Positions 1-43,177 of a DNA stretch of 43,177 bases are shown here, piece by piece. The first letter of the stretch is position 1. Each line of letters starts with the position of its first letter. The position numbers were made by a program, and so were the translations under genes. The stretch lies in the IMG/VR virus record IMGVR_UViG_3300043425_000490, positions 1 through 43,177 of that record, one strand, 5' to 3'. The notes under the pieces were generated by a model. It made no database searches. It was not told the origin of the DNA and saw nothing but the letters and a program-made list of their open reading frames with translations. Origin of the DNA: a virus.

Positions 1-16
1 ACCCCGAAGGCATAGA

Positions 17-39
17 TGTCAGTTTTTAAAGAACTGACA
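17..39 (-). other. small stem-loop near the window edge
   Basis: An 8-bp perfect inverted repeat (tgtcagtt and aactgaca) with a 7-nt loop lies just downstream of the 37-aa gene on the minus strand. No clear U-run follows it on either strand, so a terminator role is only possible. A second C/G-rich motif with a UUCG-like loop begins at the window edge (positions 2-10) but is cut off. Confidence 0.3.
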
Positions 40-43
40 AACT

Positions 44-51
44 TATTTATA
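44..51 (-). promoter_or_regulatory. candidate T4-type late promoter box
   Basis: The minus strand reads TATAAATA, the T4 late-promoter consensus, just after the stop codon of the 37-aa gene and pointing out of the window. The hairpin at 17-39 would lie directly at the transcript start. In such A+T-rich DNA an 8-base match can occur by chance, so support is moderate. Confidence 0.35.
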
Positions 52-53
52 AT

Positions 54-167
54 CTATTTACCAAAAAGTCCTAAAACTTTTGCTTTCAATGCTTTTGCCC
101 ATGCTGGTTGCTCAACGTGCCAACCAATAAACGCACCAACTAGTACCCAAAATAAAGTTTCTAACAT
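54..167 (-). CDS. small membrane protein, 37 aa
   Basis: A short open frame starts at ATG 165-167 with a good ribosome-binding site (AGGAG about 7 bases upstream) and ends in TAG. The product has an N-terminal hydrophobic segment (residues about 4-15, LFWVLVGAFIG), then a short stretch with Trp and Pro, then a Lys-rich end. This suggests a single-pass membrane miniprotein. Small proteins of this look (LFWVxVGA start, basic tail) are, to my recollection, common in marine T4-like phages, but no function is known to me. It is the first gene downstream of the tmRNA terminator, so it either has its own promoter or depends on readthrough. Confidence 0.7.
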   Translation of the reverse strand: MLETLFWVLVGAFIGWHVEQPAWAKALKAKVLGLFGK

Positions 168-183
168 ATATTACTCCTTTATT

Positions 184-220
184 AAAAAGCTGGTTTATTC
201 TGTTTCCAAGTCAAACCAGC
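184..220 (-). terminator. intrinsic terminator of the tmRNA coding piece
   Basis: On the minus strand an 8-bp stem (GCTGGTTT paired with AAACCAGC, 16-nt loop) is followed directly by TTTTT. It lies 17 bases past the tmRNA tag stop codon, so it probably ends the tmRNA precursor and may form the 3' hairpin of the mature coding piece. Confidence 0.75.
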
Positions 221-236
221 AAAACTCAGTAGTGGA

Positions 237-269
237 CTAAGCCGCTACAGCGTATAACTCATCGTTTGC
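237..269 (-). other. tmRNA proteolysis-tag reading frame (ANDELYAVAA)
   Basis: Codons from GCA at 269-267 read A-N-D-E-L-Y-A-V-A-A followed by TAG (239-237). With the alanine carried on the tRNA domain the added tag would be AANDELYAVAA. The start (AND) and end (AVAA) match the usual tmRNA tag pattern recognised by ClpXP-type proteases. Confidence 0.9.
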
Positions 270-430
270 AGTTATATTTGATTAACTTTAACGTGTTATT
301 TCCACGAACGCTCTTATCCTATCTCACGCTGTCGAAACCTGGTCAGGCCCATCAGAAGCATATTAGGTTAGTTTTCGGATACTCTAGGCTATCTAACCAC
401 GTCCTAATCTAGAGTTCTTAAATATGCTTT

Positions 431-490
431 TGGTGGACCTGGGCGGAATCGAACCGCCGTCCAACATGCCTTACTTTAGAGTTTACGTCG
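431..490 (-). ncRNA. ssrA: tmRNA acceptor piece (3' half, encoded CCA)
   Basis: This part holds the P2 3' strand (468-462), T arm, acceptor 3' strand (441-435), discriminator A (434) and encoded CCA (433-431). Its upstream end is not defined by sequence. A further possible P2 pairing (GACG at 489-486 with CGTT at 310-307) puts it near 490, which overlaps the last codons of the preceding 73-aa frame. Confidence 0.85.
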
Positions 491-697
491 TTTTACTTTA
501 CCAGTATAGAAAATTGGAATATACCACCAAGGATGTTTCTTTGGTTTGTTTAAAGTATATTCCCATTCTACACCAGCAATATCTATCCAAGTAGTGTGAA
601 AACCAAACCACGTTCTACTCTTACTCCATTTAATTCTACCGCCTTGTGTAAGTCTCATTATTATAACATAAATGAGACAGTTACCATAACGCTTCAT
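476..697 (-). CDS. conserved-looking hypothetical protein, 73 aa, overlapping the tmRNA
   Basis: The frame starts ATG directly after the RegA stop (TAAATG), so coupling to regA is likely. A second ATG 13 codons in (MRLTQGG) is the other possible start. Neither has a strong ribosome-binding site. The product is basic and Trp/Tyr-rich (SRTWFGFHTTW, KKHPWWYIPIFYTGKVKRRKL) with no motif I can name. The last codons (about 476-490) coincide with the 5' part of the tmRNA acceptor piece, so the same bases may be read as both protein and RNA. The aromatic, patterned C-terminus looks like real protein rather than chance translation. Confidence 0.65.
   Translation of the reverse strand: MKRYGNCLIYVIIMRLTQGGRIKWSKSRTWFGFHTTWIDIAGVEWEYTLNKPKKHPWWYIPIFYTGKVKRRKL
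660..668 (-). promoter_or_regulatory. candidate extended -10 promoter for the tmRNA
   Basis: The minus strand reads TGTTATAAT, a perfect TATAAT with the TGn extension, inside the start of the 73-aa frame. No good -35 is visible 17 bases upstream. A start near position 653 would make a transcript covering the permuted tmRNA down to its terminator. Confidence 0.35.
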
Positions 698-1102
698 TTA
701 ATAATCAGTCTTTTTCTTACCGATATTATATTTACTTACAAGTTCCCACTCATTACGTTCTTTGTGTGAAATAACTTTAATTTGATGTAATGGACCAATT
801 TTGTCCGTCATAATTTCAGGATTAGCAATAATCACTAAACCCCAATCAGATAACAACTTAGCAATCGCATTACGTCTCAGTATGTCGTTTTCATCTAAAC
901 TTGATGGTCTATCATCAAGCGCAAACAACTCTTTAAAATGTGTGATGTAATATTTACCTTGTTTATGTAATATATGACAAGATTGATACAACACTTTATC
1001 TGTTCTTGAAGCTACTCCTATACGTGATAATGTTTCTCGCACTTTTAAAAAGTCATCTGGTTCTTTGAGTTTTACCTCAACAAAACTAGAAATGTCAATC
1101 AT
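698..1102 (-). CDS. regA: RegA translational repressor
   Basis: RegA binds near the start codons of many early phage mRNAs and blocks their translation. The 134-aa product aligns by eye with T4 RegA (about 122 aa) along its length: an EVKLKEPDDFLKVRETLSRIG start, VLYQSCHILHKQGKYYITHFKEL in the middle, and a C-terminal region RNAIAKLLSDWGLVII followed by WELVSKYNIG. It follows gp62 by one base, the same 44-62-regA order as T4, so it belongs to the replication operon. The family normally regulates itself and its neighbours. Confidence 0.96.
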   Translation of the reverse strand: MIDISSFVEVKLKEPDDFLKVRETLSRIGVASRTDKVLYQSCHILHKQGKYYITHFKELFALDDRPSSLDENDILRRNAIAKLLSDWGLVIIANPEIMTDKIGPLHQIKVISHKERNEWELVSKYNIGKKKTDY

Positions 1103-1103
1103 T

Positions 1104-1490
1104 TTATTTCCTTAATCCACCAATATCGGTTTCTTCTTTTAGTTTTTGGATTTGATTCTCATCAAGAATTTCATATGCTTGTCTAGCTTTGATATCAGAA
1201 TAACCATAATATTTTTTGATACATTCTAAATCTTCTAGCTTTTCAACTTTTTCGCTTTTGATGAACGGCCTCTTTTTAGACCTTACGGTATTTATAAAAT
1301 ATAAAAACTGTAACCTATTGTCTAGATGAGGTCTTTCATTCATCATACTAGCAAATCCTATACAATCTAAATGATTGGAAAGTGCTCTATTGGTTAGATA
1401 AGGAACATACTTTTTTTCATCTTGCTCGGTTTCCATTATATCATTCTTGTTGCCAAGAATTTCTTTAACAAAGTCAAATACTTCTGCCAT
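1104..1490 (-). CDS. 62: clamp loader small subunit gp62
   Basis: gp62 works with the gp44 ATPase to load the gp45 sliding clamp onto primer-template DNA. The 128-aa product has the features of the shorter gp62 of marine T4-like phages: FDFVKEI near the N-terminus, YVPYLTNRALSNH at residues about 28-40, then a MNERPHLDNRLQFLYFINTVRSKKRPF block. Its position directly before regA supports this. Unlike T4, it is not next to gene 44; two other genes come between. It is shorter than T4 gp62 (187 aa). Confidence 0.9.
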   Translation of the reverse strand: MAEVFDFVKEILGNKNDIMETEQDEKKYVPYLTNRALSNHLDCIGFASMMNERPHLDNRLQFLYFINTVRSKKRPFIKSEKVEKLEDLECIKKYYGYSDIKARQAYEILDENQIQKLKEETDIGGLRK

Positions 1491-1505
1491 AATATATCCA
1501 ATTTT

Positions 1506-2063
1506 TTACGATTTAGCTTTTAGAAGATACTCAATTTCTTGCTGAGTCAAGTCTTTCACCTTAGTGACTGCTTCTTGATGTATGCCGATTCCTATCATAT
1601 ATCTAACACCACCAAATTTATCTTGTTTTTTATAAGGTCTGCCACGGAATTTCTCAGGGTCGACTTTATATATACATCCAGCTAAATCTGATTTCCATTT
1701 AGGGTCGGGCACAGCCACAAAATATAACTCATCAACCATGCGACACTTATCGAGTTGACTTTTTCTAATTGTCAATTCAGATGTAGTAAAATATGGAGTT
1801 TGTGTTTTAACTTCAACTGTTTTTTCATTTACGATAATGGTAATAGATTCACCATCATCTATAAAGTCATCAACACTTTTAATCAATTGTATCTTTTGGT
1901 ATACTGTCATGTCTTTTTTACTATCATATGAATCTACTGATAGTTCAACTCTGGTGTTTTCCATAGACGCAAAATAATTAGCAATAATACTTTCACCTGC
2001 TTTACCAAGATTCATAATCTTAGTTGCATGTTTTAGTTTATCCAATTCTTGTGTGGAATCCAT
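1506..2063 (-). CDS. putative PD-(D/E)XK-fold protein
   Basis: I do not recognise a named family. The 185-aa sequence has a pattern seen in PD-(D/E)XK nucleases and related proteins: an N-terminal helix with GKAGE (residues about 20-24), acidic residues at D47 and D51, then a strand with E-V-K (residues about 84-86, in VEVKTQTPYF). The lysine-rich C-terminal half (FRGRPYKKQDKFGGVRYMIGIG) could bind nucleic acid. It overlaps the preceding gene by 26 bases and sits between clamp-loader genes 44 and 62. A DNA-repair or DNA-cleaving role is inference. Confidence 0.6.
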   Translation of the reverse strand: MDSTQELDKLKHATKIMNLGKAGESIIANYFASMENTRVELSVDSYDSKKDMTVYQKIQLIKSVDDFIDDGESITIIVNEKTVEVKTQTPYFTTSELTIRKSQLDKCRMVDELYFVAVPDPKWKSDLAGCIYKVDPEKFRGRPYKKQDKFGGVRYMIGIGIHQEAVTKVKDLTQQEIEYLLKAKS

Positions 2064-2538
2064 GATTTATATCCTTATGTTTATTTTCTTTGTTTAGCAC
2101 AGTATTCATTTTTTTAGATACTTGTGATGATATTTTCTTCATCGATGCAGTGATATCTTGACCAGCATAGAATTCAAAATATCTAACACTGGTGTCATTA
2201 AACATATCATTACGGTCACTAAAGAATCTAGTAAACTCTTGAGCACCGCTATGGTCTTCATCATGTCTATTGGTACCTAAAGCTGTTTTGACGAATCTAT
2301 GAATTCTATTTCTCACATATCCGCTAGAATAGCCAACAAACAAAGGAATACCGTTCTTGTAAATACAATAAAAGCCATGTCTGTTTAAATTAACATTAGG
2401 CACTAAAACCAAATTACTGCCTTCAGAATCATCAGGATAGAAAGCAATATCTTGAGCATTAGATAGTTTTTCAACTATTTCCTCTGCATAATCATCTTCA
2501 TCTTTAACATATCCACCAAATAGACTAGGTGTACTCAT
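2038..2538 (-). CDS. putative GIY-YIG-like domain protein
   Basis: The 166-aa product has GFYCIYKNGIPLFVGYSS at residues about 55-72. This matches the GIY-YIG signature as GFY plus FVG at the expected spacing, followed by an Arg-rich helix (VRNRIHRF). The catalytic Glu/Asn part of the domain is not obvious downstream, so activity is uncertain. It could be an endonuclease, a homing-type invader now fixed in the operon, or a non-catalytic relative. It overlaps the stop of gene 44 by four bases, and the next gene overlaps it by 26, so all three are probably translated as a coupled set. Confidence 0.6.
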   Translation of the reverse strand: MSTPSLFGGYVKDEDDYAEEIVEKLSNAQDIAFYPDDSEGSNLVLVPNVNLNRHGFYCIYKNGIPLFVGYSSGYVRNRIHRFVKTALGTNRHDEDHSGAQEFTRFFSDRNDMFNDTSVRYFEFYAGQDITASMKKISSQVSKKMNTVLNKENKHKDINHGFHTRIG

Positions 2539-3479
2539 TTGAACTCAGCCTCCATCATAATCATTGTTAACATAGCCAAATCGTTTAATTGAGAATCCGA
2601 AACGAAGGCTCTCTTATATTGATAATCTGCTAATGTGACAACTAAAGATGGAATATATCTCGATTCTACTCGAGTATACAACTCATCAAACAGTTTTCTA
2701 TAAAAAGAAGTTGAATCATAATCGTTATTAGATAACCACTTTTTAACTCCAGCAAAGTCTTTATCTTTGATATAATTGATAATATCAATAACAGATTCAT
2801 CACCTAGTCTAGATAAAAAACCTACATCAATTTTACCAAACTTAGAATATCTTTGTAATTCATTTAAAGTACGTCTAAAGTCAGGAAAGAATTTATTAAC
2901 TACTTCAGCAACAACCTTTTCGTTATATTCAATATTCTCTTTTTTTAATATCTCAATCACTCGTTTAAAGAATTGAGATGCCATCTTAGCTTTTTCATCT
3001 TTAGTTAATCTGAAATCAATAACAGCACATCTAGAATGAATAGGTTCAATAATCTTTTCTTTAAAGTTACAAGTAAAAATAAAAGAACAGTTTCTAGCAA
3101 ACTCTTCAATCAAATTTCTGAAACCAGCTTGAGCGGCTGAAGACATACCATCAGCCTCGTCAATGATAACTACTTTGCGACCACCTTTTAATGATACAGC
3201 GGCCGCATAATCAGTGACTAAATTATGTACTACATCAATACCAAATTTAGATGAGCCATTTAAAACGATATAGTCACAACCAACTTCTTCACATAAAGCT
3301 TTGGCTACAGTTGTTTTACCAACACCTGCACTACCAGTGAGCATCATGGTTGGAATATCTTTAGTTCTTACGTATTCTTTAAAGGGAATTTTTAAACGTT
3401 CAGGAAGAACGCATTCGTCAATAGTCTTAGGGCGATAAGCTTCAACCCATAGAAATTGTTTTACATCTTTTTCAATCAT
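2535..3479 (-). CDS. 44: clamp loader ATPase gp44
   Basis: gp44 is the AAA+ motor that opens the gp45 clamp. Counting from ATG 3479, Walker A GSAGVGKTT is at residues about 49-57, Walker B IIDEAD at about 105-110, and the SRC arginine finger (sensor region) at about 149-151. The 314-aa length matches the family (T4: 319). I chose ATG 3479 because it has a ribosome-binding site (GGAG, about 6 bases upstream). The longer frame from GTG 3503 begins inside a transcription terminator hairpin. Distal to 45 in the operon, as in T4, but followed by two inserted genes before 62. Confidence 0.97.
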   Translation of the reverse strand: MIEKDVKQFLWVEAYRPKTIDECVLPERLKIPFKEYVRTKDIPTMMLTGSAGVGKTTVAKALCEEVGCDYIVLNGSSKFGIDVVHNLVTDYAAAVSLKGGRKVVIIDEADGMSSAAQAGFRNLIEEFARNCSFIFTCNFKEKIIEPIHSRCAVIDFRLTKDEKAKMASQFFKRVIEILKKENIEYNEKVVAEVVNKFFPDFRRTLNELQRYSKFGKIDVGFLSRLGDESVIDIINYIKDKDFAGVKKWLSNNDYDSTSFYRKLFDELYTRVESRYIPSLVVTLADYQYKRAFVSDSQLNDLAMLTMIMMEAEFK

Positions 3480-3499
3480 ACTAACTCCATAATAAAAAG

Positions 3500-3535
3500 A
3501 CACCGCATCATATCAAGTGTTGCATGATGCGGTGT
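3500..3535 (-). terminator. strong intrinsic terminator between the 67-aa gene and gene 44
   Basis: A perfect 12-bp stem (3535-3524 paired with 3511-3500, ACACCGCATCAT) with a 12-nt loop is followed on the minus strand by C and five T. It would stop much of the transcription coming from the clamp gene before it reaches 44, which implies either controlled readthrough or a separate promoter for 44. Confidence 0.85.
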
Positions 3536-3540
3536 TAAAT

Positions 3541-3556
3541 GCACTCAATTGAGTGC
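3541..3556. repeat. 16-bp perfect palindrome GCACTCAATTGAGTGC
   Basis: This palindrome spans the end of the 67-aa gene (its stop codon lies inside) and sits 5 bases before the terminator hairpin. A related motif, CACTCAAAGAGTG, occurs at 4495-4507 at the end of the dNMP kinase gene. It could be an operator, an RNA hairpin at a 3' end, or chance. Confidence 0.5.
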
Positions 3557-3748
3557 GGCTGAAAATCTACTAACTAATTCTAAATAGTTTTCATTGGTGA
3601 AATGCTCTCTACCTGTTGTCAAGGTAATCAATGATTTGTATGTAACCAATTCGCTCGGTTTAATCTCAATAACTGATACAACATGACTAGGATTGATTGC
3701 TACATTATATTCAGTTTCACCTGAAACACAATTAACATATACTAACAT
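3545..3748 (-). CDS. hypothetical protein, 67 aa
   Basis: I do not recognise this protein. The sequence (MLVYVNCVSGETEYNVAINPSHV start, then VITLTTGREHFTNENYLELVSRFSAALN end) suggests a small beta-rich fold with a C-terminal helix. It lies three bases after the clamp gene 45 and ends at a palindrome and strong terminator, so it is the last gene of the 45 transcription unit. A role linked to the clamp or to replication is only suggested by position. Confidence 0.7.
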   Translation of the reverse strand: MLVYVNCVSGETEYNVAINPSHVVSVIEIKPSELVTYKSLITLTTGREHFTNENYLELVSRFSAALN

Positions 3749-3751
3749 ATT

Positions 3752-4453
3752 TTATGCCTTTTGATAAAATCCATCTTTTTCTGTTGTAATCCAATATTCA
3801 ACATTTGCTTCTAAGCATTTCCAATGTGAAACACCTTTTGATGAAATACTTAAGCTATAGTGTCCTGGATACATTGATAAGTTTTCTACTCTAAAAACAA
3901 ATTCAAATTTATCACCGTTACCATTAGCAAATTTTGATACGCTTTTATTAACAACTTCGCCTTTTACATCACAAGCACCTAAGTAAATAAATTCACCATC
4001 AGACGAAACTCGAATGTTTGGTGCATCTAGTCTACTACTCCAAGACAACATATCACCTAATAATGTTTTACTAAACTTAACATTGATTTCTGGCTCAGGA
4101 AAATTAATATCTTCTTTAGGAGGAAGAACTAAATTAGATACTTCAGTAACTCGATACAAAGCTTCAGTTTCAACATCAAATCCTAAAAAATCATCGTGGC
4201 GAACATTCTTAAGTTTAATAAACTTTTCATCAATTGAAAATGATGCGTTTTCACTGATTGATAATACATCAACAAAGTTGTTTAAATCATATACTGAAAA
4301 CTCTTGAGTGATTTCTTCATCAAGCACAGCCTTAGCTAAAATATTACCTTTAACAGAAATAGTTTTAACTTCTTTACCAGGCTTAAATAAAATTCCTCGA
4401 TTGACTGTAAAAAAACTTCTAAGAATTTCAATAGACTTTTTAGATAACTGCAT
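3752..4453 (-). CDS. 45: DNA polymerase sliding clamp gp45
   Basis: gp45 is the trimeric ring that holds the phage polymerase on DNA and, in T4, also couples replication to late transcription through gp55 and gp33. The 233-aa product is close to T4 gp45 (228 aa). It has the N-terminal LSKKSIEILRSFFTVNRGILFKPG region, internal acidic blocks and a C-terminal YPGHYSLSISSKGVSHWK region followed by WITTEKDGFY. A ribosome-binding site TGGAG lies upstream of ATG 4453. The presence of gp55 in the window fits the same late-transcription scheme. Confidence 0.96.
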   Translation of the reverse strand: MQLSKKSIEILRSFFTVNRGILFKPGKEVKTISVKGNILAKAVLDEEITQEFSVYDLNNFVDVLSISENASFSIDEKFIKLKNVRHDDFLGFDVETEALYRVTEVSNLVLPPKEDINFPEPEINVKFSKTLLGDMLSWSSRLDAPNIRVSSDGEFIYLGACDVKGEVVNKSVSKFANGNGDKFEFVFRVENLSMYPGHYSLSISSKGVSHWKCLEANVEYWITTEKDGFYQKA

Positions 4454-4489
4454 AATTTACTCCAAAATAATAAGAAAACATAGTATAAA

Positions 4490-5113
4490 TCACACACTCA
4501 AAGAGTGCAACATAGCATCAACAGAATCACCTAATTCTTGTAGTGTTCCATTGTTTAGGATGTTGTAATCAAACTTACAACCAATCCAATCCCATTCTGA
4601 ACGATGTACTTCATCTTGTAAAGTATAATGTCTTAAATTAAATAAGTTAGGATTCAAGGTGTTTACTTCAAGTGCGGTTTGATACCACTCAGGTTCATCA
4701 CCTCGAATAATCCTAACTACTTTACCACCATTCTTTTGAATGTATTCAATTTCATTCTTGAATCGAACATCGGTAACAACTACATCTTTACCTTTGGCTC
4801 GATTCAATAACGAAATAACCCACAAGTCTTTATGAAAGACATCTCGACCTGCTTCAGTACCCATCAATTGCAAAGCTTCTCGAGGAGTAAATGTTCTACC
4901 AAATTTTTCAGACCAGTATACATCAGGCTCTTCACGCCACTTACGAGACACCTCAGTATCTCCTTCTAGCATATCTCTAGGCCAGCCGAACATACATGAT
5001 ACAGCATCTTTTAATGGTTTAGCAAAACTGTCTTTAACATATCCTTTACGTTCTAATATATCACCAACAGTTCCCTTACCTGAACCAATGAATCCTACAA
5101 TACCAATCAGCAT
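4490..5113 (-). CDS. 1: deoxynucleoside monophosphate kinase (T4 gp1-like)
   Basis: This enzyme phosphorylates dNMPs to dNDPs for phage DNA synthesis. The 207-aa product has Walker A GFIGSGKGT at residues 7-15, the DSFAKPLKDAVSCMFGW block after it, and RTFTPREALQLMGTEAGRDVFHKDLW near residues 93-118, typical of the phage dNMP kinase family. Its start overlaps the stop of the preceding gene as TAATG, so translation is coupled. The 3' end carries a short CACTC/GAGTG hairpin. Whether modified nucleotides are among its substrates cannot be told from sequence. Confidence 0.93.
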   Translation of the reverse strand: MLIGIVGFIGSGKGTVGDILERKGYVKDSFAKPLKDAVSCMFGWPRDMLEGDTEVSRKWREEPDVYWSEKFGRTFTPREALQLMGTEAGRDVFHKDLWVISLLNRAKGKDVVVTDVRFKNEIEYIQKNGGKVVRIIRGDEPEWYQTALEVNTLNPNLFNLRHYTLQDEVHRSEWDWIGCKFDYNILNNGTLQELGDSVDAMLHSLSV

Positions 5114-5907
5114 TATAGTTTACCGATTAATTCAGCAATCTTAGGCATATTACCTGTAAAGGCATATGTACCAACGTGTTGAGTCTTCATCCAAGGACAC
5201 AAGTGAATTTCACCACCAATATTACGCCACCACTGACAGAACATGTAATCTTCTGATAAGTAGCGATGAGATACAGGGTCAATCACAGTATCAAAGTATG
5301 CATGAATGTAACGAGTACCATCAAAGTTAGCTTGGCCAACATGGTCTGGTTTGTAATGCAATTCAGGATAAGCTTCTTTAAATTTACTGAATACATCACG
5401 TTTAATCATCATGAAACCAGTACCAATTTCTAATACTTGTAGTGGTTCAGTTACCGTAAACTTTTCAGTACCTTTAACGACATTGAAAACATATTCTCCA
5501 ACAAGTGATTCTAGTTCACCGGCAGGCATGTCAGGATTCTGTCTAGCGGCCTGAGCAATATTGTTCCAATTAATTGATTTTTTAGGATATGGTGCACCGA
5601 TAACGTCTTTATCTAGAGCCATCAACGCAATCACATCTTGAGGATTGTAATGAATGTCTGAATCGATAAACAACATATGAGTGCAGTCTGAGCGCAAGAA
5701 TTCATCTACTAGATAATTTCGTGCTCTGGTAATCAAAGACTCGTTAAACAAAAACGAGAACTTAGTTTCAACACCATACTTAATCATCAGGGTTTGTAAG
5801 TCAAGACTAGATTTCACATACATACCGTTCGCCATGCCACCATACATCGGTGTCGCAACAAACAATTTATTTTTCTTCAAGTCTTCAAGTTTAATTTGTA
5901 TTTCCAT
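5113..5907 (-). CDS. GT-A-like glycosyltransferase
   Basis: From ATG 5907 the product is 264 aa. It opens KLFVATPMYGG and has a D-S-D motif (residues 82-84, in HMLFIDSDIHYNP), the metal/nucleotide-sugar binding DxD of GT-A glycosyltransferases. Later features are VLEIGTGFMMIKRDVF, SEDYMFCQWW and HVGTYAFTG. This fits the glycosyltransferase-like proteins of marine T4-like phages; the acceptor is unknown. I chose ATG 5907 (GGGAAA upstream) over the longer GTG 5937 frame because that one starts inside a terminator hairpin. The stop overlaps the next gene as TAATG. Modifying DNA, virion or host glycan are all possible. Confidence 0.8.
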   Translation of the reverse strand: MEIQIKLEDLKKNKLFVATPMYGGMANGMYVKSSLDLQTLMIKYGVETKFSFLFNESLITRARNYLVDEFLRSDCTHMLFIDSDIHYNPQDVIALMALDKDVIGAPYPKKSINWNNIAQAARQNPDMPAGELESLVGEYVFNVVKGTEKFTVTEPLQVLEIGTGFMMIKRDVFSKFKEAYPELHYKPDHVGQANFDGTRYIHAYFDTVIDPVSHRYLSEDYMFCQWWRNIGGEIHLCPWMKTQHVGTYAFTGNMPKIAELIGKL

Positions 5908-5927
5908 AATTTTCCCATTAATAAAAA

Positions 5928-5956
5928 GAAGTGACACACTTTATATATGCCACTTC
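5928..5956 (-). terminator. intrinsic terminator after the CobS-like gene
   Basis: A 9-bp stem with one G-U pair (GAAGTGGCA at 5956-5948 with TGTCACTTC at 5936-5928) is followed by five T on the minus strand. It separates the CobS-like ATPase gene from the glycosyltransferase gene. Confidence 0.8.
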
Positions 5957-5971
5957 TTAGCTTCGTACTAC

Positions 5972-7114
5972 TTAAAACGGAATCTCAACTGAAACATCTT
6001 GAGGTGTCTGTTTAATTCCTACATCCTCTAATTCTACTTCAGGAACAATCGAAGGGTCAACTTTAGAATATAAATCTAAGAATGTTGTTTTAGTTTCGTC
6101 ATCAAAACGATTTAAACATAATTCAATCGACTTCATTCGGTCTTTAAACACACCAAATGTTTTGGTGATATGAGTTAATCGACGTGTTGAGATAACTTCA
6201 TCAACACCACCTTCATTGAATGTTTTACGAATCACATCAGCCCAATCAACTAACTTGGTCGCAAAGTCTTCATCATTGATACCTAGTGATGTTAATTCTT
6301 TATTGATAATCTTCTTTTCAACTTTATTATCAGGCCAATCTTGCTCGTATGTATTCAAGAAACGTTCCAAGAAGGCTTCATTCAATACGTTGGTAAACAT
6401 GTATCGACCATCATCAGAACCTTTACCTTTAGTGTTAGCTGTGGCAATGATAGTGAAACCTTCAGCAGGAGTCACGATTTCATTTTTCTTCTTGAGTAAG
6501 AAAGGTTTACCTTCCAACACACGTTGAAGTGATGCTAAGTTTTGAGCACCGTAATCAATCTCATCAATACATAACACAGCACCTTGTCGTGCGGCAATCG
6601 TTACTGGACCATCACGCCAAACCATCTGACCGTTAATCAATACATAGTTACCTAACAAATCACCTTCATCAGTCTCAGGTGTCATTGAGATAAGTACAAA
6701 CTTACGTTTAAGTTTAGCACATGCTTGTTCTACAGACATCGTTTTACCGTTACCTGAATGTCCTGTAATGAAGATAGGATAGAACATGTTCGAACTAATG
6801 ATTGATACTAAGTCATCAAAGTGACCGAATGGTACATAGTTTTTATAGACATCAGGAACTAAACTTTCAGTATCCATCATGGTCTGAACTGTACCGATAG
6901 TGTTATCTTGTTTTTTCATAGGAAGAATATTCTGCACTTCAGCAGTATCAGGAACTTTAAACATACCTCGACCTACTCGATAATCTTCATTCTTAGTAAA
7001 CCATTGAGGAATCTTAATGTTCATTTCATTAGCAATCTTAATAATTTCTTGTTTAGTAACAACTTCTTTACCGGAGTCTTTTAGTGCTTTTAAAAATAAT
7101 TCACGTGGATTCAT
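5972..7114 (-). CDS. cobS: MoxR/CobS-like AAA+ ATPase
   Basis: The 380-aa product is an AAA+ ATPase of the MoxR/CobS type: Walker A GHSGNGKT at residues 118-125, Walker B LCIDEID at about 181-187, the N-terminal CobS-like region before it, and ATANTKGKG plus an ERF...STRRL sensor region after. Such genes are annotated cobS in marine T4-like phages; true CobS is part of the cobaltochelatase. The next gene upstream is a CobT-like protein with a VWA domain, so the two probably form a MoxR-VWA chaperone-like pair. A sigma70-type promoter lies at 7149-7177. Whether it acts in cobalamin synthesis is unproven. Confidence 0.88.
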   Translation of the reverse strand: MNPRELFLKALKDSGKEVVTKQEIIKIANEMNIKIPQWFTKNEDYRVGRGMFKVPDTAEVQNILPMKKQDNTIGTVQTMMDTESLVPDVYKNYVPFGHFDDLVSIISSNMFYPIFITGHSGNGKTMSVEQACAKLKRKFVLISMTPETDEGDLLGNYVLINGQMVWRDGPVTIAARQGAVLCIDEIDYGAQNLASLQRVLEGKPFLLKKKNEIVTPAEGFTIIATANTKGKGSDDGRYMFTNVLNEAFLERFLNTYEQDWPDNKVEKKIINKELTSLGINDEDFATKLVDWADVIRKTFNEGGVDEVISTRRLTHITKTFGVFKDRMKSIELCLNRFDDETKTTFLDLYSKVDPSIVPEVELEDVGIKQTPQDVSVEIPF

Positions 7115-7148
7115 AATATATAACTTTCATTCAATATAAACATTACCA

Positions 7149-7177
7149 ATAATATACCTCTTCAAAATCTATGTCAA
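7149..7177 (-). promoter_or_regulatory. sigma70-type promoter for the CobS-like gene
   Basis: The minus strand reads TTGACA (7177-7172), a 17-base spacer, then TATTAT (7154-7149). This is a near-consensus promoter for host RNA polymerase, suggesting early expression. Confidence 0.7.
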
Positions 7178-7180
7178 GTA

Positions 7181-9427
7181 TTAAATTGCAATACCTTCAA
7201 TGAACTTTGACACTAGTACTCGATTTGTTACTTTGTTTTTAGTTAAACGACGTAAGGCTGTAAACAAAGTTTTCTTACTTACTTTTCCAGTTACAACTAA
7301 CTCTTCATTTTCAATCTGTAAGTTTTTACCACCTACGATTAAGAAGAAGCTTTCGTATCCATAATTCTTAGAATGTAACCAACGTTCTTTTTTAAGTTTC
7401 TCTGCCACAGTGTTATAGTAAGTATATTCTTGAGAATAGTTTTCAAACTTAGGAATTCCAACTTTAACATCGACGTAACGATTACGAACCGCAGTTGAAA
7501 TACTTGAACTCGAAGGATTAGTAATAAAGAATCCAAACAATTTAGTACCTGTTGTTTGTACAAACCATTTAAATATACTTTGACGCATCGATTCAGATAA
7601 TCCTATGTCTTCATCATACTCAATAGGAAAGTCTAGTTTCTCATGCAAATCACGTAACACAAAACGTTCAGTGTATAAATTATTAATTCGTTTGAAATAT
7701 TGTCCTGGTGTTGAGTAGGTGTCTATGGTATCAGCATCACCATCATGAACAATCACCATGTTAACAATATCTAAGTTGTTTTGTTTTTTGAACTCTTTGA
7801 TTAATGGTTGCAACGTAACCATACTTTCAATAAGTGGTGTACGACCTAATTTTAATTGATGTGGAACATGATGTGCATATCGATTTGTATACAAGTGAGC
7901 CAAGCCACACAAATTTTTAATCGCAGTATTATATTCAGTTGTTTTCATTTTAGAGTTAATGAACTCAATCAGTTTGAAATCACGCATCGTTAAACCATCA
8001 ACAACTTTTTCAAAACAGTCATCTGGAACTTGTCCTGAACTAAATCCAAACACTTGAAATGGTATGTTTACTTTTTTACAGAATGCAGTTAGAACTAAAA
8101 TCTGTTCAATCGAACCTGACATACTATCACCCATCGAACCAGACATATCTAATAACAAGAACAGTCCGTGTGATTTACCTTTTGGTACAATCATTGCTTT
8201 ACGGAAAATCTCATCATCGAACTGATAGCTACTCAATTTGTTAATGTTGATATCACCAGTATCTGAAAGCTTAGAGCGACTATGTGCTTTAGCGGCTTTA
8301 CGCATCTCAAACTCTTTAACTAGAAGCCCAATATACTTGTCGTTCTTACTCTTGAATGAATTATACAACTCATTCATTTTGTATTTTTCAGCTTCGAAAA
8401 AATTAGTCATGAATGTATTAATAGATTTAGCATCTTTAATCAAATCTTTTTTGATTAGCTTAGGAATATTAATGTATGAAACTCGTTGTACCTTATCTGA
8501 TAACAGTTTCTTTTCATTCTCACGGAAAGTAATATCAGTCTCACACACAGGTTCACCGAATGTTAGTGTATCTTTATCACCATCAATACCTTTAGCTGGT
8601 AATGCATCATCGCTACTGTCATCATTTTCTGAACCATCTTCTTCTTGATTTGATTCAGTATCGCCGCTATTACCACCTTCTTCAGACTCAGCTTCATTAT
8701 CGAACTCATCAAAGTCAGCATCACCTTCAGACTCGCCTGAGTCAAACTCTTCGTCAAACTCATCATCGAAATGATTATCAATATACTTAAACTCAGAATC
8801 TGATTGGTCATCAGCTTGCATCCAAGTAGCGGTCTTAACATAAGCAGGCATTTCTTGTTGTTGCTCTTGCTTAGAGTATTCCCAAATCTGTTCAGTAGCA
8901 TATAAGACATCATTCCATGTCTCAGCATCTTCTACTAATTTAAGTAATCGTTTCTCTTCTGCATTATTGAATGTGATACCTGAAGACACCCCAGCTTTAC
9001 AGTATACGTTGATACGGTCAATAAAGAACAAATCATCTAAGTCTTTATCTTTAATACCGAAGAAGTTTTCATCTAGAAGCTGTTTGTAAGCACCGATAAA
9101 TGAACGACGAATACCCGGATAACGACGTTTAATCTTTTTCTCGATACGTGCATCTTCAACAACGTTTAGAAAGTGTCGATAGTTAACACCTTTAGTACAC
9201 ACAGCGTTATGCCAGCCTTGCTCAGGTGTCTCTAACGCATGGCTAACTTCGTGACCTAACAACAAGTCATACATTTGACCTGTCATATCTTTCCAGATAG
9301 GGCAAGTCAAAGTACGTGTTTTTAGATTGAACGACGCAGTAGGAGCATTTTGGTGTTCGATTTTGATATTCTCAGTAGCTAACAACTTAGCTAGTTGAGA
9401 CTTTGTTGCAACAGAATAATTTAACAT
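7181..9427 (-). CDS. cobT: CobT-like metallopeptidase with VWA domain
   Basis: The 748-aa product has an N-terminal zinc-peptidase motif HEVSH (residues 59-63) with downstream acidic residues (VVEDARIE, about 89-96). A long acidic linker follows (about 206-278, rich in D, E, S). The C-terminal von Willebrand A domain has a MIDAS motif DMSGSMGDS (427-435). This layout resembles CobT and the CobT-like 'peptidase' genes paired with cobS in marine T4-like phages. VWA proteins usually deliver a substrate to a MoxR ATPase, here the adjacent gene. The extra HExxH domain suggests that the pair may remodel and cleave a host or phage protein. Its own sigma70 promoter lies upstream. Confidence 0.88.
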   Translation of the reverse strand: MLNYSVATKSQLAKLLATENIKIEHQNAPTASFNLKTRTLTCPIWKDMTGQMYDLLLGHEVSHALETPEQGWHNAVCTKGVNYRHFLNVVEDARIEKKIKRRYPGIRRSFIGAYKQLLDENFFGIKDKDLDDLFFIDRINVYCKAGVSSGITFNNAEEKRLLKLVEDAETWNDVLYATEQIWEYSKQEQQQEMPAYVKTATWMQADDQSDSEFKYIDNHFDDEFDEEFDSGESEGDADFDEFDNEAESEEGGNSGDTESNQEEDGSENDDSSDDALPAKGIDGDKDTLTFGEPVCETDITFRENEKKLLSDKVQRVSYINIPKLIKKDLIKDAKSINTFMTNFFEAEKYKMNELYNSFKSKNDKYIGLLVKEFEMRKAAKAHSRSKLSDTGDININKLSSYQFDDEIFRKAMIVPKGKSHGLFLLLDMSGSMGDSMSGSIEQILVLTAFCKKVNIPFQVFGFSSGQVPDDCFEKVVDGLTMRDFKLIEFINSKMKTTEYNTAIKNLCGLAHLYTNRYAHHVPHQLKLGRTPLIESMVTLQPLIKEFKKQNNLDIVNMVIVHDGDADTIDTYSTPGQYFKRINNLYTERFVLRDLHEKLDFPIEYDEDIGLSESMRQSIFKWFVQTTGTKLFGFFITNPSSSSISTAVRNRYVDVKVGIPKFENYSQEYTYYNTVAEKLKKERWLHSKNYGYESFFLIVGGKNLQIENEELVVTGKVSKKTLFTALRRLTKNKVTNRVLVSKFIEGIAI

Positions 9428-9458
9428 AATATAGTGTACCTCATCAAATACTGCATCA

Positions 9459-9487
9459 AGTATATAATAAGAATATTATCAAGTCAA
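9459..9487 (-). promoter_or_regulatory. sigma70-type promoter for the CobT-like gene
   Basis: The minus strand reads TTGACT (9487-9482), a 17-base spacer, then TATACT (9464-9459). The -35 box overlaps the stop of the preceding 66-aa gene. Confidence 0.65.
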
Positions 9488-9679
9488 CACTTTTTCTTTA
9501 TCTAAGTATTGAATGACTTCATTTTTAAAGTTGGGATGTTTATCGAAAACAAACGATATTACTGATTCGACTCCGTGATATTCGAATGCCGTTACGACAT
9601 CAGTAACACTAGTCATGTAATGCATCTCTTGCTCAAGTTGCATCTGTTGATAAAACTGGTCTAGTTCTAAACTCATCAT
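9479..9679 (-). CDS. hypothetical protein, 66 aa
   Basis: No family recognised. The sequence is helix-prone (LELDQFYQQMQLEQEMHYMTSVTDVVTAFEYHG, then ISFVFDKHPNFKNEVIQYL). The double ATG start has AAGGA upstream. It is flanked by its own promoter and by the CobT promoter, so it forms a separate small early unit. Small early phage proteins of this kind often bind host targets, but nothing in the sequence says which. Confidence 0.65.
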   Translation of the reverse strand: MMSLELDQFYQQMQLEQEMHYMTSVTDVVTAFEYHGVESVISFVFDKHPNFKNEVIQYLDKEKVLT

Positions 9680-9707
9680 GTATTCCTTATCAATTAATAT
9701 TGATACA

Positions 9708-9735
9708 AGTATACACTAATTAAAGTTTATGTCAA
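9708..9735 (-). promoter_or_regulatory. sigma70-type promoter for the 66-aa gene
   Basis: The minus strand reads TTGACA (9735-9730), a 16-base spacer, then TATACT (9713-9708). The -35 box overlaps the stop of the gene upstream. Confidence 0.65.
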
Positions 9736-9932
9736 CAATAAATTTTGACACCTGTGTAATTGTTTTCTTCTAGTTTGAACCAGTCGAACATAGTTCTAGG
9801 ATTTGATAGTAAGATTTTAGCATTAATCAACATCTTAGCTTCTTCAAATGTTTTGGCGTGAATATCTATTGACACCATGCGTATATCGCCAGTCTTTAGA
9901 TGCTCAGGAAATTCGAATGTGAAATCAATCAT
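9732..9932 (-). CDS. hypothetical protein, about 66 aa
   Basis: No family recognised. From ATG 9932 the product begins MIDFTFEFPEHLKTGDIRMVSIDIHAKTF and ends NYTGVKIYC, suggesting a small beta-alpha fold. A longer frame from GTG 9962 exists, but it would run through the T arm and CCA end of the tRNA-like element at 9939-10005, so I prefer ATG 9932. Neither start has a Shine-Dalgarno sequence; six U residues lie directly before ATG 9932. Translation may depend on the upstream RNA structure. The promoter is at 10042-10070. Confidence 0.55.
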   Translation of the reverse strand: MIDFTFEFPEHLKTGDIRMVSIDIHAKTFEEAKMLINAKILLSNPRTMFDWFKLEENNYTGVKIYC

Positions 9933-9938
9933 AAAAAA

Positions 9939-10005
9939 TGGAGCGGTGTCTATGAATTGCACATAGAAACTAGAGGGGAACTCTAGTCTGTTCTAAACAC
10001 ACCGC
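9939..10005 (-). ncRNA. tRNA-like element without a normal D arm, encoded CCA
   Basis: The minus strand folds by eye into a tRNA-like shape. It has a 7-bp acceptor stem (10005-9999 with 9949-9943), discriminator U (9942) and an encoded CCA (9941-9939). The anticodon arm is 5 bp (9986-9982/9974-9970) with loop GTTCCCC, giving U33 and anticodon UCC (glycine). The T arm is 5 bp (9966-9962/9954-9950) with loop TGCAATT, keeping T54, C56, purine 57 and A58. The D region is only 12 nt and can form at most a 3-bp mini-hairpin. U8, the D-loop GG and U55 are missing. It could be a degenerate tRNA-Gly, a regulatory tRNA mimic, or a three-way-junction leader. Six U follow CCA, so it could also act as a terminator. 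Confidence 0.5.
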
Positions 10006-10041
10006 TTTAAGATAACCTTTAATTTATAGGAGAGTGTTGTA

Positions 10042-10070
10042 ACTATATAACATCTAATTTAGATTGTCAA
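10042..10070 (-). promoter_or_regulatory. near-consensus sigma70-type promoter upstream of the tRNA-like element
   Basis: The minus strand reads TTGACA (10070-10065), a 17-base spacer, then TATAGT (10047-10042). The predicted start near 10034 would give a leader carrying the tRNA-like element before the small gene at 9732-9932. Confidence 0.75.
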
Positions 10071-10073
10071 CCA

Positions 10074-11411
10074 TTATCGGCCAACTTGCACTAAATATTT
10101 AGCTTTAGTTTCCTCCCATGACATTTTAATCAAATCATCATAGAACAATTCTTGTGATGACAGCTTATCTTTCTTCTTCAAGAAACCTACACGACCTTTA
10201 GCATGTTTCTCTTTCCAGATTTTAACAAGTGCATCATAGCTAGTATCAAAAGACTTAACTAACTGGTCTTCAGTAATCTCACCACGTAAGAATTCGCTTG
10301 AGTTGTCATATAACGGACTATAATAGATTCCACGAGCATGTTCTGAGCGAACTAGTTCTTTAGGAATACTTAGTTTACTATATGTAAAGTATAATGAACG
10401 ATTCTTATGGTCTCGCTTATGTGGCTGACCTGAAGGCTTCTTAGCAAAGTACCACTCAAAATATTTACGAGTATGATTTGTTCTTAGCCATTGTTGAAGC
10501 ATATTTCTAGTGCTTCTATTAGGTTCAAACGAAACTGAACCACTAGTGAAGCCCATAGGCATCCAATGGTCTAGACCATCATACTGAGACAAACCGCCTG
10601 GTTTAGTCTTGCCATAAAGTGATGTTGTTGTTACGCCAACTAATACATCACCATATTGTTTCTTCCATAAATTCTGTACTTCATCAGACAAACATAACAA
10701 TGCTAACAGTTTACCGCCAACATAGTTAAAACCAAAAGGTTGTACAGGTACAATTGTAGAAGCAATTGCAGTATGATTAATCATAGCATTCTGAGTCTTA
10801 ACTTGACGAGACCAACCAATATAGTTATCTCGAGGTGTTAAATCTAAGAAGTCTGAAGAGATACACACTGCACCTAGGTATTTGTTTGTTACTTTATCTT
10901 TAACTAAGAAGTTAAGATTACGACCAATGTTTGCATTGTTCTTCATTGTATGAATGAATGTACGTAATGCATTCCATCTCTCAGCTAAGTCTGACCTTTT
11001 AATATTAGCATATGCTGGTGTATCAGTCCAGAATGTAGACACTTCTTCTTGACCTGAATCATCAGTATATTCAAACACAGGCTCTAAGTTTAGATAGTCA
11101 TCAGGTGATTCAGGAATCCATATGTTAGATTTCACTTCATTAAGAAGCTTCATTTGCTCTGGCTTTTCCATAATCATTTGTGTACCCCATAGCGTATCTG
11201 ACTCAACCATAGGATACTTCTCATGCACTTCACACCACTTTTGATAAAGCGTATATTCTTTCACATCCATAGCAGATACAAAAGTCAAATCTTTAATGAG
11301 TTGTTCTCTTAACTCATTCTCATCCACATGTACAAACGTACTAGGAGGATTATCAATCTGCCATTGAGTCCACTGCTCTTCTACATATGCTAATTCTTTA
11401 GCATCAGCCAT
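10074..11411 (-). CDS. DUF4338 (DruA-like) protein
   Basis: The 445-aa product contains the DUF4338 pattern: NLNFLVKDKVTNKYLGAVCISS, then DFLDLTPRDNYIGWS, then VPVQPFGFNYVGGKLLALL, and GDVLVGVTTTSLYGK (together about residues 165-280). DUF4338 is the domain of DruA in the Druantia anti-phage system and also occurs outside defence loci, including in marine phages. The N-terminal part (about 1-140) and C-terminal part (about 330-445) are not recognised. Its stop is followed by a promoter, and its start overlaps the deformylase stop. No other Druantia gene is nearby, so a defence role is not supported; a nucleic-acid role is plausible. Confidence 0.75.
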   Translation of the reverse strand: MADAKELAYVEEQWTQWQIDNPPSTFVHVDENELREQLIKDLTFVSAMDVKEYTLYQKWCEVHEKYPMVESDTLWGTQMIMEKPEQMKLLNEVKSNIWIPESPDDYLNLEPVFEYTDDSGQEEVSTFWTDTPAYANIKRSDLAERWNALRTFIHTMKNNANIGRNLNFLVKDKVTNKYLGAVCISSDFLDLTPRDNYIGWSRQVKTQNAMINHTAIASTIVPVQPFGFNYVGGKLLALLCLSDEVQNLWKKQYGDVLVGVTTTSLYGKTKPGGLSQYDGLDHWMPMGFTSGSVSFEPNRSTRNMLQQWLRTNHTRKYFEWYFAKKPSGQPHKRDHKNRSLYFTYSKLSIPKELVRSEHARGIYYSPLYDNSSEFLRGEITEDQLVKSFDTSYDALVKIWKEKHAKGRVGFLKKKDKLSSQELFYDDLIKMSWEETKAKYLVQVGR

Positions 11412-11983
11412 TATACTTTACCTTTAATAAGTTTTTTCATCATCTTATCACGACGTTTTTTCGCCATACTAAGAGCCAATGGTCCAACGTGTTCAGCTAA
11501 CTTAACACCATTCATATGGTCTAGTTCATGCTGAAAGCATTGAGCCGTAATACCTTGCATAAGCTGAGTTACTGTCTCACCTTGTTCATTTACGTATTCT
11601 ACCTCAATCGTATCATGTCTGTCAACAAACAAAAACAAACCAGGATATGATAGACATCCTTCTCTCATCTTTGATATCTCAACTGATTCTTTTACGATTT
11701 TAGGATTAATACAGGCTAATTGAAACTCTTTAGTGCCGATAACGAACACTCGTACTTCAGCACCGCATTGATTAGCAGACAATCCAATGCCATTGTGCAT
11801 TAGCATAGTTTGCTTAAGTCTTTGTATTAGTCTAGTCATACCTGGATTAGGAAGTGGTTCAGTGTATTCAGGCATCACTCTCGATAACATTTCATAATCT
11901 TCACCATATAAAGGCAAAGGTGTAGTCGCATCATTTTGTTTAATAACGCTTTCTTCTGTATTGATTGTTAATATTTCACTCAT
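11411..11983 (-). CDS. def: peptide deformylase
   Basis: This enzyme removes the N-formyl group from new proteins. All three family motifs are present: GIGLSANQ (residues 65-72), EGCLSYPG (108-115, Cys110 a metal ligand) and HELDH (152-156, two His ligands and the catalytic Glu). At 190 aa it is full length, with an unusual 40-residue N-terminal extension. Phage deformylases are known in marine phages, where they are thought to support heavy translation of phage or photosystem proteins. It overlaps gene 46 by four bases. It is active-looking, with no missing residues. Confidence 0.95.
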   Translation of the reverse strand: MSEILTINTEESVIKQNDATTPLPLYGEDYEMLSRVMPEYTEPLPNPGMTRLIQRLKQTMLMHNGIGLSANQCGAEVRVFVIGTKEFQLACINPKIVKESVEISKMREGCLSYPGLFLFVDRHDTIEVEYVNEQGETVTQLMQGITAQCFQHELDHMNGVKLAEHVGPLALSMAKKRRDKMMKKLIKGKV

Positions 11984-13692
11984 TTTTTAATCCTAGAAAA
12001 ATTATTTACTTTTTCAAACTGAATCACTGACCTAAACTTATCTTGTAACACATCACCTTTGTGACTAATAACAAATAGATTTGTATCTTTCAATAGATGC
12101 AACACATTCATTAAGTATTCTGTTCCGTTGGCATCTAATGATGAATCAAACACTTCATCTAATATTAATAGATTGGTGTTTGTTGAGTTCTTCAGTTTCG
12201 CAACTTCACGCCATGTTAACATCAAAGCCATATCAATACGTTGCTTTTCACCTTCTGAGAATGATGCATAACTAAATTCATCTCTATGTCTAGATTTGAT
12301 AGTTTCTTTAAACGTCTCATCTAAAGTGAAGTTAACATAAAAGTCAAGTGCAGAAAGATATTTATTAACCAATTCATTAATAACAGGAATGTACTGTTTG
12401 ATAATTCTAGTTTTAATGCCTGTATCTTTAAGTAAGTTAGATGCTACTTCATAATATTGTTTTGTTTCTAACAATACTTTTCGTCTATCAGTCAAGTCTG
12501 TCAATTCTTGTTTTAGAACATTCAGGTTCTGAGTTTCTTGAATCAAGTCTTCTTTAACATTATTGAAATCATTAATCTGTTCATTCAGTTTACTGATATA
12601 AACATTAACTGCCGAAATCGACGAGTTGTTTTTGATTATACTGTTTTGATTAGATTGAATATCACCAATAGTTTGTTGAATTGCTTTTAGTCTATCCTGG
12701 AACTCTTTTGCTTTAGCTTCCATAGCTGATAGACCATCTTCATTCTCTTTAATCTTATCATTCAACTCATTGATTTGATTCTGTTTAAATGTCTCATCAA
12801 TGTTTTGTTTACAAGTAGGACAGTCATTACTCTCTTTAAAGAACTTAAGATACTTCTTAGAGTTACTAAGATTAGTCTGTACTTTGCCTTCAAACTGATT
12901 TAGCTTCTTAATACCATCTTCAATTGTCAGTTTATCGTCAATCGTAGTTTTAAGTTGCTCAATTTTTTTAGTAAGTGTTTCATTCTCAAGCATTAAAGTA
13001 TTGATTTGAGAATTAGATTTATCTATTTCTTGTTTCAACGAATCAATACGATTCTCATTATCTCTACTGTTTTTTTGAATGTGTGCTTCTTGTTGCTCTA
13101 ACAAATCAGTCTTCTTTTCAACCAAAAACTTATTATCAGATATCTCATTCTTGTTAACATTAATGCTATCTTTAAGAATAACATTCATGGTACTAAAGAT
13201 TTGAATATCTAATAAGTCTTCAATAATAGACCTGCGGTCTGCTGTCGATAGTTGCATGAATGGAACAAACGAAGCTGAACCTAAGATAACAATCTGAGTG
13301 AATGATTTATAATTCAACTTCAAGATATATTTTTCTAGATATTCTTGATAGTCTCTAGATGCGGCATCTTGATTGACCAGTTTATCGTCACAATAAATCT
13401 CAAACACTGCTGGTTTGATTCCTCGAACAACTCTATACTCAACTGCACCAATATTGAATATGACTTCAACCAAACAATCTTTTTGGTTGATTGAGTTTAG
13501 TAACTGAGGTTTGTTGATGTCTCTAAAAGGCTTTCCAAATAAAGAAAAGGTCAAAGCATCAAGCATAGTAGACTTGCCTGAGCCATTGTTACCAACAACA
13601 AGCGTATTAGATGTTCTATCTAACTTGAGTTCAGTCCAATAGTTGCCTGTACTAAGAAAGTTTTTATATTTCAATAATTTAAAGTGTATCAT
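11980..13692 (-). CDS. 46: recombination endonuclease subunit gp46 (Rad50/SbcC-like)
   Basis: gp46 is the ATPase of the gp46-gp47 end-resection complex used in recombination-dependent replication. The 570-aa product has Walker A GNNGSGKST (34-42), coiled-coil arms with a zinc-hook CPTC (290-293), an ABC signature SFSEGEKQR (476-484) and Walker B LLILDE (about 507-512). Length is close to T4 gp46 (560 aa). It overlaps gene 47 by four bases. Confidence 0.97.
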   Translation of the reverse strand: MIHFKLLKYKNFLSTGNYWTELKLDRTSNTLVVGNNGSGKSTMLDALTFSLFGKPFRDINKPQLLNSINQKDCLVEVIFNIGAVEYRVVRGIKPAVFEIYCDDKLVNQDAASRDYQEYLEKYILKLNYKSFTQIVILGSASFVPFMQLSTADRRSIIEDLLDIQIFSTMNVILKDSINVNKNEISDNKFLVEKKTDLLEQQEAHIQKNSRDNENRIDSLKQEIDKSNSQINTLMLENETLTKKIEQLKTTIDDKLTIEDGIKKLNQFEGKVQTNLSNSKKYLKFFKESNDCPTCKQNIDETFKQNQINELNDKIKENEDGLSAMEAKAKEFQDRLKAIQQTIGDIQSNQNSIIKNNSSISAVNVYISKLNEQINDFNNVKEDLIQETQNLNVLKQELTDLTDRRKVLLETKQYYEVASNLLKDTGIKTRIIKQYIPVINELVNKYLSALDFYVNFTLDETFKETIKSRHRDEFSYASFSEGEKQRIDMALMLTWREVAKLKNSTNTNLLILDEVFDSSLDANGTEYLMNVLHLLKDTNLFVISHKGDVLQDKFRSVIQFEKVNNFSRIKK

Positions 13693-14762
13693 TCAATTCT
13701 CTGTAAATTCAAAGCTTCAACATATAATTCACGCATATGGTTCTTTAGCTTGTTATTATCCACATCTAAAGTCATGCCGTCAATGTATTTGTTTAATATA
13801 GTAATCGTATCTTCAGCTTGATTGATTAACTCATCAGTATTTGTTGTTGAATCAACAGACAAGTCCTCTACAATCGAAACATCTAATACACCAGCTTTAT
13901 ACAGACTATCAATCATGTTATCAAACAAGATAGGCTCTGTTTTGTTTACTACAACAACTTTTACAAACATATCTTTATAGGCAGAATAATCAAATTTCTT
14001 GATTGCTTCCTTTTCTGCGTCTGTAGTGTCATTGTAAGAATACTTGTGAAAGATATGATATGGATTAGCCACAAACTCTAGTTCACGAGTATCAGTATCG
14101 AATACATGAAAGCCACGAGTATCACCGTAGTCAGCCCATGACATCTCATATTGATTACCAAGATAGTAAATAGAACCTTGATTTGATTTGTGATGAAAGT
14201 GTCCTGACATCACCATATCGAATCGGTTGAATGCTTCTCGACTCATACCGCCTTGACATACGTTACCTCTATCCATCTCAAAGCCTGAGATTTCAAAGTG
14301 CCCAAAAACTACTTGAGATTTAGTATTAGCAAGAAACTCCATCGACTGTTCATAGTTCTCACCATTAATCCAAGGCACCATAGCAACACTAAGACCATCA
14401 AACATTAAGTCTGTAGGTTCTGTATAAATGTTAATATTGTTATAGTGGCTGAACAATTCAGTCATAGCATTCAGTTCATTTGTGTTCTTATAGGTAACAT
14501 CATGGTTACCTACAATAACTTCTAACTGAACACCAAGGTCTCTTGCTCTATCGAAGAAACGACTACGCCATGAGTTTAGTGTTGCGAAATTAATAAACTT
14601 ACGTCTATCAACAACATCACCTAGATGGCATATCGTTTTGATATTATTTTTCTCTAAGTAAGGAAAGAATGTGTTTTCCCAAAACTTAAAGAAGAATTCA
14701 TTGAATACAACATTATCACCACGAGCACCAGCATGGGTGTCGTTTATCAGTGCAATTTTCAT
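13689..14762 (-). CDS. 47: recombination endonuclease subunit gp47 (Mre11/SbcD-like)
   Basis: gp47 is the nuclease partner of gp46. The 357-aa product carries the calcineurin-like phosphoesterase motifs of Mre11: DTH (8-10), GDVVDR (48-53), GNHD (85-88) and GHFHH (187-191), which supply the two-metal site. Length matches T4 gp47 (339 aa) with a slightly longer C-terminus. Confidence 0.97.
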   Translation of the reverse strand: MKIALINDTHAGARGDNVVFNEFFFKFWENTFFPYLEKNNIKTICHLGDVVDRRKFINFATLNSWRSRFFDRARDLGVQLEVIVGNHDVTYKNTNELNAMTELFSHYNNINIYTEPTDLMFDGLSVAMVPWINGENYEQSMEFLANTKSQVVFGHFEISGFEMDRGNVCQGGMSREAFNRFDMVMSGHFHHKSNQGSIYYLGNQYEMSWADYGDTRGFHVFDTDTRELEFVANPYHIFHKYSYNDTTDAEKEAIKKFDYSAYKDMFVKVVVVNKTEPILFDNMIDSLYKAGVLDVSIVEDLSVDSTTNTDELINQAEDTITILNKYIDGMTLDVDNNKLKNHMRELYVEALNLQRIE

Positions 14763-14768
14763 AATATA

Positions 14769-15323
14769 TTAATCCTTGTTGGTGAAGAATAATTCTAAGC
14801 CGATAGCTTTCTCTTTTTCCTTTTTCTTCTTAACTTTCTCAGCACGTTTATTTTCAAACGTCATTATATAGTCTGATATGTTTTCGAACAAGTCAAACTG
14901 TCTGAGATTACCTGATTCATCCTCATACAACTCACCTTCATCTAAAACACCGAATTGTTCGGTTGCTTTATATTTTAAGTACAGTTGTTTCTTTTCACGT
15001 GCGATTCTTCGCAAAAACGCATAATATACTATTTGTGTAAAATATGCAAATGGATTCTTAGACTTTTCTGGATTAAAGTTTCTGAAATACATTACACAGT
15101 TTTCAATACCGTCTGATATCATCTCTTCTTTAAATGAATATGATATGAAGTTTGGCTTTCTAGCTAAGTGTTCTGAAATCTTTAAAAAGCATTCACCTAT
15201 GTAATTTGGAATCCTAGGTTCAGGCTTACCGTTTTCAACGGCTTCTTTACATAAGTTGTTGTAATCTATAAGAGCCTGTAAGAAATCAGGGTTATTAATA
15301 TAATTCTTTGTTGCTTTTTTCAT
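14769..15323 (-). CDS. 55: late-transcription sigma factor gp55
   Basis: gp55 directs host RNA polymerase to TATAAATA late promoters, of which several exact copies are seen in this window. The 184-aa product matches T4 gp55 (185 aa): YINNPDFLQALIDYN near the start, a sigma region-2-like core (about residues 60-120, with NFNPEKSKNPFAYFTQIVYYAFLRRIAREKKQ), and a basic, then acidic, tail ending in FFTNKD. It lies 6 bases after gene 47. A conserved order with 46/47 supports the call. Confidence 0.95.
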   Translation of the reverse strand: MKKATKNYINNPDFLQALIDYNNLCKEAVENGKPEPRIPNYIGECFLKISEHLARKPNFISYSFKEEMISDGIENCVMYFRNFNPEKSKNPFAYFTQIVYYAFLRRIAREKKQLYLKYKATEQFGVLDEGELYEDESGNLRQFDLFENISDYIMTFENKRAEKVKKKKEKEKAIGLELFFTNKD

Positions 15324-15397
15324 ATTTTATTTTCGCTTTTAGCTTGACAAACGGCTTGACAACATGTAAATTCTCGGTGTCAGCCTTTGATGAATCA

Positions 15398-15793
15398 TTA
15401 ATGAACTGTTTTATTACCTTGTACTTCAATTGGTTCTATATCTTCTTCCATGAAATCATCTTCATCATCTACGTAAGTAGTATCTTCGTCAGAAGATAGT
15501 AATGAGTAATCATCCATCTCAACTTCTAATAACATTCTAGTGTAGTAGTCAATCAGTTCCATTGTAGGAATCATCATGGTCATAACATCAGACATGAATA
15601 TGTTAGCTACATTCTGTTCTATAATGTCTATAGGAAGCCAAGGCACCAAGAATACTGAAGTCTTAACTTCACCATTTCGTTTAGTAAATATAACAAATGG
15701 ATTCTTTAATATAAAGTAACCATTGGAGTCTTCAATCGTCTCCGCAATAATGTCTTCACCAGATTGAAGTCTTAATATTTTAATATTATCCAT
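15398..15793 (-). CDS. hypothetical protein, 131 aa, Sm-like N-terminus
   Basis: The N-terminal half (MDNIKILRLQSGEDIIAETIEDSNGYFILKNPFVIF) resembles the beta-strand pattern of Sm/Hfq-like folds. The C-terminal third is very acidic (residues about 95-122, rich in D and E). Similar proteins occur between uvsW and 55 in marine T4-like phages, to my recollection, with no assigned function. It overlaps uvsW by 8 bases. An RNA-binding or protein-docking role is inference. Confidence 0.7.
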   Translation of the reverse strand: MDNIKILRLQSGEDIIAETIEDSNGYFILKNPFVIFTKRNGEVKTSVFLVPWLPIDIIEQNVANIFMSDVMTMMIPTMELIDYYTRMLLEVEMDDYSLLSSDEDTTYVDDEDDFMEEDIEPIEVQGNKTVH

Positions 15794-17255
15794 TTTTCAT
15801 CAGTTCTATATTATAAAATGTATAATCAAATTTCTGCTCATCATATATTGCAACACGTTCAGTAAAGTGTTTTAGTGTTGTGTTCACTTTAGTACCTAAT
15901 CTAAAATCATCAGATATATCATATAGAGTTGCATATTCTTTACCATCACTAGTTCTTAATACACGTCCAATTGATTGTAAATTCTTAATCTTAGATTTGT
16001 AAGGTGACGCAAAAATCACATTAGGTAAGTTCTTGATATTAATACCTGTTGAGTATGTACCATAAGAAGCAACGATAATTGCGTTACTTTCTTTCTCAAC
16101 AATATTTCTAATCGCTTCACGTTCGTCTGTATCAGTACCACCTTGAACATAGAACACTTTACGATTCTTAGCATCATCTCTAATTGACTCATATAAATGT
16201 TTACCGTGTTTTTCAACTAACTGAAATAACACTAAAGTATTTCCATTTAAAGATAAGGCTAAGTTCTTAATAAACTTGTTTCTTGCAGGATTAGAAACGA
16301 TATAGTCCATTTCTGTTTTGTAATCCCATTTCTTAGAAGCAAGCCATTTACAAACATCTTCAGGATATTTAAGTATCAAACATTTAATTTTTAAATCAGC
16401 TAAATGTTTTTTATCAATCAACTCTCTAGTGGTTGTTGTCTGATAAACTGGTCCAAACAAACCTTCCAAAACAAGTTTGTGTGTGTTAGTGCCATCTAAG
16501 GTACCTGTTGTACCGATTCGATATTTAGCATTAACTAATTCAGTCATTATTTTAGATAACGATTGTGCTTTGAATAAGTGACTCTCATCACCAACAACAA
16601 AATTAAATTGTTCAAAGTATTCAGAATCTAAATTATAAATTGACTGCCAAGTGGTAATAGTTAAAAACTTATTCGTAGTTTTCTCTTTACCTGCATACTG
16701 TCTATGACAATACTTTTCAACATTAAGTCCATACGCTTGAAAGTCAGTATACATTTGTTCAACTAATGATGTGGTTGGAACAATTAGAATACCTTTTTTT
16801 AGATGTGTTAGTGCTCGAACAATCAAGTAAATGATTAATGACTTGCCTGAACCTGTCGGTGATAGAATCAATAGTCTTTTGTTTCTCATTGCTTGAACAA
16901 AAGCATTTTCTTGATAATCTCGAACCTCATAAGGTAAGTTTAATGATTGAATGTATTCTCTAGCTTCAACTAAAGATATGTTATTAGTTAAAGATACACT
17001 ATCATCAATTTCTAAACTATAATTTCTGTCTTCACAAAACTTTTTAATGTAAGGAACTAAACCATGATATAATGATAAGTTGCGAAGGTCTAACAAACGA
17101 ATTTTGCCATCCCAAAGTTTCTTTTTAAACTTAGGACTAAATTGATAGTTCGGTACATAGAAGGTGAAGTATTCACTCAACTCACGAGCAAATCCTTTAT
17201 CACATTCTACATGAACATAAGCTTCATTGATTTTCGATATTCTATAATCAGACAC
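15786..17255 (-). CDS. uvsW: UvsW RNA/DNA and branch-migration helicase
   Basis: UvsW unwinds R-loops and recombination branches and switches T4 from origin- to recombination-driven replication. It has an N-terminal YVHVECDKGFARELSEYF domain, Walker A SPTGSGKS and a DESH box in place of the usual DEAD/DEAH (about 150-157 and 241-244, counting from the longest frame). Motif VI is QSIGRVLR. I place the start at GTG 17255 (489 aa) because alignment with T4 UvsW begins there and it overlaps uvsY by only 8 bases. The frame stays open back to a GTG at 17309. Neither start has a strong ribosome-binding site. Confidence 0.95.
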   Translation of the reverse strand: MSDYRISKINEAYVHVECDKGFARELSEYFTFYVPNYQFSPKFKKKLWDGKIRLLDLRNLSLYHGLVPYIKKFCEDRNYSLEIDDSVSLTNNISLVEAREYIQSLNLPYEVRDYQENAFVQAMRNKRLLILSPTGSGKSLIIYLIVRALTHLKKGILIVPTTSLVEQMYTDFQAYGLNVEKYCHRQYAGKEKTTNKFLTITTWQSIYNLDSEYFEQFNFVVGDESHLFKAQSLSKIMTELVNAKYRIGTTGTLDGTNTHKLVLEGLFGPVYQTTTTRELIDKKHLADLKIKCLILKYPEDVCKWLASKKWDYKTEMDYIVSNPARNKFIKNLALSLNGNTLVLFQLVEKHGKHLYESIRDDAKNRKVFYVQGGTDTDEREAIRNIVEKESNAIIVASYGTYSTGINIKNLPNVIFASPYKSKIKNLQSIGRVLRTSDGKEYATLYDISDDFRLGTKVNTTLKHFTERVAIYDEQKFDYTFYNIELMKNG

Positions 17256-17682
17256 CTTGAATGAATCTTTCCCATTGGATAAAATCACGTAACTGGAATG
17301 TCCGTGCACTAAGTTCTTTTAATATAGTATTACATACTTCAACAATCTCATCATGCATCTTTTTCTGTGCAATTAGTTTGAAGATGTCTTCATCACTATC
17401 AAGGTAAGTTGATATCTCAGACTTAAGAGTGTATGGAAATTGTTCCCATCCATAAGTCTTTAATGTTTTTTCGTCTAGCTTGCCTGTGTAATATTCCCAC
17501 TTCAATCGACGCATCTTTGCAATCTTGAATTCTGATTCTTTGGATAAAAGACGATAACGTGAAAGTATATTTAAATACTTGCTGTGTAGTTTAGGGATAT
17601 TTAATAATGCTTGACCAGGCTCTGTTTTATCGATAACAGAATCAACCGCCCACATCTCTAATAACTCTTCAAGTTTAGACAT
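17248..17682 (-). CDS. uvsY: recombination mediator UvsY
   Basis: UvsY loads the UvsX recombinase on gp32-coated single-stranded DNA. The 144-aa product matches the family in size (T4: 137) and pattern: LEELLEMWAVDSVID at the N-terminus, LHSKYLNILSRYRLL, and MRRLKWEYYTGKL in the centre. It is adjacent to uvsW, as in T4, and is preceded by a sigma70-like promoter at 17728-17757. Confidence 0.95.
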   Translation of the reverse strand: MSKLEELLEMWAVDSVIDKTEPGQALLNIPKLHSKYLNILSRYRLLSKESEFKIAKMRRLKWEYYTGKLDEKTLKTYGWEQFPYTLKSEISTYLDSDEDIFKLIAQKKMHDEIVEVCNTILKELSARTFQLRDFIQWERFIQGV

Positions 17683-17727
17683 TAATAATTCTCACAAAGT
17701 TGATACGTAAACTTCTACTGAGTTTAA

Positions 17728-17757
17728 AGTATACTATAAATTACATAAGGTTGGCAA
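17728..17757 (-). promoter_or_regulatory. sigma70-type promoter for uvsY-uvsW
   Basis: The minus strand reads TTGCCA (17757-17752), an 18-base spacer, then TATACT (17733-17728). It lies in the gap before uvsY and separates the recombination genes from the late structural genes. Confidence 0.6.
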
Positions 17758-17763
17758 GTGTTC

Positions 17764-18294
17764 TTACACTAATTCCACATCATAATATGTGAATCGGAAT
17801 GTGACATCGGCAGTGATAATAGCATCAGGTGTATCTTGAGTATTTACTACAAATGTTGATAGTGATATCGGGAAAATATCATGAAATTTAAATCTACAAG
17901 TAGGATTATTAGCACTTGATAGAATTGTTAATGTACCATCAGAATACTGAGGTTTTTCTGGATTGCCTGCTTTTCTAGATAATCTGCTTAGTTGCTGATA
18001 CTCTTCAAACTTTTCAGGGAAAGTCATTGCACGAATCCAATCATGAATTTCTAACCATGATTTTAATTCTTCATCAACTAAAAATGTTACAGTTAATAAG
18101 TCATAAATTGCTTTTTCACCTGGAGCATATACATCAATAAATGGTGTAGGTTGAATTGCTTCAGACATAGAGATACCTGGAACAGCAACTGATTGACAGA
18201 AATACTGCATGTTAGGTAATCTCGAAAAGTTTAATTGAAACTTATTCGGATGAAGTAAATTAGGATTTGCTGGATTTCTAGTTAGTATTGTCAT
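17764..18294 (-). CDS. putative virion protein, tail-tube-like fold
   Basis: The 176-aa product has LNFSRLPNMQYFCQSVAVPGISMSEAIQPTPFIDVYAPGEK. It then has LTVTFLVDEELKSWLEIHDWIRAM. This combination is typical of phage tail-tube and related baseplate proteins (gp19/gp54-type fold). A second tail-tube protein, gp19, is at 25627-26172, so this is likely a baseplate or tube-initiator relative. It sits between gp23 and uvsY, a place where marine T4-like phages often carry such a gene. A TATAAATA-like box (CATAAATA, 18300-18307) is only 6 bases before the ATG. Confidence 0.7.
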   Translation of the reverse strand: MTILTRNPANPNLLHPNKFQLNFSRLPNMQYFCQSVAVPGISMSEAIQPTPFIDVYAPGEKAIYDLLTVTFLVDEELKSWLEIHDWIRAMTFPEKFEEYQQLSRLSRKAGNPEKPQYSDGTLTILSSANNPTCRFKFHDIFPISLSTFVVNTQDTPDAIITADVTFRFTYYDVELV

Positions 18295-18302
18295 ATGAGT
18301 AT

Positions 18303-18860
18303 TTATGCAACTTTAATGCATGTCCATCCTTTTGTTCTGTTAGCACACATATTACCTTGGTCTAAATTGTTTTCTTTACAAAATTTAGAAAGATTTGTAA
18401 TTACAAATTCATTACCATTAGGGTCTGTGAGTTTATATGATTTTTGTTTAGTTTCAGATGCTCTTTGTTTCTGATAATCCGTTTGCTTTGTGCCTATTCT
18501 AGATAACCTTATATTTTCTTTATGCTCTATAGATATATTTTTACCTTTTTTAGACAAACTCATTTTCTTTTTAGACTCTTCACTGTATTTAAAAGTCTTT
18601 CTGAAAGCACTAATCTTTTCACCAAAACCTTCTGGCTTCTTTTTACCTTTTTGTGACATAGCAATTTCTCTTAATATTTCATCTTTACCAATTTGACCTG
18701 AAAGTCCTAGCCATGCCCACTTATCTTCTAATCGACCATGTTGTTCATAAAGAAGTCTATGCGCTTCAGCATGTTCTTCTATAGACAATTCAATAATATT
18801 TGAAGGTTCGTCTGAACCTCCTGCATGTCTAGGTATAATATGATGTTTATGATTTATCAT
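18303..18860 (-). CDS. HNH homing endonuclease with NUMOD-type DNA-binding repeats
   Basis: The 185-aa product opens with an HNH nuclease motif (HKHHIIPRHAGGSDEPSNIIELSIEEHAEAH: His6/His7, Asn21, His30, His34). It then has NUMOD3-like repeats (KKPEGFGEKISAFRKTFKYSEESKKKMSLSKKGK and SIEHKENIRLSRIG). The C-terminus is a NUMOD1/IENR-like segment (YKLTDPNGNEFVITNLSKFCKENNL). This is a free-standing mobile endonuclease of the kind found beside conserved T4-like genes. It has a TATAAATA box just upstream but no ribosome-binding site. gp23, just upstream, shows no intron, so the endonuclease probably spreads itself between related phages. Confidence 0.92.
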   Translation of the reverse strand: MINHKHHIIPRHAGGSDEPSNIIELSIEEHAEAHRLLYEQHGRLEDKWAWLGLSGQIGKDEILREIAMSQKGKKKPEGFGEKISAFRKTFKYSEESKKKMSLSKKGKNISIEHKENIRLSRIGTKQTDYQKQRASETKQKSYKLTDPNGNEFVITNLSKFCKENNLDQGNMCANRTKGWTCIKVA

Positions 18861-18865
18861 AACTA

Positions 18866-18873
18866 TATTTATA
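18866..18873 (-). promoter_or_regulatory. TATAAATA late-promoter box before the HNH gene
   Basis: An exact T4 late consensus lies on the minus strand 6 bases before ATG 18860. If used, transcription would start at or near the ATG, giving a leaderless mRNA. Confidence 0.4.
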
Positions 18874-18906
18874 ATTTTTAAATTTCTAACTTTATGTAAT
18901 ACAGAT

Positions 18907-18938
18907 AAAAAAAGAGAGAACCTTTCGATTCTCTCTTT
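18907..18938 (-). terminator. intrinsic terminator of gene 23
   Basis: A 10-bp perfect stem (AAAGAGAGAA with TTCTCTCTTT, 8-nt loop) is followed by T residues on the minus strand. It isolates the capsid transcript from the HNH gene. Confidence 0.85.
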
Positions 18939-18995
18939 GAGGTATAACTTACTTATTATTAATATTTACGTAAGTTATTGATTTTAAAACAAATA

Positions 18996-20330
18996 CTACA
19001 TGATATTGCTGATTTTAAATGCTCTGTAGTAAACGTTTGACTTAGCAGTTAATGCACCAACGCCTTGTGTAGCACCTTCAGCGAATGGGTTAGCAACTAA
19101 ACCGTAACGTGTTTTAAAGCCGATTTTTGGTTGGAATGTTGTTGTGTCAACAGCACGTACCATTTGTAGAGGTACGTATGGGCAGTAGAACAAACCAGCA
19201 TCATAAGCGTTAGAACCTTTATAACCTACAACAGCGAACTCTGAAGTTGAAGTTGTTGGGAAATATGGGTCGATGTACACTTTGATACGACCGAACAATG
19301 TACCAGCAAATGTGTTACCAGTGTCGTCAACTGTTAAGTTAACTTGACCTTGCAATGCTGATTGATAGTCAAGAATACCTGACATAGCTAATGCTGAAGC
19401 AACGTCTGAAGAAACGATTAATACGTTACCTTTACCACGACGAGTTTGTTTAGCAATTGTGTTAGCTTCACGTTCGATTTGGAATGCCAAACCTTTAACT
19501 TTTTCTACCATCCAACGACCGTTAGAGTCAGTATCTAAGTCGAATGTACCAGCAGTAGTAGTACCAACTTGAGCACCAACTTTAGCTACTGTGTAGATTG
19601 TACGCAATACTTCACGGTTGATTTCAGCAAGAATTTCTGCTGAAAGGATGTTTGCTAATTCAGTTTCAGCGTCAAGACCGTGAACTGCTTTCAAGTCTTG
19701 TGCTAATTCCATTGAGTAAGCCGCTTTCAAACCACGTGTTTTAGCAGTTACAGAAACTTTCTCAATTGAGAAGCCCATTTCAGCTAAATCGATACCTTCA
19801 GCAGTAGCTGTAGACATACCAGTACCTGTGTTAAGGCTAGTAGCGAATACGTTACCGTTACCTAATGCAGTGTTAGCCGCTAATGCGAATGAAGCTTGTG
19901 TACCTGTACCAGCGTGTGCTGTGTTAGCTTCGTTGTAGAATGCTTCTACGCCAGAACCAGCAACGTCACGGTCAGTACCGTATGTTGAACGCATTGCGAA
20001 AATCAAACCTGTAGGGCCTGTCATTGGTTGAACACCAGCGATATCGTAAGCGATTAAGTTAGGTAATGAACGACGAACCAAGCTGATTAAGATTGGGTCA
20101 AAACCAGCAACTGGACCAGTAGCTGTAGAACCACCTGAGAAACCTGTACCACCTAATGAGTTAGTTGGTGCCGCTTCGTTAAGGATTGAACCTTCTTTAA
20201 GCATAGCTTGTTGTTGGTTTTCTAAAACTAAAGCTGTAACCGCTTTACGGTATGGGTCTTTAATTTCTGGAAGGTCTGAGTGCTCTAGCACTGGTGACCA
20301 TTTCTTTTGTAAGTCTTCTGATAAATACAT
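18996..20330 (-). CDS. 23: major capsid protein gp23
   Basis: The 444-aa product is the T4-type major head protein: an N-terminal KKWSPVLEHSDLPEIKDPYRKAVTALVLENQ region, FDPILISLVRRSLPNLIAYDIAGVQPMTGPTGLIFAMRS, and the C-terminal GYKGSNAYDAGLFYCPYVPLQMVRAVD block, all strongly conserved in this family. It is shorter than T4 gp23 (521 aa), as in marine T4-like phages. The family is processed by the gp21 protease; a cleavage near residue 60-70 is expected but not marked here. It uses AGGAGAAAAAA before ATG 20330. Confidence 0.98.
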   Translation of the reverse strand: MYLSEDLQKKWSPVLEHSDLPEIKDPYRKAVTALVLENQQQAMLKEGSILNEAAPTNSLGGTGFSGGSTATGPVAGFDPILISLVRRSLPNLIAYDIAGVQPMTGPTGLIFAMRSTYGTDRDVAGSGVEAFYNEANTAHAGTGTQASFALAANTALGNGNVFATSLNTGTGMSTATAEGIDLAEMGFSIEKVSVTAKTRGLKAAYSMELAQDLKAVHGLDAETELANILSAEILAEINREVLRTIYTVAKVGAQVGTTTAGTFDLDTDSNGRWMVEKVKGLAFQIEREANTIAKQTRRGKGNVLIVSSDVASALAMSGILDYQSALQGQVNLTVDDTGNTFAGTLFGRIKVYIDPYFPTTSTSEFAVVGYKGSNAYDAGLFYCPYVPLQMVRAVDTTTFQPKIGFKTRYGLVANPFAEGATQGVGALTAKSNVYYRAFKISNIM

Positions 20331-20357
20331 CTTTTTTCTCCTGTTAGGGTTTATTTG

Positions 20358-21410
20358 TTATCTAATTGTCTTAGAGATTGTGTTAGTAACTGCCGCTACA
20401 AATGGGTCAATTGCTTGAACTTTTGTAGTACCGTCATCTAATACTTCCTCATGCAATTGTTGTTCATCAGCTTTTTTCAAACCTGATGGGAAGTAGTTCT
20501 CACGAATAGTCTCAAGTTTTTCTTTGAATTCTTCCTCTGTGGTGAATTCAGCACTCTCTGCGAGTGATTTGATTTTTTCTACTTGAGTTGCTGTAAGACC
20601 TTCGCAAACAGTATGCAAGATTTCTGTTTTTGTAGATTCAACTAATGCTTTCTTATATTGAATACCACGTTCAATTTCTTCGTTTAATTGACCTTCTAGT
20701 GAATCAACTTTAGTAGCTAATTCTTCCACTAAATCAACTTTGTCTTCAGGAACATCAATGAAGTGTTCAGCAAACAAATTACGTAAACCAGAAATGAAAT
20801 CTTCAGTCAACTCTGAGCGTAGACCTGATTCGATTGCAATTTGGTTTTCTTCAATCCAGTGTTCAACTACATAGTTCAAGTAGTCATCAACTTGTTCAGT
20901 CAATTCTGTTTTAACTGCGTCGATAGCTTCTTCAAGCATACCCGCGTAGCGTGTTTCAATTTCTTCTTGAATTTGAGATACACGGTCATATACACGTGCT
21001 TCAAAAATAGTAGCCGCTTTAGTTTTGAAAGATTCAGAAATAGTAGAATCATCAGCAAACATTGCTTCGATATCTTCTTGAACTTGGTCTTTCAAATCGA
21101 TATCAGATTCAGCGATAACTTCTTCTTCGCTAACTTCTTCTTCTGCGATTACGTCTTCAGCTTCAACTTCAGCTTCTTCCATTTTTGCAGAAGCGGCAGA
21201 TGGTTTAGTAGTAGGTTTTGGTGCTTCTTTAGCGCCTTTGCCTGCATCGATTTTGTTAGAGTTGTCGTCTGGTTTAGAATTCTCTGGTGTAGGTCCACCT
21301 AAATCTTCATGGCCAGCGCCGTCTAACTTTTGCATCGGTTCTGCTGGTGCAGATGATTTGCTTTTAGACAAAATATCTGCGGCAGCTTCGAAAAGTTTAT
21401 TTGTTGCCAT
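20358..21410 (-). CDS. 22: prohead scaffold protein gp22
   Basis: The 350-aa product is the internal core protein that shapes the prohead and is later degraded by gp21. It has an Ala/Glu-rich, very acidic region (about 75-125) and helix-forming stretches (VSQIQEEIETRYAGMLEEAIDAVKTELTEQVDDYL, EELATKVDSLEGQLNEEIERGIQYKKALVE). Position between 21 and 23 is the T4 order. A ribosome-binding site CAGGAG and an exact late promoter box (21440-21447) are upstream. Confidence 0.94.
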   Translation of the reverse strand: MATNKLFEAAADILSKSKSSAPAEPMQKLDGAGHEDLGGPTPENSKPDDNSNKIDAGKGAKEAPKPTTKPSAASAKMEEAEVEAEDVIAEEEVSEEEVIAESDIDLKDQVQEDIEAMFADDSTISESFKTKAATIFEARVYDRVSQIQEEIETRYAGMLEEAIDAVKTELTEQVDDYLNYVVEHWIEENQIAIESGLRSELTEDFISGLRNLFAEHFIDVPEDKVDLVEELATKVDSLEGQLNEEIERGIQYKKALVESTKTEILHTVCEGLTATQVEKIKSLAESAEFTTEEEFKEKLETIRENYFPSGLKKADEQQLHEEVLDDGTTKVQAIDPFVAAVTNTISKTIR

Positions 21411-21439
21411 TTGGTATTTCTCCTGTTAATATGTAATAT

Positions 21440-21447
21440 TATTTATA
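21440..21447 (-). promoter_or_regulatory. TATAAATA late promoter for gene 22
   Basis: An exact T4 late consensus on the minus strand lies 29 bases before ATG 21410, leaving room for a leader with CAGGAG. It is next to the stop of gene 21. Confidence 0.75.
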
Positions 21448-21450
21448 ATA

Positions 21451-22101
21451 TTAAAGTTTTCGAATAAAACCCTCGAATAGACTCAGTGCTACTTGTTCTA
21501 TTTCGCCACGGGTTGCTTTTTTGATTTGTCGTTTAGCGTTATCAATGTCGACCTCTACGTATCGACCTTCGACAAATAACCATTCTTTTCCTTCCATGAT
21601 GCCTTCTACGAAAGCACCTGGTGCAGATGGGTCAGCAACAATATCTGCGGCAGTAGCAAGACGGAAATCATCTTGTACTATATTGATACCGTCGTTTCTT
21701 GGAACAACAGAACCCATACCACGAGATGACACACCTAAGTTAACACCAGAATCAATAAAATTCTTAACGATGTTTCCATATGGTGTATCTAAAATTAATG
21801 CTTTACCAATAAATCTATTCCCCTCTTGTTTGAGTGAAACAATTTTATGTGATACCCTTTCAAGGTTTAATGTTGGTGTATCAGGATGACCTAATTCACC
21901 TAATGCTCTATTTGGTTTAATATATTCTTCAGTGTATCGAGCAACTTCTTTAGAAAGCGTGTCTAGGTTATATAGCCTACGATTTCTATTAGGCTCATTA
22001 GCAACTAAGAATGGACCTTCAATGAATAGTTGTTTTTTGCCATTTTCAGTGGCTTCGGTTAAATACTTAACCTCTTCTACATGTTCTTTAATTAGTTTCA
22101 T
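21451..22101 (-). CDS. 21: prohead core protease gp21
   Basis: gp21 is the serine protease that processes the prohead before DNA packaging. The 216-aa product has GPFLVANEPNRNRRLYNLDTL at the N-terminus, the probable catalytic His in ELGHPD (about residue 67) and the probable catalytic Ser in LGVSSRGMG (about residues 121-129), typical of T4-type prohead proteases. It lies between gp22 and the core proteins, as expected. Confidence 0.95.
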   Translation of the reverse strand: MKLIKEHVEEVKYLTEATENGKKQLFIEGPFLVANEPNRNRRLYNLDTLSKEVARYTEEYIKPNRALGELGHPDTPTLNLERVSHKIVSLKQEGNRFIGKALILDTPYGNIVKNFIDSGVNLGVSSRGMGSVVPRNDGINIVQDDFRLATAADIVADPSAPGAFVEGIMEGKEWLFVEGRYVEVDIDNAKRQIKKATRGEIEQVALSLFEGFIRKL

Positions 22102-22102
22102 T

Positions 22103-22489
22103 TTAGATTGCCTGTCCTGTGTCTACGTCGATTGCATAGTTAGCTGTTTTACTGAGTTGAAGAATTAATGTGCCGCCTGTGCCACTATTAGTAACATAGA
22201 TGTTAGATGAAGAACCGTTAGCAATAGAAATGTCTGAAAGTGTAAATGGTAAATAATTATTATCTTTTAATTCTAAAACTAAAGTGCCTGAAGCATTATC
22301 GCCTCTATAAACTCTCCAGAAACCATCAGTAGAAGAGAATACAGAACCAATCGATGCTGTAGAAATCATTTCTATAGCAGGACTTGCTGAATCGGATGAT
22401 AGTTGTGATAGAGTAATCAATGTAGCTGTATTACCAACAACTGTGATTGTTGATTTAGAGCGTTTTGTATTTACGATTTCGTATGCCAT
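22103..22489 (-). CDS. hypothetical virion-associated protein, 128 aa
   Basis: No family recognised. The sequence is rich in Ser, Thr and Val with alternating strands (STITVVGNTATLITLSQLSSDSASPAIEMIS, GFWRVYRGDNASGTLVLEL, SSNIYVTNSGTGGTLILQLS). This suggests an all-beta surface domain. It sits in the head operon one base before gene 21 and after the basic core protein gene, so a head decoration or internal head role is likely. Confidence 0.7.
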   Translation of the reverse strand: MAYEIVNTKRSKSTITVVGNTATLITLSQLSSDSASPAIEMISTASIGSVFSSTDGFWRVYRGDNASGTLVLELKDNNYLPFTLSDISIANGSSSNIYVTNSGTGGTLILQLSKTANYAIDVDTGQAI

Positions 22490-22491
22490 TT

Positions 22492-22923
22492 TTATTTAAT
22501 TCCCATTGAATTGCGTCTTCTAATAGACATTTTTCTTTTTAATAGTGTTCTTTTCATCTTGGCTCTACCTTTAGTCTTCCAGTATCTTTTCAACTTACGA
22601 GCCTTAGCAATGCGTGTAGTAGCAGGAATTCTTTTAACTGTATTACCTGATAGTCTGTAACCTTTAATCGCAGACTTTCTTACATTCCTTTGAACTACAA
22701 TCTTACCTTTTTTGTTTCGTCTAATACGTCTACGTATTCTTAATACTCGACCCATTTTAACAACGTTTGCTTCATCTAAAATTTCTTCAAATTCTTCATA
22801 CAAGTCTGAAGCAACATATTTCTTTGCTTCTTCTAGTCTCTTAGCCGCAATCTGATTAAGTCTATCTAATAACTCATCTTTTGCTTCTAATATTTTTCCT
22901 TTAATGATGGATTCGATAAACAT
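22492..22923 (-). CDS. 68: basic prohead core protein, gp68-like
   Basis: The 143-aa product starts MFIESIIKGKILEAKDELLDRLNQIAAKRLEEAKKYVA, a helical motif shared with T4 prohead core proteins. It ends in a very basic region of Arg/Lys blocks (about 65-143, e.g. RVLRIRRRIRRNKKGK). The order 20-67-x-this gene-x-21 fits T4 gene 68. I chose ATG 22923 because it overlaps the upstream stop as TAATG; a second in-frame ATG exists at 22941. A high positive charge suits packing against DNA or the acidic scaffold. The gp68 assignment is by position and partial likeness. Confidence 0.7.
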   Translation of the reverse strand: MFIESIIKGKILEAKDELLDRLNQIAAKRLEEAKKYVASDLYEEFEEILDEANVVKMGRVLRIRRRIRRNKKGKIVVQRNVRKSAIKGYRLSGNTVKRIPATTRIAKARKLKRYWKTKGRAKMKRTLLKRKMSIRRRNSMGIK

Positions 22924-23720
22924 TATTTGTAATGTTTCCATGCAAATTCTGAGATTGTTTTAAATGATGCTTTATCTTTACAAACATTCTCGATTAATAC
23001 TTTTTGGTTGTCGTTTTCTAATGAGTTAAATGTTTCTACAATCGCATTCGCTGTATCAACATCAACTAGCTTTGTTGTACCATTGTCAAACAAAATGTAA
23101 TTAGATTTTTTTGATTCAACAATATATTTTAATGAATCAAAAGCACCACCTTTTACTTGTTCAACTTCTTCAGATTGTATAACCGAATCAGGTACTTTAG
23201 TATCTGTATAAGGAACACTAAAATATTTACCTAGTTTCTCATTAAAATATAGAGCAACTTTAGTACCATCAGGATATTGTCTGATTGCTCTTCTTTTTAA
23301 TACTAAGATAAATGGAACATCATTCAAGCTTTCTTGTACTTGAGATGTTTCTTCTGGCTTCTTTGTGCCCATATTTCTTCGATGAGCAGGATATTTACGA
23401 CCAGTATCAGGGTTATATTTTACGTCGGCCGAAACAATAGTACCTTCATTTACATCTTCACGAACAGCTTGTCTAGTCTTTTGAAAGATTTGCTGATTGT
23501 TAGTAATTAAATCAATCATCTTGCTTAGTAGATTTTGAACGATAGTTTTTTCTGCATTGTTTAACACAGGTCTATCTTCACTCATCTTATCTAATACTTT
23601 ATGAAGACGTTGAATTTGAGACTTGTCCGCTAAACCAGCACGTACAAGCACGTCGAATTTAGAATAACTTGATTCTTCTTCGATTACCGTCTTACCTTTA
23701 AATTGATTTAATGATTTCAT
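22923..23720 (-). CDS. hypothetical head-operon protein, 265 aa
   Basis: I do not recognise a named family. The N-terminal third is helical (SSYSKFDVLVRAGLADKSQIQRLHKVLDKMSEDRPVLNNAEKTIVQNLL) and the middle has a DPDTGRKYPAHRR-like basic patch (PDTGRKYPAHRRN). The C-terminal half has a beta-rich segment (VALYFNEKLGKYFSVPYTDTK). To my recollection, similar proteins occur next to gene 20 in marine T4-like phages. Position between core proteins 67 and 68 suggests a prohead core or head-assembly role. Its stop overlaps the next start (TAATG). Confidence 0.7.
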   Translation of the reverse strand: MKSLNQFKGKTVIEEESSYSKFDVLVRAGLADKSQIQRLHKVLDKMSEDRPVLNNAEKTIVQNLLSKMIDLITNNQQIFQKTRQAVREDVNEGTIVSADVKYNPDTGRKYPAHRRNMGTKKPEETSQVQESLNDVPFILVLKRRAIRQYPDGTKVALYFNEKLGKYFSVPYTDTKVPDSVIQSEEVEQVKGGAFDSLKYIVESKKSNYILFDNGTTKLVDVDTANAIVETFNSLENDNQKVLIENVCKDKASFKTISEFAWKHYK

Positions 23721-23726
23721 ATCTGT

Positions 23727-23903
23727 TTATTCTGCTTCTTTAGCTTCCACTTCATTTACAGAAAATAAATTAGCACCTACGTTTTGTTTCATGGACTCGA
23801 GTGCTTCGAAAGCTTTAGCTGAAAGAATGTCATTCAAAGCTTCTTGCGCTTGTGAGTTTTGACCTTGTCCAACTAAATCAATAAATTGTTGTACATTGCT
23901 CAT
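23727..23903 (-). CDS. 67: prohead core protein gp67-like, 58 aa
   Basis: This short gene lies just after gene 20. It starts ATG 23901-23903 with a strong ribosome-binding site (AAGGAGA) and ends TAA. The 58-aa product reads MSNVQQFIDLVGQG, then QALNDILSAKAFEALESMKQ, then an acidic end (EVEAKEAE), the pattern of T4 gp67-type core proteins (a small helical protein later cleaved by gp21). It is preceded by an exact late promoter box at 23924-23931. Confidence 0.88.
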   Translation of the reverse strand: MSNVQQFIDLVGQGQNSQAQEALNDILSAKAFEALESMKQNVGANLFSVNEVEAKEAE

Positions 23904-23918
23904 AGTAAATCTCCTTGT

Positions 23919-25571
23919 TTATTTATTTATATACTTTGAAACTCGCTCTACATCAGCATCTAGCTGTGGAGTCTCAGATTCAGTATCGCCACGTTCATAT
24001 GTGTTATCAACCGGTTCTTGTTGTTGCATATCTTGACCTTGGTCTTGTTGCATACCAAAATCTTGACCATCTTGTGATGGAGGAGGTGGTTCAGAATCAA
24101 TCTGTTTATCCATCTCTTCAATCTCATCATCAGTCAATAACAATACATTCTTTTTAACCCATTCTTGTGAATAGTATCTACCAACAAATGGGTCAATCAT
24201 ACCTAGCATGTTTAAACGCTCACGAAGCAATTCAGCTTCTTTAAGTTCTTCAAAGTTATTATCTTTTTTGTAGTCGTAATAGATTTCTTCTCTAAACTTT
24301 TCCCACTCTTCTTTAGAACAGATACCTTTAAGTACTAATTGAGTAGCTAAAGCATGGTCAAAGATTTGTGAAAACTTGTTACGAATACGAGTAATAAATT
24401 TAGCAAACTTTAATTCATCTCTAGTTACTTCAGTAGTACGGCCTAGACCAACCATACCTTGTTGTGCTTCTAAACGAGAATAAGGCACACCTAATGATTG
24501 AAGCAATTTCTTCTGGAAGTAATTAACATCATCCATTTGACCTAAGTTTTGACCTGCTGGTAATGTTGAGATTTCTGTGCCTTTACCGCCTTCACGACGA
24601 GGAAGCCAAAAGTCTTCTAGCATCGATAGATGTTTTCTATCATCTCTTAACTCACCAGTGTTAGAGTCATATACCATTTTGTTACGATACTTGACCATAA
24701 CATCACGCATATATTGTTCAGCTTTACCTTTTGGTAAGTTACCAACATCAATATAGAATATACGACGCTCAGGTGCTCTAGATAATCTATAGATAACTAC
24801 AGCATCTTCAATCATACGTAACTGATTGAGTGGTTTAATTGCTTTATGTAAATATGAAATAACGAATGTATTTTTAGCATCCATCATTCCAGAGTTAACA
24901 TTAATGATAGAGTCTGGTGCAATTCTAATGCCTTGATTTACATTAGCACCGAATGTTTGAGTTGCAGTACCTCTATCAGAATATACATAGTATTCTGCCG
25001 TTGACTTGATGATATCAGCACCAGTCTTAGGGTCTTTATCTTTCTTTATTTCACGAACTTTTCGAATCTTGCGAGGGTCGATGTATCTTAATTCTTTGAT
25101 GCCATCTCTTGGTTTCTTTTCATCTACGATTACATGATAGTAAATACGACCATCAATGTACCAACGACGAAAGATATCATCAGCAAGATTTGAGAAATTC
25201 ATCAATTTAAGAACGTTTGCGAATTCTTCTTGAATTTTCTTTTTAATAGTTTCAGGTTGTTTTAATTTGTCTGTGACAATATCAACAACTGTACCGTCAT
25301 CATCATGAGTAATAGCCTCATTTACAATTTCATCAATTGCATTTTCACACTCAGGATGGTTAGACATCTCTCTATAACGAGTAATAAGTTCTAATTCATT
25401 ACGAACAGAACCTTCTAAATCTACATAGGTGCCATAGTGAGCGTTTTGTGTAATAGTAACTGCACCATCATCTAGTGCAGACGTAGGAAGAGCGAACGAA
25501 GCCTGCTCAGGTTGTTCAACCTTAGCGATTTCTTTCGAACCTAAATTAAAGCCAAATAGTTTGATTGCCAC
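23919..25571 (-). CDS. 20: portal protein gp20
   Basis: gp20 forms the dodecameric portal at the head vertex for DNA packaging and tail joining. The 550-aa product matches T4 gp20 (524 aa): NHPECENAIDEIVNEAITHDD, ELRYIDPRKIRKVREIKKDKD, SYLHKAIKPLNQLRMIEDAVVIYRLSRAPERRIFYIDVGNLPK, EDFWLPRREGGKGTEISTLPAGQN and RTTEVTRDELKFAKFITRIRNKFS. The C-terminus is Gln-rich. Start is GTG 25571 with AAGGA upstream. Confidence 0.97.
   Translation of the reverse strand: MAIKLFGFNLGSKEIAKVEQPEQASFALPTSALDDGAVTITQNAHYGTYVDLEGSVRNELELITRYREMSNHPECENAIDEIVNEAITHDDDGTVVDIVTDKLKQPETIKKKIQEEFANVLKLMNFSNLADDIFRRWYIDGRIYYHVIVDEKKPRDGIKELRYIDPRKIRKVREIKKDKDPKTGADIIKSTAEYYVYSDRGTATQTFGANVNQGIRIAPDSIINVNSGMMDAKNTFVISYLHKAIKPLNQLRMIEDAVVIYRLSRAPERRIFYIDVGNLPKGKAEQYMRDVMVKYRNKMVYDSNTGELRDDRKHLSMLEDFWLPRREGGKGTEISTLPAGQNLGQMDDVNYFQKKLLQSLGVPYSRLEAQQGMVGLGRTTEVTRDELKFAKFITRIRNKFSQIFDHALATQLVLKGICSKEEWEKFREEIYYDYKKDNNFEELKEAELLRERLNMLGMIDPFVGRYYSQEWVKKNVLLLTDDEIEEMDKQIDSEPPPPSQDGQDFGMQQDQGQDMQQQEPVDNTYERGDTESETPQLDADVERVSKYINK
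23924..23931 (-). promoter_or_regulatory. TATAAATA late promoter for the 67-68-21 group
   Basis: An exact T4 late consensus on the minus strand overlaps the end of gene 20 and lies 20 bases before the gp67-like ATG, with AAGGAG between. Confidence 0.7.
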
Positions 25572-25602
25572 TGATATTTTTCCTTAACATAATGAAGAAT
25601 AA

Positions 25603-25619
25603 GGGGAGAATATCTCCCC
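25603..25619 (-). terminator. G+C-rich hairpin after gene 19
   Basis: A 7-bp stem (GGGGAGA with TCTCCCC, 3-nt loop) in the gap between 19 and 20 is followed by a weak U run (TTATTCTT) on the minus strand. It may attenuate or protect the transcript rather than fully terminate. Confidence 0.5.
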
Positions 25620-25626
25620 CTATTAC

Positions 25627-26172
25627 TTATACAACTAAATCTTCAACTGATTCCCACCATTGGTATGATAGAGTTACTGAGAATTCTTCAATAGTGTCAT
25701 TAGCACCCCAATCAACATCGATTGGTGATACGTCTGTTGGGAATACACCGATGAATTTATATTTCTTCAGTACATCACCATTTTTACCGTATTGACGAAC
25801 TTCACTGTCTACTGTATAGCCAAGTGGTGTTTGTGCGGCAGGATTACGAACGTTCAAGTTATGACTATTTAGACCATTCATCCAACGCTCGAAAGCGTTA
25901 CGAACAGCAAAGTCTTCATCATTAATAACTGTGATTGTCCAGTCAGCGAATGTTCTGTTACCTGCAAACTTTAGTTCACGACCAAAGTATTGAACAGGCA
26001 CAGAATTTACTGTTGAACCAGGTAATTGAGCAGTCTTACACATGAATGTAAGTTTTGTCTGAGCATTTCCTGGTACAGCAAAAGCTGGGAACGGAAGCGT
26101 CACCTCAAATAGATTTGGGCGGGCACCGTCTCCAGTCATTTGAGAGCGGAATTGATTTACATTAAAAGCCAT
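25627..26172 (-). CDS. 19: tail tube protein gp19
   Basis: gp19 forms the inner tube of the contractile tail. The 181-aa product has the T4 gp19 pattern: NQFRSQMTGDGARPNLFEVTLPFPA, FMCKTAQLPGSTVNSVPVQYFGRELKFAGNRTFADWTITVINDEDF, VRNAFERWMNGLNSHN, and VGVFPTDVSPIDVDWGANDTIEEFSVTLSYQWWE near the end. The gene lies between 18 and 20, as expected. A strong ribosome-binding site, AGGAGAAAAAA, precedes it. Confidence 0.97.
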   Translation of the reverse strand: MAFNVNQFRSQMTGDGARPNLFEVTLPFPAFAVPGNAQTKLTFMCKTAQLPGSTVNSVPVQYFGRELKFAGNRTFADWTITVINDEDFAVRNAFERWMNGLNSHNLNVRNPAAQTPLGYTVDSEVRQYGKNGDVLKKYKFIGVFPTDVSPIDVDWGANDTIEEFSVTLSYQWWESVEDLVV

Positions 26173-26190
26173 TTTTTTCTCCTATCTCTC

Positions 26191-26198
26191 TATTTATT
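26191..26198 (-). promoter_or_regulatory. late-promoter-like box before gene 19
   Basis: The minus strand reads AATAAATA, one base off the TATAAATA consensus, 18 bases before ATG 26172. It overlaps the stop of gene 18. Confidence 0.4.
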
Positions 26199-27867
26199 AG
26201 AATTGTCCGACAACTTCATCAAAACTTACACCTGTACGTGTTGCTACAAAGTTAAGTTGAATAAAGTTGATTGAACGTGCTGGTTTAATATAGATGTCAC
26301 CAACAAACTCGTTGCGGTCAATAACTTCAGCAGTGTTGTTTGTTTCATCACAAACTACTCTAAAGTCAAAAATACCACGACGACCTTGAACATCTCTTAA
26401 GTATGGCTCAACTAAGTTTACGAACTGAGCACGAGTAAACTCGTCGTTAAATTCGAACAATGAAGAGCGTGATGCACGAGCAATTGTTTTTTCTAATACA
26501 ATGAACAGACGACGAACGTTGATTCTATCGAATGCGCTTGGACGAGATAACAATGTTTTGTCACCATACAAGATTGTACCTTCACCTGGGAATGTAACTA
26601 CAGGGTTGATACCTTTTTTGTATAGTTCATCTCTTTCAGCTTGTGTTGGGTTCCATGCTAATTTAACTACGTTTTTAATTACACCACGATTTAAACCTGC
26701 TGGTGAGAACCAAGGGTCACGTTGTAAATCAGTACGTACACATAAACCAGCGATATCACCGTTTAATGGAATCCAACGATATGTATCATTGTATTTGTCG
26801 TATTGATATTTGTAACCTGAGTCCATCACTAAGTATGAAGATGATGTTAAGCTGTTACGAGCCGCTAAAATATCAGTAGCTTCAGAACCTGCGTTATTTA
26901 CAACGTCATCCATATCTGGTGAAAGGAACACTAAACAATCTTTACGAGACTCAGCAATAGAAGCTAAGTAAGCAGGCATTGTATTACCTGAAGTTTTACC
27001 TGAAAGAATTAATGAAACATTAATTGCATCAGGATTCTCGAATAAATCGAATGCTGTTTGTAATTCACCATTACTTGGTGCAACATCTCTACCACCTTGC
27101 AAGTCATAGTCGACTGCGGCTGTAAGTGATGAATATGTAATACGTGTTGTAGCAGAAGTACCCCAGTTATTACCATTTGCGTGATGACCTGCCCACCAAA
27201 TGTATTTTGAACGTGAGTTAATCACATCTTTGTAGTAATTACTTGAGCCGTCTGAGTTTTTAGCATCGCTTGCTTTAGAAACAAACGCAAATTTTTCTAA
27301 CACTGTATCTTGAACACCTGTAAAGATACCAGTTCTATCTAGAACGATAATATGCATCTCATCGTTAAATGAGCCTTTATCAGTTGCATAGTCTGAAGTT
27401 TCTGGTGCTGAAGTGAAGTTATTAGCATATGCCCAATCAACATGTGTGTTAGCATCAGAAATAGAAACAGTGATTGAACTACCTAAAGCACCTGCATATT
27501 TTGCATAGAATGTATCTGTTAAAGAACCAGATTGGTGATTTTGTTCATAATCAGTTCTATTTTTAATTTGTCTGCCTGTACCTGAAGAGGTCGCATTGTT
27601 AGCTGTAGAACCAGCCGCACGTACTACTCTTAGGTCTGAACCATAAGATAAGAAGTTTGCCGCTGTGAAAAACTCTGAAAAGGTGTTGCTGTCTGGTTTA
27701 CCGAATGTTTCTGCAAGGCGGATTTCATTATTGATAGAAACTACTTCTCCAATTGGACCCCAAGCAAAATTACCGGCAAAACCACCAATAGTAGTAGCAA
27801 CAGATGGAACAACTGTTGTTAAATCTACTTCAGAGACATTAACTCCTGGTGATAATTGAAATGCCAT
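26197..27867 (-). CDS. 18: tail sheath protein gp18
   Basis: gp18 forms the contractile sheath. The 556-aa product opens LSPGVNVSEVDLTTVVPSVATTIGGFAGNFAWGPIGEVVSI and ends with the conserved sheath core (FDRINVRRLFIVLEKTIARASRSSLFEFNDEFTRAQFVNLVEPYLRDVQGRRGIFDFRVVCDETNN, then ARSINFIQLNFVATRTGVSFDE). It is shorter than T4 gp18 (659 aa), as in other marine relatives. Ribosome-binding site AGGAGAAC. Confidence 0.97.
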   Translation of the reverse strand: MAFQLSPGVNVSEVDLTTVVPSVATTIGGFAGNFAWGPIGEVVSINNEIRLAETFGKPDSNTFSEFFTAANFLSYGSDLRVVRAAGSTANNATSSGTGRQIKNRTDYEQNHQSGSLTDTFYAKYAGALGSSITVSISDANTHVDWAYANNFTSAPETSDYATDKGSFNDEMHIIVLDRTGIFTGVQDTVLEKFAFVSKASDAKNSDGSSNYYKDVINSRSKYIWWAGHHANGNNWGTSATTRITYSSLTAAVDYDLQGGRDVAPSNGELQTAFDLFENPDAINVSLILSGKTSGNTMPAYLASIAESRKDCLVFLSPDMDDVVNNAGSEATDILAARNSLTSSSYLVMDSGYKYQYDKYNDTYRWIPLNGDIAGLCVRTDLQRDPWFSPAGLNRGVIKNVVKLAWNPTQAERDELYKKGINPVVTFPGEGTILYGDKTLLSRPSAFDRINVRRLFIVLEKTIARASRSSLFEFNDEFTRAQFVNLVEPYLRDVQGRRGIFDFRVVCDETNNTAEVIDRNEFVGDIYIKPARSINFIQLNFVATRTGVSFDEVVGQF

Positions 27868-27919
27868 TTTTTTGTTCTCCTATTATGACACGAAAAAAAT
27901 AAATCGTATTTTTATACTG

Positions 27920-27927
27920 TATTTATC
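27920..27927 (-). promoter_or_regulatory. late-promoter-like box before gene 18
   Basis: The minus strand reads GATAAATA, one base off the late consensus, 52 bases before ATG 27867. A second A+T-rich motif (TATAAAAATA) follows it. Confidence 0.35.
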
Positions 27928-27930
27928 AAT

Positions 27931-29577
27931 TTACAGATTTGAAGAAACGTATCCACGATTTTCTATAGTAGTCCACATATCTCCCTCACCATCCACAAAC
28001 TTTTCTGGTTGTTCATCCCAGTTACCATCAAAAATACCTATTGGTGATAAGCTTTCTTCGATTAAAGTGTTGTTATGGTCTAATAATTGCTGTCTGATAT
28101 CTGTATCAGTATATTCTTTAAAGAAACTTTGAGCAGTTAACCAAGCAAATAAAACCAATCCCATACACAAATCGTCATGGTTGCCCTCTTCGGCTTTGTA
28201 AGTATCTTTATCTCTAGCAAAAGTATTTAGTTCGGATATCGTATCAAAATCTGTTAACAATAACTTATCATTTTCAATCAGTGCTTTTAAGTTAGCACAT
28301 CCAATTTTCTTTACAGATTTAGTTGTCTTAATACCAAAGCCAGCACCTTTTCTAAAACCTGAAGCGATGTGTTGACCTTTAATTACATGAGATTCGGTTC
28401 TGTAAATGTTTTCATATTCTAAGTCATAATGTAGAATATCAACCACTTGTTGCCCTACATTATTAGTTTCCACTAATACGAAAGCATCATTATATTTTCT
28501 TGCAATACTGTAAATCACATTAGGAAAAACCATAGGTGTGATTTTGTTGTCTCTATACTTAGCAACTTGTCTATAAGGAACTGAAGACACATCAACAACT
28601 TGAAGTGTAGAATAATCTTGTTCAACACCTTCTGAGCAGTCTACTGTAATGACATATGCTTTTTTAGGGTCAACTTCTTCATAAGCATCAAAGTTGTCAT
28701 ATGTACTGACAGGATTCATAAATGTCAGTGCTCTTAATTTAGTACCTGAAATCAATGTAGCGGTTGAACCTAAGAATTCTGTTTCAAACTCTTGAGCAAA
28801 CTGTTCTGGACTCGTGTTACGAATCGTCATTTCTTTCCAAGCTTCATCACGACCTGGCACCATTGACCAGTGAACTTCGATTGGATTGTAGAATGAACGT
28901 TTTTCTGTAGCGTCAATCCACATCTTATAGAAATGATTTAAACCATAAGGTGTAGAAACAATAATAACTTTAGTTGTTTTACCAGATGAGATAACTGGAT
29001 AAGTTGACGTAAAGAATTCGTTTGCCATGTTTTGAGGAACGAACGCAAACTCATCTAGAAAGATTAAGTTATATGAACCACCACGAACACCTGAAGCACT
29101 AGTTGCATATGCGGCAATCTTAGAACCATTCTCAAGTTCAATGTTACCTTTATTCCATGTTACGATACCTTGTTGTAACCAATTAGGTAAATATTCATAT
29201 GCATACTTGATTCTATCAAGAATCTCACGTGCTAGTGAGCCTTTGTTGGCTAGAATAGCTATTGAATAGTTGTCTTTGAATAATACAGAATGTAACATGT
29301 AACCAGCGGCAGTTGTAGTTTTACCAACCTGACGAGGCATCTTTGCGATAGTAAATCGATTCTCATGAAAAGAATGTACCATCTCTTCTTGAAATGGCCA
29401 CATCTCAAAAGGTACAAGACCTTTATCAACGTTAACAATCTTTACATAAGTTTTGATAAAGTATACGGGGTCATCCATACACTTTGCTATTTCATCTAAT
29501 TGTTCTTGTGTATATTGTATTAAAGTACTAACACGCTTTAATTTAACATTACCAAGATAACCTTTTTGGTCTATCAT
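27931..29577 (-). CDS. 17: terminase large subunit gp17
   Basis: gp17 is the packaging motor and headful nuclease. The 548-aa product has Walker A PRQVGKTT (81-88), Walker B LIFLDE (171-176), coupling motif IVSTPYG (about 208), and nuclease residues in VITVDCSEG (about 310-318), LVETNNVG and EEGNHDDL (about 485-495). Length is close to T4 gp17 (610 aa), slightly shorter. Start overlaps the stop of the Dps-like gene as TAATG. Confidence 0.97.
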   Translation of the reverse strand: MIDQKGYLGNVKLKRVSTLIQYTQEQLDEIAKCMDDPVYFIKTYVKIVNVDKGLVPFEMWPFQEEMVHSFHENRFTIAKMPRQVGKTTTAAGYMLHSVLFKDNYSIAILANKGSLAREILDRIKYAYEYLPNWLQQGIVTWNKGNIELENGSKIAAYATSASGVRGGSYNLIFLDEFAFVPQNMANEFFTSTYPVISSGKTTKVIIVSTPYGLNHFYKMWIDATEKRSFYNPIEVHWSMVPGRDEAWKEMTIRNTSPEQFAQEFETEFLGSTATLISGTKLRALTFMNPVSTYDNFDAYEEVDPKKAYVITVDCSEGVEQDYSTLQVVDVSSVPYRQVAKYRDNKITPMVFPNVIYSIARKYNDAFVLVETNNVGQQVVDILHYDLEYENIYRTESHVIKGQHIASGFRKGAGFGIKTTKSVKKIGCANLKALIENDKLLLTDFDTISELNTFARDKDTYKAEEGNHDDLCMGLVLFAWLTAQSFFKEYTDTDIRQQLLDHNNTLIEESLSPIGIFDGNWDEQPEKFVDGEGDMWTTIENRGYVSSNL

Positions 29578-30011
29578 TATTTTGTAATACTACGTAGCAT
29601 CCATGCATGTTTGTTATGAACATCAATACGACCTGCAACAAAGTCAGCTAGACCTTGTTGGTTTAATTCTGAAGCTAATTCAAATACAACTTGTAAATCT
29701 TGTAATACAATTTCATTATCTCTTAGTAATTCAGAAGCCATAGCTATTGCTGAAGGAATAATTGTTTGGTCTTTTACTTCAGCTAATTCTAATAAGCGAG
29801 TCAATGAACCTGGCGCATATGAATCCATAGCACGAATCTCTTCAGCAATAGGGTCAACTGCACCATGTAATTCTTCATACAAATCACCAAAGAATTCATG
29901 AAATTGCGGAAAGTAAGGACCTTCTACGTTCCAATGAAATGCATGTGATTTAAGATACATTACAAAGGTGTCAGCTAATGTTTTTTTCATTAAATCAATC
30001 AGCGTTTCCAT
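29577..30011 (-). CDS. Dps-like ferritin-family protein
   Basis: The 144-aa product has the Dps ferroxidase pattern with family spacing: His26 (in AFHWNVEGP), His38 (FHEFFGDLYEE), Asp53 and Glu57 (VDPIAEEI), matching the H-12-H-15-D-4-E arrangement. Dps proteins form 12-mers that oxidise and store iron and can protect DNA. It is placed between gp16 and gp17 and overlaps both. Such genes are known in some phages, but their job there is unclear: protection from peroxide, iron storage, or DNA/capsid packing are all possible. Confidence 0.88.
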   Translation of the reverse strand: METLIDLMKKTLADTFVMYLKSHAFHWNVEGPYFPQFHEFFGDLYEELHGAVDPIAEEIRAMDSYAPGSLTRLLELAEVKDQTIIPSAIAMASELLRDNEIVLQDLQVVFELASELNQQGLADFVAGRIDVHNKHAWMLRSITK

Positions 30012-30426
30012 CTTTTTCTTCCTTTATTTTTTTAATTAAATCTGACGTTGAACCAACAAACACTGCTTTATCAACATTGATTGTGTGTTGGTTTTCTGGA
30101 ACTTTAGGTTTCTCACCAGTAAGTTCTATTTTCTTTTTCTGTATATCAAGTAAATCTTTGTTCATCTCAGCCATAGTTTTGATTAAATTAGATGCAACTT
30201 CATATGCTCTAGGATGTTCTGAAGCACGAGCAACTTCTAAAATATCACCAACGGCAGAATTACCTTGACGAATAAGATTTCTAATATTACTTCTTGCAAA
30301 AGCAATATCTTCATGCACATCAGAATCTAGTTCTTCAGGTGCAGGAATAACTTGAGACACTGCTTTCACATCTTCGATAGGATTAACATCAAAGATTTCT
30401 GATAAATTTTTATTCATTTCTTTCAT
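29995..30426 (-). CDS. 16: terminase small subunit gp16
   Basis: gp16 recognises DNA and stimulates gp17. The 143-aa product resembles T4 gp16 (164 aa): an N-terminal MNKNLSEIFDVNPIEDVK, the central helix pair DIAFARSNIRNLIRQGNSAVGDILEVARASEHPRAYEVASNLIKTMAEMNKDLL, and a Lys-rich end. It overlaps the stop of gene 15 as TAATG and the Dps-like gene by 17 bases. An internal Met at residue 4 is another possible start. Confidence 0.92.
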   Translation of the reverse strand: MKEMNKNLSEIFDVNPIEDVKAVSQVIPAPEELDSDVHEDIAFARSNIRNLIRQGNSAVGDILEVARASEHPRAYEVASNLIKTMAEMNKDLLDIQKKKIELTGEKPKVPENQHTINVDKAVFVGSTSDLIKKIKEEKDGNAD

Positions 30427-31427
30427 TATAGGGTATCAGGCCATTCATTAATAGTTTCAGTGAATCCAAAATCATCATCAGCATTCGCTGTAGCTGGATT
30501 TGGAGTAACCACAATAGTAACCGATTTCAATGGACTTAATTCCAATGAATCTACTTTATATATAGCATTCGAATAATCACCTCTAACCATATCATTTACT
30601 TTTAATGGACTAGATAGATTTTCAACAATCAAAGCACCTGTTGCATTATTTGCAAAATAAGTAACAACGCCAGTAACGCCTCTATTTTCGACACGGACTG
30701 TTTCTCCTGTAGTGTATACACCATTTCCTGTAGAAACATTCATATATGCTTTTTGACTGGATGAAGAACCAGATTCTATATACATATTTGTATTTGCTCG
30801 TTTAATAATTTTATCACCACCAACATTTAATGCTGGGAAGATGAAGCCTTTAACGGTAAATGTTAAATCCCATATGATTAATCGAGTCGTTGACATATCA
30901 CCTTCATAATCAATATTAGGTGAAACACTCTCTAATATAATTGGAATGTCATATTTTTGGTCCATACCTTCAATTAAATCGACAGATATAGTAAAATCTG
31001 GAGTGAAGAAAGGTAAAATTTGTTCAATAATTTGAGTACCGTCTTCTGTATTTCTTACATAGATTGATAATGAAAAATCAAAATTATAAGGAATAGGTGC
31101 ATATTGAGAATTAACTGTACCGCTTGAGTTCATCGCATAATTTTTTATTGTCGATGATTGTTTTCTACTTGGGTCATAAGCAAGACCGGTCATATCAAAA
31201 CTGATACGAGGAACAACAGTACCAATAGATTTAATTAAATTAGGGTCACTAGCTAATCTGGTAACATATTTTTCTTTAGGTCCATAAGAAATAGGTACCT
31301 TAAGTGTTTCATAATTGGTTTGTTGATTTAAACTTTTTCGGATAATTTGAATATCATTAAATAAAGTTCCAAATGCAACAACCATTTTTCTAATTGTTCT
31401 ATTGTAATAATGCGATTTACCTAACAT
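30426..31427 (-). CDS. 15: tail completion / sheath stabiliser gp15
   Basis: gp15 caps the sheath and tube before head joining. The 333-aa product starts MLGKSHYYNRTIRKMVVAFGTLFNDIQIIRK, then VPISYGPKEKYVTRLASDPN and PRISFDMTGLAYDPSRK, the hallmark of T4 gp15 (272 aa). A C-terminal extension (about 235-333) has the look of an added beta domain. It overlaps both neighbours (14 and 16) by one base. Confidence 0.95.
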   Translation of the reverse strand: MLGKSHYYNRTIRKMVVAFGTLFNDIQIIRKSLNQQTNYETLKVPISYGPKEKYVTRLASDPNLIKSIGTVVPRISFDMTGLAYDPSRKQSSTIKNYAMNSSGTVNSQYAPIPYNFDFSLSIYVRNTEDGTQIIEQILPFFTPDFTISVDLIEGMDQKYDIPIILESVSPNIDYEGDMSTTRLIIWDLTFTVKGFIFPALNVGGDKIIKRANTNMYIESGSSSSQKAYMNVSTGNGVYTTGETVRVENRGVTGVVTYFANNATGALIVENLSSPLKVNDMVRGDYSNAIYKVDSLELSPLKSVTIVVTPNPATANADDDFGFTETINEWPDTL

Positions 31428-32317
31428 TAGGCTTCTCCAAACGGATTGCTTTCTGTGAAGTCGATGATAGAGTCGGCTTCTGTTTCAATTCGTTTATTAT
31501 CTGTTAAATCTTCAAATGGATTATTGAAAGGTAATAAATCATCGGACACTAAAACACTTCTCATAGCACCTGAAGTATTACCAGTAACATTACCTGAAAT
31601 AAATTTACCGTTCACTCTAATAACATTCATTTCGGAATGTGGAGTGTAAGAGTACACGATTGCTGTTGCTGAGGCATTAGCAAGTGTTGTTCCTTGATAT
31701 ACGATTTCATCACGAATAAATGTTCCTGTGCCAGTATTTGCGAGACTGAGTCTTGTTTTCTTACTATAATCGGCAGCCGCTTTATCAATTTCTTGATTTC
31801 CTGTTTCAATAATTTCATCTGAAAATACGAATTGTTTAAGTTTCATTGCATATAGGTAAACATTACCTGCACGACCTCGACCTATTGTATGAAACATTGC
31901 TTGGTCGTTTTCATGTTCAATAAAAGAAATTTCAAAGAAAGCGGTAAATGTTGGAAAATATAGAATATCACCTTCTCTAGGTTTACTTAAAGTGTTCGAT
32001 GACATTTTAAAACGTCTACGTGATATCAATACAGTAATTTCATCTCTAACTTCTAATCCAAATTTAGAAATAAAATCACTTTCTCCATCCATACCTGTGA
32101 CATTCTCAATATATACTTCAATAGGAGTAATACGTCTAAATTCTGAAGTAACGTCTTCACCATAGAGATAGTCCACTTGGTCTCTAGATGAACGCTCGAT
32201 ATAGAATACATCCATACCTTTAATTTGCATAGCTTCAATCACAAGGTCTTCAACTAGAAGTTGTTCGCTTGTGATTTGATTCTGTGGAAAATTATTAAAA
32301 TAGAAATTGGTAGCCAT
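31427..32317 (-). CDS. 14: neck protein gp14
   Basis: gp14 joins the completed head to the tail with gp13. The 296-aa product has NFYFNNFPQNQITSEQLLVEDLVIEAMQIKGMDVFYIERS, EFRRITPIEVYIENVTGMDGESDFISKFGLEVRDEITVLISRRRF and REGDILYFP, matching T4 gp14 (256 aa). An extra segment with a repeat-like beta domain (about 190-250) is added relative to T4. It follows gene 13 by two bases. Confidence 0.95.
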   Translation of the reverse strand: MATNFYFNNFPQNQITSEQLLVEDLVIEAMQIKGMDVFYIERSSRDQVDYLYGEDVTSEFRRITPIEVYIENVTGMDGESDFISKFGLEVRDEITVLISRRRFKMSSNTLSKPREGDILYFPTFTAFFEISFIEHENDQAMFHTIGRGRAGNVYLYAMKLKQFVFSDEIIETGNQEIDKAAADYSKKTRLSLANTGTGTFIRDEIVYQGTTLANASATAIVYSYTPHSEMNVIRVNGKFISGNVTGNTSGAMRSVLVSDDLLPFNNPFEDLTDNKRIETEADSIIDFTESNPFGEA

Positions 32318-32319
32318 TT

Positions 32320-33270
32320 TTATCCGATGAACATATCACCAGGTAAAACATTGGTGCTGATTAAGTCTTCTTCCAGTTTTTCAATTTCATCTTTAGCTTC
32401 AGCAAAGATTCTAACTCCGTCGAGTGTTACTCCACCTGGCATTTGAATACCTGAGAATTTACTTAAATTGTTACCCCATTGACGCTTAATCAATGCAGTC
32501 GCATATTTTTTTAACCATCTATCATTCCAAACATCAGATACACCGATAGTAGACATCGATACTGAACCAACAGTAGTGAATGCACTATCAACTTCAACTT
32601 CAGTTGGAGAAATAACCTTTGTAATTCTCTTAGATTCTGTTCCAAAGAGAACTTCATCGCCAGGAATAATTTGTTGGTCAAATATAGTACTTGTACCAAT
32701 GACAGTATTTGAAGTGTTGCTAATAGTTCCTGTTCCTGTTAGTGTGATAGAATCAGGATCCATAACTCGATAACATTCAATAACGACATATTCACCAACA
32801 CGAACATCACGAGTCCAGTCAATATCTAGTTTTAGTTTGTTACCGTGTCTATTGAATCTGAATTGAGGAGTACCCGAAAACAACAAATTCAATGTTTGAA
32901 GATGTTGCATTGTGATTTCATAAGACACGTAAGATACCGAAGTGAAGTCATACAAATCATGCAAACGCAATTGATATCGCATGTCAAACATATTGATAGA
33001 TGAACTTGCTTGGTCAAAAGGTAAAACTCCATTGATAAAGGTGACTGTTTCAGGAGTGTAAATCCATCCTCTATCAATATCAGTTTGAGTGATTTGATGT
33101 TTCATATACACTTTTTCAGTGCCATCATAATGGTAGTCATTGAAAAATTGAAGTGCTTGGTCGATTCTGTCGTCTATTTGGTCATCATCAACATTAATTT
33201 GAATGACAGGATGACCTAACTCTCGTAGACAGTAATCTTTAAATTGTGCTCGTGTGCTTGGAATTGCCAT
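32320..33270 (-). CDS. 13: neck protein gp13
   Basis: gp13 acts with gp14 in head completion. The 316-aa product starts STRAQFKDYCLRELGHPVIQINVDDDQIDDRIDQALQFFNDYHYDG and ends in the gp13 C-terminal block (WLKKYATALIKRQWGNNLSKFSGIQMPGGVTLDGVRIFAEAKDEIEKLEEDL), like T4 gp13 (309 aa). Two exact late promoter boxes lie upstream (33296 and 33335). It marks the end of the conserved structural block. Confidence 0.96.
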   Translation of the reverse strand: MAIPSTRAQFKDYCLRELGHPVIQINVDDDQIDDRIDQALQFFNDYHYDGTEKVYMKHQITQTDIDRGWIYTPETVTFINGVLPFDQASSSINMFDMRYQLRLHDLYDFTSVSYVSYEITMQHLQTLNLLFSGTPQFRFNRHGNKLKLDIDWTRDVRVGEYVVIECYRVMDPDSITLTGTGTISNTSNTVIGTSTIFDQQIIPGDEVLFGTESKRITKVISPTEVEVDSAFTTVGSVSMSTIGVSDVWNDRWLKKYATALIKRQWGNNLSKFSGIQMPGGVTLDGVRIFAEAKDEIEKLEEDLISTNVLPGDMFIG

Positions 33271-33295
33271 ATGAATTTACCTAAAGTTATTCATG

Positions 33296-33303
33296 TATTT
33301 ATA
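33296..33303 (-). promoter_or_regulatory. TATAAATA late promoter proximal to gene 13
   Basis: An exact T4 late consensus on the minus strand, 25 bases before ATG 33270, with AGG in the leader. Confidence 0.75.
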
Positions 33304-33334
33304 CTACAAGTATGTTCGATACCTGATGTTAATT

Positions 33335-33342
33335 TATTTATA
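33335..33342 (-). promoter_or_regulatory. second TATAAATA box upstream of gene 13
   Basis: A second exact late consensus lies 39 bases upstream of the first and overlaps the stop of the JmjC-like gene. Tandem boxes would give strong late expression of the neck-tail-head operon. Confidence 0.55.
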
Positions 33343-33946
33343 GAATAGGAACACTTATTGATAATCTTTTTCCTAAAGGTATACACCTATGGTACTTTCC
33401 ACTTGGAATATAAAGAATATCACCAGGTTTAACTATAGAATTGTATGACACAGTTAACTCAGATTCGGGGATTTGTTTATAATTATAAGCGTCATCATAT
33501 GTTGCTTTTTCTTTATATATTGTCCATTCGCATTCACCATCAATCTGTATTATATAATTAGAAGCTAAATCGTTGTGTGCAGGAAACACATAACTTTTAG
33601 AGGTTAATCCAGCATATAGATGAAAATTTACATTTTTTTCTTGATAGTACAATTTAAATTCTTCGTATAGATCATAGACTTTATTATTAATGTTTGTAAA
33701 ATTAGAAATAACAAATGAACAATCATTGGATATATTATTAATAATAAATTGTTTGTCTTGAAAAGGCCCAATTTTTGGTATCTCTATTTTTCCATTTTTT
33801 CCGATTAATTCTACATTTGTAATAAATTCTTGTCTAAAGAATCTAACAGTGTCTAGCCAATTAAGCATATCGGTGTCTATAACCGATTTAAAATGATAAA
33901 ATACATCTTGCTTTTTTACTTGATCAACGACATCTTTATTTAACAT
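33338..33946 (-). CDS. putative JmjC/cupin-type 2OG-Fe(II) oxygenase
   Basis: The 202-aa product has a double-stranded beta-helix pattern with HxD metal ligands H124-N-D126 (FPAHNDLASNYIIQIDGECEWTIY) and a distal His186 (in PSGKYHRCIPLGKRLSISVPI), like JmjC-type hydroxylases. KPGDILYIPSG is typical of the fold. JmjC oxygenases hydroxylate proteins, including ribosomal proteins. It is the last of five consecutive oxygenase-like genes and overlaps the gene before it by 7 bases. Substrate unknown. Confidence 0.75.
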   Translation of the reverse strand: MLNKDVVDQVKKQDVFYHFKSVIDTDMLNWLDTVRFFRQEFITNVELIGKNGKIEIPKIGPFQDKQFIINNISNDCSFVISNFTNINNKVYDLYEEFKLYYQEKNVNFHLYAGLTSKSYVFPAHNDLASNYIIQIDGECEWTIYKEKATYDDAYNYKQIPESELTVSYNSIVKPGDILYIPSGKYHRCIPLGKRLSISVPIL

Positions 33947-34551
33947 AATCTAATTCTCGCAAAAAATACCTGAATTAATCTACTATCTTCAACATTTGTA
34001 CCAAAAAATCCATCTTGAGCGTGCCACTGATGACAATCATATACAACTAATCTATTGTAAACGTTATCAATACTTTGTACTTTTTCAAATTGAGAATTAT
34101 ATCTGTTTTGGTCATTTATATAGTTCTCATCAATGATCTGATTAATTTTAAATGGGTCTGTAGGATTAGTGTATTCATTGATTATATCTATTTTTGGTTT
34201 ATATATTGAAGTCCCGCAATTTAATGGAGCATCAGGAGTTAAATAAATTACGCCAGCAACATCATAATAATTAATATCATCTTGGTGAATCCAACCAGTT
34301 TTATGTTGATTATTTGCCCATTGAAATAGTGTCTTAACATCCCATTCTATATTATTACTATTTATGTCATAATAAATTGATACTAATTTCTTTACAAATT
34401 CATAATAATATTCATAGTTCAATTCATTTATAGGACTAGTTCTAAGACCGGGGTAATTGCCAGGTCTATTATAAAAATGTTGTTGCAATGCATATTGACG
34501 GACTAATGACGGAGTATCAAAAAAATTGTCAACTACTTTTGTTTCAAACAT
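33940..34551 (-). CDS. putative 2OG-Fe(II) oxygenase (third type in the array)
   Basis: The 203-aa product has H89-Q-D91 (GWIHQDDINYYDVAGVIYLTP), distal His177 (YDCHQWHAQDGFFG) and Arg191 (SRLIQVFF), the order expected for iron and 2-oxoglutarate ligands. It resembles uncharacterised oxygenase-like families seen in marine phages; I would not name the Pfam family with certainty. It overlaps both neighbours by 7-8 bases. Function unknown. Confidence 0.65.
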   Translation of the reverse strand: MFETKVVDNFFDTPSLVRQYALQQHFYNRPGNYPGLRTSPINELNYEYYYEFVKKLVSIYYDINSNNIEWDVKTLFQWANNQHKTGWIHQDDINYYDVAGVIYLTPDAPLNCGTSIYKPKIDIINEYTNPTDPFKINQIIDENYINDQNRYNSQFEKVQSIDNVYNRLVVYDCHQWHAQDGFFGTNVEDSRLIQVFFARIRLC

Positions 34552-35119
34552 TAAAATCTAACTCAACATTAAATGAAATGCAAAATGCTGGAATATCATT
34601 TTGATTTGGTTCTATTAAATGTGGAAGCCAGGCTGGAAATAGTATCAGGTCTCCCGTTTTTGGATGAATAACTACATTAGAATTAGGGTTTATTTTTTGA
34701 TGATAATCATTTAATTCCATTCCAGGTCTTGGGTCAACTAACATTAAATCTCCAGAATTAGTTCCCCAATCAACAAACAAAATACCAGAATACCAACAAT
34801 CACTATGAATATGTAAATGGTTAAACCCATGCTTCTTATTAATATTAACCCACATCGAATTAATTATTGGTTTAGCATGAATATTATATTCACTTAGTAT
34901 TGCAATAAATATTTGTTTAATATATTCATTTAATTTTTTTAAATCGGAATCTAAGTGTAGGTTTTTGTCACTTTGAAATCCATTTCTATTGCTTACGCTA
35001 TAATTATTATTAGTTTCGCTCCAAACAAAACAACAATAATTTAATAATTGATCCAATTCAGAAGTATCTTCTAAAAAGTCTTGATATATTTTAGTAGTAA
35101 ATAATTCAACTCTTTTCAT
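34544..35119 (-). CDS. putative 2OG-Fe(II) oxygenase, TIGR02466-like
   Basis: The 191-aa product has INSMWVNINKKHGFNHLHIHSD, SGILFVDW, then LMLVDPRPG and a distal GDLILFPAWLPHLIEPN, the layout of the TIGR02466 / 2OG-FeII_Oxy_5 family. Possible ligands are His103/His105/Asp107 and His167. The usual C-terminal Arg that holds 2-oxoglutarate is not evident (IPAFCISFN), so activity or cosubstrate may differ. It overlaps both neighbours. Confidence 0.75.
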   Translation of the reverse strand: MKRVELFTTKIYQDFLEDTSELDQLLNYCCFVWSETNNNYSVSNRNGFQSDKNLHLDSDLKKLNEYIKQIFIAILSEYNIHAKPIINSMWVNINKKHGFNHLHIHSDCWYSGILFVDWGTNSGDLMLVDPRPGMELNDYHQKINPNSNVVIHPKTGDLILFPAWLPHLIEPNQNDIPAFCISFNVELDFNV

Positions 35120-35685
35120 TTAAATTTTTCTCCAAAAAACCACATTACTAATGATTTTCTTTTTCCTTCTGTTATTTCATTAACACAATGGGGTATCCAT
35201 GACGGAAATAAAATGGCTCTTCCGCATTTAGTTGGGGGAAATATTAAATTAGAGCCACCATCAGGGGAAAATATAAATTGTCCTCCACCAAATTCATCTT
35301 CATCTGATAATAATATGCTTATTGACAATTTACGGCATTTATTATCTACATTTAAAAGATCATTATGAAATTTATAAGTACCATTATCTATAGAATCATA
35401 CTCAGTATATTGCATAGCCTCTGCGCCAGACAACTGAAATTCATAAATTTCGGAGTTTAATTTAAGAACTTCATTTGCTATCTTATCGTAAATCCATTTT
35501 GTTTGTTCATCACATGGAATCCATTTTATATTTGATTTTCTATGTGTAGAAATAATGTTATTATTGACTGTAGCTTTTTTATATTCATAATTTTCAAATA
35601 TATTTAATATTAGTTTGATATCTTCACTTGAAAAAATATCAAACCAAGTAATGCCATATGGGGTTTCTGGTTTAAAATCAATCAT
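35116..35685 (-). CDS. putative prolyl-4-hydroxylase-like 2OG-Fe(II) oxygenase
   Basis: The 189-aa product has the clearest catalytic set in the array: H107-N-D109 (TYKFHNDLL), GGGQFIF, distal His166 (LFPSWIPHCVNEI) and Arg176 (EGKRKSLVMWFFG), as in P4H/PKHD-type hydroxylases. Such enzymes hydroxylate proline or other residues on proteins. Start overlaps the preceding gene by four bases. Substrate unknown. Confidence 0.82.
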   Translation of the reverse strand: MIDFKPETPYGITWFDIFSSEDIKLILNIFENYEYKKATVNNNIISTHRKSNIKWIPCDEQTKWIYDKIANEVLKLNSEIYEFQLSGAEAMQYTEYDSIDNGTYKFHNDLLNVDNKCRKLSISILLSDEDEFGGGQFIFSPDGGSNLIFPPTKCGRAILFPSWIPHCVNEITEGKRKSLVMWFFGEKFK

Positions 35686-36254
35686 TTCATATCCATTAAT
35701 ATAGTTCTGTTTCTTTTAAAAGGAATTTCATTTGGCCATCTATTATCTCCAGCATGTTTAGTATATTTTCCATTTGCTTTAACATAATGTAAAAATAGTT
35801 GCGCTGAATAGTAACCTTCGGGTCCTTCACACGTGTTTCTCCAATGAAATTGGTCATTTCCATAATATAAAACACCGTCTCCTTCTGCTAAGTCATATCT
35901 TTTATTTTCGACAAAAATTGGCCATGAATAATGGTGTGATCTTCCCAATTGTATAGAGACAGAAACTTCGCAAGAATTTCTGTCTCTATGAACCTTTAAT
36001 TCGTTTCCATTTTGATATACTCTTGAATAAGAATATGTTGGGATTAATTCTTCACCCAGTATGCTTTCTATATGAGGCCACACAATTTCATTAACTGAGT
36101 CTAAAATAGGAGAATGATGTTCTATAGATATAGAATTGGGCACTTGACTATCTTCATGATTAATATTGTATAATTTGTGTTCTTGCCCCATTCTCAATAA
36201 ATGATGGGTTAAGAAATTTACTACATCAACCGGTAAAACATTTTTAATAATCAT
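35682..36254 (-). CDS. putative 2OG-Fe(II) oxygenase (first in the array)
   Basis: The 190-aa product has SRVYQNGNELKVHRDRNSCEVSVSIQL with H89-R-D91, then YDLAEGDGVLYYGNDQFHWRNTCEGPEGYYSAQLFLHYV with distal His137. This is the iron site pattern of the 2OG-Fe(II) family. A clear 2OG-binding Arg is not visible after His137 (Q152 region). It follows the repeat-bearing tail gene by 13 bases and overlaps the next oxygenase by four. Confidence 0.75.
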   Translation of the reverse strand: MIIKNVLPVDVVNFLTHHLLRMGQEHKLYNINHEDSQVPNSISIEHHSPILDSVNEIVWPHIESILGEELIPTYSYSRVYQNGNELKVHRDRNSCEVSVSIQLGRSHHYSWPIFVENKRYDLAEGDGVLYYGNDQFHWRNTCEGPEGYYSAQLFLHYVKANGKYTKHAGDNRWPNEIPFKRNRTILMDMK

Positions 36255-36267
36255 AATATAATTTTAA

Positions 36268-37365
36268 TTAGAATCCTGCCGCGTTATTTAAACCTGTTGA
36301 TTCCGATCTTGCTTGAACCAGCGCGGCCGCGGTATCTACAATAGTATTATTTGAAAAAACTATGTGATCTATTTGAGTACTAGCAGTTGGGCCTGGTGTA
36401 TTACCACCACCAATATATCCTTTACTCGGCGAATTAATGCCTGCCGCACTACCACGAGTTTGCACCATGCCGCTTGCCAGCGTTACTCCTGTTTGATTTG
36501 AAAAAAGTATACCATCAATTACACCTAATCTAGTCGCAGTTGGTCTATATCCACCACTAAAATAACCAGTAGTGGGAGATTTTACTCCAGCGGCAAGATA
36601 TCTAGCTGATGACAAACCTGCCGCAGGATCAACCGCAGTTTCTGACGAAAAATTTATTCCATCTATTTGTGCTTGAAGACTACCTGTTGGGGAATTCCCT
36701 CCACCGGCATATCCAACGGTATCTGATTCTACTCCAATCATACCTCTTCTACTCTGAACTACAGACGCGGCCGGATCTATAGCTGTGCTATTAGAAAAAA
36801 GTATTCCATCAATTTGAACTTGGTTTGCACTGACGGTGGGTGATGTTCCTCCACCTTGAAAATATCCTTTAGTGGGTGAATTATTAGATGCTCCATAGGC
36901 TCTAGCTTGAACTATTGATGCTACATAATCTTGTGCGCTTTCATTAGAAAAAAGTATTCCATCAACTTGGCTTACGGCATATGGTATCCCACCACTATTA
37001 GCTCCACTGGCGCAATAGCCATTTGTTGCAGAACTAACACCGAAAGGACCACCTCTTGCTTGCACCAAACTAGCGGCTGGGTCAATTGTAGTTTCAGTAG
37101 AATATGCTAGTCCATCTATTTGTGCTAAAAATGTACCAGGGGCAAAACCTCCTGCAAAATATCCCTTTGTTGCTCCGGGTGGTGCCGCGCTTTTACCATA
37201 CCCACTACTCATTGATATTGTGCTAGATGGTACACCAAATAAAGTGCGTAAGTCGGTATCATTCATAGTAATAACCGCTGTGGATGATTTACCTAATTCA
37301 AGATTTACCGATTCACCTGTAGTTGCTCCACCTAAACTTAAGGCGCCGCTAGAATTTAATGGCAT
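36268..37365 (-). CDS. tail-fibre-like protein with six Kelch-like repeats
   Basis: The 365-aa product has a short N-terminal domain (residues 1-60, MPLNSSGALSLGGATTGESVNLELG), then six tandem repeats of about 47-51 residues from residue 66 to the end. Each reads roughly TKGYFxGG, then IDGIxFSxxT, then DPAASLVQARxxxxGVxSP. The period and the GG and W/F positions resemble Kelch-type beta-propeller blades, so a six-bladed propeller is a reasonable guess. It is likely a receptor-binding or fibre-tip protein, since it sits with other tail fibre genes. GC-rich repeat codons set it apart from its neighbours. Confidence 0.7.
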   Translation of the reverse strand: MPLNSSGALSLGGATTGESVNLELGKSSTAVITMNDTDLRTLFGVPSSTISMSSGYGKSAAPPGATKGYFAGGFAPGTFLAQIDGLAYSTETTIDPAASLVQARGGPFGVSSATNGYCASGANSGGIPYAVSQVDGILFSNESAQDYVASIVQARAYGASNNSPTKGYFQGGGTSPTVSANQVQIDGILFSNSTAIDPAASVVQSRRGMIGVESDTVGYAGGGNSPTGSLQAQIDGINFSSETAVDPAAGLSSARYLAAGVKSPTTGYFSGGYRPTATRLGVIDGILFSNQTGVTLASGMVQTRGSAAGINSPSKGYIGGGNTPGPTASTQIDHIVFSNNTIVDTAAALVQARSESTGLNNAAGF

Positions 37366-37368
37366 GTT

Positions 37369-37767
37369 TTACTCCGGTTGTACTGGCCATACTACATTTA
37401 ATGGGAAACCAGATTGTGTAGTTATGTCTCTTAATTCTTGTCTATATATTTTCCATAAATTAATTTGTTCAGAAGTTAAAGCAACATCATTGACTTGAGT
37501 CCAATCGGATTTAAATAATTTCTCATCTCTTTCTGCTCTAACTCTTTCGCAAAAAATTTCATTAGGAAAATCTACAATTTCATAAACCACACGGTCACTA
37601 CCAATAGGAACCGGATTTATTCTTACTATATACTGTGTTAATGAATCATATTCTGGAGTCTCATCTAATAGCAACTGTTGACCTTCTCCGATAGGATAGT
37701 TAGGGTCTGTTGTTATCTGCGAGAATACTATCTCATTATTAATATTCACTATTGAATAAAATGCCAT
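37369..37767 (-). CDS. tail-assembly-chaperone-like domain protein
   Basis: The 132-aa product ends with the phage tail assembly chaperone pattern: RAERDEKLFKSDWTQVNDVALTSEQINLWKIYRQELRDITTQ, then FPLNVVWPVQPE (about residues 78-131). This domain is often fused or adjacent to fibre proteins and may help them fold. The N-terminus (FYSIVNINNEIVFSQITTDPNYPIGEG) is beta-rich. It lies 3 bases before the repeat protein. Confidence 0.78.
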   Translation of the reverse strand: MAFYSIVNINNEIVFSQITTDPNYPIGEGQQLLLDETPEYDSLTQYIVRINPVPIGSDRVVYEIVDFPNEIFCERVRAERDEKLFKSDWTQVNDVALTSEQINLWKIYRQELRDITTQSGFPLNVVWPVQPE

Positions 37768-37776
37768 TTTAATTCC

Positions 37777-38421
37777 TTATTTTTCTTTTTGAACATTTGT
37801 TAATGATTGTTCTGTTAAATCTTGCAATAATTCATTATTATAATTATTAGAAATACTCAAGAAATCTTGTTCAAATTTTTCAATAGATGCAATATCATCA
37901 AACATATTAACCAATGACTGCTTAGGACCACTTATGCCTATTGCTTGTCTATTTAAGTCTTCTAAGAAATGTCTCTTTTCACCAGCTTCAAACTGTTCTC
38001 TAGTATATTTTGGTAACGCTTTAAAATGTTTATATAATACATTTAATTCTTTAATAGCATCATTTAATAATTTTTCATTAAATGGTTTATAAATTTGTTT
38101 CTTTTTTAATTCTAATTCAAATTTACGTTTATCAAAATTATTAAAGTCCGGACTGTCAATTTTAGATTGCAATTCTTCCTCTTCAATTTTTTCCATTTCT
38201 TTATCTATAATAGCTTCTTGCACAGCAATTAACTTTTTATTCATCCTAAGACCAATTGCACGATATGCTCTCTCAGGTGTAATTTGACCTGCAATTACAA
38301 AATTTTCAGTTTGAAACGCTGAGTTTTCAAATGGTATATCATAAAATGCATCTTGCACTTCTTTAATCACATCATGTGTATTATCAGTCGTTATTAATGA
38401 TATATTTGTATTCTCACTCAT
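37777..38421 (-). CDS. hypothetical helical protein, 214 aa
   Basis: No family recognised. The middle is a charged helical stretch likely to be coiled coil (AVQEAIIDKEMEKIEEEELQSKI, then FELELKKKQIYKPFNEKLLNDAIKEL). The end is helical too (VNMFDDIASIEKFEQDFLSI). It is wedged between two tail-fibre genes with 1-9 base gaps, so a fibre assembly or attachment role is likely. Confidence 0.7.
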   Translation of the reverse strand: MSENTNISLITTDNTHDVIKEVQDAFYDIPFENSAFQTENFVIAGQITPERAYRAIGLRMNKKLIAVQEAIIDKEMEKIEEEELQSKIDSPDFNNFDKRKFELELKKKQIYKPFNEKLLNDAIKELNVLYKHFKALPKYTREQFEAGEKRHFLEDLNRQAIGISGPKQSLVNMFDDIASIEKFEQDFLSISNNYNNELLQDLTEQSLTNVQKEK

Positions 38422-38422
38422 T

Positions 38423-41400
38423 TTATTTTTTATTCTCCAATTTGTCTATCTTTTCAGACAGTTCTTTGATTGCTTCAATTAATAAAGGAACTAAACGCTC
38501 ATATCGAACCGTCAAATATTTATCATCGATAGGGGCAGGAGCCACAACTTCAGGCATAATAGCTTGAACTTGTTGTGCAGAAACACCAACTTCACGACGA
38601 ACTTCATATCCATATGATTGAGCGAGTTCATTAGGTTCATAATAAAATCCATTTAGAGTTTGCAATTTAGCCAATGCGTTAGGTATATTTCCTAGATTTG
38701 TTTTAAATCTTTCATCTGAAAAATATGCTGTGATGTTATTTGTTGCACGAATTTCGCCACTTGTGCCAGAAGGAGCGGTACCAACTCCAAAAGATTGAAC
38801 TTGATAACCACTAGCTGAATTTAATGAACTAGCAATAGTAGCAGTTGACGCAGTAATAGCTGAGCCAGCAGATAATGAACTTTGATCTACCCATGTTGGA
38901 GCGGCATCACCATTAGATTGCAATACTTGACCTGATGTACCATACGCTGTGCCTGTGCTACCAAATGAAATTCCACCACTAGTCCTAAGACGCATAGCTT
39001 CTGCGTTGTTAATTTGGAAACTTAAGAAATCATTAGTAATTGTTCCCAGATATGCGCCACTAGTATTTACATATGATGTTAAAGTTTTTGTTGCATTTGC
39101 ACCGGTAATACGAAGCAAACCACCATTTGTATTATTGTTTAGATGTAATGTTGTATATCCAGTGGTATTTGTAGGACTACTTGTACCAATACCCACATTA
39201 CCGTTAGAATAATAGATATCGGATCCAGTTGTAATCCATTGACTACCTGCAATCAAGATTTCAGTGTTAGAAATTGAAGCTATTCTACCATTAGCAGAAA
39301 CAGTAATTACTGGGATAATTGTCGCATTACCATAGACTCCGTCCGAAACAGAAATAGATGTGACATCAGTATTAGCAACAGAGAATGCGGCATTCGCATA
39401 AGCACCAGCACTCAATGCATTTACTGAAGCTGTGTTAGCAACTTCGAAAGCACTGTTTGCATAACTACCAGCACTAACAGCTTTTTGGTCTGCTGTTGCG
39501 GCATTAGTTGTTGCTGTATTCGCTTGATTATAACCAGCTACTGCGTGAGAACTTGCTATGTTGGCAGTTTCAAATCCTGATTTAGCAGTTTCATTCGTCG
39601 TATTTGCTAAATCACCACCAACAGGATGAGTAGATTTTTCATATGCGGCTGCCGAAGCATATTGAGACCAAGTACTAAATGTTTTTTCTGAATGAAGAAT
39701 ATGACCTTCTGGATATCCTCCATCTTCAAACATAACCCATTCATTAATGTCTTCAGCCCATCTGATATAAACGTTTGCTGAAGTCCCTCTATTTACAATA
39801 ATGTCTGCATTAGATGTTGGTGTACCAGTAACTGCATCATTTAATATGATTGTATTACCACCAACAGTTAATTGTGAAGTTGTAATAGACTGAGCGTTTG
39901 ATACTAATAGATTACCTGAAATTGTTACATTACCTGTAAACAATCCAGAACCGATAACATGTAAGTTTGCTGTAGGATTATTTGTACCTATACCTAATCT
40001 ATGATTTTCATAATCCCAATATAAATCTGCATTATCTTGGTCAATTTTACTGTCACGTGCAAATAGAATTGAACCTGTAGTCTTATTACGACCTTCCATT
40101 AAATGAATATTAACTAATAAAACACCTTGTGTTAAATCAGAATTTGTTATATATCCTATATTTAAAGGAACGTTAGGTGTATCAGGAACACTAGTAGTAA
40201 ATTTACCAGGTTCAGTAGCAGATAAGAATAATTCAGAACCTTCAGGTATAGCTGAAGTGTTTAAACCTTGTAATCTACCTGATATTAAAACAAATCCATA
40301 ACCACCGTTTGGAATATCTGTAGTTGTTAAACCTATAACCTCAGCGTTAGCCCTTGTACCAGCACTTGCTAAGAGAACATTTGGAAAACCATTCGCTGAA
40401 GATTCACCAGAAATAAACACACAGTTTGCTCTAGGCAAAGTTGCACCTGAGTTATTCCAAACACGAGTTACAACATCTTGTCCTATATGAATATAACTTG
40501 AAGAGTCATTATAATACGCCACAGATTTTGAACCTGGGTCATAATATAATCTACCTTCTTTATAAGTTGGGTCTTCAACATCATTTGCAAAATCAATATA
40601 CGTTCCTACAGATATATTGCTTGAGACATTCGCAAATCCTGTAATGAATCCGCCTGTAGAATTAAATTTAGTGTTTGCTGTATCAAACGCTGAGTTAGCG
40701 TAAGAGCCAGCACTAACAGCTTTTTGGTCGGCCGTAGCCGCATTAGTTGTAGCTGTGTTGGATATACTAAATGCTGAGTTAGCGTAAGAACCTGCACTTG
40801 TTGCGTTGACATTAGCAGTGTTAGCAACCGCAAATGATGAATTAGCATAAGAACCTGCTGAGACTGCTTTTTGGTCAGCAGTAGCGGCATTAGTAGTTGC
40901 TGTATTTGCTTGAGCGTAGGCACTATTCGCCTGAACATAAGCACTGTTAGCATAACTACCTGAAGTTACCGCTCGTTGGTCTACTGTATTTGCTTGAGCG
41001 TAGGCACTGTTAGCATAAGAGCCAACAACACCTATAGTATTAGATACTGTGGTTGCAAAGTTAGCATCATCACCTAAGGCTGCCGCTAGTTCATTTAAAG
41101 TGTCTAATGTTGTTGGTGCCGAGTCTACAAGATTTGATATTAGTGTACTTACATAACCTTCAGTGGCATATCCAGACAAAGAAGGTATAGATGATAGTGC
41201 TGTGTTTGCTACTTCAAAAGCTGAATTGGCATAATCACCAGACGTGACTGCTCGTTGGTCTGCTGTTGATGTGTTTGTAGTTGCTGTATTTGCTTGAGCG
41301 TAGGCACTATTAGCTGTAATTCTAGCAAAACTGTCTGCGGATTCACCGCCTGTATTCGCTTGATCAAAAGCCGCTTGCGCTAGAATTGTTCCAGTATTTG

Positions 41401-41542
41401 CCTGTGCGTATGCACTATTAGCATATGATGACGCGCTATTTGAAGTTGAAGAAGCAGGACCTACTAGATTACCTGAACCGTCGATGACTTCTACATCATT
41501 AACAGACAATCCATTTTTAACCTTAAAATTTTGGTACGACAT
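38423..41542 (-). CDS. large tail fibre with S74 intramolecular chaperone
   Basis: The 1039-aa product starts MSYQNFKVKNGLSVNDVEVIDGSGNL, a virion-attachment-like start. The N-terminal third has imperfect repeats (YANSAYAQANTATTNAATADQKAVSAGS) that would form a trimeric coiled or beta stalk. The middle has beta-helix-like segments (LGIGTNNPTANLHVIG, NVGIGTSSPTNTTGY). The C-terminal 99 residues are a peptidase S74 / endosialidase chaperone domain: SDERFKTNLG (Ser about 942, the usual self-cleavage site), GVSAQQVQAIMPEVV, and RYERLVPLLIEAIKEL. An exact late promoter box is upstream. Confidence 0.92.
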   Translation of the reverse strand: MSYQNFKVKNGLSVNDVEVIDGSGNLVGPASSTSNSASSYANSAYAQANTGTILAQAAFDQANTGGESADSFARITANSAYAQANTATTNTSTADQRAVTSGDYANSAFEVANTALSSIPSLSGYATEGYVSTLISNLVDSAPTTLDTLNELAAALGDDANFATTVSNTIGVVGSYANSAYAQANTVDQRAVTSGSYANSAYVQANSAYAQANTATTNAATADQKAVSAGSYANSSFAVANTANVNATSAGSYANSAFSISNTATTNAATADQKAVSAGSYANSAFDTANTKFNSTGGFITGFANVSSNISVGTYIDFANDVEDPTYKEGRLYYDPGSKSVAYYNDSSSYIHIGQDVVTRVWNNSGATLPRANCVFISGESSANGFPNVLLASAGTRANAEVIGLTTTDIPNGGYGFVLISGRLQGLNTSAIPEGSELFLSATEPGKFTTSVPDTPNVPLNIGYITNSDLTQGVLLVNIHLMEGRNKTTGSILFARDSKIDQDNADLYWDYENHRLGIGTNNPTANLHVIGSGLFTGNVTISGNLLVSNAQSITTSQLTVGGNTIILNDAVTGTPTSNADIIVNRGTSANVYIRWAEDINEWVMFEDGGYPEGHILHSEKTFSTWSQYASAAAYEKSTHPVGGDLANTTNETAKSGFETANIASSHAVAGYNQANTATTNAATADQKAVSAGSYANSAFEVANTASVNALSAGAYANAAFSVANTDVTSISVSDGVYGNATIIPVITVSANGRIASISNTEILIAGSQWITTGSDIYYSNGNVGIGTSSPTNTTGYTTLHLNNNTNGGLLRITGANATKTLTSYVNTSGAYLGTITNDFLSFQINNAEAMRLRTSGGISFGSTGTAYGTSGQVLQSNGDAAPTWVDQSSLSAGSAITASTATIASSLNSASGYQVQSFGVGTAPSGTSGEIRATNNITAYFSDERFKTNLGNIPNALAKLQTLNGFYYEPNELAQSYGYEVRREVGVSAQQVQAIMPEVVAPAPIDDKYLTVRYERLVPLLIEAIKELSEKIDKLENKK

Positions 41543-41580
41543 TGGTTCATTTTCCCCAATTTTGTTGATTTACTATGATG

Positions 41581-41588
41581 TATTTATA
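41581..41588 (-). promoter_or_regulatory. TATAAATA late promoter for the fibre and oxygenase operon
   Basis: An exact T4 late consensus on the minus strand lies 38 bases before ATG 41542, in an intergenic gap. It is the only clear promoter before the fibre and oxygenase genes down to 33.3 kb. Confidence 0.75.
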
Positions 41589-41600
41589 AGAATTAATTCA

Positions 41601-42407
41601 TTATAATTTCAACATCTCATCAAAAGTGTACAGTGATTGCATGTAAGAAGAAACGTCTTTCAATACGGACACAGGAAAGTCACCTTCTCTATTATCTTGT
41701 GGAATAACTTCAAAGTCTATGTTATTTACTCGTTTAAAGGTTTCTACTATTTCTAATACTGTATGTCCTTTACCATGACCTAAACTTTCAATCGAGTTTG
41801 AAGGCTTTGATATAGCAGTAACAATAGCACTACAAATCTCATTCACATGAACATAGTCTCTAACACATGTACCATCTTTAGTATCATAGTTTGTACCATA
41901 TACATTGAATTTTCCTGTGTCGATTGCTTTAATTAGTGCATAGAATAATCCATCAGGATTAGTTGGCGTAATATTCTTATTGCAACCAATTACATTGTAG
42001 AATCTGAAGATGGTATAATTGATATTGTTTTGTGTACAATAATCTTGGATAATTTCTTCACAAACTTTTTTTGAGATTGCATAAGGTGAACCTAGATTCT
42101 CTGCGGCACCAGTAGAAGCAAATATGAAGTTTTTTGTTTTGATATTCTTTAAAACGTTTAGAGTGCCTAAAACATTAGTCTCATAATAATCTTTAGGATG
42201 CTTAACGCTTTCGCCTACTTGAACCAAAGCGGCAAGATGAACAACAACATCATATTCTTTTGGTAAACTGAAGTCTTTACGTATATCTGTATGGTAGGTA
42301 ACATCGCAAGTGAAATTGTCAATGTCTAAAGTTTCGGCATCTATCAATTCTAATAGATGTGAGCCAATATATCCAGAAGAACCTGTTATAAGTATTCGTT
42401 TAATCAT
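41601..42407 (-). CDS. NAD-dependent nucleotide-sugar epimerase/dehydratase
   Basis: The 268-aa product is an extended SDR: Rossmann motif GSSGYIGS (9-16), then VVVHLAALVQVGES (54-67), catalytic Ser/Thr in FASTGAA (98-99) and YAISK (Tyr109, Lys113). It resembles UDP-glucose 4-epimerases but is shorter than GalE (about 338 aa), so the exact sugar is unknown. Start overlaps a TAA stop as TAATG, which implies coupling to the reading frame just upstream (see 42407-42490). Confidence 0.88.
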   Translation of the reverse strand: MIKRILITGSSGYIGSHLLELIDAETLDIDNFTCDVTYHTDIRKDFSLPKEYDVVVHLAALVQVGESVKHPKDYYETNVLGTLNVLKNIKTKNFIFASTGAAENLGSPYAISKKVCEEIIQDYCTQNNINYTIFRFYNVIGCNKNITPTNPDGLFYALIKAIDTGKFNVYGTNYDTKDGTCVRDYVHVNEICSAIVTAISKPSNSIESLGHGKGHTVLEIVETFKRVNNIDFEVIPQDNREGDFPVSVLKDVSSYMQSLYTFDEMLKL

Positions 42408-42490
42408 TAATATTTAATTCTTTTTAAAATATCATCAATATCATAATCAAATCCAGTAATTTCAATTTTAACATAATCAGGTAATTCAAA
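42407..42490 (-). other. open frame continuing the sulfotransferase after a possible frameshift
   Basis: Past the sulfotransferase stop, an uninterrupted frame reads FELPDYVKIEITGFDYDIDDILKRIKY and ends at TAA, overlapping the epimerase ATG as TAATG. It lacks its own start codon. Dropping one T from the TTTTT run at about 42487-42491 would join it to the sulfotransferase, giving a protein of about 240 aa. This could be a base-calling error, a real mutation, or a +1 slip at UUU-UGA. Confidence 0.6.
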
Positions 42491-43133
42491 AATCTAGATT
42501 TTGCACACTATTATATAAAACAAAATCATTTTTATATATAAATTCAATGTGGTCTAATAATTCATTACTCAACTCTTCTTTTTTATTATCTTCTCTAACA
42601 TCCGATCGATAATTGTATGGAATATTACAATCTATATTAGTTAATTTTTTAGCCATAAAATTAATATCTTCATATTTAAATAGTTTATTTAGTTTTATTC
42701 CGTTATGAATTATCCAATTTTCTTGTGGAACAAAGGCAACATCGTACCAAATATTATGATCATAATGTTCTAATATTTTACTTACCACTTCATTTTTATT
42801 AGACATATTATTAATTTTTATATGACAGTGCTCTGGTGCTTTAACAAAATGATAACACGCACTCAAAAATCTATCAATCGGATTTCTAACAATTACATAT
42901 TTATCATAATTTAAAATATCTTCTTCTGACATTATTTTTGAATCTATAATATTTTGTATTGTTGGGTGGTTAGCAAATTCAAAATTAGTAATGTTACTAT
43001 CTATATTTATAAAAGGCATTCCAGAATACTGAATATCATCGTTACTGTTTTTTATTAAAAAATATTGTAAAGAGGTTGACCCAGTTTTTGGATTTCTAAT
43101 ATAGATATATTTTTTAGTATGATTTATTAACAC
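42486..43133 (-). CDS. sulfotransferase-family protein, possibly frameshifted
   Basis: The 215-aa product has both PAPS-binding motifs of the sulfotransferase family: IRNPKTGSTSLQYF (5'-phosphosulfate loop, 12-25) and YVIVRNPIDRFLSACYHF (3'-phosphate site, 79-96). Marine phages carry such genes near glycan or tail genes. The start is GTG 43133 with AGAGGA upstream, overlapping the stop of the gene before it. The frame ends TTT-TGA beside a T5 run, after which another frame continues (see 42407-42490). The acceptor is probably a sugar or tyrosine, unknown. Confidence 0.82.
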   Translation of the reverse strand: MLINHTKKYIYIRNPKTGSTSLQYFLIKNSNDDIQYSGMPFINIDSNITNFEFANHPTIQNIIDSKIMSEEDILNYDKYVIVRNPIDRFLSACYHFVKAPEHCHIKINNMSNKNEVVSKILEHYDHNIWYDVAFVPQENWIIHNGIKLNKLFKYEDINFMAKKLTNIDCNIPYNYRSDVREDNKKEELSNELLDHIEFIYKNDFVLYNSVQNLDF

Positions 43134-43177
43134 AATTCCTCTATTATTCTATTAATGTCTTCATTAGTTGCATATTT
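43127..43177 (-). CDS. C-terminal end of an unidentified gene (cut by the window edge)
   Basis: An open frame enters the window at its right edge and ends KYATNEDINRIIEELC then TAA at 43129-43127. It overlaps the sulfotransferase GTG by 7 bases, the coupling style of the region. Only 16 residues are visible, so no function can be given. Confidence 0.6.
   Translation of the reverse strand, partial: KYATNEDINRIIEELC

Follow-up and report, generated by a model that had tools for sequence, protein, structure and literature searches.

Phage-encoded two-piece tmRNAs have been published already. Among 133 unique phage tmRNA structures, 53 were predicted to be of the two-piece type, mostly from marine or aquatic sources, and the two-piece ssrA gene of phage Melnitz was described in the same work (Buchholz et al. 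2022, PMC9004378); the gene analysed here is therefore not the first. The 2025 tmRNA database contains 79 phage sequences and mentions, among the intervening sequences of permuted tmRNAs, one with tRNA-Ala and one with a repetitive element (PMC11915505). No mention of protein genes in a tmRNA spacer was found in the open-access literature searched, and an exchange of the spacer, with small protein genes or folded RNAs inside it, seems not to have been described before.

The tmRNA gene of the window

The DNA analysed (the window) is the whole 43,177-nt stretch of a 43-kb virus fragment (IMG/VR record IMGVR_UViG_3300043425_000490). The fragment comes from a T4-like phage, and its minus strand carries, at about 492-184, an ssrA gene that is circularly permuted and complete. 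ARAGORN reported a permuted tmRNA at c[146,523] with the tag ANDELYAVAA*, and two Rfam models matched with scores far above chance: beta_tmRNA RF01850 (171-544, minus strand, 108.2 bits, gathering threshold 84, E 3.9e-32) and tmRNA_permuted RF04321 (237-492, minus strand, 107.4 bits, gathering threshold 47, E 3.9e-20). RF01850 was the top-scoring permuted subtype model in a comparison from which clan members with lower scores were omitted. A previous sequence-only reading had proposed a phage-borne two-piece tmRNA and named a covariance-model search as its check; this search, with both models above gathering, and ARAGORN confirmed the proposal.

The 3' piece, or acceptor half, is transcribed first (431..492, minus strand, as are all features of the gene) and comprises a P2 strand, the T arm (458-442), the acceptor 3' strand CAGGTCC (441-435), a discriminator A and an encoded CCA (433-431). 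It is followed by the spacer (351..430) and the 5' piece (184..350), which contains the acceptor 5' strand GGGCCTG (350-344), the D-like loop GGTTTCGAC, the P2 strand AGAGCGTT, the mRNA-like region and a 3' hairpin. Pairing of the two acceptor strands (350-344 with 441-435) creates the G3-U70 wobble of alanine identity. For P2, the window offers AACG/CGUU and CUCU/AGAG as possible pairs, in a region that the Rfam model accommodates, but this helix aligned poorly across distant genes. The tag frame assigned by ARAGORN (ANDELYAVAA-stop, 237..269) includes a resume codon, and its hydrophobic AA tail is followed by the stop. The gene ends in a terminator-like hairpin, GCTGGTTT...AAACCAGC followed by TTTTT (184..220, -13.0 kcal/mol, z -3.12). 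The earlier reading was borne out on the acceptor half coming first (about 492-431) with its encoded CCA, on a spacer of exactly 80 nt (430-351), and on the G3-U70 acceptor, the T arm and the tag (269-237). It had placed the gene at 184-490 and left the strand unstated: the end at 184 held, since the T run of the hairpin (220-184) lies there and the mRNA-like piece finishes with it on its 3' side, whereas the start had to be moved to about 492, and the strand is minus.

Judged by its predicted proteins, the phage is T4-like and distantly cyanophage-like, at some distance from any isolate. T4-like proteins of the window include RegA, gp62, gp44, the sliding clamp, dNMP kinase, a gp46-like nuclease subunit and a helicase, and, among virion proteins, the major capsid protein, portal and tail sheath. 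The best matches of the capsid protein and gp44 were to marine T4-like phages (66% and about 52% identity, respectively), with the capsid protein being 66% identical to that of S-H38 and 63% to that of Melnitz. When the window locus was compared with GenBank phages at the nucleotide level, only short partial matches were obtained. The order on the minus strand is regA, a 73-aa ORF, the tmRNA, the terminator-like hairpin and a 37-aa ORF. The regA gene (translation repressor; 698..1102, minus strand; phrog_242, E 6.6e-59) is the upstream neighbour. The 73-aa ORF (476..697, minus strand), whose last codons and stop overlap the tmRNA P2 strand, had no match in a Pfam search; it is missing from the close relative L212, and a copy with 55% identity adjoins the tmRNA of contig L096. 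The 37-aa ORF (MLETLFWVLVGAFIGWHVEQPAWAKALKAKVLGLFGK; 54..167, minus strand) is a conserved neighbour directly 3' of the tmRNA. Immediately past it, a late-promoter-like box of T4 type, TATAAATA, was seen at 44-51 (minus strand). No SmpB gene was found on the 43-kb fragment, so that the tmRNA must depend on host SmpB or on a phage gene elsewhere.

Spacers of phage tmRNA genes

The 80-nt spacer of the window contains no ORF and is expected to be removed at maturation. A predicted closing stem, AAGCATATT (429-421) with AATATGCTT (364-356), encloses a putative H-type pseudoknot made of a 7-bp stem S1 (ACTCTAG, 415-409, with CTAGAGT, 387-381) and a 6-bp stem S2 (GGTTAG, 398-393, with CTAACC, 371-366; all minus strand). 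Its p value against dinucleotide shuffles was about 0.003, a single-spacer value uncorrected for the number of spacers tested. A single pseudoknot shape common to all spacers was considered and rejected, as a significant pseudoknot was present in only some of them (window, L066, L062/L220 and L024).

Comparison of related contigs shows a spacer that appears to be exchanged between phages like a cassette. In L212, whose RegA is 98% identical, mature tmRNA halves almost identical to those of the window flank a different spacer, and the inner acceptor pairs differ as well. As parsed by ARAGORN, the spacers of 83 distinct permuted genes on viral contigs had a median length of 87 nt (range 24-210; at least 110 nt in 27/83), in a set that may include prophages or host DNA and in which contigs of one habitat may share recent ancestry. 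Bacterial spacers had a median of 30.5 nt (n=26, the one long case being a doubtful parse); this control set is mostly alphaproteobacterial because few betaproteobacterial genes were sampled, the family search yielding 5 permuted genes from that group and a pattern search of 398 genomes none.

In about 15 viral spacers, an ATG frame beginning 10-23 nt past the CCA covers 79-93% of the spacer; most of these frames have a Shine-Dalgarno site (e.g. AAAGGA), and most reach a shuffle p <= 0.016. They are found in L120 (5607-5756), L211, L212, L210, L016/L265, L045/L267, L269, L042, L054, L116, L222, L044, L094, L096 and L201 (Melnitz, 54-aa frame). Homologous sets are formed by L004/L219 with L211, L212 with L210, L042 with L054, and L016 with L045. 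Differences by codon position were 10/13/32 for L016/L045 (dN 0.22, dS 1.75), where protein-level constraint is clear, 15/11/21 for L004/L211 (dN 0.32, dS 1.04) and, as a weaker signal, 7/6/7 for L212/L210 (dN 0.12, dS 0.30); the L042/L054 ORFs are too alike for an estimate of constraint. The L016 family recurs in the tmRNA spacers of L265, L267 and L269 and is free-standing in L270-L274, where no tmRNA was called nearby; it is thus a genuine protein family that has made its way into spacers. A frame of 124 aa (L093, 2791-3165, plus strand) lies inside a tmRNA spacer of about 400 nt, and comparison with Pfam, PHROG and PDB gave nothing convincing for it; the spacer ORFs as a whole had no convincing Pfam or PHROG identity.

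In other spacers, structured elements that do not code for protein recur. A 63-nt element was found in 11 contigs, always directly after the CCA and beside quite different tags, and a 119-nt element in many genes with differing tags. An element of roughly 100 nt has an invariant core (TGCCACTTAATCAATATATGCGGAG...CCTTCCGCGGGTTAC) and a covarying closing/outer stem, with 9 predicted pairs of the outer stem changed on both sides. It occurs in L121 (1484-1582), L120 (5980-6080), L057 (~2650), L207 (~12690), L011, L037 and L263, the contexts being tmRNA spacers, positions downstream of a tmRNA (L120, L057) and the interval between tRNA-Glu and tRNA-His (L207). No Rfam family was found for it; for the loci scanned against Rfam, the families listed were tmRNA and tRNA, with the glutamine riboswitch of Melnitz as the only other one, and a search of GenBank phages with the recurrent elements gave no match.

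Further irregular arrangements were observed. The spacer of L263 (5310-5100, minus strand) consists of two tandem cassettes with an acceptor-like minihelix ending in ACCA between them, and that of L223 likewise has tandem cassettes with a minihelix imitating the acceptor stem and a CCA-like end. T-arm-like hairpins (GGTTCGAATCC and similar), perhaps tRNA remnants, lie within the spacers of L005, L030, L103 and L223. L261, L262, L264 and L209 carry tmRNA-like acceptor halves with odd T loops (e.g. GCCTGCGACAAGC) and the 63-nt spacer element described above.

It might be argued that the tmRNA is real and its spacer inert filler, and that chance or drift accounts for the ORFs and repeats of related spacers. 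The window spacer itself is compatible with this idea, as no exact copy was found elsewhere and its nested minimum-energy fold is unremarkable (z -0.76). We nevertheless regard it as unlikely, given the long ATG frames of 14-15 spacers with their ribosome-binding sites and shuffle values, the third-position bias and low dN relative to dS in L016/L045, the free-standing homologues of the L016-family protein, and the placement of the same 63-nt element directly after the CCA in 11/11 contigs.

Conservation and probable function of the RNA

Contigs with RegA proteins 86-98% identical to that of the window (L212, L120/L004, L121 and L219) have a permuted tmRNA downstream of regA, as do the more distant contigs L223 and L210. 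The tmRNA directly follows regA in L212, L219 and L121, with intervening genes or a gap in L120 and L223, and the 37-aa ORF is also present 3' of the tmRNA in L212, L219, L121, L216 and L223. This shared position marks the tmRNA as an established gene of this phage lineage. Relative to the window, the acceptor stem of L212 shows two fully compensatory replacements, with G4-C69 instead of C4-G69 and A5-U68 instead of C5-G68. Across 59 phage genes, 97% of cells were paired both in the acceptor and in the stem below the D loop, compared with 89% and 81%, respectively, after shuffling, although these figures are biased upward because the gene calls lean on ARAGORN, which demands pairing. Double-change cells numbered 20 in the acceptor and 76 in the stem below the D loop, and G3-U70 was present in 58/59 genes. 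Together, compensatory changes and retained pairing argue for a working RNA.

In L121 (1424-2508; similarly in L203, L204 and L205), a GIY-YIG homing endonuclease gene (1651-2274) breaks up a first permuted tmRNA copy after the D-like arm. This copy is followed by a second, diverged one with the tag ANDELFALAA and ACTA replacing ACCA.

Phages frequently integrate at ssrA, a point also cited in PMC9004378. The gene could on these grounds be a relic or passive passenger, derived from a host (for instance through such integration) and no longer working, a reading to which the broken, endonuclease-bearing copies of L121 and its kin lend some weight. It is improbable for the window, where all elements are intact, the acceptor stem is kept by compensatory changes, the position in a T4-like genome is conserved and no integrase was found among the proteins searched. 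A decoy function, in which the tRNA-like domain would titrate SmpB and thereby inhibit host tmRNA, has a reported precedent in the tag-less sequence of mycobacteriophage DS6A (PMC4131195, PMC11915505) but is highly improbable here, as the window gene has a full resume codon, tag and stop, which sets it apart from that inhibitor class without a tag frame, and the tag-less copies in L121-type contigs are followed by a diverged complete copy.

The proposal that the gene was captured from a host bearing such a tmRNA of two pieces found no support here: no clear source emerged among host ssrA genes, and the gene is established in the phage lineage. A search for host ssrA genes with a similar tag gave one hit, an identical tag, ANDELYAVAA, in the gammaproteobacterial MAG 39-13, yet the gene there is of the standard one-piece form (L200:7451-7809, minus strand) and gives no evidence of origin, so that this candidate source was rejected.

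By analogy with established two-piece tmRNA biology, the working RNA would arise from a single minus-strand precursor composed of acceptor half, spacer and 5' half. As for the two-piece tmRNAs of bacteria, RNase P would cut before GGGCCTG and 3' processing would expose the CCA. This would set the spacer free to be discarded, leaving two pieces held together by the acceptor stem and P2. Alanine would be attached by virtue of G3-U70; during infection the tmRNA, helped by host SmpB, would then release ribosomes that have stalled on broken messages and append the tag ANDELYAVAA, presumably to the benefit of the phage. As a whole, we regard this explanation of the gene as very probable. We infer, in agreement with the sequence-only reading, that the phage thereby may control ribosome rescue during infection.

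Within this phage group, the spacer forms an exchangeable compartment, occupied by a pseudoknotted 80-nt element in the window and, in relatives, by small protein genes or different structured RNAs. In L212, L016, L045, L116, L042, L054 and Melnitz, the stop of the spacer ORF lies past the expected RNase P site. Where the stop falls within the 5' half, the RNase P cut would separate it from the message and so create a non-stop mRNA, the substrate of the tmRNA itself; such feedback via the spacer ORF is put forward purely as a hypothesis. Taken as a whole, we give an even chance to the proposal that phage two-piece tmRNA genes are cargo vehicles whose spacer cassettes are set free as separate molecules at maturation, with ArfA-like non-stop feedback and a pseudoknotted RNA as the cassette of the window. 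If this reading of the spacer is true, a stable-RNA gene is used to deliver small genes, whose expression would be coupled to tmRNA maturation, and the use of the intervening sequence of a permuted tmRNA becomes directly testable.

Comparison with known systems

With the window gene, the known phage two-piece tmRNAs gain a regA-linked member of the beta type, and the view that T4-like phages carry ribosome rescue along with them is supported. For the specialist, the surprise is the exchangeable, sometimes protein-coding spacer, which the window joins through its swapped 80-nt cassette.

The Melnitz ssrA gene (MZ577097; PMC9004378) is likewise a permuted tmRNA gene of a T4-like (Kyanoviridae) phage. 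Its spacer is 142 nt long and has an ORF with a GGAG site, whereas that of the window is 80 nt and lacks an ORF. The Melnitz tmRNA is of the alpha type (RF01849, 106.7 bits) with the tag ANDNYVPVDYALAA, that of the window of the beta type with ANDELYAVAA. Melnitz ssrA is located near the late-transcription coactivator gene and precedes a glutamine riboswitch; the window gene lies beside regA, and no such riboswitch (RF01739) was found in window positions 1-3000 at E <= 1, with the one in Melnitz detected as a positive control. Betaproteobacterial two-piece tmRNA (RF01850) resembles the window gene in being its best subtype model and in its ANDE...AA tag, although the window scores 108 bits compared with 138-152 for the viral relatives L026 and L096, and differs from it in its T4-like phage context and exchangeable spacer.

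In the permuted tmRNAs with tRNA-Ala or a repetitive element (PMC11915505), the spacer also carries extra sequence, but these are single cases, one of them nominally archaeal, and nothing is said there about spacers with protein genes. The tmRNA with a group I intron and homing endonuclease genes (PMC11915505) is similar in that a tmRNA gene houses another gene. There, however, the host element is a self-splicing intron in the T loop, for which the loci scanned gave no Rfam group I intron match, whereas the phage spacer is bounded by tRNA-processing sites.
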